A stretch of DNA of 52,443 bases from an uncultured Myxococcales bacterium (GTDB lineage: Bacteria; Myxococcota_A; UBA9042): positions 1-52,443 of the forward strand of contig CAIMLR010000034.1 of NCBI GenBank assembly GCA_903842345.1, read 5' to 3'. Numbering within the stretch: the first letter of the stretch is position 1; each line of letters starts with the position of its first letter. Positions 1-52,443 of this stretch are shown here, in pieces. Below the pieces are notes generated by a model. That model was not told the DNA's origin and ran no database searches. It saw only the letters and a program-made list of their open reading frames with translations. The position numbers and the translations under genes were made by a program.

Positions 1-177
1 CGCCGGACACAGCTCCACAATGCGGTCCCGCAGCTCGCGCTGCGCCGCCCACCCTTCGGCAGAGTTCGGGGTCCTTGTGTCCCGTTCTCCGCCCGGCCTG
101 GTGAATGTGGGCTTCGCGTGGGTGCCCGGGCGCGCGCCCGGGTGCACGAGAAGCGCCGCGCCCGACATGCGCAGCAT
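1..177 (-). CDS. N-terminal fragment of an unidentified protein, cut by left edge
   Basis: Reading the minus strand from the ATG at 177-175 (a second in-frame ATG is at 168-166), the frame stays open to the window edge. About 84% of the codons after the second ATG end in G or C, whereas upstream of the start the third-position bias falls away, which is why I place the start here. The visible peptide begins MLRMSGAALLVHPGARPGTH and ends with a helix-like stretch (ELRDRIVEL). No family is recognisable in under 60 residues and no clear Shine-Dalgarno is seen. If real it is divergent from the gene at 416, leaving 178-415 as a shared upstream region. Confidence 0.4.
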   Translation of the reverse strand, partial: MLRMSGAALLVHPGARPGTHAKPTFTRPGGERDTRTPNSAEGWAAQRELRDRIVELCPA

Positions 178-415
178 GAAGGTATTCGCGAGTTCCAGAG
201 TTTTGCCGCGCCTCGTTCGGCATTTTCGTGCAGATTTCCGTCTCACCGCTGCGCCGTGGCCCGGAAATCGGACTCCTCAGGTCCTTCACTTTCCCAGCCA
301 AGCCCTTGTCGCGACTTCGCTTCCCGGCGTACCATCGCGTTGTCGTGCCCGCTCAGGTTGGCGCTTTCCGCCGCTGATCCCGCAACGCGTATCGAAGCCA
401 AGGTGGAGGCCTGCC

Positions 416-1603
416 ATGACGTTCTATTTGAATCGCGACGGCCAGTCGACGCCGTTTGAGCTTGAGCAGTTGCGAACAATGGCGCAGACAGGCGCTTTCA
501 AGCAGGACGAATACGTCTTCGATCGCCGCCGCGAGGAGTGGCTCTTTCCAAATCAGATCGAAGAGTTGAAAGATCTCTGGACGATCGGCGAAGAGGACAA
601 GACCGTCGCCATCCAGCTGCCCGCGGACTTCGTCGCGCAGTTGGCCGCGCGGCAGAAAGCTGCCGTGGCCGCGCCGGAAGTGCATCAGCTCGCCGCGAAA
701 GCCGTGGCGCTGACGCCGTACTCGGCCCCGCGTGCGCCGATTCAGCCGCCGGAGCCGTCGTCGCCGCATTCGGGGATGGCGCAGGTCATCCAGCCGCGTT
801 TCGTCGGGCAGGGCGGCGACCTCCTCGTCACGATGCTCGTCGGCTACCTGCTCTCCATGGTGACGCTGGGCATTTACCTGCCGTGGTTCATCTGCAAGTT
901 GCACGCCTACCTCGCCGCATCGACGCGCATCGAGGGCACGCCGCGCGGCACGCTCCAGCTCGAATTCACGGGCAAAGGCGGCGAACTGCTCGGCACCGGT
1001 CTCGTCGGTCTGTTGCTCACGATCCTCACCCTCGGCTTCTATGGTCCGTGGTTCCTCGTCAAACTGACGCGCTTTTTTACGGCCAACACGCACGCGATCG
1101 CGCCCGATGGCACCCGCTACGGCGCGCGGTTTGAGGCGACCGGCGGCGAGCTGCTCGTTGCGATCCTCGTCGGCTACCTGCTGTGCCTCGTGACGCTTGG
1201 CATCTACACGCCGTGGTTCCTCTGCAATTTCCAGCGGATTTTCCTGACCAAGTTGATCCTTCTGGAGGACGGCAACGCCTCAGGTTCGTTCAGCTTTGCC
1301 GGTACGGGCGGCGAGCTCATCGGCCCATTCCTCCTCGGCATCCTCCTCACGGTCGTCACGCTCGGCATCTACGCCGCGTGGTTCCAGGTTGCCCTGATGC
1401 AGTTCTTCGCGCGCCACACCACCGTCACGCTCGGCGCGCAGAGCTGGCGCGGCCGTTTCTCCGGCACAGGCGGCGAACTGTTGGTGATGAACCTGGTTGG
1501 CTATCTCCTGACCGTCGTGACGCTCGGCATCTACGGCGCGTGGTGGCTGGTCAAGCAGTTGACGTTTCAGACGGATCATCATCACTTCGATCCACAGACG
1601 TGA
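416..1603 (+). CDS. GYF_2 / DUF898-like multi-repeat membrane protein
   Basis: A 395-residue protein. Residues 1 to about 55 look like a GYF_2 domain (MTFYLNRDGQ, then an EEWLFPNQIEEL tail). After a Pro/Ala linker come five copies of a unit of about 55 residues, each built on a hydrophobic segment ending in (V/L)TLG(I/F)Y.(P/A)W and preceded by GGEL or GGDL, starting near residues 138, 195, 250, 305 and 358. TLGIYxPW is the hallmark of DUF898 (YjgN-like) inner-membrane proteins. The start was set at the ATG with AGGTGGAGG just upstream; an open frame extends further 5' but lacks coding character. No biochemical role is known for the family. The five-fold repeat is unusually regular. Confidence 0.8.
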   Translation: MTFYLNRDGQSTPFELEQLRTMAQTGAFKQDEYVFDRRREEWLFPNQIEELKDLWTIGEEDKTVAIQLPADFVAQLAARQKAAVAAPEVHQLAAKAVALTPYSAPRAPIQPPEPSSPHSGMAQVIQPRFVGQGGDLLVTMLVGYLLSMVTLGIYLPWFICKLHAYLAASTRIEGTPRGTLQLEFTGKGGELLGTGLVGLLLTILTLGFYGPWFLVKLTRFFTANTHAIAPDGTRYGARFEATGGELLVAILVGYLLCLVTLGIYTPWFLCNFQRIFLTKLILLEDGNASGSFSFAGTGGELIGPFLLGILLTVVTLGIYAAWFQVALMQFFARHTTVTLGAQSWRGRFSGTGGELLVMNLVGYLLTVVTLGIYGAWWLVKQLTFQTDHHHFDPQT

Positions 1604-1651
1604 ACTGCGTCTGCACTTGACGCGCGTCATGCGCCGTCCGGAATTGCCACA

Positions 1652-2701
1652 ATGTACCGCAACATTACCCAGTCGAGCGGCCAGCCGCACCTCACTTTGC
1701 GCGAACTGTTGGGCTTCACGCGCGCGGCGCCGCAGCAGGCGTGGCTGGCCGTGCGCGGTGATCCGCAGCTGCGGGGTTCGCGCATTGGCCTGACGTCCGT
1801 CCGCCAGTTCATGCCCAAGCTCGCGATCGCCACGTGGCTGGGGCAGACGCCGCTGCCGCGCCGCGTTGTCATCGTCAATTTGTACAACCATACGCCCACG
1901 CCGATCGAGGCGGGCTGGAGCGTCGAGGTCACGCAGGTGCGCGACTTCCGCGGCCGTGGGCTGACCTATGACAGCCACAACGGCACGGACTTCGTCGTTC
2001 CGCCCGGCACCGCGGTCGTCGCTGCGGCAGCGGGCGTCGTCGTGGCTCTTTGCAGCGAGTACAACCGGGGCGGCCTGAAGCTCTGCATCGATCACGGCGG
2101 CGGCCTGTTGACGAGCAGCAACCACCTCGCGCGCGCGCTTGTCCAGGTCGGCGACGTGGTGCAACGCGGGCAAATCGTGGCGTTGTCCGGCTACTCCGGT
2201 CTCGATGCGCTTGTCTCTTTTCCGTGGGTTGCGCCGCACGTGCACTACAACGTGAGCTCGGGCGGCGTGCTCGTCGATCCCTTTGCCGCGCTCCCGCATG
2301 AATCCGGGGCAGCGTCCCTGTGGCGTGCGCCGATGCCGGTGCCAAGGCGGCCCGCCGCGTCCGCCGCCGATGACGCGGCGTTCTCGCCGACGGTGTTCGA
2401 CCCCGACCGCGTTGCCGCGCTGCTCGCCGACCTCAAGCACCCGGAGCGGCGCGCGCACATCGCGGCCATCGCCGATCCCCACCAGCGCGCGTGGGAGCTG
2501 GTCATCGAGACGTTCACCTATCCGGCGCGCTTTTCGTCGCCAGCTGCGGGAGCGGCGTTGTTTGCCGGCGTGACCCGCCGGAGCGCGCTGGATTTGCCGT
2601 TCTCGGCTGAGCACTTTGACGAAGCCGTCTTCGCCGACGACGTAGCGCTTCGCCACGCGCCGCCCCGCACGCGCCAGGCCATGCCACAGGCGCGGTCGTG
2701 A
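1652..2701 (+). CDS. M23 (LytM-type) peptidase-like protein
   Basis: A 349-residue protein with the zinc-site pattern of M23 metallopeptidases: H109-x3-D113 in SHNGTDF, a central H158 in SSNHLA, and H196-x-H198 in APHVHY. The core lies at about residues 95-215. M23 enzymes cut peptidoglycan cross-bridges, and a complete ligand set suggests an active hydrolase. There is no signal peptide or membrane segment at the N terminus, which is odd for a wall enzyme. The C-terminal 130 residues (rich in Ala and Pro) match nothing I know. It lies 48 bases after the DUF898-like gene in the same direction, so co-transcription is possible. Confidence 0.75.
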   Translation: MYRNITQSSGQPHLTLRELLGFTRAAPQQAWLAVRGDPQLRGSRIGLTSVRQFMPKLAIATWLGQTPLPRRVVIVNLYNHTPTPIEAGWSVEVTQVRDFRGRGLTYDSHNGTDFVVPPGTAVVAAAAGVVVALCSEYNRGGLKLCIDHGGGLLTSSNHLARALVQVGDVVQRGQIVALSGYSGLDALVSFPWVAPHVHYNVSSGGVLVDPFAALPHESGAASLWRAPMPVPRRPAASAADDAAFSPTVFDPDRVAALLADLKHPERRAHIAAIADPHQRAWELVIETFTYPARFSSPAAGAALFAGVTRRSALDLPFSAEHFDEAVFADDVALRHAPPRTRQAMPQARS

Positions 2702-2722
2702 GCCAATGCAGCGCGTAGGTCC

Positions 2723-2751
2723 TTGACGCACTTTGTGCCCTGACCTAGCCT
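2723..2751 (+). promoter_or_regulatory. Putative sigma-70-type promoter for the lipoprotein gene at 2831
   Basis: TTGACG (2723-2728) and TAGCCT (2746-2751) are separated by 17 bases, 80 bases upstream of the chosen ATG. The -35 is near consensus and the -10 keeps TA...T. Similar TTGAC-based elements precede other genes here (20455, 35867). Confidence 0.35.
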
Positions 2752-2830
2752 CGCGCGAAACCGGCCGGGCCCGCAGCATGCGGCGCAACCGTGCGGATCG
2801 TCCGCTTGCGGACACACGATGGAGTACCCG

Positions 2831-3478
2831 ATGCCCACTTTCAAGAATCGCCGCTGCGCTGCGCTCCTCGCGGCCAGCGCTCTCGTCCTCCTCGCGGCCG
2901 GCTGCAGTTCCACCAGCGGCGGCGGCGGCGGTGGCTATTTCGCCAAGGATGGCGGCGGCGATTCCGACGTCGGCCTGCCCAGCGGCAGCACGGCGGACAC
3001 GGCCTCGGCCGGCAAGGACGTGAGCGCGGACACGCCCGGTGCGGACGTCCAGTCCGGCGGCACGGACGTGATGACGGTTGAGATTGTCGACAAGCCGGAC
3101 GTCGCCGACGTCCAGACCGGCGAGCCCGACGTCAAGGCCGACGTCAAAGCCGATGTGACAAAGACGGACACGACGGTCACCGGAAAGTGCATCGCGGCCG
3201 GTACGTGCGATCCCGTCAAGAACGGCTGCACCGGCAGCGGCGAGGCGTGCGACATCGGCTCGGATGGCGCGGCTGGCTGCTTCCCCCCGCCCAATGACGT
3301 CGCGGCTGGCGGCGCGTGTGACAACACCAACGGCCCGTTCTGCCAGGGCGGCTACCACTGCGGCGCGAACGCCACGTGCCAAAAATTCTGCTGCTCCGCC
3401 AGCGACTGCGGTTCCGGCAAGGCGTGCACGCCGCTGGGCATCGTCCCAACCGACGCGATTGGCATCTGCGATCCGTGA
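2831..3478 (+). CDS. Cys-rich lipoprotein with Asp-rich stalk
   Basis: A 215-residue exported lipoprotein. The signal peptide ends in LLAAGC (lipidated C25), followed by a Ser/Gly spacer, a DxDV-type Asp/Val/Ala-rich stalk at about residues 38-115, and a Cys-rich C-terminal domain of about 95 residues that includes CCSASDCGSGKAC. The start at 2831 is preferred over the in-frame ATG at 2819 because GGAG at 2821-2824 sits 6 bases before it. No catalytic motif is visible; many disulphides and a surface location are likely. The same stalk design recurs in other genes of this window. Confidence 0.8.
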   Translation: MPTFKNRRCAALLAASALVLLAAGCSSTSGGGGGGYFAKDGGGDSDVGLPSGSTADTASAGKDVSADTPGADVQSGGTDVMTVEIVDKPDVADVQTGEPDVKADVKADVTKTDTTVTGKCIAAGTCDPVKNGCTGSGEACDIGSDGAAGCFPPPNDVAAGGACDNTNGPFCQGGYHCGANATCQKFCCSASDCGSGKACTPLGIVPTDAIGICDP

Positions 3479-3551
3479 ATGAACGGCCGCGCAACGCCTT
3501 GGCTTGACTCACTTCCCACCAACGCGCAGGCTCCCCACTGTTGGGGGCAAC

Positions 3552-5708
3552 ATGCGCAGTCTGGCTTTGCTGGTCATCTGTCTGATGTTTGTCGCTTGCG
3601 GCACGCCGGCAACTTCGCCCCCTGACACGGTTTCGACCGCAGACATCGCTGCTGCTGACAGCGGACTCACGGACGCATTCGTTGACGCGATCGCTCCGGA
3701 CGTTGACGCCGCTGCTCCGGACGTTGACGCGCACGAGACCAGCGATGCGGCGCTTGATGCGCTGGACGTGACGCCCGACGCGAGCGACAGCGACGTCCCT
3801 CCGTGCGTCTGCCCCGACGGTGCGCCTTGCGACGTCGGCACCGGAAAGTGCGTCGACCCGGGATTCCCGCTCCAGTGTATGCCGTGCAACACCGCGGCGG
3901 ACTGCAATCCCACCGGCGGCGACGCCAACATCTGCCTGTCGATCCACAGCGGGTTCAAGTGCGGAATGGACTCGTACGATTTGCTCGACGGCTCGTTCTG
4001 CATGGCCCGATGCCCGGCGCTCGGCGCGTGCCCAGCAGCCTCGCACTGCGAAGCCGTAGCGCTCGTCAAGTATCTGCCGGCGACGACATCGGTCTGCATG
4101 CCCGATGGCGGCCACTGCCTCTGTCACGACGCGTGGGCCGCGGCGGGCAAGTCAACGGCCTGCAACAAGACCAACGACCTCTACGGAACGTGCGCTTCGA
4201 CGCGGCAATGCCAATTCGACAAGGTCTCCGGCGCGGCGATGCTCACGGCCTGCAACGTGCCCGATCCGGAAGAGGAAAAGTGCGGGGACAACATCGACAA
4301 CAACTGCGACGGCAAGACCGATGAACCCGGCGCCGGCGGCTGCACCTCCTGGTTCCCCGACGCCGACGCGGACGGATTTGGCACGTGGAAGGGCGGCAGT
4401 TGCACGTGCACGGCGCCGCCTCCCGGCACATCTGCGTTCGCCGGGGAATGCGACGACGCCAATCCCGCGATCCACCCGGGCGCGCTGGAAATCTGTGACG
4501 GCTTGGACAACAACTGCAACGGCACGACCGACGAAGCCGGCGCGCTGGGCTGCACGCTCCGCTTCCACGACCTCGACGGGGACGGCTATGGCAGTCCCAA
4601 CGACTCCGCGTGTTTGTGCCCCAGCTACGCCGCCTCCGGCTGGCTGCTTCAGGCCGGCGACTGCAACGACACGCCCGGCGTCGGCGCCGCCATCAACCCC
4701 ACCGCGACGGAGGCGTGCGACGGCGTGGACAACAATTGCGACGGCAAGACCGACGGCGAGAACGCCGTGGGCTGCAAGCTCTACTTTCCCGATCAGGACG
4801 GCGACGGCTACGGGATCGCCGACGCGGGCAAGTGCCTGTGCGCCGGGACGTTCCTGTATTGCGCCGACCTCGCCGGCGACTGCAACGACACCGCCGCGGC
4901 CATTAATCCCGACGCCGGCGAGGTCTGCGACGGCTTGGACAACGACTGCAACGGCGCGACGGACGACGGAACGGCCAGCGACGTCTGCCTCTCGGGCGTG
5001 TGCGTCGACGGCGCGTGCACGACCGTCTGCCCAAGCGGCTACGTGGACTTGAACGCGAGCGCGACGGACGGCTGCGAGTGCGCGGTTGGCCCCAGCAGCG
5101 CGGGCGCGACGTGCGGCGGCGGCTCGATGCTGGGCGACTTGCCAGAAGGCAGCACGCTGACCGTGAGCGGGCAAATCGTCCCCGGCGAGGCGGGCGACTG
5201 GTATGCGTTCAAAGCCATCGACTTGCCGGAAGTCAGCACGCAGACCAACTGCGACGAATTCGACGTGCACATCGCGTTCACCAGTAACCCGGGAGACGCG
5301 TTCGTGTTTGACGTCTACCGCGGCGCCTGCTGCGCCGATGACCAGGTCTGCAGCGGGGAGACCGTCCACACGTGGTCGGTCAACTTCTACGGACCGACGC
5401 CGTTTGGCCCCAAGACCAAGACCAACGCCAAGGGCGGCGGCGCCTACAGCCCGTCGCCCGTGCCTGAAGCCGGCGGCGAATGCGGCTGCGTGGCGCCCAA
5501 CGCGGTCTCGGGGAAGAAATGCTCCTGGGACTGGGAGAGCCAGAACGTCGGCTGCGGCCCGCAAGGCTTTCCCGGCCTCAACCTCTGCATCGACAACTCT
5601 GCGCCATACCACGTCCGCGTCTACCGCAAGCCCGGCGCGCCGCTCGTTTGCGACACCTACACGCTGCAGGCCAGCAACACGCCGGGCGGCGTTCCGCCCA
5701 ATCCGTGA
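3552..5708 (+). CDS. MopE-repeat surface lipoprotein
   Basis: A 718-residue lipoprotein. Signal peptide MRSLALLVICLMFVAC gives lipidated C16, followed by an Asp/Ala stalk (to about residue 85), a Cys-rich module, and from about residue 235 to 480 a series of MopE-type units: four C(D/G)xxDN(N/D)C(D/N)G.TD loops alternating with three DxDGDGxG-like loops and G(D/E)C(D/N)D. This pattern is the putative metal-binding motif named after the copper-associated MopE/CorA proteins of methanotrophs and is common in Myxococcota surface proteins. The last ~220 residues form a beta-rich domain with more Cys pairs and a GDWYAFKAID stretch like pre-peptidase/PPC domains. The start at 3552 was chosen because it opens directly on the signal peptide. 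Ligand unknown; calcium or copper is inference. Confidence 0.82.
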   Translation: MRSLALLVICLMFVACGTPATSPPDTVSTADIAAADSGLTDAFVDAIAPDVDAAAPDVDAHETSDAALDALDVTPDASDSDVPPCVCPDGAPCDVGTGKCVDPGFPLQCMPCNTAADCNPTGGDANICLSIHSGFKCGMDSYDLLDGSFCMARCPALGACPAASHCEAVALVKYLPATTSVCMPDGGHCLCHDAWAAAGKSTACNKTNDLYGTCASTRQCQFDKVSGAAMLTACNVPDPEEEKCGDNIDNNCDGKTDEPGAGGCTSWFPDADADGFGTWKGGSCTCTAPPPGTSAFAGECDDANPAIHPGALEICDGLDNNCNGTTDEAGALGCTLRFHDLDGDGYGSPNDSACLCPSYAASGWLLQAGDCNDTPGVGAAINPTATEACDGVDNNCDGKTDGENAVGCKLYFPDQDGDGYGIADAGKCLCAGTFLYCADLAGDCNDTAAAINPDAGEVCDGLDNDCNGATDDGTASDVCLSGVCVDGACTTVCPSGYVDLNASATDGCECAVGPSSAGATCGGGSMLGDLPEGSTLTVSGQIVPGEAGDWYAFKAIDLPEVSTQTNCDEFDVHIAFTSNPGDAFVFDVYRGACCADDQVCSGETVHTWSVNFYGPTPFGPKTKTNAKGGGAYSPSPVPEAGGECGCVAPNAVSGKKCSWDWESQNVGCGPQGFPGLNLCIDNSAPYHVRVYRKPGAPLVCDTYTLQASNTPGGVPPNP
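4265..4970 (+). repeat. MopE-type repeat block inside the lipoprotein gene
   Basis: Coding repeat: four DN(N/D)C(D/N)G.TD loops separated by about 70-80 residues, with three acidic DxDxDG(F/Y)G loops between them. The units differ in length and sequence, so this is diverged domain repetition rather than recent tandem duplication. Confidence 0.75.
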
Positions 5709-5712
5709 AGCG

Positions 5713-7224
5713 CTACTGCTTGACGCAGAAGTAGACGCCGACGTACGGCGGCATGATGTCCAGGTACGGCCCGCCGTTGTTGTTGTTGGCGTAGCTGGCC
5801 GTGCCGACGTTGGGCGGTTCCAGGTCCATCGTCGTTGCGTACAGGTAGTCGAACGTGGAACCGCTCGCGCTGCTGCCGATCTTGGGGCTTGTCGCGCTGG
5901 CCACGGACAGGCGCCATTTGTTGGTGCCGCCCGTCGCCCCGTACGCGACCGTGTTGCCGCCGTAGGGCAGCGTGCCAACGCCGATGGGCATCTTGCCGGC
6001 CATGTTCGGCGTGCCGTTGTTGCCGTTGGCGGGAATCCAGCCGACCGGGCACGTCGCGCTCGTGAACGCGATGATGGTGCCCGCGGGCAACACGTTGTTG
6101 GTGCCGTTGACCGTGAGGTTGCCGTCGATGGTCAGGTCGCCCTTTACCTCGACCTTGTTGGCGGACGCGTAGCCGAGCGTCATCGACCAACTGAGCAACT
6201 TGCCGTCATACGTGCCGCCGCCGGCTTGCGCGGCCGAGTCGATGACTTGAATCTGCCACGCGCCCTTGGCGATTTTGCCGGACCAGCCTGCGAGATCGCC
6301 GCTGAAGACGGGCGTGACGTCCGGGAAGGTCGTGACGATGTTGCCGCCCTTGAAGCCATTCTTGTCGAACAACACGATGACGCTCTTGTCCGGCGCGACG
6401 AGGTTGACGGTCAAGTGGGAGATGTCGCTGTTGCTGATGTTGACCGCGACCGAGATGGTCGCGATCGCGTAGCCGCTGGCGATGGTGAGGGTGTCGCTGA
6501 CGCCGACGACCGCGTTGTCCGGGATGGAGAGGTTGATGCCGCCGGCGGTCGTCGTCGGAAAGACGTTGGCGAGCGCGCCGTTGGAGACGTAGTTGAGCGG
6601 GTCGCTGCCGATGCCGCCGCCGGCCGTGCAGACGACCTTGCCGGTGGCGTCGATGCCGGAGATGGCTTGGCCCGTGCCGCACGCCTGGCCGGGCGCGACG
6701 AGCGTCGGCGTGCCGGTCAGATCGCCAAACGCGCCGGTGGTGGCGACCTTGGCGAGGTTGCCGGCCGCGGTGATGGCGTCAAAAACCGACGGCGCGAGCG
6801 CGGAGGCCTTGATGCAGCCGCTGCAATCCAGATCTTCCGCGACGGCGGCGCGCAGGGCGAACGGCACCGCGGCGATCGGCTTGCGCGGCAGCTCAGGATC
6901 GGTGCCCACGGCCAACGCCAGCATCGGCGAGGTCCCCGCAGCCAGGACCGCGCTCGTCAACGGCTTGCTCGCGCCAAGCAACTGCGAGAAACCGCCGCTC
7001 TTGACCGCCACCGCCACCGGGCCTTCCACCCACAGCGGCGCCGCGCTCACCGCATCGCCGTACACCGCAAACTTGATCGAGTACACGCCGTCCGCCACGG
7101 GCGCGCCGGCAATGTTGGCCAGCGTACCTTCGACGAGCAGCGTGCCGGGCACCGCCGCCTGCGCGGGGAGCGCGATCGCCAGCAGCAACCACGTCGTCAG
7201 CCAAATCGGGATTCGAATCGTCAT
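5713..7224 (-). CDS. Secreted protein with P/Homo B domain and tail-collar-like C terminus
   Basis: A 503-residue protein starting MTIRIPIWLTTWLLLAIALP with signal cleavage after AQA. Residues 25 to about 130 match the surface/tail-fibre N-terminal module that starts with VEGTLANIAGAPVADGVYS-like text and ends in IAAVPFALRA. Residues about 226-350 look like a P/Homo B (proprotein convertase P) beta-jelly domain, with DLAGWSGKIAKGAWQIQVID and GKLLSWSMTL. Residues about 375-420 resemble a phage tail-collar domain (CPVGWIPANG, TPNMAGKMPIGVG). The C terminus ends in FCVKQ. Only 14 bases separate it from the Cys-repeat lipoprotein gene upstream, so the two are probably one transcript. It converges on the MopE gene with only 4 bases between stop codons. 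Confidence 0.75.
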   Translation of the reverse strand: MTIRIPIWLTTWLLLAIALPAQAAVPGTLLVEGTLANIAGAPVADGVYSIKFAVYGDAVSAAPLWVEGPVAVAVKSGGFSQLLGASKPLTSAVLAAGTSPMLALAVGTDPELPRKPIAAVPFALRAAVAEDLDCSGCIKASALAPSVFDAITAAGNLAKVATTGAFGDLTGTPTLVAPGQACGTGQAISGIDATGKVVCTAGGGIGSDPLNYVSNGALANVFPTTTAGGINLSIPDNAVVGVSDTLTIASGYAIATISVAVNISNSDISHLTVNLVAPDKSVIVLFDKNGFKGGNIVTTFPDVTPVFSGDLAGWSGKIAKGAWQIQVIDSAAQAGGGTYDGKLLSWSMTLGYASANKVEVKGDLTIDGNLTVNGTNNVLPAGTIIAFTSATCPVGWIPANGNNGTPNMAGKMPIGVGTLPYGGNTVAYGATGGTNKWRLSVASATSPKIGSSASGSTFDYLYATTMDLEPPNVGTASYANNNNGGPYLDIMPPYVGVYFCVKQ

Positions 7225-7238
7225 GGGCCTTGTCTCCC

Positions 7239-9938
7239 TCACCAACAGAACTGCTTGCCGCTCAGGAACGGCAGGGAACCAAAACAGATGCCGGGGCCGG
7301 TGCCGCCGGAGCTTGCCGCGCCGCCGAGCCACGCGCTGCCAAAAGTGCTGTGCACGAACGTTGCGCCGCCGCTCAAGCCGTCGAGGCCGACCGAAGCGAA
7401 CCGCGCCGTGAAGGACGTTGCCGCGCAGCCGCTGTCGGTCGCGCCGTCGCAGTCGTTGTCCAGCGCGTCGCACACGTCGCCGATGGCAGGGACCTGTTCG
7501 CCGTCGCAACTGCCCAACGTGCCGGTGGCGTCGCACGTGCCCTTGCCGCCGTGGCAGATGCCGACGCCTTGGGTGCCGTTGGCGCCGCTGTAGCACGCGA
7601 TTTGCACGCTGGTTTGCACGACGTAGACGCAGCCCTTGGCGGGATCGCAGCTGTCCGTTGTGCACGGGTTGCTGTCGTCGCACTTCGCCTGCGGGCCGGG
7701 GACGCAGCCCCAGGTGTTCAGGCCGCCCTTGACCGCGCACTGGTCGCCGACCGTGCACAAGTCATTGTCCGAGCACGACACTTTGGCCCCTTCAAACACG
7801 CACTGGCCGGTCGTCGCGTCGCAGCTGTCATAGGTGCAGAATTCGCCGTCGCTGCAGACTTTCTTGACGCCCTGGGTGCAAATGCCCGACCCGCAGTGGT
7901 CGTTGGCCGTGCACGCGTCGCCGTCGGCGTTGCACGGGTTGTCGTTGAAGGCGTGGGTGCAGCCGGTCGCGGGGTCACAGGCGTCGGTCGTGCACGGGTT
8001 CTTGTCGTTGCAGTCGGGCGCGGGGCCGGGCGCGCAGCCGCCGTCGTTGCACGTGTCGCCCTGCGTGCACAGGTTGTTGTCCGCGTTGCACACTAGGCCG
8101 TTGGGCTTGAGCACGAGGTTGCACGAGCCGCTCTGTTTGCTGCAGACGTTCTCCGCGCAAGGCGTGTTCAGCGCGGGGTCGCACGTCACGATGCTCGCCG
8201 GGTTGAGCTTGCAGCCCTTGGGCGTCCCGCCATTGTCGCAGTACAGAATGCCGTTGCACGGGTCGCCGTCGTCGTATTGCCCGCAGTCCGCGGTCGTCGT
8301 GCACGCGCAGACGTTGCTGGTGCCGACGCACGCGCCGCCCTGGCAGTGGTCGCCGATGGAGCAATCGTCGCCGTCGTAGCAGAACGCGCCGTTGGCGGCG
8401 GCATGAACGCAGCCGACCTTGGCGTCGCAGCTGTCCGTTGTGCACGGGTTGCTGTCGTCGCATTGCGTCGCGTCCTGGGGCGCGCCGACGCAGCCCGTGT
8501 CCGTGCACACGTCGTTCACGGTGCAGACGCTGCCGTCGTCGCAAGGTCCGGTCGTCGCGCTGTGCAGGCAGCCGATTTTGCTGTCGCACACGTCCACCGT
8601 GCAGCTGTTCTTGTCGTCGCACAGCGCGCCGCCACCGACGCATTTGCCGGCGCTGCAGGTTTCGCCCAGCGTGCAGGGATTGCCGTCGGTGCAGGGGACG
8701 CCGTCCAGGTTGCTGGCTACGCATTCGCCGGTCGCCACGTCGCACGTCGCGCTGAGGCACGCGTCCCCGGTTGCGCACGCCTTGGCGCTGCCCGCGGCGC
8801 ACTTGCCGGCCAGGCACGCGTCGTTGACGGTGCAGCCATTGCCGTCCGCGTCGCACGGCGTCCCGTCCGCGGGCAGGCTGGTGCAGCCCTTCTTGGCGTC
8901 ACAACTGTCGACCGTGCACAAGTTCTTGTCGTCGCAGTTCAGCGTCGGTCCCGGCTGGCAGCTGCTGTCCAGACAGTGGTCGCCTTCCGTGCACACCGAG
9001 CCGTCCGCCTCGCACGGCAGGGTGTTGAAACTGTGTTCGCACTTCGCAACCGCGCCGACGTTGTTGCACGCGTCCGTCGTGCACGGCTGGCTGTCGTCGC
9101 ACGTGCTTTCATCGGTCTGGCCGTTGCAGTTGTTGTCGATGCCGTCGCAGATCTCCGCGGTCGTGCTCGTGGCCAGGCAGCCGCTGAGTCCACCGCCTTT
9201 GGGCGCGCCCTTGGCGCCGTCAGGCAAGCACGCGCGCTCGCCCGCGCACACGGCGAGGCCAGCGGACAACGTGCACGGCGTGGTCAGCTGCTGGGCGATG
9301 GCGGTCTGCGAGCATGCGCACGATCCTGGGCCGAGAAACACGCACTGTTGCAGCTTGTTGCCGCCGACGTCCTGCGCGTCCTGGCAGCCGTAGCCGGGCG
9401 GGCATTCCGCGTTGCCCTTGCAGCCGACCCCGCAAAACGCGCCGCCGTCGGCGTTCTTGACGCAGCGCGCGCCGCTGCCGGCGACGTCCTGACAACTGGC
9501 GTTGTCCTTGCACGGATTGCACAGATTGGCGAAGAGCGATTCACACACTTTGGCGGCGCTGCCGTCGGGGCGATTGACCGTCGTGCAGGCAAAACCGGCG
9601 GGGCAGTCGCCCGTGCAGGGCGCGGCGCAGTGCAAGCCGTTGGGCGTTTCCAGGCAAAATCCACTTCCGCATTCCATGTTTGCGGTGCAGGGGCAGTTGT
9701 CAGGAGCGGGCAGGGCGCCGCAGGTCACCGGGCCATCCGGGGCGGCGTCGACGGCAGCATCCGTACCCGGGCCCGTGTCCTCGGCAACGTCTGAACCCGC
9801 GTCATCGGTGGTGGCAACGTCGGCCGCCTCGCCGTTTGTCGTCACGTCGGGCGCGCCGCACGCAACGATCAGGAGAAGCGAGGCGACAAGGCCAAGCGCT
9901 GGCAAAAAGGTAAACCGGTGTGGAATTCCTGCTGCCAT
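7239..9938 (-). CDS. Giant Cys/Asp-repeat lipoprotein with two MopE-like loops
   Basis: An 899-residue lipoprotein. The signal ends LLLIVAC (C27), followed by an Asp/Ala stalk (about residues 30-68). The rest is dominated by repeats of the type CDDxNxCTxDxCD...GCxH and GxxCDDGxxCTxxDxCxxGxC, with roughly ten or more pairs, and two MopE-like loops: DGIDNNCNGQTD at about residue 270 and DALDNDCDGATD near residue 825. Each unit has regularly spaced cysteines, implying a long disulphide-rich rod. The start at 9938 is preferred to an upstream in-frame GTG at 9968, with GGAG nine bases upstream. First gene of a probable two-gene operon with the P-domain/collar protein. Function unknown; an adhesin or surface fibre is inference. 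Confidence 0.8.
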   Translation of the reverse strand: MAAGIPHRFTFLPALGLVASLLLIVACGAPDVTTNGEAADVATTDDAGSDVAEDTGPGTDAAVDAAPDGPVTCGALPAPDNCPCTANMECGSGFCLETPNGLHCAAPCTGDCPAGFACTTVNRPDGSAAKVCESLFANLCNPCKDNASCQDVAGSGARCVKNADGGAFCGVGCKGNAECPPGYGCQDAQDVGGNKLQQCVFLGPGSCACSQTAIAQQLTTPCTLSAGLAVCAGERACLPDGAKGAPKGGGLSGCLATSTTAEICDGIDNNCNGQTDESTCDDSQPCTTDACNNVGAVAKCEHSFNTLPCEADGSVCTEGDHCLDSSCQPGPTLNCDDKNLCTVDSCDAKKGCTSLPADGTPCDADGNGCTVNDACLAGKCAAGSAKACATGDACLSATCDVATGECVASNLDGVPCTDGNPCTLGETCSAGKCVGGGALCDDKNSCTVDVCDSKIGCLHSATTGPCDDGSVCTVNDVCTDTGCVGAPQDATQCDDSNPCTTDSCDAKVGCVHAAANGAFCYDGDDCSIGDHCQGGACVGTSNVCACTTTADCGQYDDGDPCNGILYCDNGGTPKGCKLNPASIVTCDPALNTPCAENVCSKQSGSCNLVLKPNGLVCNADNNLCTQGDTCNDGGCAPGPAPDCNDKNPCTTDACDPATGCTHAFNDNPCNADGDACTANDHCGSGICTQGVKKVCSDGEFCTYDSCDATTGQCVFEGAKVSCSDNDLCTVGDQCAVKGGLNTWGCVPGPQAKCDDSNPCTTDSCDPAKGCVYVVQTSVQIACYSGANGTQGVGICHGGKGTCDATGTLGSCDGEQVPAIGDVCDALDNDCDGATDSGCAATSFTARFASVGLDGLSGGATFVHSTFGSAWLGGAASSGGTGPGICFGSLPFLSGKQFCW
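7640..9115 (-). repeat. CDD/CTxD cysteine repeat array (coding)
   Basis: Repeated DNA motifs encode C-D-D-x-N-x-C-T and G-C-x-H blocks about every 40-45 residues. At nucleotide level the copies share runs such as gtcgcagctgtccgttgtgc (7647-7666 and again at 8427-8446), showing partly recent duplication or conversion between units. Confidence 0.7.
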
Positions 9939-10032
9939 CCCGCCCGACTCCGCCGCGCCGCACGCCACTGTGCTTGCCGTGGATTGTCACCGCAGTGGCG
10001 AACAGGTGCAACGCTGAAATGTGAAGATTTGG

Positions 10033-10482
10033 CTACGGCCCAGGCTCAAAAGTCTCCAGCGCTTTTGCCAGCTTGGCCTCGACGGCGACGTAGCGCGCGT
10101 ACGGTCCCGCGGCCTCCACGAGCGTCACGCGGTCGCCGGTCACAAAGATCGTCACCGCGAAGACCCAATCCTCGTTTCCGCGCGGCGCGAGCCACTCCAG
10201 CGTGCAGCCGTTGGCGCCGGCGCGGGTCGTGAAGCAACGCTCGGCCTTCTTGGTGTAACCGCGCGCCGTCAAATGTCTTTGCGTCGCATCGGTCCAAAAT
10301 GGCAGCTCGGCCTTGGGCTCGTTCTTGACGTCGCGGGCCTTGACGCGCACGCCGTCGGCGGTTGTCCACGCAAAGTTGCCGTGGCCTTTGGTGTATTTGA
10401 CGAAGCCGTCGGGCGCGTCCATTCGGTAGGTCGGACCGCAGGCGCAGAGCAGCATCAACAGGGCAAGTGTAAGCCAGCGCAT
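10033..10482 (-). CDS. Small lipoprotein, stand-alone copy of the C-terminal domain of the upstream DUF4349 gene
   Basis: A 149-residue protein beginning MRWLTLALLMLLCACG with probable lipidation at C15; GGAG lies six bases before the ATG. The mature part aligns by eye with the last ~125 residues of the DUF4349 protein at 11257-12576: both run from a GFV(K/L)(Y/F) start, through a V.N.PK..L.FW..A block and a central RG or RD turn, to an aromatic strand and a closing AL.TF. The upstream longer open frame (to 10668) has no signal and is not used. It lies 136 bases downstream of the short DUF4349 gene on the same strand. No known family or catalytic residue recognised. Confidence 0.7.
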   Translation of the reverse strand: MRWLTLALLMLLCACGPTYRMDAPDGFVKYTKGHGNFAWTTADGVRVKARDVKNEPKAELPFWTDATQRHLTARGYTKKAERCFTTRAGANGCTLEWLAPRGNEDWVFAVTIFVTGDRVTLVEAAGPYARYVAVEAKLAKALETFEPGP

Positions 10483-10618
10483 TATAAACTCCGACCGAGG
10501 TTCGAGGTCATTCGTTCCCGAACCACGGCGGGCCACAGGAGGTGCACGCGCGCGGTCCCAGTCGGAAATGCAACCGGTCTGGGAGACGAAGTACGGTGTT
10601 GGCAAGAGGTCAGCATGT

Positions 10619-11254
10619 TTAGAATGCCCCCAAGAACTGTTCGAGATCCAAGGTATTGAGCCACTCAAACGGCGACACGACTTGATCCACGCGCCGCTCC
10701 TGATGGAACTGGAACGTCACCCGCACCGCCGCGCTGCGCACGTTGGTCTCCTCGACCTCCAGCTCGCTGCGCAGGCGCTCCAAATCCGTGACGAGCGCCG
10801 TCATGGAACTCTCCACCTTCAGCGTCGCCGCCACGTTCGAGTCATCCAGGAACGCCCGCAACCGCTGGAAAATGTCGCGCTTCGTGCGCAAGCGCGCCTG
10901 CAGGTCCGCGATCACCTCCGTGCGATCGCTCCGCTGCAGCGTGCGCGCGAGCACGAGCCCCGTCTGGCTGATTTGCGCCAGCACGCTCTCCACCTGCAGC
11001 GGCGGAATCCGCAGGTCCAGCCGGCCATCCGAGACAAGCGTCGGATAGCCGCCCGCCTGTTTCGTCAGCTCCAGCACCTGCCGTCGCACCTGATCCGGGT
11101 GCGCGACCTTGAGCGCCAGCGTCGCCTCCATCGCCGTCTGGCGCGCGCCGCGTTCGCCGTCGTCGGTCCGCGTCACGTGGCCGGGAAGTGGCGCTGGTTC
11201 AAGCGCTTGTGCGCTCATTGGCAACAAGAACATCGCGATCAGCAAGCTTCGCAT
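10619..11254 (-). CDS. Short DUF4349-type periplasmic protein
   Basis: A 211-residue protein with signal peptide MRSLLIAMFLLPMSAQA. The mature chain follows the DUF4349 plan: an N-terminal beta segment (TLALKVAHPDQVRRQVLELT, GGYPT, LDLRIPP), then a coiled-coil-prone helix (residues about 115-170, with LQARLRTKRDIFQRLRAF and LERLRSELEVEE), then a short beta tail. It lacks the extra C-terminal domain seen in its upstream neighbour. The start lies 2 bases after that neighbour's stop, so the pair is clearly one transcript. The role of DUF4349 proteins is not settled. Confidence 0.72.
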   Translation of the reverse strand: MRSLLIAMFLLPMSAQALEPAPLPGHVTRTDDGERGARQTAMEATLALKVAHPDQVRRQVLELTKQAGGYPTLVSDGRLDLRIPPLQVESVLAQISQTGLVLARTLQRSDRTEVIADLQARLRTKRDIFQRLRAFLDDSNVAATLKVESSMTALVTDLERLRSELEVEETNVRSAAVRVTFQFHQERRVDQVVSPFEWLNTLDLEQFLGAF

Positions 11255-11256
11255 GG

Positions 11257-12576
11257 CTAGTCCACCCCAAAAGTTGTCAGCGCCGACAGCACCGCCGCCC
11301 CGTGGGCCTTGTACGCGGTTTCATCGGGGAAAAATGCTTCAACGATCCAAGCCTTGTCGCCCGCCGTCGTCGTCGCGATCAGCCACCAACGCGGCTTGGG
11401 ATCCTTGTTCTTGTAGACGCGCACTTCCAGTTGGCCCTGCCGGCTGGATTCAACAAGCGCCTCGTCACGCCCATCCATCTCAAACTCGACCGCCCGCGCC
11501 CAGAACAGCGCGTCGCCCTTGGGATCATTGGCCACGCTCGCGGCGCGCAGCATGGACGTGTCCGCCGCCTGCGCCCGCCACGCGCCCGTGTCGCCCAACA
11601 GCACCCATTTTTCGTCAAACAGCACAAATCCCGCCGGCAGCACCATGCGCACGTGCTCATGGCCGTCCAGCAGCGTCACCCGGTGCGCAGTCAGCCCGCG
11701 CACCCAGTCAAACGGGGACGCGTGCGACGTCACCACCCCCGCGTTCACCAGCGACTCGAAGTCGATGGTGATCGTGAAATAGTTCGTCAGGTTGCGCAGC
11801 GTCGCCAGGGACGACTGCATCGTCTCAATCAGCTCCGTCAGCCGCTTGATTTCCTCGAGGATCTGCAGCCGCTCCTCCACGTCCTTCACCGTCTTCAGCA
11901 GCTCCAGCAGCCGCGCCCGCGCCTGCACCGCCACCGCCAACCGCGCGTCCAGATCCGTCACCTGCCGCGTCACATCCACGGCCTGGATTTGCCGCTGCAG
12001 CACTTCGCCCAGATTGGCGAATTTCAGCATCGCCGCGTCAAAATCCGTCGCGGGCATTCGCACGATCAGCGTGGACGCCGTTTGCATCTGCACGTAGCCG
12101 CCGCCCTCAATCGCCGCCTTGGTCGCCGCGTCGATCGCCTCCAGCGTCCGGCGTACCCGCAGCTTCAGGTAGCCCTGATAGATCACGGATTGCGCGCGCT
12201 TGGTCTCCTGCAGCTGCGCCTGCTGCTGCGGCGCGGACTGGCCATGGCCGCCGTTCTTGCCGACGAGCGAGCCGCTCAGCTGGCTGTCCCCAAACTCATA
12301 CGCCTTCTTGCTGCCGATTGAAACCGGCGTCCCGACCGCGCGCGGCGGGGGCGCCATCGGTCGCGCGGAGTCCGTCGCCGGCGCTCGGTCACCCCGATAG
12401 CCCGATCGCGCCGCGGTTGACTCCGCCTGAACCTGATACGCAACGGGCTGCTCGGCGTACGCCTGTTCTTCATACTGCGGCGCCGCCATGCCGGAGCGCA
12501 TCGCGCCGCAGGAAGGCAGCGCCAGCGCCGGGAAAGCCAGCAGCAGGGCGGTGAGAATCGTTCTGTACAAGCGCAT
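11257..12576 (-). CDS. DUF4349 lipoprotein with extra C-terminal domain
   Basis: A 439-residue protein. Signal MRLYRTILTALLLAFPALAL is followed by PSCG, a possible lipobox (C23). Residues 25-140 are a Gln/Ala/Pro-rich disordered region. DUF4349 follows (about 140-305): GYLKLRV, GGYVQMQTASTLIVRMPATDF, then a long coiled coil (VAVQARARLLELLKTVKDVE, EEIKRLTELIE). The final ~125 residues form a separate domain also found as the small lipoprotein at 10033-10482. The start was chosen at the first Met opening a signal peptide; the open frame continues upstream to 13122 without coding character. Heads the three-gene minus-strand group and is divergent from purS. Confidence 0.73.
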   Translation of the reverse strand: MRLYRTILTALLLAFPALALPSCGAMRSGMAAPQYEEQAYAEQPVAYQVQAESTAARSGYRGDRAPATDSARPMAPPPRAVGTPVSIGSKKAYEFGDSQLSGSLVGKNGGHGQSAPQQQAQLQETKRAQSVIYQGYLKLRVRRTLEAIDAATKAAIEGGGYVQMQTASTLIVRMPATDFDAAMLKFANLGEVLQRQIQAVDVTRQVTDLDARLAVAVQARARLLELLKTVKDVEERLQILEEIKRLTELIETMQSSLATLRNLTNYFTITIDFESLVNAGVVTSHASPFDWVRGLTAHRVTLLDGHEHVRMVLPAGFVLFDEKWVLLGDTGAWRAQAADTSMLRAASVANDPKGDALFWARAVEFEMDGRDEALVESSRQGQLEVRVYKNKDPKPRWWLIATTTAGDKAWIVEAFFPDETAYKAHGAAVLSALTTFGVD

Positions 12577-12892
12577 CGGAACTCCTGGCTCCAAGTTTGG
12601 GCCATCGGCGCACCTATCCTGCGAAGTGAATTCGCGGGGTTCTACGCCATTGCCAAGCCGCAGCCACGGTTGGGGCGAGGGTGTCGGAAGTTCTCCGACC
12701 CTTTCCCCGTCGCGCAGCGAAACGGACCGCGGCGATTGTCGCCGAGCCCTCAGACGCACACAACCTCCAGGCGATTCAATGCGCCGGCAAAATGGTTCGA
12801 CCTGCCGTTGCGCAAATGTCGCTTGGCCAAATGCGCGGCGATCGACCATCCTCCGCGCCCGCGGCCCTTCGTCGCATCTACCTGAGGCGTCC
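12577..12892. other. Divergent intergenic region between the DUF4349 operon and purS
   Basis: 316 bases with no supported gene. It must hold the promoters of both flanking units. The only structure I see is a small hairpin, GTCGGA (12683-12688) with TCCGAC (12694-12699). No convincing -35/-10 pair and no PurR-like box recognised. Confidence 0.5.
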
Positions 12893-13138
12893 ATGCGTGC
12901 CCGCGTCATCGTTCTCCCCCGTCCTGAAATTCTCGATCCGCAAGGCCGCGCTGTGGCCCACGCTCTTTCCGCGCTGCACTTCGGCGGCGTCGAGGACGTC
13001 CGCGTCGGTCGCATTGTCGACCTGACGTTGCAGGATGGCCTGGAGCGCGGCGCTGCCGAGCTGCAGGTCCGCAAGATGGCCAAGGATCTGCTGGCCAACC
13101 CGATCGTCGAAGATTTCACCATTCAGTGGCTGGATTAG
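12893..13138 (+). CDS. purS: Phosphoribosylformylglycinamidine synthase subunit PurS
   Basis: An 81-residue protein of the normal PurS length. It shows the family's ferredoxin-like pattern: N-terminal strand RARVIVLPRPEILDPQGRAV, the helix ALSALHFGGVEDVRVG, strand RIVDLTL and a C-terminal NPIVEDFTIQWLD. PurS joins PurQ and small PurL to make the FGAM synthase complex (step four of de novo purine synthesis) and helps move ammonia between glutaminase and synthase. TGAGG lies before the ATG. purQ follows after 48 bases containing a perfect inverted repeat. Confidence 0.92.
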   Translation: MRARVIVLPRPEILDPQGRAVAHALSALHFGGVEDVRVGRIVDLTLQDGLERGAAELQVRKMAKDLLANPIVEDFTIQWLD

Positions 13139-13139
13139 G

Positions 13140-13157
13140 TCTGACCAAAAGGTCAGA
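13140..13157. promoter_or_regulatory. Inverted repeat TCTGACC-AAAA-GGTCAGA between purS and purQ
   Basis: Perfect 7-base arms and a 4-base loop directly after the purS stop codon. The arm sequence CTGACC/GGTCAG recurs at 13892-13907 and the core at 16842-16855. It could be an operator or a weak mRNA hairpin; there is no U-tract after it. Confidence 0.45.
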
Positions 13158-13186
13158 TTCACTTTGCCAAGCGACAGGCGGAACCC

Positions 13187-13882
13187 ATGCGCGTCTCAGT
13201 CCTGCAATTTCCCGGGTCCAACTGCGACCATGACTGCACCTACGCCTTTGGCAGCGTGCTCGGCTGCCAGACCAGTCTGGTGTGGCACGGCGAGACGGAA
13301 CTGCCGGCTGACACCGGTCTGGTCATTGTCCCGGGCGGTTTCTCCTATGGCGACTACCTGCGCTGCGGCGCCATTGCCGCGCACTCGCCGATCATGGCCG
13401 CGGCCAAGCGCTTTGCCGACAACGGCGGCGCGATCGTCGGGATCTGCAACGGCTTCCAGATTCTGACGGAATCGCGGCTCCTTCCCGGCGCGCTGCTGCG
13501 CAACCAGAACCTGAGCTTTGTCTGCAAGAACGTGACGTTGCGCGTGGACAGCCAGAAGAGCCCGTTGACCGCGCGGCTCCCCGTCGGATCGCTCTACACG
13601 ATGCCGATCGCCCACATGGAAGGCAACTTCACGGCCAGCGAGTTGACCCTCGCGGATCTGGAAGCGAATGGCCAGATTGTGCTGCGCTACGTCGATGAGC
13701 ATGGGGAAGCGACCCACCACGCCAATCCCAACGGCGCGGCGCGCAACATCGCCGGCGTGGCCAATCGCGCGGGCAACGTCATCGGACTGATGCCGCATCC
13801 GGAGCGCGCAATTGAAGCGCTGCTCGGCGGCACGGACGGCAAGTCGATGCTCACTGGACTCATCGCGTACGTCCGCAGCTGA
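13187..13882 (+). CDS. purQ: Phosphoribosylformylglycinamidine synthase subunit PurQ (glutaminase)
   Basis: A 231-residue class I glutamine amidotransferase. The nucleophile is C87 in GICNGFQIL; H204 and E206 in LMPHPERA complete the triad; VIVPGGFSYGDYLRCGA is the PurQ oxyanion and interface strand. It supplies ammonia to PurL. Length and N terminus (MRVSVLQFPGSNCDHD) match the family. It follows purS with 48 bases between and converges on an aldehyde dehydrogenase gene, whose stop codon lies inside a palindrome 10 bases after the purQ stop. Confidence 0.95.
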   Translation: MRVSVLQFPGSNCDHDCTYAFGSVLGCQTSLVWHGETELPADTGLVIVPGGFSYGDYLRCGAIAAHSPIMAAAKRFADNGGAIVGICNGFQILTESRLLPGALLRNQNLSFVCKNVTLRVDSQKSPLTARLPVGSLYTMPIAHMEGNFTASELTLADLEANGQIVLRYVDEHGEATHHANPNGAARNIAGVANRAGNVIGLMPHPERAIEALLGGTDGKSMLTGLIAYVRS

Positions 13883-13891
13883 TCGCGCATC

Positions 13892-13907
13892 CTGACCAAT
13901 TGGTCAG
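13892..13907. terminator. Palindrome CTGACC-AATT-GGTCAG between convergent purQ and aldehyde dehydrogenase genes
   Basis: Perfect palindrome located 10 bases after the purQ stop and covering the stop codon of the opposite gene. The position suits a bidirectional terminator, but neither side has a U-tract and the arms are the same as those between purS and purQ, so a protein-binding site is equally possible. Confidence 0.4.
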
Positions 13908-15322
13908 ACGCGCAGCGCCAACACCCGCGGCTCGGTGTATTCCTCAATCGCTGACCGCGGCCCTTCGCGGCCCAGCCCGGAATCCTTGACGCCGCCATAC
14001 GGCATCTGGTCCACCCGGAACGTTGGCACGTCATCGTGGATCAGCGCGCCGACTTCAATGCGCTCAAACGCCCGCCAGATCGCCCGGATATCCTGCGTGA
14101 AGAGCCCCGTCTGCAGGCCAAAACGCGAGGAATTCACCCGCTCGATCGCCTCGTCCAGCAGGTTGTAGGTCTCCAGGCACACGATGGGGCCAAACGCTTC
14201 TTCAGCGGCGAGCTTGCAGTGCGCCGGCACGTTGAGCAGGACGGTTGGCTGCAGGATCGGCCCGTTCCATTCACCGCCCGTCAACACGCTCGCGCCGGCA
14301 TCGCGCGCTTCTTTCAACCAGCTTTCAAGCCGTTGGACGGCCGCCGCATTGATGACCGGCCCGCAGAGCGTCGCTTCATCGGCTGGATCGCCCGCGAGTG
14401 CGCTTGTTTGCAGGTGCGCGCCCAGGTGCGCGGCAAAATCTTCCACGATGTCCTGCTGCACAAGCACGCGCTGCACGGAAATGCAGGACTGCCCGGCGTA
14501 CGCAAAACCGCCGATCGCCACGCGATGGACCGATCGGTCAAGATCGGCGTCCGCGCAAACAATCGCCGACGCGTTGCCGCCGAGTTCAAGCAGCACTTTC
14601 TGACGGCGCGCCTGCGCTTTGAGCTGCCAGCCGACCGGCGCGCTGCCCGTGAACGTCAGCACTTTCACGCGCGGGTCGCTCACCAACGGCGCCAGATCCA
14701 AGAGATCCGGCATCACCACGGAGATCATCGGCTCCGGCAGGCCGGCCTCCAGGGCCAACTGGGCCAGCCGGAATGTGGAGAGCGGCGCGAGCGGCGACGG
14801 CTTGAGGACGATCGGACAGCCCGCGGCGATAGCGGGCGCCAGCTTGTGCACGACGAGGTTCAGCGGAAAGTTGAACGGCGTGATCGCGCTGATCAGGCCG
14901 AGCGGAAACCGCCGCACGATGCCCCAGCGGCCTTCCCCCGGCTCCGCGAGGCCAAGATCCAGGAGCTCACCGTTGCGCGCCACCTCGCCGGCGGCAAAAG
15001 CCAGCGTGTCGGCCGCGCGCCGCACTTCCGTGCGCGCCAGGGCAATCGGCTTGCCGGCTTCCTGCTGGATGAGCGTCGCCAGCTCCAGCTCGTTGAGCAT
15101 CAGGAGCTGTTGCAGCCGCTGGAGAATTTCCCGTCGCCGCCATGCCGGCAGCGCCGCGGCGTCGCGCTCAGCCTCGTGGCCACGCTGCAGCGCCCGCTCC
15201 ACGTGATCCGCGGAGGCCTGATGCACTGCGCCCACGACCGTCTGGTTGAACGGATTGTGGACCTTGTGCAGCGCGCCGCCGGCAACTTCCTGTCCGGCGA
15301 TGAGCGAGGGGAATGTGTACAT
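13904..15322 (-). CDS. NAD(P)-dependent aldehyde dehydrogenase
   Basis: A 472-residue member of the aldehyde dehydrogenase superfamily. The cofactor and catalytic residues are all visible: N151 in ITPFNFPLN, K174 in VLKPSPLAP, E246 in LELGGNAS, and the nucleophile C280 in YAGQSCISVQR. The QSCISVQR context recalls lactaldehyde, succinate-semialdehyde-like and phosphonoacetaldehyde dehydrogenases, so the substrate is uncertain. A strong GGAGG site sits 4 bases before the ATG at 15322. The gene is inserted on the opposite strand between purQ and purL, 239 bases from divergent purL. Confidence 0.88.
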   Translation of the reverse strand: MYTFPSLIAGQEVAGGALHKVHNPFNQTVVGAVHQASADHVERALQRGHEAERDAAALPAWRRREILQRLQQLLMLNELELATLIQQEAGKPIALARTEVRRAADTLAFAAGEVARNGELLDLGLAEPGEGRWGIVRRFPLGLISAITPFNFPLNLVVHKLAPAIAAGCPIVLKPSPLAPLSTFRLAQLALEAGLPEPMISVVMPDLLDLAPLVSDPRVKVLTFTGSAPVGWQLKAQARRQKVLLELGGNASAIVCADADLDRSVHRVAIGGFAYAGQSCISVQRVLVQQDIVEDFAAHLGAHLQTSALAGDPADEATLCGPVINAAAVQRLESWLKEARDAGASVLTGGEWNGPILQPTVLLNVPAHCKLAAEEAFGPIVCLETYNLLDEAIERVNSSRFGLQTGLFTQDIRAIWRAFERIEVGALIHDDVPTFRVDQMPYGGVKDSGLGREGPRSAIEEYTEPRVLALRV

Positions 15323-15534
15323 GGAACCTCCGGGCAGCAGGATAGCGCGGTTGTGCGGTGGTGGGCAGTGGACGGGCGGCGAGAGGTCGCTGGCGCGCGC
15401 GAGATCCACTGCGCTTGAACCCGCGGAAAATGGCCAGAACGACCGTCCAGATGCGGCAATCCAGGCCGTCGCCGCCGCGGCTTTCTGATAGTTGCGCAAT
15501 TGTCGTTTGCCATCGGTGACGCCGATCGCGGAGA

Positions 15535-15557
15535 CTCCGGCCCCTTCCAGCCGGAGG
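15535..15557 (+). promoter_or_regulatory. Small hairpin covering the purL ribosome-binding site
   Basis: CTCCGG (15535-15540) can pair with CCGGAG (15551-15556), which contains most of the GGAGG Shine-Dalgarno for the ATG at 15562. The six-pair stem could dampen translation; whether it is used is not shown by the sequence. Confidence 0.3.
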
Positions 15558-15561
15558 CCCT

Positions 15562-17790
15562 ATGCCTGTGCACGAACACCTGCCCGATGACGTTATTGCC
15601 CGCCACAAGCTGACCACTGAGGAATACGCGGAAATCGTCCGCCGCCTCAATCGTCCGCCCAATCTCGTGGAACTGGGTGTGTTTTCCGTGATGTGGTCGG
15701 AACACTGCGCCTACAAGTCCAGCCGCGCGCACTTTCACCTGTTCCCGACGGACGGTCCGACCGTCATCCAGGGTCCGGGCGAGAACGCGGGCATCGTCGA
15801 CATCGGCAAGGACGCGGAAGGCAACACGTGGGGCGCCGCGTTCAAGATGGAATCGCACAACCATCCGTCGTTCATCGAGCCCTTCCAGGGCGCGGCGACT
15901 GGCGTGGGCGGCATCCTCCGCGACGTCTTCACCATGGGCGCGCGCACCATCGCGTGCATGGACGCGCTCCGCTTCGGCGAAGCCAGCCACCCCAAGACCA
16001 AGACGCTCGTCAGCGGCGTCGTCCACGGCATCGGCGGCTACGGCAACTGCATGGGCGTCCCGACCATCGGCGGCAACTGCGGTTTTGACGCTTGCTACAA
16101 CGGCAACATCCTCGTCAACGCGTTCGCGCTCGGCGTCGTCCGCAAGGACAGAATCTTCCTCGGCTACGCCAGCGGCGTCGGCAATCCGGTTCTGTACATC
16201 GGCTCAGCGACTGGCCGCGACGGCATCCACGGCGCGACGATGGCCTCCGCGAGCTTTGACGAGACGAGCGCCGAGAAGCGCCCGACGGTGCAGGTGGGCG
16301 ACCCGTTCACGGAGAAGCTGCTGCTGGAATGCTGCATGGAGATTTTCCAGCACGATTGGCTGGTCGGCATCCAAGACATGGGCGCGGCGGGGCTGACGTC
16401 GTCGAGCTTTGAAATGGCGTCGCGCGCTGGCGCTGGCATGGAAATGAACCTGGACGCGGTGCCGCAGCGCGCGGCAAACCTGACGCCGTACGAGATGATG
16501 CTGTCCGAGAGCCAGGAGCGCATGCTGCTTGTCGCCAAGAAGGGCCACGAGCTTGACGTGCTGCTTGTCTGCAAGAAGTGGGGCCTGGAGGCGGCGGTGG
16601 TCGGCACGGTCACGGATTCCGGCCGCATGGTCGCGACCTTCAAGGGTGAAGTGGCGCTGGACCTGCCGATCGCGGCCGTCGTCGATGATTGCCCGCGCTA
16701 CGATCGCCCGCGCCGGGAGCCGGCGGATCTGGCTGAGCGCCGGCTGATCCCGTATTTTGACGACGCGCCGACGACGCAGGATTGGCTCGCGCTGATGGCG
16801 CATCCGGAGATCGCGTCCAAGCGGTGGATCTGGCAGCAATATGACCATTCGGTCAGGACCAACACGGCGGTGCTGCCGGGCCAGGCCGACGCGGCGGTGC
16901 TGCGCGTCAAGGAAAACAACGCGTTGCTGGCGATGTCGGCGGATTGCACTGAACGCTATGGTTACGCGGATCCGTACGCGTGCGGCGCCTATGCGGTCGC
17001 GGAGAGCGTGCGCAACCTCGCGTGTGTCGGTGCGGCGCCGCTGGGGCTGACGGACTGCCTGAACATGGGCAATCCGGAGATTCCGGAAGTGATGTGGGCG
17101 ATTCGCGAGGCGATGCGCGGCGTGGGCGAAGCGGCCAAAGCGCTGGATTGTCCGGTCGTGAGCGGCAACGTCTCGCTCTACAACTCGACAAACGACGAGT
17201 CGATTCTCCCGACGCCGATGATCGCCGCGGTCGGTCGCCTGCCCGATGGCGTGCAGCCGGTGATGCTCGGTTTCAATGAGGCGGGCGCCGCGGTGCTGCT
17301 GCTCGGCAAGTTCGATCCGTCACTCGGTGCGTCGCGGTTCACGCACACGCGGCTGGGCAAGCACGCGGGCGCGCCGTCGCCGGTGGACCTGCACGCGGAA
17401 CGCGCGGTGGGCGCACTCGTGCGCGGGCTCGTGGCGGAAGGCGCAATCCTGAGCGCGCATGATCTCTCGGACGGCGGCCTCGCGGTCGCGCTGGCGGAGT
17501 GCGCGTTGCCGAATCTCATCGGTGCGGATTGCGTGCTGCCGGCCGTGCCGGGCAAGCGCCTGGACGAGCTGTTGTTCGGTGAGAGTGGCGCGTCGATTCT
17601 CGTCAGCGTCCGGCCCGATCGCGTGACGGAAATTCAGGCGAAAGCCCGGGCTTTGCAGGTGCCGTGCATGACGCTCGGCACGACGGGCGGTCAGGAAGTT
17701 GCGCTCGCCGGCCTGGCTGTGCCGGTCCAGCAGTTGAATGATGCGTGGCAGCACGGTTTTGAACGGGCGGTCCTCGGCCAGCAGCACTGA
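15562..17790 (+). CDS. purL: Phosphoribosylformylglycinamidine synthase subunit PurL
   Basis: A 742-residue protein of the small PurL type used with separate PurS and PurQ. Typical motifs are [14 protein letters not shown] (about residues 41-54, catalytic His), [20 protein letters not shown] (about 94-113), [23 protein letters not shown] and, in the second half, GNVSLYN and [14 protein letters not shown]. It makes FGAM from FGAR with ATP and ammonia. GGAGG precedes the ATG. purF follows 148 bases later. A TGACC-N4-GGTCA palindrome lies inside its coding sequence at 16842-16855. Confidence 0.95.
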
Positions 17791-17938
17791 ACAGGTCGAT
17801 CTGTGTTGGGTACCAGACGCTGCCGGTCAGGCCTGTGGTATTTCGGACTGGAGCGCGAGCAGGCACCTTCGGTGGCGCGCCGCGGATCCAGGCAGGTTGA
17901 TCTCAGACATCGGTCACGGTGTAGAAACAGGAGTTCCC

Positions 17939-19294
17939 ATGTGCGGTGTTTTCGGCATCTTTGGCCATCCAGAAGCGGCGCGTCTCGCGTCCATCGGCCT
18001 GCACGCGCTGCAGCACCGCGGTCAGGAATCCGCGGGCATCGCGTCATCTCCGGGCGGTGAAGTGTTTCTGCAGCGCGCCATGGGCCACGTCGCGCAGATC
18101 TTTGACGAAGCGACGCTCGCCAACCTGCCGGGCATCATGGCGATCGGCCAGGTGCGCTATTCGACGACAGGCGCCAGCCGCCTGCGCAACGCCCAGCCGA
18201 TTTGCCTCGACACGTCGATCGGTTCGCTCGCGGTCGCCCACAACGGCAACCTTGTGAACGCCGTGCCGCTGCGCGCCAAGCTCGCGGCGGAAGGTGCGCT
18301 GTTCTCCTCGGGAACGGACACGGAAGTGATCCTGCACCTGCTGGCGCGGCAACAGGGCAGCCTCGGCGAGCGCATGTTGGCGATCATGCCGATGCTGCAG
18401 GGCGCCTACTCGCTGCTGCTGACCGACGGTCGCGAAGTCGTGGCGGTGCGCGATCCGTATGGCTACCGGCCGCTGGCGCTCGGCTTTCGCCGCGACGCGC
18501 ATGGCGAGGCGTGGATGGCCGCGTCGGAAGTGCCGGCGATCAACCTGGTGGGCGGCGAGTTCGTGCGTGAAGTTGAGCCGGGTGAAGTCGTCGTCATGCG
18601 CCAGGGCGGCATTCGCAGCCTGCGCCTGGCCAAGCTGCCGGGGCGCAAAGCGTGCGTGTTTGAGCACGTCTACTTTGCCCGTCCGGACAGCGTGATCTTT
18701 GGCCACACGGTCTACGAGACGCGCAAGCGCTTTGGCGCACAGCTCGCGCGTGAGGCACCGGCCCTGGGCGCGGAAGTCGTGATTCCGGTGCCTGACAGCG
18801 GCATCGCCGCGGCGCTGGGTTATGCCCGCGAGTCGGGGATTCCGTATGAGCTGGGACTGATCCGCAGCCACTACGTTGGCCGCACGTTCATCCAGCCTAC
18901 CGTCGCGCTGCGTGAAATCGGCGTGCGCCGCAAGCTGAGCCCGGTCAAGGAGATCATCGCCGGCAAGAGCATCGTGGTGGTCGACGACAGCCTCGTGCGC
19001 GGCACGACGTCCCGGCAGATCATCGGCCTCCTGCGCGAAGCGGGCGCGCGGGAGATTCACCTGCGCATCTCGAGCCCGCCGACCGCGTGGCCGTGCTGGT
19101 ACGGCATCGACACGCCGGATCGCGATCAGCTGCTGGCGGCCAACAAGACGCTTGAAGAAATTGCCGCGTTCATCACCTGCGATTCGGTCGGCTACCTGAG
19201 TCCGGAAGGCCTCCTGCAGGCCGCTGGCCCCCATGACGGCTGGTGCACTGCCTGCTTCACGGGCGAGTATCCGGAGCAGTTGCTCACCGCCTAG
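17939..19294 (+). CDS. purF: Amidophosphoribosyltransferase PurF, Fe-S type
   Basis: A 451-residue protein catalysing the first committed step of purine synthesis. MCGVFGIFGH places the glutaminase nucleophile at C2, exposed by removal of Met only, so there is no long propeptide. IVVVDDSLVRGTTSRQI is the PRPP-binding loop. Cysteines in KACVFEHVYF, TAWPCWYGID and GWCTACFTGEYPE match the four [4Fe-4S] ligands of the Bacillus subtilis-type enzyme. AGGAG precedes the chosen ATG; the longer open frame upstream is not coding-like. Third part of the local purine cluster. Confidence 0.94.
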   Translation: MCGVFGIFGHPEAARLASIGLHALQHRGQESAGIASSPGGEVFLQRAMGHVAQIFDEATLANLPGIMAIGQVRYSTTGASRLRNAQPICLDTSIGSLAVAHNGNLVNAVPLRAKLAAEGALFSSGTDTEVILHLLARQQGSLGERMLAIMPMLQGAYSLLLTDGREVVAVRDPYGYRPLALGFRRDAHGEAWMAASEVPAINLVGGEFVREVEPGEVVVMRQGGIRSLRLAKLPGRKACVFEHVYFARPDSVIFGHTVYETRKRFGAQLAREAPALGAEVVIPVPDSGIAAALGYARESGIPYELGLIRSHYVGRTFIQPTVALREIGVRRKLSPVKEIIAGKSIVVVDDSLVRGTTSRQIIGLLREAGAREIHLRISSPPTAWPCWYGIDTPDRDQLLAANKTLEEIAAFITCDSVGYLSPEGLLQAAGPHDGWCTACFTGEYPEQLLTA

Positions 19295-19323
19295 CCAAGG
19301 CTTGTCGCGTCCAGGAGGTTGCC

Positions 19324-20424
19324 GTGCGCTTGCTCCCGATTTTCGCGCTCTTCGTCGCGGCGTGTGCGACGGCCTGCAGTTCGCCGTCCACGGGCGGCGG
19401 TTACTACGCGTTGGACAGCCACGGCGCGTGCGACGCCAAGACCGCGGATTTGTGCAGCCAGGTCACGCCGACGGATGCCACGGGTGCCGCGGATTTGTCG
19501 GGCGACGGCGCGCTGGCGGCCGATGGCGACGCAACCGATGACGCAGCGACGACCGACGCCGCAGCGGATGCAGGCACGGATCTGGACGGCTTCTTTGACG
19601 ATCCCGACGCAGACACTGGACCCACGGCGGATGCAGTGGCGCCCAACGGCGATTGCCCCGAGCGCGCCAAGATCGTCTACGTCGTCACGACGGACAACAA
19701 ACTCTACAGCTTCCAGCCGGACAAGCTGCAGTTCAAGCTCGTCGGCACGCTGAAATGTCCGGCCGGCTTTGGCGCATCGCCGTTCTCCATGTCCGTCGAT
19801 CGCCAAGCCAACGCGTGGGTGCTCTACTGGAACGGCGGGAGCGCCAGCGGCATCTACAAGGTCAGCACGCTCGACGCCTCGTGCACGAGCACGGGCTACA
19901 AGACGGCGTCGCCCAACCTGGAAATTTTCGGCATGGGCTTCTCTGCCAACGGCCCCGGCCAAACGGACGAGACGCTGTTTGTCATCGCCGGCAGCACCGG
20001 CTCGTATTGGACCGGCTTTGACACGCTCGCCAGCATCAGCTTTCCCGCGCTCCAGGCCGCCGCGGTCGCCACCGTCGACTTTGCCGGCGGCGCGGAGTTG
20101 ACCGGCAACGGCAAGGGCGAGCTTTTTGGCTTCTTCGCCGGCAGTTCGCCGCCCAGCGTGCGGCAAATCGACAAAGTCACGGGCAAGACCAACGTCAAGA
20201 GTTGGAACCTGCCGACGAGCGATTTTGGCGCGGAAGGTGACGTCGCGTTCGCGCAATGGGGCGGCGTTTTCTACCTGTTCTATCAAGGCCCGGCGGACAG
20301 CTCGACGAACGTGTGGAAGCTGGACGCCGCGACCGGCAAGGCCAGCATCGTCAAGGCCAACACCGGCATGACCATCGTCGGCGCCGGCGTTTCCTCGTGT
20401 GCCCCGACCGCCATCGTTCCTTGA
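19324..20424 (+). CDS. Stalked lipoprotein with beta-propeller-like sensor domain
   Basis: A 366-residue lipoprotein starting with GTG, AGGAGG five bases upstream. Signal MRLLPIFALFVAACATAC offers lipidation at C14 or C18. An Asp/Ala stalk covers about residues 55-110. The remainder is a series of short beta repeats: IVYVVTTDNKLYSFQPD, FSMSVDRQANAWVLYWNG, LFVIAGS, and so on, ending in KASIVKANTGMTIVGAGVSS. The gene at 48579-49580 has the same layout and aligns through its length, so the two are paralogues. The ATG 27 codons upstream is rejected because it is not followed by a signal. Ligand and role unknown. Confidence 0.75.
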   Translation: MRLLPIFALFVAACATACSSPSTGGGYYALDSHGACDAKTADLCSQVTPTDATGAADLSGDGALAADGDATDDAATTDAAADAGTDLDGFFDDPDADTGPTADAVAPNGDCPERAKIVYVVTTDNKLYSFQPDKLQFKLVGTLKCPAGFGASPFSMSVDRQANAWVLYWNGGSASGIYKVSTLDASCTSTGYKTASPNLEIFGMGFSANGPGQTDETLFVIAGSTGSYWTGFDTLASISFPALQAAAVATVDFAGGAELTGNGKGELFGFFAGSSPPSVRQIDKVTGKTNVKSWNLPTSDFGAEGDVAFAQWGGVFYLFYQGPADSSTNVWKLDAATGKASIVKANTGMTIVGAGVSSCAPTAIVP

Positions 20425-20454
20425 CGTAGCCCGGCGCGATTCTCATCTCCGCCG

Positions 20455-20482
20455 TTGACGCTCCGTGGTCCGCGCCTACCTT
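20455..20482 (+). promoter_or_regulatory. Putative sigma-70-type promoter for the GH113-like/epimerase pair
   Basis: TTGACG (20455-20460), a 16-base spacer and TACCTT (20477-20482), 58 bases before the chosen start at 20541. Layout resembles the element at 2723. Confidence 0.35.
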
Positions 20483-20540
20483 GCCGAATGCAGCACAGTG
20501 GAACGTGCTGAAGTCCATGGGTGCATGGCGGGTTCTGGTG

Positions 20541-21641
20541 ATGGCACACGCAAACGTCCTGCGGTCGCTGAATCCGCAGAAGCAACGGCAGCGGGCTGCG
20601 GGCTTCTCCCGCTTCATCGTCCTCCTCGGTCTGTGCGCGGCCCCTTTGGTGCATGCCCAAACCGGCAGCGCGGCAGTGCCACCGCCGGCGGTTTCCTTCA
20701 TCAAAGGCGGCAACGTTTCCGCCTGGAACATCAAGGACGTGGACCGCATCTTCGCCGATGCGCAGCGCTTGGGGCTCGACACCATCACCGTGCCGGTCCG
20801 GATGAACATGACTGCGGCGAACGGGCGCGACGTGACCATCGACATGGCGAGCCTCGACTTTGCCCGAAAGGTCGTGAATGCCAATCCAGCGTATCGCTAC
20901 ATCATCGAGCCGTACCCGTGGATCGCCAACGGCAGCGTGCCGGAGACCGAGCTGGATCCGCAGGACAAAGCCGCGTGGTTCGCGTCCTGGCAGGCGTCCG
21001 TCGTCGTGCTGGGCATGCAGTTTCCCAACGTGTGGGGCATCTACATCGCGTCGAACCTGGTGAAGCTGGAGGATGAGTCGGAGAGTTGGATCAGCCTCGT
21101 TGGACGACTCCGCACCGTCTATCGCGGCAAGATCATCTACCGCACGCAATGGTGGGCCACGGCGTCGTGGGCGCCGGAGACGATCGCCGCCTATCGCGCC
21201 AAGCTGGCCAATCCGCTGTTTGGCGCCGTCGACGTCATCGCGATTGCCGCGTACTTTGAGGTGAGCGAGGCGTTCAATCCAAGCCTCGCGGACATCAAGG
21301 CGGCCCTGCGCGCGACGACCGTGTATGGGCGCAAGCAGGACATCTACGCCGAGGTCATGGCGCTCAACGCCAAGTGGCACAAGCCGATCTTTTTTGGCGA
21401 ATTGAGCTGCCCCGCGCTGGATTTTGGCGCGCAGAATCCTTGGGATCCAGCCGTGAGCGAGACGCCGAACGCGGCAATCCAGAAAAACCTGCTGCGGGGC
21501 TATCTGGAGACGTTTCCTCAGAATCCGCAGCAGTTCTTGGGATTTTCCCTGTTCACGATCGGGCATCCGACGGCGACGACCTACGAATTGGCGCCGTCGG
21601 CCGCGGAGTATGTGCGGGCATTCAAGCCGCAGAACCTTTGA
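20541..21641 (+). CDS. Secreted TIM-barrel glycosidase-like protein (GH113-like)
   Basis: About 366 residues from the ATG at 20541 (another ATG at 20517 and a TTG at 20481 are in frame). A signal peptide is evident: GFSRFIVLLGLCAAPLVHA, then QTG. The body has TIM-barrel spacing of strands: GGNVSAWN, GLDTITVPVRMNM, YRYIIEPYPWIANGS, VWGIYIASNL, VDVIAIAAYFEVSEAF, KPIFFGELSCPALDF, FLGFSLFTIG. IIEPYPWI, AAYFE and FFGELS positions resemble GH113/GTA-type glycosidases, where the Glu after the sixth strand is catalytic. Substrate unknown. Its stop codon abuts the first possible ATG of the epimerase frame, so the two are translationally linked; with the epimerase this suggests a role in polysaccharide handling. 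Confidence 0.65.
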   Translation: MAHANVLRSLNPQKQRQRAAGFSRFIVLLGLCAAPLVHAQTGSAAVPPPAVSFIKGGNVSAWNIKDVDRIFADAQRLGLDTITVPVRMNMTAANGRDVTIDMASLDFARKVVNANPAYRYIIEPYPWIANGSVPETELDPQDKAAWFASWQASVVVLGMQFPNVWGIYIASNLVKLEDESESWISLVGRLRTVYRGKIIYRTQWWATASWAPETIAAYRAKLANPLFGAVDVIAIAAYFEVSEAFNPSLADIKAALRATTVYGRKQDIYAEVMALNAKWHKPIFFGELSCPALDFGAQNPWDPAVSETPNAAIQKNLLRGYLETFPQNPQQFLGFSLFTIGHPTATTYELAPSAAEYVRAFKPQNL

Positions 21642-21674
21642 ATGGGGCAGGAGCCCTGGCAGCGGAGGTCGGTG

Positions 21675-22865
21675 ATGACAGTGCGGAAGCAACACATTGC
21701 GGTGGTTCTGGGTACGCGGCCGGAATACCTGAAACTGGCGCCGGTCGTGGCGGAGTTGGCGCGCTACCCGGATGAACTCGCGGCGGACGTGGTGCTGACC
21801 GGGCAGCATCGGGAGTTGCTCGTCGGTCTGGCGGACTTGTTCGATCTGGGCAATCACCATCAGCTCGCGGTGCACAACGACAAGCCGGATCTGCCGGCGC
21901 TCACGTCTGCGCTCATCAGCGCGCTGGACGGCGAGTTCCGCGAGGAGAAGTACGATGCGGTGATTGTGCAGGGCGACACGACGACGGCGCTTTGCGCGGC
22001 GCTGGCGGCGTTCTATCACCACATTCCCGTGGCGCATGTGGAAGCGGGGCTGCGGACGGACAACCTGGAGGAGCCGTTTCCGGAGGAGTTGAACCGGCAG
22101 CTGATCAGCCGGCTGGCGCACTGGAATTTTGTCCCGACCGAGGCGGCGCACCGCAATCTCACGCGCGAGGGCGTGCCCGACGGCGCGATTGAACTCACCG
22201 GCAATACGATTATCGACACGCTCCACTACGTCCGGGATCAGAAGATCCCGGACGATTACGAGCACGTGATGCTGGAGAACGATGCCCCGGAGCTCGCGGC
22301 CGCGCTGCGACAGGTGCGCGCGGCGGACGGGCGGACCATGGCGCTGTTGACCGTGCATCGGCGGGAGAACCACGGGCCCAAGCTCTCGGAATTCTTCCAG
22401 ATGATGCGGGCGCTGGCGGACGAGTATCCGGACCATCACTTGATCTACCCCTACCACCTCAATCCGGAAGTGAAGGGTAAAGCTTTTGAATTCATGGCGG
22501 ATACGCCGAATATTCACCTGATCCCGCCTCTCTCCTACCGACCGTTTCTGTACCTCATGAGTCAGGTCGATTTTGCGATGAGCGACTCTGGCGGGCTGCA
22601 GGAGGAGTTCCCAACGTTCGCCAAGCCGCTGCTGGTGCTGCGCGATGTGACGGAGCGTCCCGAGGTTGTCGACGCGCGGATGGGCAAGCTCGTTGGCGTG
22701 GAGCCGCAGGCCGTCCACAGCGCGGCGTCGGCGCTTATCGCGGCGGCGCGCAGTCGGACGGCGCCGGAGTGGTTTGCGGCGGGGCCAAATCCCTATGGCG
22801 ACGGCTTGGCCTCACAGCGCATCGTGGCGCGGATGCTGCGGGACTTGCAGGCGCGCGCAGGGTAG
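21675..22865 (+). CDS. wecB: UDP-N-acetylglucosamine 2-epimerase, non-hydrolysing (WecB family)
   Basis: A 396-residue protein interconverting UDP-GlcNAc and UDP-ManNAc. Family motifs: GTRPEYLKLAP (13-23), TGQHRELL (42-49), VQGDTTTA (98-105, D101), HVEAGLRT (121-128, E123), PEELNRQL (136-143, E138) and TVHRRENHG. All key acidic residues of the non-hydrolysing enzymes are present. The ATG at 21675 has GGAGG six bases upstream and is preferred to the ATG at 21642. In Escherichia coli this enzyme is also NfrC, needed with NfrA and NfrB; an nfrB-nfrA pair is found 7 kb downstream here. Confidence 0.9.
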   Translation: MTVRKQHIAVVLGTRPEYLKLAPVVAELARYPDELAADVVLTGQHRELLVGLADLFDLGNHHQLAVHNDKPDLPALTSALISALDGEFREEKYDAVIVQGDTTTALCAALAAFYHHIPVAHVEAGLRTDNLEEPFPEELNRQLISRLAHWNFVPTEAAHRNLTREGVPDGAIELTGNTIIDTLHYVRDQKIPDDYEHVMLENDAPELAAALRQVRAADGRTMALLTVHRRENHGPKLSEFFQMMRALADEYPDHHLIYPYHLNPEVKGKAFEFMADTPNIHLIPPLSYRPFLYLMSQVDFAMSDSGGLQEEFPTFAKPLLVLRDVTERPEVVDARMGKLVGVEPQAVHSAASALIAAARSRTAPEWFAAGPNPYGDGLASQRIVARMLRDLQARAG

Positions 22866-22898
22866 CTGAGGCTACGACGGCGCCGCTGCCGGCCGCGG

Positions 22899-24218
22899 TC
22901 AGTCAAACGCAATCTCGTCGATGAACGTCCAGGATCCCGGCGTGGCGAACCGGACTTCAACGAACACCACGGTCTGCACGGGCAACTTCAGCTTGACGTC
23001 GCTGCGATGGCCCGCCAGGAGGACCGGCATGGTGCCGTCTGCCAGCATGAAGGCCTTGTCGCTCGACCACTTGCTGCCGTCCATGCTCACGCGCACGTGC
23101 ACTTCAGGCGGCTGGGCGACCGCGCCATCCTTCTTGTTGTTCACGCCCAGCCGCACGAACGCCACAGTGCGCGGCTTGGCGAACTGCAGCGTGATCGTCT
23201 GCGCCGGCGCCGTCCAGGCAACCCATTCCCACGCCGCGCCCTTGCCGAGATTGGCGTTCCAGTCGTCAACGCCGACGACGCCGTCCTGCAATTGGCCGGT
23301 CGCGTAGACGTCGTAGCCCGCCGTGTTGCCGGCACCTGCCGGGCCATTGACGGCGACATTGTGCAACTCGTCGTAGTAGCAGGTCGCGCCGCACTCGGGC
23401 GGGACGCTGAACTTGTAGACCGTCGCCCCGCAGATGCCGGGGTCGTTGATGACGCCGTTGCAGTCGTCGTCGGTCCAGGTGTCGCAGTTCTCAGCGGGGA
23501 ATTTCTGGCCCGCGGCAATCGCGCACGCGCAGTCTACCGCGCCGACGCAACCCGCCGGGCTGCAGGTGTCTTCGCCGGTGCACGCGTTGCCGTCGTCGCA
23601 CGGGCCGTTGTTGGCGGCGTGACTGCAAGTGCCCGTCGCGGTGTCGCACATGTCGTCGGTGCACGGGTTCGCGTCGTCGCAGTTGACCTTCTTGTTGCCG
23701 GACAGGCACGCCGCGCTCTCGCAGGTGTCCCCGATCGAGCACGCATTGCCGTCGCTGCACGCCGCTGTGTTGGCGGAATGGAGGCAGCCGACCTTCGCGT
23801 CGCATGCGTCGTTGGTGCAGACATTGCCGTCGTCGCACGTTGTGGCGCCACCGGACAGGTGGACGCAGCCCTTGGTCTTGTCGCATGCGTCGGCGGTGCA
23901 AGTGACCTTGTCGTCGCACGTCAGGACTGACCCGGTGCAGACGCCGGCCACGCACACGTCGTTCTCTGTGCAGCTGTCGCCGTCGCTGCACGTGCCAGTG
24001 CGGATCACGTTGGTGCAGACGCCCGTCTTGGCGCAGCCGTCGTTGGTGCAGGGGTTGCCATCATCGCACTTGGCCAAATCGCACGGTCCGTAGACGACGT
24101 CCGTTGGGGTGCACGCGGTGACCGCCAAGGCGACGAGGACCGTCAGCACCAAGCGGGACTGCCATGCGCGGGTTGAGCCCAGACGCTGGGCCCGATGCAA
24201 GCTTGCGGTCAGACACAT
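22899..24218 (-). CDS. Cys-repeat lipoprotein with discoidin-like C terminus
   Basis: A 439-residue lipoprotein; the signal ends ALAVTAC (C36). There is no acidic stalk. Residues about 45-240 are CDDGNxCTxD-type cysteine repeats like those of the 899-residue protein. After a CDTWTDDDCNGV loop, the last ~160 residues form a beta domain resembling an F5/8 type C (discoidin) carbohydrate-binding fold: ITLQFAKPRTVAFVRLGV, EVHVRVSMDGSKWSSD, VFVEVRFATPGS. GGAGG precedes the ATG at 24218, and the open frame extends further 5' without coding signal. Sugar binding is inference. Confidence 0.75.
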   Translation of the reverse strand: MCLTASLHRAQRLGSTRAWQSRLVLTVLVALAVTACTPTDVVYGPCDLAKCDDGNPCTNDGCAKTGVCTNVIRTGTCSDGDSCTENDVCVAGVCTGSVLTCDDKVTCTADACDKTKGCVHLSGGATTCDDGNVCTNDACDAKVGCLHSANTAACSDGNACSIGDTCESAACLSGNKKVNCDDANPCTDDMCDTATGTCSHAANNGPCDDGNACTGEDTCSPAGCVGAVDCACAIAAGQKFPAENCDTWTDDDCNGVINDPGICGATVYKFSVPPECGATCYYDELHNVAVNGPAGAGNTAGYDVYATGQLQDGVVGVDDWNANLGKGAAWEWVAWTAPAQTITLQFAKPRTVAFVRLGVNNKKDGAVAQPPEVHVRVSMDGSKWSSDKAFMLADGTMPVLLAGHRSDVKLKLPVQTVVFVEVRFATPGSWTFIDEIAFD

Positions 24219-24399
24219 CGGCCACCTCCAGTTGTCTTTCCGGTCCCTCATTATGGGCGGGCGGTCGGGACCGGTCAACGCGTCGCAATGAGGGGAGCAA
24301 ATGCCGGTCTGCGCCTTGACAGGGGGGCCGGAGCAGCTTTCGTTCCCCTTGCACGGTCGGACATCTGCCGATACCGCGCACCACATGGAGGCGAGTCCC
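24219..24399. other. Divergent promoter region
   Basis: 181 bases between two divergent genes. A perfect TTGACA lies at 24316-24321 on plus but no acceptable -10 follows at 16-18 bases. Nothing else recognised. Confidence 0.3.
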
Positions 24400-25530
24400 G
24401 TGAAGCGTTCGCGAAACCTACACCGCGCGCTGCGACTGGTCCTTCTTCTGCTGACGCTGCAGTTGGTCGTCGCGCCGATCCCGCACGCGATGGCGGCCAA
24501 CAAGACCGCGGTCAAGCTCGCGTCTGAGGCGGAACAGGCGCTGGAAGCGCACAATTTTGACAAGGCGATCGACCTCTACGGCGAGGCTTGGCGCGCGGAC
24601 CCGCATCCGGAGTACCTGATGCTGCTGGCGCGTGCGGAGCATCTGGGCGGCAAGTTCGATCTGGCGCTGGAACACTACCAGGCGGTCCTCGCGGCGCCCA
24701 ACGCGGCGGCAGAGCGCGTCGTGCAAGCGCGCGGGTACGCCAACGAAATCGAGCGGATGCGCATGGAGGTGCGCGTCCAGAATGCGTACATTGACGCGTA
24801 CAAGCGCGGCCAGATCGAGGAGGCGCAACTGCGCGGGTCCGAGAGCGCGCGGGAGACTGCGCTGCAGCTTCAGGCGGAAGCGGCGGCGCGCGAGGGCGAT
24901 GAGAAGTCGGCGGCGTCGCTTTACTTCAGCGTCTACCGTTCGGCGCGGGATCGCGATGACCTGCTGCTCTACAAAGCGGCGGTCGCGGAAGAGTTCGCCC
25001 AGCAATGGCGGTCCGCGGCGGGGCACTTGGAGGAGTACCTCAAGCGCGCGCCGCCGACTGCGCCGATGTACTCCGAGGCGGTGACGCGCCTGGAGGCGGT
25101 GCGCCGGCGGCTGGGTATCGTGCATGCACCGCTGGCTGCGGCGACCCAGGCAGCGCCGGTCAAGCCGGTGATCGTTGCGGACGCGCCCAGGGACGACGAT
25201 ACCGCGACCATCGGGTGGTCGCTCGTGAAGATCGGCGGCGCCGTAGCGCTCGTTGGCCTCGGTTCGTGGGTCTGGACGCACAACCAGCAGGTCGATTTGG
25301 ACGCGCAGCTGCAGGTCGGCGCCAACGGCAAGATCCACGACATCTCCCGCGCTGAAGCGGCCGATCGCATGCAGACCATCAACACGCACCTCGTTACGTC
25401 CATGGTGCTCGGCGGCGTCGGCGTCGCCGCGGCAGGCGTGGGCACCTATCTCATTCTGCGGACGCCATCGCGCGTCGCGTTCGTTCCCGGTCCCGTGCCT
25501 GCCAGTGTGGCAGTCGCTTGGCGGTTCTGA
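24400..25530 (+). CDS. TPR protein with two C-terminal membrane segments
   Basis: About 376 residues from GTG at 24400, with GGAGG before it; an in-frame ATG at 24385 is possible. Signal-like LRLVLLLLTLQLVVAPIPHAMA is followed by TPR-type helices (ASEAEQALEAHNFDKAIDLY, PEYLMLLARAEHLGGKFDLA, then further pairs to about residue 240). Two hydrophobic segments near residues 272-292 and 326-350 (IGGAVALVGLGSWVW and VLGGVGVAAAGVGTYLIL) anchor it. A probable scaffold. The stop overlaps the next gene's start (TGATG), so the FGE-like lipoprotein is translationally coupled to it. Confidence 0.7.
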   Translation: MKRSRNLHRALRLVLLLLTLQLVVAPIPHAMAANKTAVKLASEAEQALEAHNFDKAIDLYGEAWRADPHPEYLMLLARAEHLGGKFDLALEHYQAVLAAPNAAAERVVQARGYANEIERMRMEVRVQNAYIDAYKRGQIEEAQLRGSESARETALQLQAEAAAREGDEKSAASLYFSVYRSARDRDDLLLYKAAVAEEFAQQWRSAAGHLEEYLKRAPPTAPMYSEAVTRLEAVRRRLGIVHAPLAAATQAAPVKPVIVADAPRDDDTATIGWSLVKIGGAVALVGLGSWVWTHNQQVDLDAQLQVGANGKIHDISRAEAADRMQTINTHLVTSMVLGGVGVAAAGVGTYLILRTPSRVAFVPGPVPASVAVAWRF

Positions 25531-27446
25531 TGCACAATCCTGCGACCACCGCGGCTGTCCGCCTCCCATTCGCAGCGTCCGCATGGGTTGCGTGCCTGCT
25601 GGTTCCAGTCGCGGTTGGCTGCATGCAGATGCCGCCCGACGACAAGTTCGAATTTGCGACGCAATGGGAGCGCGTCTCCGCGACCGATTCTGACCCCGAC
25701 GCGGTTGACGCGATCGTTCAGGACGCGGCCGCGACGGACATCGCCACGGTCGATGTGGCCGACACAGGTCCCGAGATCGCCGAGGACGCGGACGCTGCCC
25801 CGACCGATGTGGCGACGGACGCGCCCGACGCAGGCGTTGACGCGGCAGCAGACATTGCCGTTGCGGTTGACGCAGGGGAGGACTCGCCGGATGCGGCGAC
25901 CGACGTCGCTCCAGACAGCGGACCTGCTGCTGACGCAGAGGCCGATGCCGCCACCGACAGCGTAGCCGAGGTCGACGCGGCGCCTGACGCTGGGGCGGAC
26001 AGCGCAGCCGATGGCGGACCGGACGTTGACGCGACGCCTGACGCGACGCCTGATGCAGCGGGCGATGGCAGTGACGCCGCGGACGCGCTGATCGCCGATG
26101 TTCCGCCAGACGCCGCGACGCCTGACTCGGCAGCCGACGCCGGACTTGATGCCGCAGGAGCCGATGCCCCGGACGTCCCAGCGGCCGCCGATGTGGGGGA
26201 AGATGCCGCCGATGCGCCAGATGCCGACGTTCCGCTTTGTACGCTGGCAAGCTGCGAGGACGGCAACGCCTGTACGGTTGACAGCTGCGATCTGCAGCAG
26301 GGCTGCCTTCACACCGCGACGGGCGGCACGTGCGACGACGGCAACGTCTGTACCAACGGCGACGCGTGCGGCGGCGGCGTTTGCCTGCCTGGCGCGGTCA
26401 CGTCGTGCGATGACGGCAACCTTTGCACGAGCGACACGTGCGGGGCGACAGCCGGCTGCGGCCACTTGCCCAAGTCCGGCGCGTGTTCGGACGGCAACCC
26501 GTGCACTTGGGGCGACTCCTGCGCGGGCGGCGTGTGTGAGGCGGGCATCGCGATGTCGTGCCCGTCGGACGGCAATCCGTGCACGCTGGACGCCTGTCAG
26601 GGCGGGACATGCGCGCACACGAGCGTCCCCGCGGGCACGTCCTGCGGTCTCGGCTTGAGCTGTGACGCGCAACAGGCGTGCGTCACCAATGACGCTGCGC
26701 CCATGACCGCGCTTGCCGGCGGCCCGGTCGCGATGGGCTCGCCAGACGGGCAGGGCGATGGCAACGAGCATCCCCAACACGTCGCGACGATCGCCGCGTT
26801 CGCTTTGGACACGGCTGAAGTTACGGTTGCCCAATACGCCGCGTTCTACGCCACGCTCGCAGTCCCGCAAAAGTGCGACGCCGCCAACACCACCGCGTTC
26901 AGCTGTGGCCGCCCCGCCGCCGCCGGCTACTGCAATTGGGGCGTGCCGAGCCTGAGCGGCCAGCCCGTCAACTGCGTGGACTGGTTCCAGGCCGACGCCT
27001 ACTGCGCATGGGCCGGCAAGCGCTTGCCAACGGAGGCCGAATGGGAGTTCGCGGCCCGTAGCGGCGGCCTCGATCAAGTCTACCCGTGGGGCGACGAGTT
27101 GGCCGATTGCAGCCGCGCGATCTGCGACGAAGGTGGCGGCGGCGGCGGGGGATGCGGATCGGGCGGGACCGCTGCGCCATGCGGCAAGAGCGCGGGCGAT
27201 TCAGCGCAGGGCGTCTGCGATCTGGCTGGCAACGTCGCTGAATGGTGCGCCGACTGGTACGACGCGTACGCCGCCGCGCCTGTGACCAATCCGATCGGCC
27301 CGAGCAGCAGCCCCGATGGCACGCGCGTCGTTCGCGGCGGTGGCTGGAACGACGTCGCCAACGCGTTGCGCGCCGCCGCCCGCGCGAGTCAGCTCCCAGG
27401 CACGCGGACAGGCCCGACCGGCTTCCGCTGCGCCAAGTCGCCGTAA
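25530..27446 (+). CDS. Lipoprotein with very long Asp/Ala stalk and FGE/SUMF1-like head
   Basis: A 638-residue protein; the ATG overlaps the preceding TGA. Signal ends VPVAVGC (C31). An Asp/Ala/Val stalk of about 190 residues (about 50-238) is the longest in the window. CEDGNACTVDSC-type repeats span about 240-390. The C-terminal ~245 residues are a formylglycine-generating enzyme (sulfatase-modifying factor) fold: GGPVAMGSPDG, LDTAEVTVAQYAAF, PVNCVDWFQADAYCAWAGKR, LPTEAEWEFAAR, GNVAEWCADWY, VVRGGGWND, GFRCAKSP. The two active-site cysteines of true FGE, normally just after the RGGS strand, are not present (NDVANALRAAARAS there), so formylglycine formation is unlikely. A Gly7 loop near 27132 is unusual. 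Confidence 0.83.
   Translation: MHNPATTAAVRLPFAASAWVACLLVPVAVGCMQMPPDDKFEFATQWERVSATDSDPDAVDAIVQDAAATDIATVDVADTGPEIAEDADAAPTDVATDAPDAGVDAAADIAVAVDAGEDSPDAATDVAPDSGPAADAEADAATDSVAEVDAAPDAGADSAADGGPDVDATPDATPDAAGDGSDAADALIADVPPDAATPDSAADAGLDAAGADAPDVPAAADVGEDAADAPDADVPLCTLASCEDGNACTVDSCDLQQGCLHTATGGTCDDGNVCTNGDACGGGVCLPGAVTSCDDGNLCTSDTCGATAGCGHLPKSGACSDGNPCTWGDSCAGGVCEAGIAMSCPSDGNPCTLDACQGGTCAHTSVPAGTSCGLGLSCDAQQACVTNDAAPMTALAGGPVAMGSPDGQGDGNEHPQHVATIAAFALDTAEVTVAQYAAFYATLAVPQKCDAANTTAFSCGRPAAAGYCNWGVPSLSGQPVNCVDWFQADAYCAWAGKRLPTEAEWEFAARSGGLDQVYPWGDELADCSRAICDEGGGGGGGCGSGGTAAPCGKSAGDSAQGVCDLAGNVAEWCADWYDAYAAAPVTNPIGPSSSPDGTRVVRGGGWNDVANALRAAARASQLPGTRTGPTGFRCAKSP
25680..26240 (+). repeat. Asp/Ala-coding low-complexity repeat
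   Basis: About 560 bases encode almost only Asp, Ala, Val, Thr, Pro and Gly, with recurring gacgcg and gatgcgg runs giving D-A-x-D-A steps. It forms the acidic stalk of the FGE-like lipoprotein. Repeats are imperfect and vary in period, so slippage-driven growth followed by drift is likely. Confidence 0.7.
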
Positions 27447-27591
27447 GCGCGGAAACACGCAGTGCCCGGCCATTTGGCCCCAACGCCGCGCCACGATGGA
27501 CCTTTCTGGTGGGGAAATTTCCGCAGTCTTCTGGGGTATTTTCCACGGCAAAAATGTCACAATTACATGAGGTTGAGGAGTCAAATAGCGC

Positions 27592-27651
27592 TTGCATCCG
27601 CCGGTGGTGCAGTTACGTTGGGGATGCTCGCGGGCAGATGCCCGGATGCAA
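27592..27651 (+). promoter_or_regulatory. Structured 5' leader candidate of the DUF2334 gene
   Basis: TTGCATCCG (27592-27600) is perfectly complementary to CGGATGCAA (27643-27651), closing a 60-base element that ends just before the AAGGAAGGGGG ribosome site. Inside it, CGGGCA-GA-TGCCCG (27631-27644) is a competing short hairpin overlapping the outer 3' arm, so two mutually exclusive folds can be drawn. It does not match the c-di-GMP GEMM consensus or another riboswitch I know. Confidence 0.4.
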
Positions 27652-27666
27652 AGGAAGGGGGAATCG

Positions 27667-29502
27667 ATGAAGCGCACTATTTCCTTGCTGTGGATAGGAG
27701 TCCTGCTCGCCGGGTTGGTTGGGTGTGTTACAGCCAACGACCAGAAGGCTGATCCCGGTCAATCGCAGGCTCTGCAGACTGTTGTCGGCACGCCGGCGAA
27801 CACAGTCGTCCCGCAAAGCCCGACCATTCCAACGTCGCTCCTGGGCGCCCAGCCCTCAGGGAGCATGAACCAATTCCCCGCCGACTTTGGCGGCGCCGCG
27901 CTCCGCAACGGCAAGGAGCGTCCGGTCCCTCAGGCCCGCGGCATGGACCATCGGCCGACCGAACTGGTGCTGCCGAGTCATGAAGTCGAGGTGCCGGCTG
28001 GCGATGAGTCCGCGAAGACGCAGACGGCGTTTGCGACGCTGCCGAGCGGCACGTTGGTTCTGTACGACAGCACGGGGCCGTACGGTTGGCTCGGCGAGTT
28101 GTACGGCATCGCGGCGATCAATCTGGCGAGCCACTTTGGCGCAACCGCCAGCAAGCCGGTGATTCAGTACAAGGTCGGCGACATCGCCAAGTACAAGGCC
28201 GTCATCTACATCGGTTCGACCTATGACGAGCCGTTGCCCGTCGCCTTCCTGGACGATGTCCTCGCGTCCAGCGTGCCGGTCGTCTGGATGTACGACAACA
28301 TTTGGCAACTGGCCAACCGCGCCGCGGATTTCTTTGGCATGTACGGCTACAACCCGTGGGCGTTTGACGTCACCTCCATCAGCCAGGTGACCTACCACGG
28401 CACAGTGCTGACGCGTGATTCGACCAACGGCGCCGGCATCATGCAATTCAGTCCGTTTGACGACACGCGGGTCGCGACCTTGGCCACTGCGACGCGCGCC
28501 GATGGCACGACGCTGCCGTGGGCCATCCGCTCGGGCAACCTGACGTACGTTGGCGAAGTGCCGTTTGCGTTCATCGACCACAACGACCGCTACTTGGTGT
28601 TCTGCGACCTTCTGTTCGACGTGCTCGCGCCGACCACGGCGACCCAGCACCGCGCGCTGGTCCGGCTGGAGGACGTGAGTCCCATGACGGATCCGACGGC
28701 GTTCAAGGCGATGGTTGACTACCTCTACGCCAATGGCGTCCCGTTCAGCGTCGCGACGATCGCGCTGTACACGGACCCGCTGGGCGCGGCCAACGCCGGC
28801 AAGGCGCAGACGGCGAAGTGGACGCAAAAGACGGCGATGCTCACGCAGTTGAAGTACGCGGTTAGTCACGGCGGCACGTTGGTGCTGCACGGCTACACGC
28901 ACCAGTACGGCAGCCTGAAGAACCCGTATTCCGGCACGACGGCGGATGACTTTGAGTTCTACATGGCGCACGTCGACACGGTGACGGATAACGTCGTGTA
29001 CGACGGCGCGGTGCCGCAGGACACGGCCGCGTGGGCGATGGCGCGCATCACGTCTGCCCAGTCCGCGCTCAAGGCGGCCGGGCTGACGTCGCCGACGATC
29101 TTCGAGTATCCGCACTACGCCGGCTCGCCGACCGACTCCAAGGCCATCAAGGCGCTGATCGGCACGGCGTATCACCGCGGCCTCTACTTCAGCGGCGACC
29201 TCGGGCTGACGAAGTCGGACATCACGCACAGCATCGGCTTGTTCTATCCGTACGCCGTCACCGACGTCTACGGTTGGAAGATCAAGCCGGAGAACATGGG
29301 CAACTACGAGCCCTCGGCTTACAACAACCATCCGCCGCGGCTGTCGGCGGACTTGGTCACGACGGCGCAGAACAACCTGGTGATTCGCGACGGCGTGGCC
29401 AGCTTCTTCTTCCATCCGTATGAGCCGCTGGCCGAGCTGCAGGCGATTGTGACTGGCGTGAAGGCGGCGGGGTACAAGTTCGTCGCGGTCAACTCCCTGT
29501 GA
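27667..29502 (+). CDS. DUF2334 polysaccharide-deacetylase-like lipoprotein
   Basis: A 611-residue lipoprotein; the signal ends LLAGLVGC (C20), with AAGGAAGGGGG ahead of the ATG. After a Pro/Thr/Ser-rich linker it has a Rossmann-like N-terminal part (LVLYDSTGPYGWLGELYGI, KAVIYIGSTYDEPLP) and then a DUF2334 catalytic-type barrel: VRLEDVSPMTD (around residue 335), GGTLVLHGYTHQYGS (around 405), IFEYPHYAGS and FFHPYE. DUF2334 is related to NodB-type sugar deacetylases, with D and H residues binding metal; here ED and HGYTH fill these places. Acting at the cell surface on a secreted glycan is inferred from its location before nfrB. It is not stalked with Asp. Confidence 0.8.
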   Translation: MKRTISLLWIGVLLAGLVGCVTANDQKADPGQSQALQTVVGTPANTVVPQSPTIPTSLLGAQPSGSMNQFPADFGGAALRNGKERPVPQARGMDHRPTELVLPSHEVEVPAGDESAKTQTAFATLPSGTLVLYDSTGPYGWLGELYGIAAINLASHFGATASKPVIQYKVGDIAKYKAVIYIGSTYDEPLPVAFLDDVLASSVPVVWMYDNIWQLANRAADFFGMYGYNPWAFDVTSISQVTYHGTVLTRDSTNGAGIMQFSPFDDTRVATLATATRADGTTLPWAIRSGNLTYVGEVPFAFIDHNDRYLVFCDLLFDVLAPTTATQHRALVRLEDVSPMTDPTAFKAMVDYLYANGVPFSVATIALYTDPLGAANAGKAQTAKWTQKTAMLTQLKYAVSHGGTLVLHGYTHQYGSLKNPYSGTTADDFEFYMAHVDTVTDNVVYDGAVPQDTAAWAMARITSAQSALKAAGLTSPTIFEYPHYAGSPTDSKAIKALIGTAYHRGLYFSGDLGLTKSDITHSIGLFYPYAVTDVYGWKIKPENMGNYEPSAYNNHPPRLSADLVTTAQNNLVIRDGVASFFFHPYEPLAELQAIVTGVKAAGYKFVAVNSL

Positions 29503-29547
29503 CCGGATGTGGGCGTTGCGCACGTTCGCGCGCCAAGCACCTACGCG

Positions 29548-29583
29548 CCGTCGCCTGAACCTCGTCACGAGGTCACGCGACGG
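29548..29583 (+). promoter_or_regulatory. First of two tandem hairpins between the DUF2334 and nfrB genes
   Basis: CCGTCGC (29548-29554) pairs with GCGACGG (29577-29583); inside, CCTCG (29560-29564) pairs with CGAGG (29568-29572) around a TCA loop. Twelve pairs in all with a 5x4 internal loop. There is no U-tract, so it is not a standard terminator. Confidence 0.55.
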
Positions 29584-29591
29584 CCACTAAC

Positions 29592-29640
29592 GGCACCTCC
29601 CCGGCGCGTCCCTCCCCCACGCGCCGGGGACACAGGTGCC
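29592..29640 (+). promoter_or_regulatory. Second, very strong hairpin immediately before the nfrB ribosome site
   Basis: GGCACCT (29592-29598) and CCCCGGCGCGT (29599-29609) pair with ACGCGCCGGGG (29619-29629) and AGGTGCC (29634-29640): 18 perfect pairs, a 9-base pyrimidine loop and a single ACAC bulge. The purine-rich AAGGGAAGGG Shine-Dalgarno starts at the next base. It may stabilise or gate the nfrB message. Confidence 0.6.
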
Positions 29641-29659
29641 AAGGGAAGGGTCGACAGTC

Positions 29660-31567
29660 ATGCTGAACACGTGGTTGTCCGTCTATCTTGACGTCCTCAA
29701 CGGCCTTATCGTCGCAACCGCCTTCGTGATTCTGGTCAGCGGCCTCGACGACCTGGTCATCGACACAGTCTTTTGGGCAGGCGAGTTCAAGCGCCGGTTC
29801 ATCGACCACCAACCGCGTCCGACCCTCTCCGCCGACGCGCTCCGCGCTCGCGAGGAACGCTGGTTCGCCATCATGGTGCCGGCGTGGCATGAGTCGGACG
29901 TCATCGCCAACATGATTGAAAACACGCTGGAGACGCTGGATTACAGCCACTACGTCGTCTTCCTCGGCACCTACCGCAACGACCCTGCGACGGCGGCGGA
30001 GGCGGACAAGATGGTGGCGCGCGACCCCGCGCACATTCACCGCGCCATCGTGGACGCTGACGGTCCGACCTGCAAAGCGGATTGCCTGAACTGGATTCTG
30101 CGCGCCATCGCGGAGTACGAGGGAACGCACGGGATGCAGTTCGCCGGCGTCCTGATGCATGACTGCGAAGACGTGATCCACCCGATGGAGCTCAAGTACT
30201 TCAACGACCAAATCGACGACCATGACCTGATCCAGCTGCCGGTGGCGTCGCTTGACGTGCCGGCCTCGGCGCTGATTGCGGGCACGTACCTGGACGACTT
30301 TGCGGAAGTGCACCAGAAAGACGTCATCGTGCGCCAGAAGCTGACCGGCTTGGTGCCGGGCGCGGGCGTTGCGCTCTGTTACAGTCGTCAGGCCATCGGC
30401 GCCGCGATGGCGGAGTACGACGGCACGGCCTTCAATACGGGAACGCTGACGGAAGACTACGATTTCAGTTTCCGCCTCGCAGCTCTCGGCTTTACCCGCC
30501 AGACTTTTGCCCACACGCCGTTGAAGCGCGTGCCGGCGCGTCGGGCGGGCGATTGGTGGCAGCGGCCCGCGACGGCGACCGGCCTGCTCGTGACGTGCGA
30601 GTATTTTCCATCCACCTTCCGCACGGCGTACCGGCAGCGCGCGCGGTGGATTCTCGGGATCGCGTTTCTCGGCTGGCAGCAGTTGCGTTGGCGCGGCAGC
30701 TTCTTGAACAAATACATGTTTTTCCGCGATCGCAAAGGCATCATCACCGCGCCGTTCTCCATGCTCGCGTACTTCGTGCTGGCCAATACGCTGGTGCTCC
30801 TGATGGTTGGGAAAGGCGGCGGCAGTCAGCCGCTGGCGTCGCACTTGGTGCTTTACGCGCCGTGGCTGTGGCCGGTGCTCGTCATCAACACGTTTCTCCT
30901 GGCCAACCGGCTCGTTGAGCGCATCTACTTTGTGACCCGGCTGAACGGTCTGCGACAGGGGCTGCTGAGTGTTCCGCGGACGATTCTCAACAACTTCATC
31001 AACTTCTCAGCCGTGTCGCGCGCTTGGCATCAGTACGCGTCGCACCTGATCACCGGCGAATCGATCGCGTGGGACAAGACGAGCCACACGTATCCGACGA
31101 CGGCCGAGCTGGTGCGTCACCGTCGGCGGCTCGGCGAGATTCTCGTGGAGCATGGCGTGATCACGGCGGCGGAGCTCGAGACTGCGGTGGCGCTTCAGCA
31201 CGCGCAAGGCGTGCCGCTGGGGCAGTTGCTCATCGAATCCGGGCGGCTGACGCCGGAGATCCTGGCCGACTCGCTGGCGGAGCAGGCGGATTTGCCGCGC
31301 GTTCACCACGATACCGGGCCGGTCCACGGGTTGGCGGGCGCGATTCCGCGCGAGATCATCCGCCGTCACCACGTCGTCCCGTTCGCCAAGAGCGACGAAG
31401 ACACGCTGCAGGTCGCCGTTGCGGTCCTGCCGGACGCGGCTGTGACCCGGCGGATTCACGCGGTCACGGGCATGCACGTCACGTACATCGTGGCGTGTGA
31501 TTATGAAGTCGCCCAATGGGTCGCGGATGCGGCTCCTGACGACGTTCAGCTCGCAGGCACCCCGTGA
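29660..31567 (+). CDS. nfrB: NfrB-like family 2 polysaccharide synthase with MshEN c-di-GMP domain
   Basis: A 635-residue inner-membrane protein. The N-terminal helix LDVLNGLIVATAFVILVSGL is followed by a processive GT2 core with D168-C-E-D171, T264-E-D266 and Q326-R-A-R-W330, the three signatures of cellulose- or PNAG-type synthases. Two more hydrophobic regions lie around residues 360-440. Residues about 488-545 carry a tandem MshEN motif: RLGEILVEHG...LETAVALQ, a five-residue gap, then LGQLLIESG...LADSLAEQ, the pattern that binds c-di-GMP. E. coli NfrB has the same GT2 plus MshEN order but is about 110 residues longer. The ATG at 29660 is used rather than a GTG at 29636 that falls inside the hairpin. 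Overlaps the NfrA-like gene by 4 bases. Confidence 0.86.
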   Translation: MLNTWLSVYLDVLNGLIVATAFVILVSGLDDLVIDTVFWAGEFKRRFIDHQPRPTLSADALRAREERWFAIMVPAWHESDVIANMIENTLETLDYSHYVVFLGTYRNDPATAAEADKMVARDPAHIHRAIVDADGPTCKADCLNWILRAIAEYEGTHGMQFAGVLMHDCEDVIHPMELKYFNDQIDDHDLIQLPVASLDVPASALIAGTYLDDFAEVHQKDVIVRQKLTGLVPGAGVALCYSRQAIGAAMAEYDGTAFNTGTLTEDYDFSFRLAALGFTRQTFAHTPLKRVPARRAGDWWQRPATATGLLVTCEYFPSTFRTAYRQRARWILGIAFLGWQQLRWRGSFLNKYMFFRDRKGIITAPFSMLAYFVLANTLVLLMVGKGGGSQPLASHLVLYAPWLWPVLVINTFLLANRLVERIYFVTRLNGLRQGLLSVPRTILNNFINFSAVSRAWHQYASHLITGESIAWDKTSHTYPTTAELVRHRRRLGEILVEHGVITAAELETAVALQHAQGVPLGQLLIESGRLTPEILADSLAEQADLPRVHHDTGPVHGLAGAIPREIIRRHHVVPFAKSDEDTLQVAVAVLPDAAVTRRIHAVTGMHVTYIVACDYEVAQWVADAAPDDVQLAGTP

Positions 31568-33177
31568 GACCTGCATCTCCGCACCCGCGGACGGCGATCG
31601 CGCGATCGCTGGCAGGCGGGCTGTTGGTGTGTGGTTTGCTGACCGCGTCCCCTTTCGCTGCGGCCGCCGACGTGCCTCTGCCGGCGACAGTTACGCCGAC
31701 GGCCGCGGATCCAACCGCGGAGGCGCGCACGGCCTATCAACGCGAGCCGACCAGCGCGTTTCTCGGGCGGAGCCTCCTGGACGCGCTGGTGCGCAGCGGT
31801 CAGGTCGAGGCGGCAAAACGGCTGGTTGTCGAGCTCGCCCAGCGTTTCCCTGACGATGCGCAACTGTGGGCGCAGACGGGCTATCTGCAGTTCTCGCTGC
31901 GGGAATTCAAGCACGCGCAGGCGGCGTTTGGCCGGGCGCTCCTGGGCGACGACTGGCAGCCGGAGCAACGGCGCAATCTGGCGTTTGCCGAGGCGGACAG
32001 TGCGCTCGCGGCTGGCGATCCGCCAGGTGCGGTCGCCGCGCTGATGGCGCTGCACGCCGATGAGGATCCGACGGTGCAGTTGCGCCTCGGTCGCGCGCAG
32101 CTGGCCATGCGCGATCGACCGACGGCGTTGGCAACGGCCAAGTGGCTGGTCGTCCATGCCCCGGACGCGGACTTTCAGCGCGCCGGCGAGTCGCTGATGG
32201 GGGATGCGCTGGAGGGATTCGTCGATCCCCGCGCGTTCAAGCAGTTGAACCTCGGCTACGCCTATCTGCGGCAGCATGACGATGCCGCAGGACTCGCGGC
32301 TTTTGAGCGCGGTTTTGCGATGGGCGTCGGCAAGGCGTTTCACTATGCGGACGCCGCCTACGCCGCCAAGCGCTTGAACGAAAACGTCAAATCCATCCGC
32401 TATTTTCGTTTCTGCCTGGATCTCGCCGAGTACGAACACAGCTTCAGCGAACAGCGGATGTTCGGCTATCGCCGGGAGATCGAGGTGATGGAGCGGCGCT
32501 GGGGTGTCCTCATCGGCACGCCGTACCACGCGGGCGAGTTGGACGTTTGGCAAGGCGGCATTGAGGTGTACTGGCAGCCGCCCGTGATTGGCTACCGCGA
32601 CGGCCGGACGGTGCAATTCTTCGCACGGACGTTCCTCAATTTCCGCAATGGCATGAGCGGACCGACCGGCGGGGACACGACCCAGGAATCGCTGGGCGTC
32701 CGCTTCAAGCCGCTCGCGTCGCAGAACATCGCGCTGACGGCGGAGCGGCTGTTCGCGGTGGGACGGTACTCAGTGAACGACTGGCTGTTCCGCGTGGGCT
32801 ACTCGACCGGGGACGGCACCGACCTGCGCGTGGATCGCGGCGACTGGCAGAGTTGGCAGGTGTACAGCGAAGCGGCGTACTACGTGAGCGCGCGGCGGCT
32901 GCTGGTGGGCGCGGAGGTGCGCTACGGCGTCGCGCTGCCCATGCCTGGATACAACCACATGACGATCTACCCACATCTCCTGATTGGCGTGGACTATGAC
33001 AGCGCGTCGCGGGACGAACTGGTTGACGCCGTCGGTCCCGGACTCAGCCTGCGCACCTGGTTTGGCGACGATCGCTACCGGGCCCCCCGCGGCTGGCTGG
33101 AATTGAACGGCCAATACCGCTTTGCCGATGCGGAACGCGGTCGCGGCCCCGCGCTGCGTGCCACGCTCTCCTTCTGA
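31564..33177 (+). CDS. nfrA: NfrA-like outer-membrane protein (TPR plus barrel)
   Basis: A 537-residue exported protein starting with GTG inside the nfrB stop (GTGA overlap), signal LAGGLLVCGLLTASPFAAAA. Residues about 60-310 are TPR-like helical repeats (AKRLVVELAQRFPDDAQLWA, FKQLNLGYAYLRQHDDAAGL). From about residue 320 the chain becomes amphipathic beta strands ending in ALRATLSF with a terminal Phe, typical of outer-membrane barrels. This mirrors NfrA, which has TPR repeats and an NfrA_C barrel and exports the NfrB-made glycan; E. coli NfrA is nearly twice as long. The blocks YRREIEVMERRWGVLIGTPY and GGIEVYWQPP fit the start of the NfrA C-terminal domain. Confidence 0.78.
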   Translation: MRPASPHPRTAIARSLAGGLLVCGLLTASPFAAAADVPLPATVTPTAADPTAEARTAYQREPTSAFLGRSLLDALVRSGQVEAAKRLVVELAQRFPDDAQLWAQTGYLQFSLREFKHAQAAFGRALLGDDWQPEQRRNLAFAEADSALAAGDPPGAVAALMALHADEDPTVQLRLGRAQLAMRDRPTALATAKWLVVHAPDADFQRAGESLMGDALEGFVDPRAFKQLNLGYAYLRQHDDAAGLAAFERGFAMGVGKAFHYADAAYAAKRLNENVKSIRYFRFCLDLAEYEHSFSEQRMFGYRREIEVMERRWGVLIGTPYHAGELDVWQGGIEVYWQPPVIGYRDGRTVQFFARTFLNFRNGMSGPTGGDTTQESLGVRFKPLASQNIALTAERLFAVGRYSVNDWLFRVGYSTGDGTDLRVDRGDWQSWQVYSEAAYYVSARRLLVGAEVRYGVALPMPGYNHMTIYPHLLIGVDYDSASRDELVDAVGPGLSLRTWFGDDRYRAPRGWLELNGQYRFADAERGRGPALRATLSF

Positions 33178-33236
33178 CCTTGCCGCCGCTTGACACACCT
33201 CCTCACGACAGCGAGCCTAGTCCCGGAGGTCCACCG

Positions 33237-34052
33237 ATGGTCACAGTCCGTTTGCCGCAGTCTGAACTCGAGAAGCACCTGGGCGCGCGCGCCAAGCACG
33301 TCTTCATTTCTGGCGCGTCGCGCGGGATTGGTGAAGCGATTGCCCGGCGCCTCGGCGAGGCCAACCACCGCTTTTCGCTGGCCGCGCGTTCGCAGAACCA
33401 GATGCTCGGTCTGGCGCGCGATCTCGGACTGGAACGCGCCCAGGCGCTGAAACTCGATTTGGCCGACGATCAGTCGATTGACGATGCGATTGTTGCCGCT
33501 GAGAGCCGCTTTGGCCCGATCGACATCCTCATCTGCAACGCCGGCACCAACGGACCGACTCCGCTCTCTGACCTCAGCGCCGAAAACCGCGCGCGGTTCC
33601 GCCACATCATCGACGTCAACCTGACCGGGACCGTCTTCCTCGCCCAGCTCGCGTGCGCCCACATGCAGCCGGGCGGTCGAATCGTCTTCATCGGCAGCGT
33701 GCTCGGGCGCTTTGGCGCGCCGGGCTCCATCGCGTACGTCGCGAGCAAGCACGCGATCCAGGGCGTCGTCCGCACCATGGCGTTGGAACTCGCGCACCGC
33801 GGGATCCGCGTGAACGCGCTGAATCCGGGCTGGGTGGATACTGAAATGGCGCGGGCGTCGATGCAGGCAATGGCCGACAAGCGCGGCGTGTCGTTTGAGA
33901 AAATCCTGCAGCAGCAGATGGACGTTCAGCCGGTGCGGCGGATGATCAAGCCGGAGGAAGTCGCCGCCTACGTCGAATTCCTCGTCGGTCCGACCGGCGA
34001 CGTGCTGACCGGGCAGGGCATCGACATCTCGTGCGGCAGCGTGATGATCTGA
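33237..34052 (+). CDS. Short-chain dehydrogenase/reductase
   Basis: A 271-residue classical SDR. Cofactor motif SGASRGIG (25-32) and NAG (101-103) are present; the catalytic set is N128, S154 (FIGSVLG), Y167 and K171 (YVASK). NPGWVDTEMA and the final DVLTGQGIDISCGSVMI fit FabG-like members. The substrate cannot be told from sequence. CGGAGG precedes the ATG at 33237; a TTG start 19 codons earlier is less likely. It is 59 bases after nfrA and overlaps the next gene by one base (TGATG). Confidence 0.88.
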   Translation: MVTVRLPQSELEKHLGARAKHVFISGASRGIGEAIARRLGEANHRFSLAARSQNQMLGLARDLGLERAQALKLDLADDQSIDDAIVAAESRFGPIDILICNAGTNGPTPLSDLSAENRARFRHIIDVNLTGTVFLAQLACAHMQPGGRIVFIGSVLGRFGAPGSIAYVASKHAIQGVVRTMALELAHRGIRVNALNPGWVDTEMARASMQAMADKRGVSFEKILQQQMDVQPVRRMIKPEEVAAYVEFLVGPTGDVLTGQGIDISCGSVMI

Positions 34053-35827
34053 TGTCAGAACGCCCGATCGCCATTGGCCTCTTTCGCGAAGCCGTCGTGC
34101 GCTTTGGCGAAGGCAAGACAACGACGGCCTCACGCCTGGCCGATCGCGCCCGCGAGCTGTTCCTCGCGTCTGGCGATATTGACGGCGCATGCGCGGCGGC
34201 GCTCCTGCGCGGTCGTTCAGCCTTGCGGGCTGCGCGCTATTCCGAGGCGGCGGATTGGCTGCTGTGGGCGCGCGCTGAGGCGTTTCGCCGCGGTCTGGAA
34301 CCACGCGTGCTGGCGGCGACGTCTGAACTGGCCGTGCTCGCGGAACTGCAAGGCGATGTGCTGACCGCCGTAGCGTCGCACCGCGACGTGCTCGACAAGC
34401 AGCGGTCGCGCGACGACAACCTGGGCATCGCGATGGCGGCGGGCAACGTCGCGCGCCTGCTGCCCAAAGTCGCGGGTCACATTCCCGCCATCGTCGCGGA
34501 GGCGCGGTCGCTGTTGACTGAGTCGCTCCAGCGCTTTCGCGACGGTCCGCACGAGGCTGGAATTGCCAACAGCTTGATTTGCATTGGTGATTTGGATCGC
34601 GCCGACGGCCAGCTCGACGACGCGCTCAAGCTATTCCAGGAAGTTATCGACATGGATCCGACGCCGGGCGTGCAGCCGATGCGGCTCCTGGCGCTTCACA
34701 ACCTGGGCAACGTGCTGCGGCAGATGGGCGACTACCGGCGGGCGACCGAGGCGCACGAGGCCGCCCAGGCGATGGCCGAGTCGCTTGGCGACGTGCGCTC
34801 CGCGCGGCGGGCGAGCGTGAGCCTGGCGATGACGGTGGCGATGACGGGCCCGCTGACCGAGGCGATGCGGCAGTTGGATCGCGTGGCGGCGAAGCTGGCG
34901 ACGAGCGAGGATGGCGCCGCGCAGGCGGTGCTGGCGATGAACCGGGCGCACCTCGCGGCAGCGGCGGGGCAGGTCCTGGCGGGGCTCGACTTCCTCAAGC
35001 AGGCGCACCGGCACTTCACGCAGCGCGGCGATCGGGCGATGACCGATGAAGTCGATCTGGCGGTCGCTGGCCTGGCGCTGCTCTCCTCCAGCGATCGCCG
35101 GGCGCTCAAGCAGATTCGTCGGCGAAAATGGGCCACGCCCGCGCTCGCCCGGGAGCGGCAGTTGCTGCGCGCGGAAGTCGCGTTCCGCCGTCTGGACCTT
35201 GCGGATTTTGACGACGCGGTCCTTCAGCTGGGCAAGGCGGAATCCTGGCAGGAAGCCGTGGGCATCGGCGCGGCGTGCGTGGAGCGGGCGGCGCTGATCG
35301 GCGTGGACAACCGCGCGGGCTTGGACGAGATGGCCGAGTTGGCCGAGAAACGCGGCGCGCGCGTCGATTACCTGACGATTCGGCTCGCGCAGGCGCAGGC
35401 GTCCCTGTGGCTGGGCGATCTCGCGCGGGCTGAGGCGTACGCGGGCGAGGTGCAGACGGAAGCGGCGACCCTCGGGCGGCGCCTCATGGAGTTGAACGCG
35501 CGCATGATTTTCGCGCTGGCGGGACGCAAGGCGATCTTTGCCGCGACGTGGCAGCGAGAAGCGCTGGCGTTGGCGGGCGAAGGGGCTGTGGTGCCGGCGG
35601 CGTGGGCGGGCGCGGCAGCGTCGTTCGGCACGCTGGACGATGACGCGCTGGATTTGCACATTCGCACGCTGCACGAGGCAGGCGATGAACGCCACAAGCT
35701 GCACCTCCTGACCTGGCGCGCTGCCTACGGTCCGGCGGCTCTCGCCGCGCTCGCCATCACAGCCATTGAAACTGCTGGGATTTCCGTTCCGCCGTGGCTG
35801 CGTGTCATGGCGGCAGAACCTTCTTGA
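34052..35827 (+). CDS. Cytoplasmic TPR-repeat protein
   Basis: A 591-residue all-helical protein with no signal or membrane segment. TPR-like units are visible over most of its length, for example YSEAADWLLWARAEAFRRG, GQLDDALKLFQEVIDMDP, LLALHNLGNVLRQMGDYRRA and GLDFLKQAHRHFTQRGD. No enzymatic domain. Translationally coupled to the SDR gene by a one-base overlap. Such proteins usually act as scaffolds or regulators; nothing here identifies the partner. Confidence 0.7.
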   Translation: MSERPIAIGLFREAVVRFGEGKTTTASRLADRARELFLASGDIDGACAAALLRGRSALRAARYSEAADWLLWARAEAFRRGLEPRVLAATSELAVLAELQGDVLTAVASHRDVLDKQRSRDDNLGIAMAAGNVARLLPKVAGHIPAIVAEARSLLTESLQRFRDGPHEAGIANSLICIGDLDRADGQLDDALKLFQEVIDMDPTPGVQPMRLLALHNLGNVLRQMGDYRRATEAHEAAQAMAESLGDVRSARRASVSLAMTVAMTGPLTEAMRQLDRVAAKLATSEDGAAQAVLAMNRAHLAAAAGQVLAGLDFLKQAHRHFTQRGDRAMTDEVDLAVAGLALLSSSDRRALKQIRRRKWATPALARERQLLRAEVAFRRLDLADFDDAVLQLGKAESWQEAVGIGAACVERAALIGVDNRAGLDEMAELAEKRGARVDYLTIRLAQAQASLWLGDLARAEAYAGEVQTEAATLGRRLMELNARMIFALAGRKAIFAATWQREALALAGEGAVVPAAWAGAAASFGTLDDDALDLHIRTLHEAGDERHKLHLLTWRAAYGPAALAALAITAIETAGISVPPWLRVMAAEPS

Positions 35828-35866
35828 CGTTTGGCGCATCTGAATGAACAGGCGCCCGGCCTTGAC

Positions 35867-35894
35867 TTGATGCCGTCGCGTGCTTGGCTATAGT
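35867..35894 (+). promoter_or_regulatory. Putative lon promoter
   Basis: TTGATG (35867-35872), 16-base spacer, TATAGT (35889-35894), 88 bases before the lon ATG. TATAGT is the best -10 hexamer I see in the window. An overlapping TTGACT at 35862 would need a 21-base spacer. Confidence 0.45.
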
Positions 35895-35981
35895 GAACAC
35901 AGGACCCATGCCACGCTGGCAAAACAGCGCTGGGTGCGGTTCTCAGGCACGCTGACCCTGTGTCGGCACGGTGAGGAAGCC

Positions 35982-38396
35982 ATGTCATCCGAAAAAACGT
36001 CTCCTGACAGCACTGAAATGGCTGAACCGATCCAAACCGGTAGTTCGCTGCACAACCTGCCGATTCTGGCGCTGCGAAATGCCGTGTTGTTCCCGGGTGC
36101 GGTGATGCCCGTCGTCATCGGCCGCGGCAAGTCCATCAAGCTCCTGGAAAGCCTCGGGGATCGGCGCGCGGCAATCGTCGGCGTGGTCGCGCAGAAGGAC
36201 AAAAGCATCGACAACCCCAAGCCGGACGAATTGTACTGGGCGGGTTGCACGGGCCAGCTCATCAAGGTCCTGCGCAACGGCGCGGAGACCTACCACGTCG
36301 TCATCCGCGGTGTGGATCGCTTCAAGATCAACAGCATCGTCCAGGAAGACCCGTACCTGTCCGCGGACGTGGAACTGCTGAGCGAAAAGGACGATGCGGA
36401 TCCGCAGATCCAGGCGCTCGTGCATTCGGTGCGCGATACGGCGATTGAGCTCGTCAACATGGTGCCGGAATTGCCGATCAACGCCTCGGACTTGCAGGAG
36501 AATTTTGAGCATCCGGCGCGCCTGGTCTACCTGCTGCTGACGCACCTCGGCGTGACGGTGGAAGAGAAGGTCGACGTCCTGCAGGCACCGAACCTTCAGG
36601 AAATGCTGACCAAGACGCTGCATCTGGTGATCCAGCAGGTGGAAATCCTGCGCATCAGCCAGCGGATTAACAGCGAAGTGAAGGGCGACCTGAACAAGAG
36701 CCAGCGCGAGTACGTGCTGCGCAAGCAACTGAAGGCGATCCAGAAAGAGTTGGGCGATCTGGAAGGCGGCGAGGGCGATGAGCTCGGCGAGCTGGAAGAG
36801 CGGCTGATGAAGGTCGGGCTGCCGGAAGAAGCGCAGAAGATTGCGACAAAGGAGCTCAAGCGGCTCCGGACGATCCAGGCGGGTTCGCCGGAATACACCG
36901 TGGCGCGCACGTACCTGGAGTGGTTCTCTGATCTGCCGTGGAGCAAGATGACCGAGGACAACCTCGATCTGAAGCACGCGGCGCAGGTGCTGGATGACCG
37001 GCACTACGGCCTGGAGAAGATCAAGACCCGCATTATCGAGTACTTGGCGGTGTCCAAGCTGAAGAACGACATGCGCGGTCCGGTGCTGTGCCTCGTCGGT
37101 CCTCCGGGCGTGGGGAAGACGTCGCTCGGTCACAGCATCGCCGAGTCGCTGGGCCGCAAGTTCCAGCGCCTGAGCTTGGGCGGCGTGCGCGATGAAGCGG
37201 AGATCCGCGGTCACCGCCGCACGTACATTGGCGCGATGCCCGGCAAGATCATCATGGCGATGAAGAAGGCGGAGTCGCGCAACCCCGTGATGATCCTGGA
37301 TGAAGTCGACAAGCTGACGCACGATTGGCGCGGCGACCCGACGGCGGCGCTCCTGGAAGTGCTGGACCCGGAGCAGAACCACGCGTTTGGCGATCACTAC
37401 CTGGACACGCCGTTTGACCTGTCCAAGATCCTGTTCATTGCCACGGCGAATACGACGGACACGATTCCGCCGCCGCTGCTGGATCGTATGGAAGTCATTG
37501 AGCTCTCGGGCTACACGCATGAGGAGAAATTCCACATCGCGCGGCGCCACTTGATGCCCAAGCAGATCAAGGAGCACGGCATCAAGCCGGAGCAGCTGAT
37601 CCTGCCGGATGACGTGCTGGACCGCGTGATTTCCCACTACACGCGGGAAGCGGGCGTGCGTAACCTGGAACGGCGGATGGCGGACATCGCGCGCAACGTG
37701 GCGGTGGGCATTGCCCGCGGCGACTACGAGACGCGGACGCTGACGATCGACGATCTGGATGAAATGCTCGGCCACTTTGCCTACGAGCCGGAAACCGCCA
37801 TGCGCACGGAAGCGCCGGGCGTGGCGACGGGCATGGCGTGGACGCGCGCGGGCGGCGATCTGCTCTTCATTGAAACGTCCAAGATGCCGGGACGCGGCAA
37901 GCTGCGCCTGACCGGCCAGTTGGGCGACGTGATGAAGGAGTCCGCGCAGATCGCGCTGTCGCTGGTGGAAGCCAACGCGGAGCGGCTGGGAATCGACCGC
38001 AAGATGTTCGAGGAGTGGGACATTCACATCCACTTCCCGGCGGGCGCGACGCCAAAGGATGGCCCGTCGGCGGGCGTTACGATGTACACGGCGCTCGTGT
38101 CCCTGCTCACGGGCGTGCGCGTGCGCGGCGATGTGTCGATGACCGGTGAAGCGACGTTGCGCGGCTTGGTGCTGCCGGTTGGCGGCATCAAGGACAAGGT
38201 GCTGGCGGCGATGCGCGGCGGCATCAAGAAGATCATCCTGCCGGTGCGCAACAAGAAGGACCTGCGGGACATCCCGGAGCAGGCGCGCGCGGGTGTGGAG
38301 TTCGTGTTCGCGACGCGGATGGACGACGTGTTGGAGGCCGCACTGGAAGTGCCGCCGTCCGCGCGGGCGGCCAAAGCAGCCACGGCGAGCGCGTAA
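35982..38396 (+). CDS. lon: ATP-dependent Lon protease
   Basis: An 804-residue protein of standard LonA length. The N-terminal substrate-binding domain starts LPILALRNAVLFPGAVMPV; the AAA+ module has Walker A GPPGVGKTSL (from about residue 373) and Walker B MILDEVDKL; the C-terminal peptidase has S696 in KDGPSAGVTM and K739 in GGIKDKVLAA, the Ser-Lys dyad. It degrades damaged and regulatory proteins in the cytoplasm. GAGGAAG precedes the ATG at 35982; the longer frame up to 35880 contains the promoter and is not coding. A 55-residue ORF follows with no gap. Confidence 0.95.
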   Translation: MSSEKTSPDSTEMAEPIQTGSSLHNLPILALRNAVLFPGAVMPVVIGRGKSIKLLESLGDRRAAIVGVVAQKDKSIDNPKPDELYWAGCTGQLIKVLRNGAETYHVVIRGVDRFKINSIVQEDPYLSADVELLSEKDDADPQIQALVHSVRDTAIELVNMVPELPINASDLQENFEHPARLVYLLLTHLGVTVEEKVDVLQAPNLQEMLTKTLHLVIQQVEILRISQRINSEVKGDLNKSQREYVLRKQLKAIQKELGDLEGGEGDELGELEERLMKVGLPEEAQKIATKELKRLRTIQAGSPEYTVARTYLEWFSDLPWSKMTEDNLDLKHAAQVLDDRHYGLEKIKTRIIEYLAVSKLKNDMRGPVLCLVGPPGVGKTSLGHSIAESLGRKFQRLSLGGVRDEAEIRGHRRTYIGAMPGKIIMAMKKAESRNPVMILDEVDKLTHDWRGDPTAALLEVLDPEQNHAFGDHYLDTPFDLSKILFIATANTTDTIPPPLLDRMEVIELSGYTHEEKFHIARRHLMPKQIKEHGIKPEQLILPDDVLDRVISHYTREAGVRNLERRMADIARNVAVGIARGDYETRTLTIDDLDEMLGHFAYEPETAMRTEAPGVATGMAWTRAGGDLLFIETSKMPGRGKLRLTGQLGDVMKESAQIALSLVEANAERLGIDRKMFEEWDIHIHFPAGATPKDGPSAGVTMYTALVSLLTGVRVRGDVSMTGEATLRGLVLPVGGIKDKVLAAMRGGIKKIILPVRNKKDLRDIPEQARAGVEFVFATRMDDVLEAALEVPPSARAAKAATASA

Positions 38397-38564
38397 ATGA
38401 TGGCGTCACTGGTGCTGGCCGACTGCGTGGTGTGCGTTGCCAATGAGACGCCCAACGGTTGGCTGGCGCTAGCGCTGATTGTTTTGGTAGGCTCTGCGGC
38501 GCTGGCGTTTGCGATGGCCTGGATGGACGGGCGCAATCGACCCAAACCGCCGCAGAGCGAGTGA
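38397..38564 (+). CDS. Small single-span membrane protein directly after lon
   Basis: A 55-residue ORF, MMASLVLADCVVCVANETPN at the start, then one membrane span of about 21 residues (WLALALIVLVGSAALAFAMA), then a basic tail GRNRPKPPQSE. It starts at the base after the lon TAA and ends two bases before the next lipoprotein's ATG, so it fills the gap exactly. N-out/C-in topology is expected from the charge distribution. No family recognised; a CxxC pair (residues 10 and 13) lies before the span. Confidence 0.6.
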   Translation: MMASLVLADCVVCVANETPNGWLALALIVLVGSAALAFAMAWMDGRNRPKPPQSE

Positions 38565-38566
38565 CG

Positions 38567-39772
38567 ATGACGACAATTCAAGGTGTGGCGCGCTGTGCGA
38601 TGACCGCAGCGTTGCTGCTTTTTGCCGCCTGCGGTGGGACGACAGGCGGAACCGGTGGCGTCTTTGCGTCCAACGCCGATGCCGCCGGGGATGGGCAGAT
38701 CGCCGGTGATGCGACCCCGACCGCCGCGGACGTGGCGGCCGACGATGCGGCGGCATTGAGCGATGCCAGCGGCACGGATGCGGTGGCCGCGGCCGATGTG
38801 CAGGAGCCGTCGGACGTCCAGGCGGTCGATGACGCTGTTGCGCTTGTCGATGTCCCGGTCGCCAACGATTCCGGCAAGGCGCCGTGCAAGTCCGACGTGG
38901 CGTGCAAAGCGACGAACCAGGTGTGCGATCTGGCCGGCGGCGCGTGCGTGGACTGCAACAGCAAGGTCGATTGCACCGGCGTCCAGGTCTGCGTCGCGCA
39001 CCAATGCGTGGTCCAGACGATGTGCACGTCCAGCAAGGACTGCCCGTTTGTCTGCAACAAGGCGAGCGGAATCTGCGTGGAATGCGTGACGGACGTCGAC
39101 TGCGACGCCGGCAAGGCGTGCGCCGCGGACTTCGCCTGCCACGCCAAGGCGTTGGTTTGCATCCCCGGCACCGGTCAGTGCGTGGGCGCGGCGTTCCACC
39201 TGTGCCTCGCCGACGGCACCGGCTACGACCCCGCCGGCCAGGCCTGCGCCGACAGCAACGCCTGCACGTTGGACCAGTGCAGCAACACCACCGGCGGCTG
39301 TACGCACACGTCGGTCAGCGGCCCCTGCAACGACGGGAACGCGTGCACGACCGGCGAGCAGTGCCTCGGCGGCGTGTGCAGCAGCGGCAGCCCCCTCAGC
39401 TGCGACGACAAGGACGCCTGCACGACCGACGCGTGCGACCCCGCCAAGGGCTGCGTCCACGCCGCCATTGCCAATTGCGTCACGGCCGCGTGCGGCAAGG
39501 ACCCCAACAACACGTGCAGCGGCAAATGCGGCCAAGCCTCCGGCATGTTCAACGCCTGCAGCTGCGCGACCGACTGCAAGAGCAAGGGCACCTGCTGCGG
39601 CGATTACGACGCGTGTGCGTGCGCCACCTCGACGCCGCCCACGTGCGGCGCGGATCCGACCAACACCTGCAAGGGCAAGTGCACGACGGACACGCAATGC
39701 ACGTCGATGATCTGCCAATCCGTGCCGCAGTTCTGCGCGCCGGACTGGGCAGCTTGCTGCAACGTCCCGTGA
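38567..39772 (+). CDS. Stalked Cys-rich lipoprotein with somatomedin-B-like domain
   Basis: A 401-residue lipoprotein. Signal ends LLLFAAC (C22); an Asp/Ala/Val stalk runs to about residue 103; Cys-rich modules follow, including CDDKDACTTDACD repeats. At about residues 307-350 eight cysteines are spaced C-x3-C-x9-C-x-C-x3-C-x5-CC-x5-C, almost exactly the vertebrate somatomedin B (vitronectin) spacing, with GTCCGDYDAC at the end. A second, partial copy starts TCGADPTNTCKGKC. SMB domains are protein-protein interaction knots. The ATG lies 2 bases after the small membrane protein's stop. Confidence 0.78.
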   Translation: MTTIQGVARCAMTAALLLFAACGGTTGGTGGVFASNADAAGDGQIAGDATPTAADVAADDAAALSDASGTDAVAAADVQEPSDVQAVDDAVALVDVPVANDSGKAPCKSDVACKATNQVCDLAGGACVDCNSKVDCTGVQVCVAHQCVVQTMCTSSKDCPFVCNKASGICVECVTDVDCDAGKACAADFACHAKALVCIPGTGQCVGAAFHLCLADGTGYDPAGQACADSNACTLDQCSNTTGGCTHTSVSGPCNDGNACTTGEQCLGGVCSSGSPLSCDDKDACTTDACDPAKGCVHAAIANCVTAACGKDPNNTCSGKCGQASGMFNACSCATDCKSKGTCCGDYDACACATSTPPTCGADPTNTCKGKCTTDTQCTSMICQSVPQFCAPDWAACCNVP

Positions 39773-39810
39773 GACGCCCCACCCACTCCGTCAAAGCCAG
39801 GAAGTGCGCC

Positions 39811-40479
39811 ATGCTCCGCCAGAACCTCCTCGTCCTCGCGCTCGCGACCGCGTGCAGCCACACACCCGCGGCCAGCACAATCGACCGCACCTATGCCAGC
39901 GCCGGCAGGATCGCGCCCGACGGCGTCGAGCCGACGTGCGTCGCGCAAGCCGTTGACCCGACAACCTGCGTGGCGAGTGATGACGCCGCGAGCGGGGCGG
40001 ACGGCGCGGGAATGGCTGGCGATGCGACCGGCGGGCAGGACGGCGGCACCGACAGCGGCGCGGCGGAATACGGCCCGACGCACAAGGGCAACGCGGCAGA
40101 CGACGACGACTGCAAGTACCGCGTCGCGTGGCAATCGAGCGGGAACCTCGTCAACAGCGACGTGTACTTCCTCATCGATGTGACGTTGAAGGCTGACGGC
40201 AAGCCGGCGAGCCAGCTCGTCGCGACCCACACGCCGATCTTCGCGGAGGTGTACGTCGACAACGGCGACCCGGTCACCAACCATGCCGCGCCGAATTCGG
40301 GCCAGACGGTGGAGGAAACGGCGACGCCGGGGCGCTACGTCGTGGGGCCAATCCATTTTGACCAGGTGGCCAAGCCCTGGACCGTGCGTTTCCACCTGTA
40401 TGGGAACTGCGACGACGGGGCGACGTCACCGCACGGCCACGTCGCGTTCTACTTCGACGTCGTGGCGCCGGGCGCGTAG
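39811..40479 (+). CDS. YtkA/FixH-like small lipoprotein
   Basis: A 222-residue protein. Signal MLRQNLLVLALATAC gives C15. A short Gly/Asp/Ala linker (about residues 55-90) follows. The C-terminal ~125 residues form an immunoglobulin-like beta domain resembling YtkA: YFLIDVTLKADGKPA, AEVYVDN, TPGRYVVGPIHFDQVAKPW, TVRFHLYGNCDDG, SPHGHVAFYFDV. YtkA/FixH-like domains occur in metal or cytochrome-oxidase assembly contexts. AGGAAG precedes the ATG. Its 3' end overlaps the convergent transporter gene by 31 bases. Confidence 0.65.
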   Translation: MLRQNLLVLALATACSHTPAASTIDRTYASAGRIAPDGVEPTCVAQAVDPTTCVASDDAASGADGAGMAGDATGGQDGGTDSGAAEYGPTHKGNAADDDDCKYRVAWQSSGNLVNSDVYFLIDVTLKADGKPASQLVATHTPIFAEVYVDNGDPVTNHAAPNSGQTVEETATPGRYVVGPIHFDQVAKPWTVRFHLYGNCDDGATSPHGHVAFYFDVVAPGA

Positions 40480-41609
40480 ATCCACCCGCGGCGGATCGCC
40501 GTGGCCATCAGCGTCCCGGCAAGCAGACCCACGACGTACCCGTACGGCAGCCCGACAACGGCGGCAGCGACGAGGAGCGCGACCCAGAGCGTCCGGCTTT
40601 CGCTGGCAACATCCGCGACAAGCATCATCAGAGCGACGGCTTCAAACAGCAGCACGATCCCCAGCACCGGCATCGGAAACACGTGCACGAGGTTGCTGAA
40701 GCCCGGCGCGAAGAACAGGCCGAGGAGCAAGTACATGCTGCCGTACAGCACCGCCGCGCCGCCGGTGCGGGCGCCAAAGCCGTAGAAGCCGACGAGCCCG
40801 CCGCAGCCGTGGCAGATCGGCACGCCGCCGAACCAGGGCGCGATGAGGTTCATGGCCGCGTACGTGAAGCCGATCTTGCGGACTGAGACGGGGCGGTCCG
40901 GGAACAGATCGTGCGCCGTCTGGCTGGTGGCGATGACCGAGTTGCCCAGGGAAAGCGGGAGCTGCGGCAGCGCGAGGAGCAGGGCACCTTGGGTCAACTC
41001 GTCCGTCGTCGGTACGCGCAGCGTGGGCAGGTGCAACCCAAACGCGCCGCTGAGCATTGACACCGGGTCGTGGCGCACCAGCGCGTAGACGCCGCCGAGC
41101 GCCATCACCACGAGCGGCGCGGGCACCCGATGCTGCCGGCGCAGCGCCATCAGCAGGATCAGCGCCACGGCCGCGAGCGCATAGCCCGGTGCACCATCGG
41201 CAGCGGCGTATTCCTTCAGCGCGAGCGTCGCCAGCGTGACGCCAAGCCCCAGTTGAATGCCGCGCACCACTTCCTTGGGCACCACGCGTGCGAGCCAATC
41301 CAGAAGGCCCGTGGTCGCCAGCACCAGCATCACGACGCCCACGACAAGGCCTCCGCCCGCGAGCGTGCCCGCGGACAGGTGTTTGGCCAGCATGATCGCC
41401 GCCATCGCCTTGAGCGGCTGGACCGGCATGGGCATCCCGTAGAAGACGCCGGTCGCGATTTGCATGCCGCCGAACACGATGCACACGCTCGCTGCGTCCA
41501 GTCCGCAGGTCGCCACGAGCGCGATGAGCAGGGGCAAGTCCGTCCCGATGTCGCCAAACGCGCCGGCGAGTTCATGGCGATCAAACCGCAGCCGCGGGGT
41601 CTTACTCAT
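40449..41609 (-). CDS. MOT1-type molybdate/sulfate transporter
   Basis: A 386-residue polytopic membrane protein with about ten to twelve hydrophobic spans. Diagnostic motifs of the MOT1 branch of the sulfate-permease superfamily: ELAGAFGDIGTDLPLLIALV near the N terminus, MPVQPLKAMAAIMLA, and LPLSLGNSVIATSQTAHDLF with GGVPICHGCGGLVGFYGFGA. No STAS domain is present, as expected for MOT1. Whether molybdate or sulfate is carried is not decidable. The start overlaps the end of the upstream lipoprotein gene by 8 bases, so the two are co-transcribed. Confidence 0.85.
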   Translation of the reverse strand: MSKTPRLRFDRHELAGAFGDIGTDLPLLIALVATCGLDAASVCIVFGGMQIATGVFYGMPMPVQPLKAMAAIMLAKHLSAGTLAGGGLVVGVVMLVLATTGLLDWLARVVPKEVVRGIQLGLGVTLATLALKEYAAADGAPGYALAAVALILLMALRRQHRVPAPLVVMALGGVYALVRHDPVSMLSGAFGLHLPTLRVPTTDELTQGALLLALPQLPLSLGNSVIATSQTAHDLFPDRPVSVRKIGFTYAAMNLIAPWFGGVPICHGCGGLVGFYGFGARTGGAAVLYGSMYLLLGLFFAPGFSNLVHVFPMPVLGIVLLFEAVALMMLVADVASESRTLWVALLVAAAVVGLPYGYVVGLLAGTLMATAIRRGWIYAPGATTSK

Positions 41610-43761
41610 TGGGCGCGGTCTCTTTCTCGTCGATGCGGAACTTCTCCTTGCACGCCTTGCCCTTGCACAGCTTGGCCGTGACCTGAAACGTCGACTGCAC
41701 GCCGTCGCAGTCCAGGTCGCCCAGCGCGCTGGCAACAAAAGACGCCGCGTCGCCCGTGCCCGCGGACTCAAAACGATAGCGGAAGTGATGCTGCCCGTCC
41801 GGCTGGAAGCCCAGTTCCTGCCAGCCGACCTGCTGCCACGGCGTCGGATCGGCATCGCAGCGCTGATCGCCGTCGCGGTCCACCGCAGGGTCGCAGCAGC
41901 TCACGCCCGGCGTCACAACCGTCGTCTGCGGGAAGCGCGCGGGCAGCGCCTTGCCGGTCTTGGCGTCGATGCGCTCGGTCTGCCAGAACAGGACGGCGGC
42001 CTGGCGAATCTGCCGCAGGTTCTCGCGGGCCTCCGCGGCCTTGGCCAGCGCGACGTACTTGTTGAACTGCGGGATCGCGACCGCGGCCAGGATGCCAATC
42101 ATCGTACCGCCCGACCATCCGCCTTCTGACACGCCAGCCGGCCCCATCGCGATCGTCTCCTCCTCCAGCCGCAGCGCGATGCCCGCCAGCCGCGCCGTCC
42201 CGAGCACGGCCGTGAACGCGTCGGAGACCGACTTGGCGCTCTCGTCCTCCATTTGCCGCGACTGCATGACGCCAAGCGCGATGTCGCGGGCGGTGCGCAA
42301 ATCGACAATCGCGCCGAGAATCACCCGCCCGTCGAGCGCATCCGCCATCGCCGTGCTCGCCAGTGACTGCCCGGCGGGCCGCGCGAGCGCTGCATCCAGC
42401 GCTTCAGGCGAAGGGCCCAACACGATGCGTTCCCCGTCGCGCACGACGGCGATTGTCAACGGCCCGACCTGCGCGGCATAGCCCTGTTGCCCGCCGATTG
42501 TCGCCCGCCGCACGGTCATGCTCAGCTGGTTCTGCGCGCGGTCCGCCAGCGCCGCCAGCGCCGCGTCCGCCTTGGTGCCGTCCTGCACCCCGAACACGAC
42601 CAGCCAGTCGGGCAGGCGCGCGCCGCTCAGGAGCCCCGGCACGGTCGCCATGTCCAGCCCGCCACACACGTGCCCGCTCCACGCCGCCATCACGTCGCCC
42701 GGCGGCAAACCGGTCAGCGCGAGCGCGCCCGTCATGCCAGCCGCCATCATCGCGCGCTCGTCATTGGAGACGGACGGCGGCGTCAGCCGGAGCAGGCCAT
42801 CGGTGAACTTGTTGAGGTGCAGGGACAGCCGGGCGGCTACCCACCCTTCCGCGGGAATCAGCCCGGCGCACAGCGGCGCGGCCTTCTCCGGCACGAACAT
42901 GTCCTGCAGGCTCTGGTGCGCCAACGGCACGGTCGCGACCCGCAGCGCCCAGCCGTCGCCCAGCCACCAGGTGAATTGCGGGAACAGCTTGGCAAAGTGC
43001 GTGACGTTGGACCCCACGTCGATCTTGCCCGTCAGCGCCAATTCGCTCGTCCGCGCCCACGTCACCAGCCATGGCCGTCCTGCGTCGCGCACCGCCGCCT
43101 TCCACGTCGCGGTCTTGTCCAGCGCCGCTGCCGGCATCTGCGCCACTTGCAGGAACGCCTTGACCGCCGCGGCTTTGTGCTCGGGCGTGTCAAGTCCCGC
43201 CGCCGGCGTCATCGCGTAATCCTGCCCCGAGTGCGCGAGCCAAATCGTCATCTTGCCGACTTCACAGGTCTCCAGCTCGCCGTCCTGGGCGAAGACCGCG
43301 CCCTTGCGCGTCAGCAGCGCCTTCCAGTGCTCGGGATTGCTGAGGCGCACAAAGACCACGACCTGGCGCGAAACCACGTCGCTCGCCGGCCAGCGGTCGT
43401 CCATCACGAAGAACACGCCCGCTGCCGCGTCCACGCCGATGTCGTCCCAACCCGCGCGCTTGGTCGGGTCAAAGCCAAACCATTCGATGAGCTTGGGACG
43501 TGAAATCGTCGACTGGGTCTCCGCGCGCATCGGATCGGGCAGGGCGTCCAGCGCCGCCATGAAACGCTCGGCGGTCTTGTCGAGGTCCTGCAGGCCGCCG
43601 ACCAGGTAAGCGTGCTCCGCGTCGGCGTGGCCAGCCAGCGCCACGGCCGTTGGCGCTGCGAGTGCGGCGCGGGCGGCAACTGCCTGTTTTTCAGCAGGAG
43701 TCCCACTGCACGCTGCAAGTGAGAGGACGCATCCGACGACGGATAGTGCACGCAACAGCAT
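41602..43761 (-). CDS. Large lipoprotein with internal type IV pilin-like helix
   Basis: A 719-residue protein. Signal ends VLSLAAC (C18). Residues about 35-545 have a DUF3352-like plan (FDPTKRAGWDDIGVDAAAGV, several GLPPGDVMAAWSGH-like turns) without known motifs. From about residue 549 the sequence reads GGTMIGILAAVAIPQFNKY followed by ALAKAAEARENLRQIRQAAV, the core of a type IV pilin/pseudopilin N-terminal helix, and then a pilin-like globular tail with CCDPAVDRDGDQRCD and FVASALGDLDCDG. The Phe/Glu5 start of a processed pilin is missing. One continuous frame, no frameshift. Overlaps the MOT1 gene. Function unknown. Confidence 0.72.
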   Translation of the reverse strand: MLLRALSVVGCVLSLAACSGTPAEKQAVAARAALAAPTAVALAGHADAEHAYLVGGLQDLDKTAERFMAALDALPDPMRAETQSTISRPKLIEWFGFDPTKRAGWDDIGVDAAAGVFFVMDDRWPASDVVSRQVVVFVRLSNPEHWKALLTRKGAVFAQDGELETCEVGKMTIWLAHSGQDYAMTPAAGLDTPEHKAAAVKAFLQVAQMPAAALDKTATWKAAVRDAGRPWLVTWARTSELALTGKIDVGSNVTHFAKLFPQFTWWLGDGWALRVATVPLAHQSLQDMFVPEKAAPLCAGLIPAEGWVAARLSLHLNKFTDGLLRLTPPSVSNDERAMMAAGMTGALALTGLPPGDVMAAWSGHVCGGLDMATVPGLLSGARLPDWLVVFGVQDGTKADAALAALADRAQNQLSMTVRRATIGGQQGYAAQVGPLTIAVVRDGERIVLGPSPEALDAALARPAGQSLASTAMADALDGRVILGAIVDLRTARDIALGVMQSRQMEDESAKSVSDAFTAVLGTARLAGIALRLEEETIAMGPAGVSEGGWSGGTMIGILAAVAIPQFNKYVALAKAAEARENLRQIRQAAVLFWQTERIDAKTGKALPARFPQTTVVTPGVSCCDPAVDRDGDQRCDADPTPWQQVGWQELGFQPDGQHHFRYRFESAGTGDAASFVASALGDLDCDGVQSTFQVTAKLCKGKACKEKFRIDEKETAPNE

Positions 43762-43821
43762 GGCGAACCTCAGGCGCGGAAGCGCGCGCGGTCGCGAGGC
43801 TAGCAGAAAGCGGCGGTGAGT

Positions 43822-45294
43822 TCAGCCCAGGCTGAGCATGTACGGCGAGGCGCCGCGGACGTTCTCGTCGACCTGCATCGTGTGACGGAGGCTCGGAAAC
43901 GCCCGCTGATCGCAGTCCATGCGCTCACAGAGGCGGCACGTGACGCCAACGGGGATCGCGGAGTCCAGCCTTTGCAAGTCCATGCCGTCGGCGTAGACCA
44001 TTTGGCTGGCGTAGCGGACGTTGCAGCCGAGGCCAATGGCGTGGACGGTGTGCGACGCATGGAAGCCGCCGCGGCCCTTGGGAACGGTGCGGGCGAGGCA
44101 GAAAAAGCTGTTGCCGTCCGGCATCTTGGACAACTGCGTGCGGATGAGGCCCGGCGTGAGGAACGCCGCGTGGATGTTCCAGCGCGGGCAGGCGCCGGAG
44201 AAACGCGCAAAACGGATGCCGGAAGCGCTGAAATGCTTGGAGATGTTGCCGGCAAGATCGACCCGGACAAAGTGCAGCGGCACGCCTTCACGGCCCGGAC
44301 GTTGCAGCGTTGTCAGGCGGTGGCAGACCTGCTCAAAACTGGCGCCAAAGCGATTGCCGAGCAGCTCAATATCATAACGCTCGCGGCGCGTTACATCGAG
44401 AAATGGCTCGTAAGGCATCACAATTGCGGACGCGAAGTAGTTGGCAAGCACCAAACGTCCCAGCGTCCTTGATTCTTGCGACGTCAACAGCGTGTCATCG
44501 CTGAGTTTATCGATCAAGACGGGGAACAGCAGCAGGGCGATTTGCACCGCCAACTGGAACCGCCGGCTGTGCGCCGTCAGCACCTCCGACAGAAACAGCA
44601 CCTTGCGCTCAGGATCGTAGCGCCGCAGCGGCACCGGCCGACTGCCCGAGCGGTGCACCTGCACATCCACGCCCAGATCGCGCGTGAGGACGCGCAGGAG
44701 GCCGGCGCTCAGGTCGTCCGCCTCCAGATGCGCGCTGCGCCAGAGGCTCTCGGCGGCTTCCTCCAGATCCGGAAAGAAGTTCATGTGTTGCTGGACAAAA
44801 TCGTTCACCTCTTCAGAGGGCAACCGCGACGCCGCGACGCCCGGCAGGTTCTGGTCCGCGTACACCTTGGACGCCAGCGTCTCGTTCAGGTTGCGGGATG
44901 CCTGCCAGCCCTCAAAAAGCGCCAGGATCGCACGCACGACGTTGGGCGATTGTTCCGCCACCTCGCGCACTTCCGTCGCCATCAGGTTGTGGCCGTCAAA
45001 AAACGGGTCGGAGAACGCCTCCATCAGATCGGCGGACAGCCTCTCCTCGGCCCGACCAGACAGCGTCTGGAAGTCGATGGGCAGCACTTGCGCCAGCTTA
45101 ATCAGCAGTTCCGCCGTCAGCGCGCGCTGGTCGTGCTCGATCAGGTTCAGGTAACTCGCTGAAATACTGAGGCGTCGCGCCAATTCTGCCTGCGACATGA
45201 GCTCTTTGCGGCGCAGCGCGCGAATCTTGCCGCCGAGCTTGCCTTGGGTGTTTGGCAGCTTACCTTGAATACTGGGTTTTTGCCCGTCGGCCAT
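43822..45294 (-). CDS. RamB/ScfR-type transcriptional regulator (XRE + ImmA/IrrE-like + DUF2083)
   Basis: A 490-residue regulator. Residues about 21-75 are an XRE helix-turn-helix (IRALRRKELMSQAELARRLS, SASYLNLIEH). A middle helical/IrrE-like part lacks a clear HExxH: the equivalent helix reads RRFQLAVQIALLLF, as in non-peptidase members. The C terminus is DUF2083 with CNVRYA and CRLCERMDCDQRAF cysteines. Members such as Corynebacterium RamB regulate acetate and propionate genes in response to short-chain acyl-CoA status. It is divergent from aceB/aceA, the expected targets. GGAGGGAGCG precedes the ATG. Confidence 0.87.
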   Translation of the reverse strand: MADGQKPSIQGKLPNTQGKLGGKIRALRRKELMSQAELARRLSISASYLNLIEHDQRALTAELLIKLAQVLPIDFQTLSGRAEERLSADLMEAFSDPFFDGHNLMATEVREVAEQSPNVVRAILALFEGWQASRNLNETLASKVYADQNLPGVAASRLPSEEVNDFVQQHMNFFPDLEEAAESLWRSAHLEADDLSAGLLRVLTRDLGVDVQVHRSGSRPVPLRRYDPERKVLFLSEVLTAHSRRFQLAVQIALLLFPVLIDKLSDDTLLTSQESRTLGRLVLANYFASAIVMPYEPFLDVTRRERYDIELLGNRFGASFEQVCHRLTTLQRPGREGVPLHFVRVDLAGNISKHFSASGIRFARFSGACPRWNIHAAFLTPGLIRTQLSKMPDGNSFFCLARTVPKGRGGFHASHTVHAIGLGCNVRYASQMVYADGMDLQRLDSAIPVGVTCRLCERMDCDQRAFPSLRHTMQVDENVRGASPYMLSLG

Positions 45295-45314
45295 CGCTCC
45301 CTCCTGTACCGTTG

Positions 45315-45415
45315 TTTACAGCATTTACAGCTTCGGGTGACTTTACAGACCAAACTTTACATAGTCAACACAGCGAAACGACGGCATCTATTGACTGAGC
45401 GCCAGATTTTGTAAA
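45315..45415. promoter_or_regulatory. TTTACA/TGTAAA operator array between regulator and aceB
   Basis: Within 147 bases there are four direct TTTACA hexamers (45315, 45324, 45342, 45356) and one inverted copy, TGTAAA at 45410-45415, inside TTGTAAACAA. The inverted copy overlaps the -10 area of a TTGACT (45391-45396) promoter pointing to aceB. The array is AT-rich against a GC-rich background. Most likely bound by the divergent regulator. Confidence 0.55.
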
Positions 45416-45419
45416 CAAT
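45391..45419 (+). promoter_or_regulatory. Putative aceB promoter
   Basis: TTGACT (45391-45396), 17-base spacer, AACAAT (45414-45419), 22 bases before the aceB ATG. The -10 is weak and coincides with the inverted operator, as expected for a site that could repress. Confidence 0.35.
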
Positions 45420-45441
45420 GCCCGCGGCTCGGAGGCCTTTC

Positions 45442-47052
<1,611 letters not shown>

Positions 47053-47088
47053 TCGCGCGCCAAACTTACTGATTTTCGGAGGATTCTC

Positions 47089-48354
<1,266 letters not shown>

Positions 48355-48387
48355 AGGCTGAGCGCGATTCGTGAGAGAAAAGCGGAG

Positions 48388-48431
48388 CGCGAGGGGCGGA
48401 ACTTGGTTCTTCCTCTCGCGTTTCGCGTTTT
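48388..48431 (+). terminator. Rho-independent-type terminator after aceA
   Basis: CGCGAGGGG (48388-48396) pairs with CCTCTCGCG (48412-48420), with one mismatch, around a 15-base loop, and is followed by TTTCGCGTTTT. The only hairpin in the window followed by a recognisable T-rich run. Confidence 0.55.
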
Positions 48432-48578
48432 GGCTCGGGCGCCGCGGGCGAACCGTCAGACGTGAGCGAAGCGCCACACGCCCGCAAGCGCGACCGCGCT
48501 CTCGCCGTAATGCGTGTTGCCAAGCAGGTGCACTTCAACGTTGCGCGCGAGGTCAAAGCAGCCGCACGCCTCGGGCGA

Positions 48579-49580
48579 TCAATTCCCGCCGTTGGCCCGC
48601 GTGCTCACGCCTGCGCCCCACCACTTGACGCCCTTGGGCGTGGTGATGCCGGCGACTTTGCTGGCTTTTCCGGTCGTCGTGTCCAGCGTGTAGATGTTGC
48701 CGTCGTTGGAAACGCCGTAGAACACGCCGTTCCACCACGCCAGGCCAAAGAGCTGATTCACGCCGGTCTCGCCGATGATGCTGATGATTTTGCCGTTCGT
48801 CGGATCGATTTGCGCCAGGCTGTCGGTCTTGGAAACGCCCTTCAGCGTCGCGTACGTGCCGATGCCTTCTACGGAAAACGCGTCGCCGCTGGACAGCCAG
48901 CCGCCGCCGTAGGAGCCGAGCTTGGTCACGGTTGTCGTGCTGCCGACGAGGTCGATCTTGTTCCACGAGCCGTCGGTGCCGATGCCGATCAGCGTCTCGT
49001 TTGTCGCGCTGAGCGTGCCGGTCGGGACGAACGTGAGGCCGTTGAACGTGCCGGTGCCGGGCAGCGTGGCGAGCCATTTGCAAGCCGCGGTCGCGGTGAC
49101 GCAGATGAACAGATCGTGGTTGGTGACGGCAAAGAGCTTGCCGAAGCGGTCCAGCGCGATGTCGGTGACTGAACCAGAACTCTTGTCGAACGTGAACTTG
49201 CCGACGAGTGTGAACGCCGCGGTGTCCAAGCGGTACAGCGAGTCGCTTGTCTGCGCGTACAACTGGCCAACGGGCTTGGTCATGTCGACGTCGGGCTGCG
49301 CGTCGGGATCGGGCAATTCGTCCCAGTTCATGTCGGGAATGGCGATGTCAGAACCTTCCGCGTCGGCGATGACAGCGTCCGTTGCGACGGAATCGTCCAC
49401 CACGTCAGCTGGCGCGGAGGCGTCAGACTTGCCCGAGGTGTCAGATTCTGCGTCGCCGCCCGCCGTTGAATCAGCGGTCTTGCCAGCGTCAGCGAGCGCG
49501 CCGGCACCACCGGTTGAGGTTGCAGAACACGCGGTCAGCGCGAGGGACAGGACGATTGCGAGGCGGACGAGCGAATTCAA
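48579..49580 (-). CDS. Stalked lipoprotein, paralogue of the propeller-like protein at 19324
   Basis: A 333-residue lipoprotein starting with TTG at 49580, GGGAG six bases upstream; no ATG precedes the signal MNSLVRLAIVLSLALTAC (C18). An Asp/Ala/Val stalk covers about residues 30-85. The body consists of short beta repeats (QLYAQTSDSLYRLDTAAF, SVTDIALDRFGKLFAVTN, LFGLAWWNGVFYGVSN, NIYTLDTTTGKASKVAGI). It shares the order stalk, YVVTTDNKLY/YAQTSDSLYR, D.. TGKAS.V, VGAGVS/WGAGVS with the 366-residue protein, so both come from one duplication. Role unknown. Confidence 0.75.
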   Translation of the reverse strand: MNSLVRLAIVLSLALTACSATSTGGAGALADAGKTADSTAGGDAESDTSGKSDASAPADVVDDSVATDAVIADAEGSDIAIPDMNWDELPDPDAQPDVDMTKPVGQLYAQTSDSLYRLDTAAFTLVGKFTFDKSSGSVTDIALDRFGKLFAVTNHDLFICVTATAACKWLATLPGTGTFNGLTFVPTGTLSATNETLIGIGTDGSWNKIDLVGSTTTVTKLGSYGGGWLSSGDAFSVEGIGTYATLKGVSKTDSLAQIDPTNGKIISIIGETGVNQLFGLAWWNGVFYGVSNDGNIYTLDTTTGKASKVAGITTPKGVKWWGAGVSTRANGGN

Positions 49581-49681
49581 GGCGGCTCCCGGGGGGCGGC
49601 ATGGGCCGCAGGCCGGAGTCTAGCAGACCCTTTCGGCGCGAGCGAACAGCGCGTGACGCAACCTTTACACCTGCGAATTGC

Positions 49682-50455
49682 TCACGGCCGCGCCAATTCG
49701 GCCTCCAGCACCTCGGGCGGCATTTCTCCCGATTTGCGCCAGCGCTCCTTGCCATCGACGTACAGCACAAAAACCGGCACGCCTTGGATTTTCTCGCGCT
49801 GCGCCAGCGCTTCGCTCTGCTCGACGTCCACAAGCACCACGCGGGCCTTGCCCTTCCACGACTCCGTCACCGCGGCCATCACCGGCGCCATCTTGCGGCA
49901 CGGCGTGCACCACGGCGTGTGATAGTCCACGAGCACGCGCTTCTCACTCTTGAGGACGGCATCCAGCGCGTCCGGCGTCATCGCGTTCGCGCTCGGCGCC
50001 ACTGCTTGCGTCGCTGAACGGTCTACGGGCAGACCTGCGCGCGCCCAAGCGCCCAGGCCGCCTTCCAGGTTGTAGACTTCAGCAAAGCCCTTTTCTGCCA
50101 TCATCTCAGCCGCCGCGCCGCTTCGCCCGCCTGAGGCGCAGTACACGAAGATCGGCTTGTCGCGCTGCATCAAGTCGATCTTCTGGGCGAACCGCGCGTC
50201 GTTGATGTCGATGACCGTCGCGTCGGTCAGCCGGCCGCGCGCGACTTCCCCGGGCGTGCGCACGTCCAGCAGGACGCCGCCCTTATCCGCGGCGAGGCGC
50301 TGGAACGTCGGCGGATCGAGCTGCGTGACCTTGCCAGGCTGGCGTTGCATTGGTGCGCCTGCAGCTGGCGTCGATGCGGCGGCGGGCGGGTTGTTGCACC
50401 CGGCAAGCAGTGCGACGGTGCAGAGAACAAGGGCGGGAGAGGCGAAACTGGCCAC
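49682..50455 (-). CDS. Rhodanese-thioredoxin fusion lipoprotein
   Basis: A 257-residue lipoprotein from GTG at 50455, with GGAG six bases upstream; the open frame extends to 50518 (TTG) without a site. Signal ends VALLAGC (C20). Residues about 42-145 are a rhodanese domain with the active C106 in VYCASGGRSG. Residues about 158-255 are a thioredoxin domain with W-CTPC (183-186) and the cis-Pro strand GVPVFVLY. The pairing suggests sulfur or disulphide transfer in the periplasm, perhaps keeping the many Cys-rich lipoproteins reduced or correctly folded (inference). Confidence 0.88.
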   Translation of the reverse strand: MASFASPALVLCTVALLAGCNNPPAAASTPAAGAPMQRQPGKVTQLDPPTFQRLAADKGGVLLDVRTPGEVARGRLTDATVIDINDARFAQKIDLMQRDKPIFVYCASGGRSGAAAEMMAEKGFAEVYNLEGGLGAWARAGLPVDRSATQAVAPSANAMTPDALDAVLKSEKRVLVDYHTPWCTPCRKMAPVMAAVTESWKGKARVVLVDVEQSEALAQREKIQGVPVFVLYVDGKERWRKSGEMPPEVLEAELARP

Positions 50456-50632
50456 AAAGACTCCTTTGGCGCTGCAAGCTCGCAGGCGGTTGTGCGGTGG
50501 GAGCCAGCTGCGCGACAAAAGGTTTCAGGACGACGGTCGGCTCCGGGCGATGCGCGTCCGGCCCTTGCGGCGTCGGCAGGACATGCTTCATTCCACAAGG
50601 CGTCGACGGTTGGCCGCCGCGGGAGGTTCGTC

Positions 50633-51463
50633 ATGCATGCGGCCAAGATCGCCCACGTTCGTCCCCTTCATCTTCAGGTCCTCGGCCAGCCCGCGCGGGT
50701 TTTTGTCGGCGGCAACGGGCCACCGACGCTCCTGCTGCTCCACGGCGGCTGGGGCGGTGCGTCGATGCACTTCTCGCGCGTCTGGGGACTGCTGAGTCAG
50801 CATTTCCGCATCGTGGCGCCCGATCTTCCCGGGCTCGGCGACCTGACGCAGCCCGGCCGGGCTTGCCTTGCGGATTACGTCACCTGGCTCAACGACTTGC
50901 TGGACATGCTGGGCGTCCGTCAGGCGATCGTGCTGGGCAATTCCTTCGGCGCGTCGCTGGCGTGGAGTTTCGCGAGCCGGTCGCCGGAGCGGTGTCAGGG
51001 GCTGGTCCTCGTCGACGGTTTTGCCGTGCCGCATACGCCGGCGCTCCTGGGCTGGCTGGGCCGACTTGCGCCCGGGCGTTCCTTGATGCGCGCGTTGGTG
51101 CGGCAGGTGTCGTTTCGGCCGCCGCTGCTGGCTGACGCGTTCGCGGATCCGCGCAGCGCGCCCGCAGAGTTGCGCGGCTGGCTTGTCGACACGCCCCAAC
51201 GGCGGCTGGAGACTTTTGTCGATTGCCTCATCGCCGGTGACGGTTCGCCGCGGCCGCGCGTGCCGCTGCTCGTCATTTGGGGGGAGGCGGATCACCTGCC
51301 GGGGACCAGCTTGGCGGCCGGTCGGCACCGGGCGGCGTCGTTGCCGGGTGCGCAGTTCGTGCCGGTCGCGCACGCCGGCCATTTTCCGCAGGTGGAGCAA
51401 CCGGAGGCGTTTGCCGCAGCGGTGGATGCTTTTGCCCTCGCGGCGAGCGCGCCGCCCAGCTGA
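50633..51463 (+). CDS. Alpha/beta hydrolase
   Basis: A 276-residue alpha/beta-hydrolase-fold protein. Nucleophile elbow GNSFGAS has S104; D220 in WGEADHLPG and H250 in HAGHFPQ complete the triad; LLLHGGWGG (35-43) is the oxyanion region. No signal peptide. GGGAGG precedes the ATG at 50633. Substrate unknown; the sequence resembles generic carboxylesterases or haloperoxidase-like members. Divergent from the rhodanese-thioredoxin gene, 177 bases apart. Confidence 0.85.
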   Translation: MHAAKIAHVRPLHLQVLGQPARVFVGGNGPPTLLLLHGGWGGASMHFSRVWGLLSQHFRIVAPDLPGLGDLTQPGRACLADYVTWLNDLLDMLGVRQAIVLGNSFGASLAWSFASRSPERCQGLVLVDGFAVPHTPALLGWLGRLAPGRSLMRALVRQVSFRPPLLADAFADPRSAPAELRGWLVDTPQRRLETFVDCLIAGDGSPRPRVPLLVIWGEADHLPGTSLAAGRHRAASLPGAQFVPVAHAGHFPQVEQPEAFAAAVDAFALAASAPPS

Positions 51464-51707
51464 CGCGCGGCCTGGTGGAATCTCCATTGGCCAACTGTTG
51501 CGACGCAACAAGGATTCGAATGGGCGCGACCACACGAAAGTCGGGCAGTCGTCTGACCTGTCGTGCCGATGCGGATCGGGTGATTGTTTAGTTCTGTGAA
51601 GGATCGACGCCTCGCGCCCGCGCGCACGTGGCAAGTCGTGCGGCCTGTCAGTATGTTCTTGCGATGGGCGCTGCGGAAAATCGCGGCAACCGGCGTGATG
51701 AGGTCCA
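51464..51707. other. Intergenic region before the multihaem gene
   Basis: 244 bases without a supported gene. A small hairpin, TGTTGC-GAC-GCAACA (51496-51510), lies 33 bases after the hydrolase stop and may end its transcript, although no U-tract follows. No promoter recognised. Confidence 0.35.
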
Positions 51708-52443
51708 ATGTTTGAGCGCTCCAACAACCTGTCAGGACTCGCGCGGCGCGCACTGTTGGTTGGCGCGTGTGGGCTGGTCATGGCGTGCAGCGGCAAGGCG
51801 ACCCACGCGCCCGCCGAGGAAGTGGACGCGGTTGTGGATGTTGACCTGCCCAAGCTCGATGCCAGCGGCACCGATGCGGAGGGGGCGGATGCGCCCGACG
51901 TCGCCCCGGATACCGCGGATGCCGCAGCGGACATCGACGGCGGTTTTGAGCCGATGGGCGGCTGCTACAGCTGCCATGGCACGATTGAGAACGGCAATCC
52001 GGCGCCGCCGATCGGCACGGGCGGAGAAATCGCCACGACCCAGCTCGCCGTGGGCGCGCACCAGCAGCATCTGGCGGACAGCGCGTGGCACCGGACCGTG
52101 CAGTGCGAGGACTGCCACAAGGTGCCGACCCAGCCCAAGCACAAGAACGGCGTGATTGACTTTGCCTGGAGCGGCGTGGCGACGGCGATGGCGAGTTCAC
52201 CGACGTTTGACGAGGGCACAGCAACCTGCAGTGGCGCGTATTGCCACGGCGGCACGCTGTTTGACGCGGCTACGGCCAAGACGAAGCCGGTGTGGACGCA
52301 GGTCGACGGCACCTTCAATTCCTGTGGTGCGAGCTGCCACATGACGCCGCCGGGCGGCCCGCATCCGCAGAATCCGAAGTGCGCGGACTGCCACGACGCG
52401 GTGATCGCCAGCTTTGACCCCGCGACGCAGACCGCGACGTGGA
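51708..52443 (+). CDS. Multihaem c-type cytochrome lipoprotein, 3' end cut by window edge
   Basis: At least 245 residues, open to the window end. Signal ends CGLVMAC (C27); an Asp/Ala/Val stalk runs to about residue 80. Haem-binding motifs in order are CYSCH, CEDCH, CSGAYCH, CGASCH and CADCH, that is CX2CH, CX2CH, CX4CH, CX3CH, CX2CH. Mixed CX4CH and CX2CH spacing is known from the Geobacter-type multihaem repeat family. Several extra His (HQQH, WHR) could be distal ligands. A surface electron-transfer protein is the natural reading. AGG lies six bases before the ATG. More haem motifs may follow outside the window. Confidence 0.78.
   Translation, partial: MFERSNNLSGLARRALLVGACGLVMACSGKATHAPAEEVDAVVDVDLPKLDASGTDAEGADAPDVAPDTADAAADIDGGFEPMGGCYSCHGTIENGNPAPPIGTGGEIATTQLAVGAHQQHLADSAWHRTVQCEDCHKVPTQPKHKNGVIDFAWSGVATAMASSPTFDEGTATCSGAYCHGGTLFDAATAKTKPVWTQVDGTFNSCGASCHMTPPGGPHPQNPKCADCHDAVIASFDPATQTATW

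Follow-up and report, generated by a model that had tools for sequence, protein, structure and literature searches.

The window, the whole stretch of 52,443 nucleotides analysed here, carries on its reverse strand a gene that joins a predicted lipoprotein to a pilin domain in one polypeptide (Table 1). Its frame, from 43761 to 41602, runs uninterrupted and without a stop through lipobox and pilin helix alike, as the first-pass annotation had read it. The protein begins MLLRALSVVGCVLSLAAC18, an N-terminal signal with the lipobox LAAC and the Cys of bacterial lipoproteins, from which lipidation is predicted; judged by eye, a lipobox is also present in all four genus orthologues (LTSC, LAAC, LTGC and LTAC in L002-L005). 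After a long N-terminal domain comes a glycine-rich linker, which takes the place of the prepilin leader and of roughly the first nine residues of a mature pilin, and whose 13 residues average 92% identity within the genus. Residues 551-569 read GGT-MIGILAAVAIPQFNKY and residues 552-569 GTMIGILAAVAIPQFNKY. The pilin helix had been placed near residue 549; the homology to pilins is real, but it starts at about residue 552, and W549 belongs to the linker.

Table 1. Features of the fusion locus, with positions in the window.
Feature	Position	Strand	Remarks
MOT1-type molybdate transporter	40449..41609	(-)	Pfam MFS_MOT1, E 6.5e-55
Fusion gene	41602..43761	(-)	ATG to TAA, 719 aa; L002-L005 orthologous, 69-76% identical
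Signal peptide, lipobox LAAC; Cys18 predicted to be lipidated	43708..43761	(-)	From sequence
N-terminal domain, residues ~45-540, weakly DUF3352-like	42142..43629	(-)	PF11832 sub-threshold
Gly-rich linker PAGVSEGGWSGGT, residues 541-553	42103..42141	(-)	hhalign begins at linker end
Pilin helix a1-N, second half, MIGILAAVAIPQF, residues 554-566	42064..42102	(-)	P564 = pilin Pro22
a1-C part of pilin helix, residues 567-600	41962..42063	(-)	Profile alignment
Pilin globular head, residues 601-695	41677..41961	(-)	Motifs SCCDPAVDRDGDQRCD and GDLDCDG; hhalign E 3.4e-55 to canonical prepilins; dN/dS 0.08
ScfR/RamB-type regulator	43822..45294	(-)	60 bp upstream of fusion; Pfam ScfRs, E 7.6e-65

Homology to pilins extends over the head as well as the helix. 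Alignment by hhalign of a profile of twelve fusions with one of fourteen canonical prepilins of the same class gave a probability of 100 and E 3.4e-55 over residues 552-719 (fusion columns 548-716 on canonical columns 20-191), and the fused part aligns from about mature pilin residue 10 onward, and is as much as 51% identical to canonical pilins from that class. Read from this alignment, the domain is a whole pilin, homologous a1-C and globular head included, minus the leader and about the first nine mature residues. The single fusion sequence matched the PilA structure 8tj2 at E 0.0015 and the family profile matched it at E 3.1e-9; the NCBIfam model PilA_Myxo (NF041775) matched at E 1.6e-5, on residues 554-592 only and far under the model cut-off, and a Pfam search of the fusion protein (P0001) gave no N_methyl (PF07963) match at E<=1. 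A pseudopilin had been proposed, but the domain is PilA-type and not specifically that of a pseudopilin. The N-terminal domain is harder to name, since its likeness to DUF3352 (PF11832) is a sub-threshold match that never reaches the Pfam cut-off: residues 383-467 score 14.6 bits (E 0.013) against a gathering cut-off of 26.8, and sub-threshold matches occur in 4 of 12 aligned fusion proteins (best E 0.0018). A Pfam scan of eight shorter fusion proteins gave no matches, and their DUF3352-like label comes from reading their sequences. AlphaFold2, run with two sequences (the window's and L031), returned a full-length model at pLDDT 34 and, for the pilin domain alone, also with two sequences, a long helix followed by four strands at pLDDT 38, confidence too low for either model to be relied on.

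The fusion is not peculiar to this contig. It is present as one gene, and not as two separate ones, in 4/4 other genomes of the same genus (g1, 5/5 in all) at 69-76% identity, which bears out the proposed joining of a lipoprotein, if only weakly DUF3352-like, to a pilin domain. A scan of genome contigs gave one relative only, G001 (record CAIYBN01, an uncultured Myxococcales metagenome-assembled genome). Another genus of the same family, g7, has the fusion in 6/6 genomes at about 30-37% identity, there without a lipobox and with an N-terminal hydrophobic segment instead, and a second fusion copy is found in G002. In a phylum sample of 377 genomes, in which architectures were checked by reading translations and proteins assigned by us from those translations to the classes long fusion, short fusion, signal-anchor and other, family f29 of another class adds L121-L126, L134-L138 and L140, and several other families have shorter proteins combining a DUF3352-like part with a pilin. 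An assembly chimaera or a chance hydrophobic stretch, for which only the odd architecture speaks, is therefore as good as dismissed: the frame cannot be a chimaera because the fusion recurs in every other same-genus genome, with the same gene again in another genus and a second class, and chance is ruled out by the conserved orthologues, the hhalign result and purifying selection.

In the genus, the gene order is malate synthase, ScfR-type regulator, fusion and MOT1-type transporter; the regulator gene, 92-93% identical, holds the same position in L002-L004 and L031, and the order regulator, fusion, transporter is retained in G001. The ATG of the transporter gene (41609-41607) overlaps the fusion stop by 8 nt, ATGAGTAA (window positions 41602-41609), and a similar overlap in L031 accompanies it, an arrangement that suggests translational coupling of the fusion and the transporter. 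This arrangement did not turn up in the g7 and f29 contexts and thus does not explain the function of the fusion. In the contexts examined, with the neighbours in g7 and f29 read by eye, no pilus genes were recognised beside the fusion.

Type IV pilins are defined by the free N terminus that prepilin peptidase makes. The window's protein has no N-terminal class III signal peptide ending in Gly or Ala and followed by 20-25 mostly hydrophobic residues; its pilin part begins at residue ~552. Gly-1 and Glu5 occur together in 0/24 long fusions, 0/10 short fusions, 0/20 signal-anchor proteins and 0/7 other fusions, a zero that is not built in, the fusions having been classed by architecture; the pair is found in 54/59 canonical pilins, a figure that is partly built in, as an FTLIE-like pattern served to choose that set, to which three pilins cut off at contig ends were added. 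The best 19-residue Kyte-Doolittle mean averages 1.65 in long fusions, below the 2.95 of canonical pilins; over the 16 residues preceding the helix, net charge averages -1.75 in the former and +1.89 in the latter. Outside the genus there is no conservation of the GG at residues 551-552, which had prompted the idea of a cleavable pilin-like product. A prepilin carries its signal at the N terminus, and prepilin peptidase works on the cytoplasmic side (PMC10191384), so it should not reach a pilin segment that comes after an exported domain. Because the signature is absent, charge and hydrophobicity are lowered and the peptidase is cytoplasmic-side, cleavage and ordinary assembly of the fused pilin domain appear unlikely; very probably the domain can be neither cut out nor built into a pilus. 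Of the type IV pilin hallmarks tested on sequence, the fusion has homology of the head alone. The genome encodes nine N_methyl proteins and one prepilin peptidase, and since it has FTLIE pilins, the fusion is not its only pilin.

What, then, is being preserved? Among the five genus copies, dN/dS is lowest in the linker (0.06, imprecise at 13 residues) and the head (0.08), followed by the helix region (0.21), the N-terminal domain (0.22), the tail (0.25) and the signal region (0.36), all by a simple Nei-Gojobori count and approximate, since pS is high (about 0.46-0.58). The pilin head is thus more constrained than the N-terminal domain, at about 0.08 versus 0.22. Head cysteines are for the most part conserved in the long fusions (column 152 in 24/24, column 89 in 21/24), which fits an extracytoplasmic head, and the D-x-D-C-D-G motif is retained. 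The half-helix, GILAAxAIPxF, is conserved in most fusions. The head is nonetheless kept where the hydrophobic half-helix has been lost (L040, L044, L112, L113, L116 and L118), and in L126, a long fusion, the helix is degenerate; because heads persist in such members, head function seems to need no assembly helix. Scaffolds other than the DUF3352-like domain also carry heads, among them a protein with WG-like repeats (L040) and a small lipoprotein (L044), and the N-terminal domain occurs alone in L033-L036, L099, L127 and L128. In family f8 genomes, Cys-rich proteins (L041, L042, L115) have three pilin-head-like domains each and lack the pilin helix. We also observed a DUF3352-like protein with a helix-like hydrophobic segment at the pilin junction and no head (L012:230-2068(+)).

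The history of the heads is less tidy than their distribution. In a head tree of 136 columns, with many forks unresolved, the signal-anchor proteins form one clade, whereas the long fusions require several changes. In L032 the N-terminal domain groups among the long fusions of its family (support 98), while the head groups among canonical PilA heads (99/95, 24 rows) and is 61% identical to the head of a canonical family pilin versus at most 50% to other long-fusion heads. The head of L142 is 51% identical to a pilin of the same genome, and a 12-row set (91) contains most f29 fused heads together with one canonical head from a different family; this set lies within a larger one (87) that also takes in f29 canonical heads. 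Such a pattern suggests that heads were replaced, or captured more than once, from resident pilins; a single origin was not rejected by the AU test (p 0.0625 for all long fusions, 0.092 for family f1), and neither single nor multiple origin is proven by these trees.

The signal-anchor proteins are short, combine a pilin head with an N-terminal segment resembling a signal anchor and lack GFTLIE, and one of them is encoded in the window's own genome (L051:874-1407(-), on G000:C20) with the others at L080-L098. They make up 20 rows from 20 family f1 genomes, as one clade (support 100), and no conserved gene neighbourhood was seen across the genera examined. At L144 (G057:C1:3026753-3028858) two pilin-head genes adjoin each other, one with an internal transmembrane segment and no FTLIE, the other a short DUF3352-like fusion, and their heads are sisters (support 100).

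We lean towards reading the fusion protein as an envelope-anchored, non-polymerising mimic of a pilin. Its N-terminal signal would direct export and, in this genus, Cys18 would carry the lipid, with the DUF3352-like domain and the front-trimmed PilA-type domain folding outside the cytoplasm in a single chain. With the positive leader, Gly-1, Phe1 and Glu5 and roughly the first nine mature residues gone, the pilin part should be neither released by the peptidase nor packed normally into a filament, and the half-helix would more likely fold onto the rest of the protein or rest against the membrane. The head would be the constrained, working part, perhaps a docking or decoy surface for whatever normally binds such heads, be it the cell's own pilus, minor pilins or a pilus ligand, and the DUF3352-like domain might act as scaffold or sensor. 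Sequence data show the layout of the protein, its pilin homology and conservation, the lost processing signature and purifying selection; export, lipidation, topology, the lack of cleavage and polymerisation, and docking are inferred, docking being the least certain step. Two observations count against the mimic: pure display of a head would not require conservation of the half-helix, which could mean insertion into a filament or the membrane, and no pilus genes were recognised beside the fusion. The head could instead be a sturdy, disulfide-bonded and perhaps Ca2+-binding generic C-terminal module that binds ligands and has no link to pili, a possibility we take seriously while judging it unlikely. 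The lack of recognised pilus genes nearby would suit such a module, as would the retained D-x-D-C-D-G motif and the heads on the unrelated scaffolds of L040, L041, L042, L115 and L044. A generic module would not, however, need a half-helix, yet most DUF3352-like fusions keep it, and the heads of L032 (61%) and L142 (51%) are closest to resident pilin heads; because some heads resemble resident pilins and the half-helix persists, we prefer docking to a pilus-related partner.

There are two further readings. A membrane hairpin had been suggested by the first-pass annotation; with the half-helix spanning the inner membrane and the pilin head in the cytoplasm, it agrees with the negative charge before the helix and the positive charge after it, which by the positive-inside rule would put the C terminus inside, and with a median uncharged run of 18 residues. 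We nevertheless hold it to be improbable, since the head shares the cysteine conservation of extracytoplasmic pilins, the helix falls short of a pilin transmembrane helix in hydrophobicity and some members without a hydrophobic half-helix still keep the head. A working pilus or pseudopilus subunit, perhaps one at the base that bears a large N-terminal extension, or else a pilin freed by cleavage before the helix, would account for the retention of half-helix and head, for the GG in this genus and for the prepilin peptidase in the genome; it is made very improbable by the absence of the processing signature in 34/34 fusions, by the GG not being conserved, by the missing residues 1-9 and N_methyl match, and by the position of the segment after an exported domain, out of reach of a cytoplasmic-side peptidase (PMC10191384). 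Returning to the mimic, a wider proposal would be that Myxococcota repeatedly weld the head of a resident PilA-type pilin, without its assembly signal, onto envelope proteins, and so obtain matched, non-polymerising decoys or docking domains with which to regulate, sense or anchor their own pili; this we put forward as a speculation that we ourselves doubt.

Planctomycete DUF1559 proteins are said to carry a pilin-like N-terminal motif inside larger exported proteins, in a different phylum and with a different head family. With Myxococcota PilA (NF041775; 8tj2) the fusion shares the second half of a1-N, a1-C and the globular head, but it lacks the class III signal peptide, G-1/F1/E5 and about the first nine mature residues, and has in front 550 extra residues and a lipoprotein signal. 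In modular (bimodular) pilins such as Streptococcus sanguinis PilB, the pilin bearing the grafted extra domain still undergoes processing and assembly (PMC8179133; PMC10191384). The fusion resembles these in uniting a pilin module and a large non-pilin module in one protein, but here the pilin module is trimmed, comes after the extra domain and has lost the processing signal, which places the fusion outside the modular pilins. The literature searched, with most subscription papers outside its reach, held no description of the fusion and nothing on DUF3352, with or without a pilin; nor did the literature searched, with few subscription papers, hold anything combining a pilin-like domain with lipoprotein, fusion and prepilin peptidase. 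The pilin-lipoprotein fusion seems undescribed, although absence from the literature searched is weak evidence of novelty.

Phylum-wide proteins in which the head is under purifying selection and the N terminus discarded imply that a pilin head can be useful outside a filament, and the fusion offers a tethered, non-polymerising head for finding the binding partners of pilin heads. Such fusions will escape searches built on the N-terminal signal, as the lack of an N_methyl match to P0001 illustrates.

Canonical pilins of the same genome drew a further observation. From reading of the sequences, one own-genome contig carries an apparent pilC-type platform gene, a long gene, an apparent response-regulator-type gene and an apparent start of pilA. 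Two own-genome contigs, G000:C27 (L186) and G000:C47 (L187), end within a canonical pilA with their last 130 bases identical, which suggests pilA copies that share a common 5' half and then diverge; pilin pieces lie at contig ends in related genomes too.
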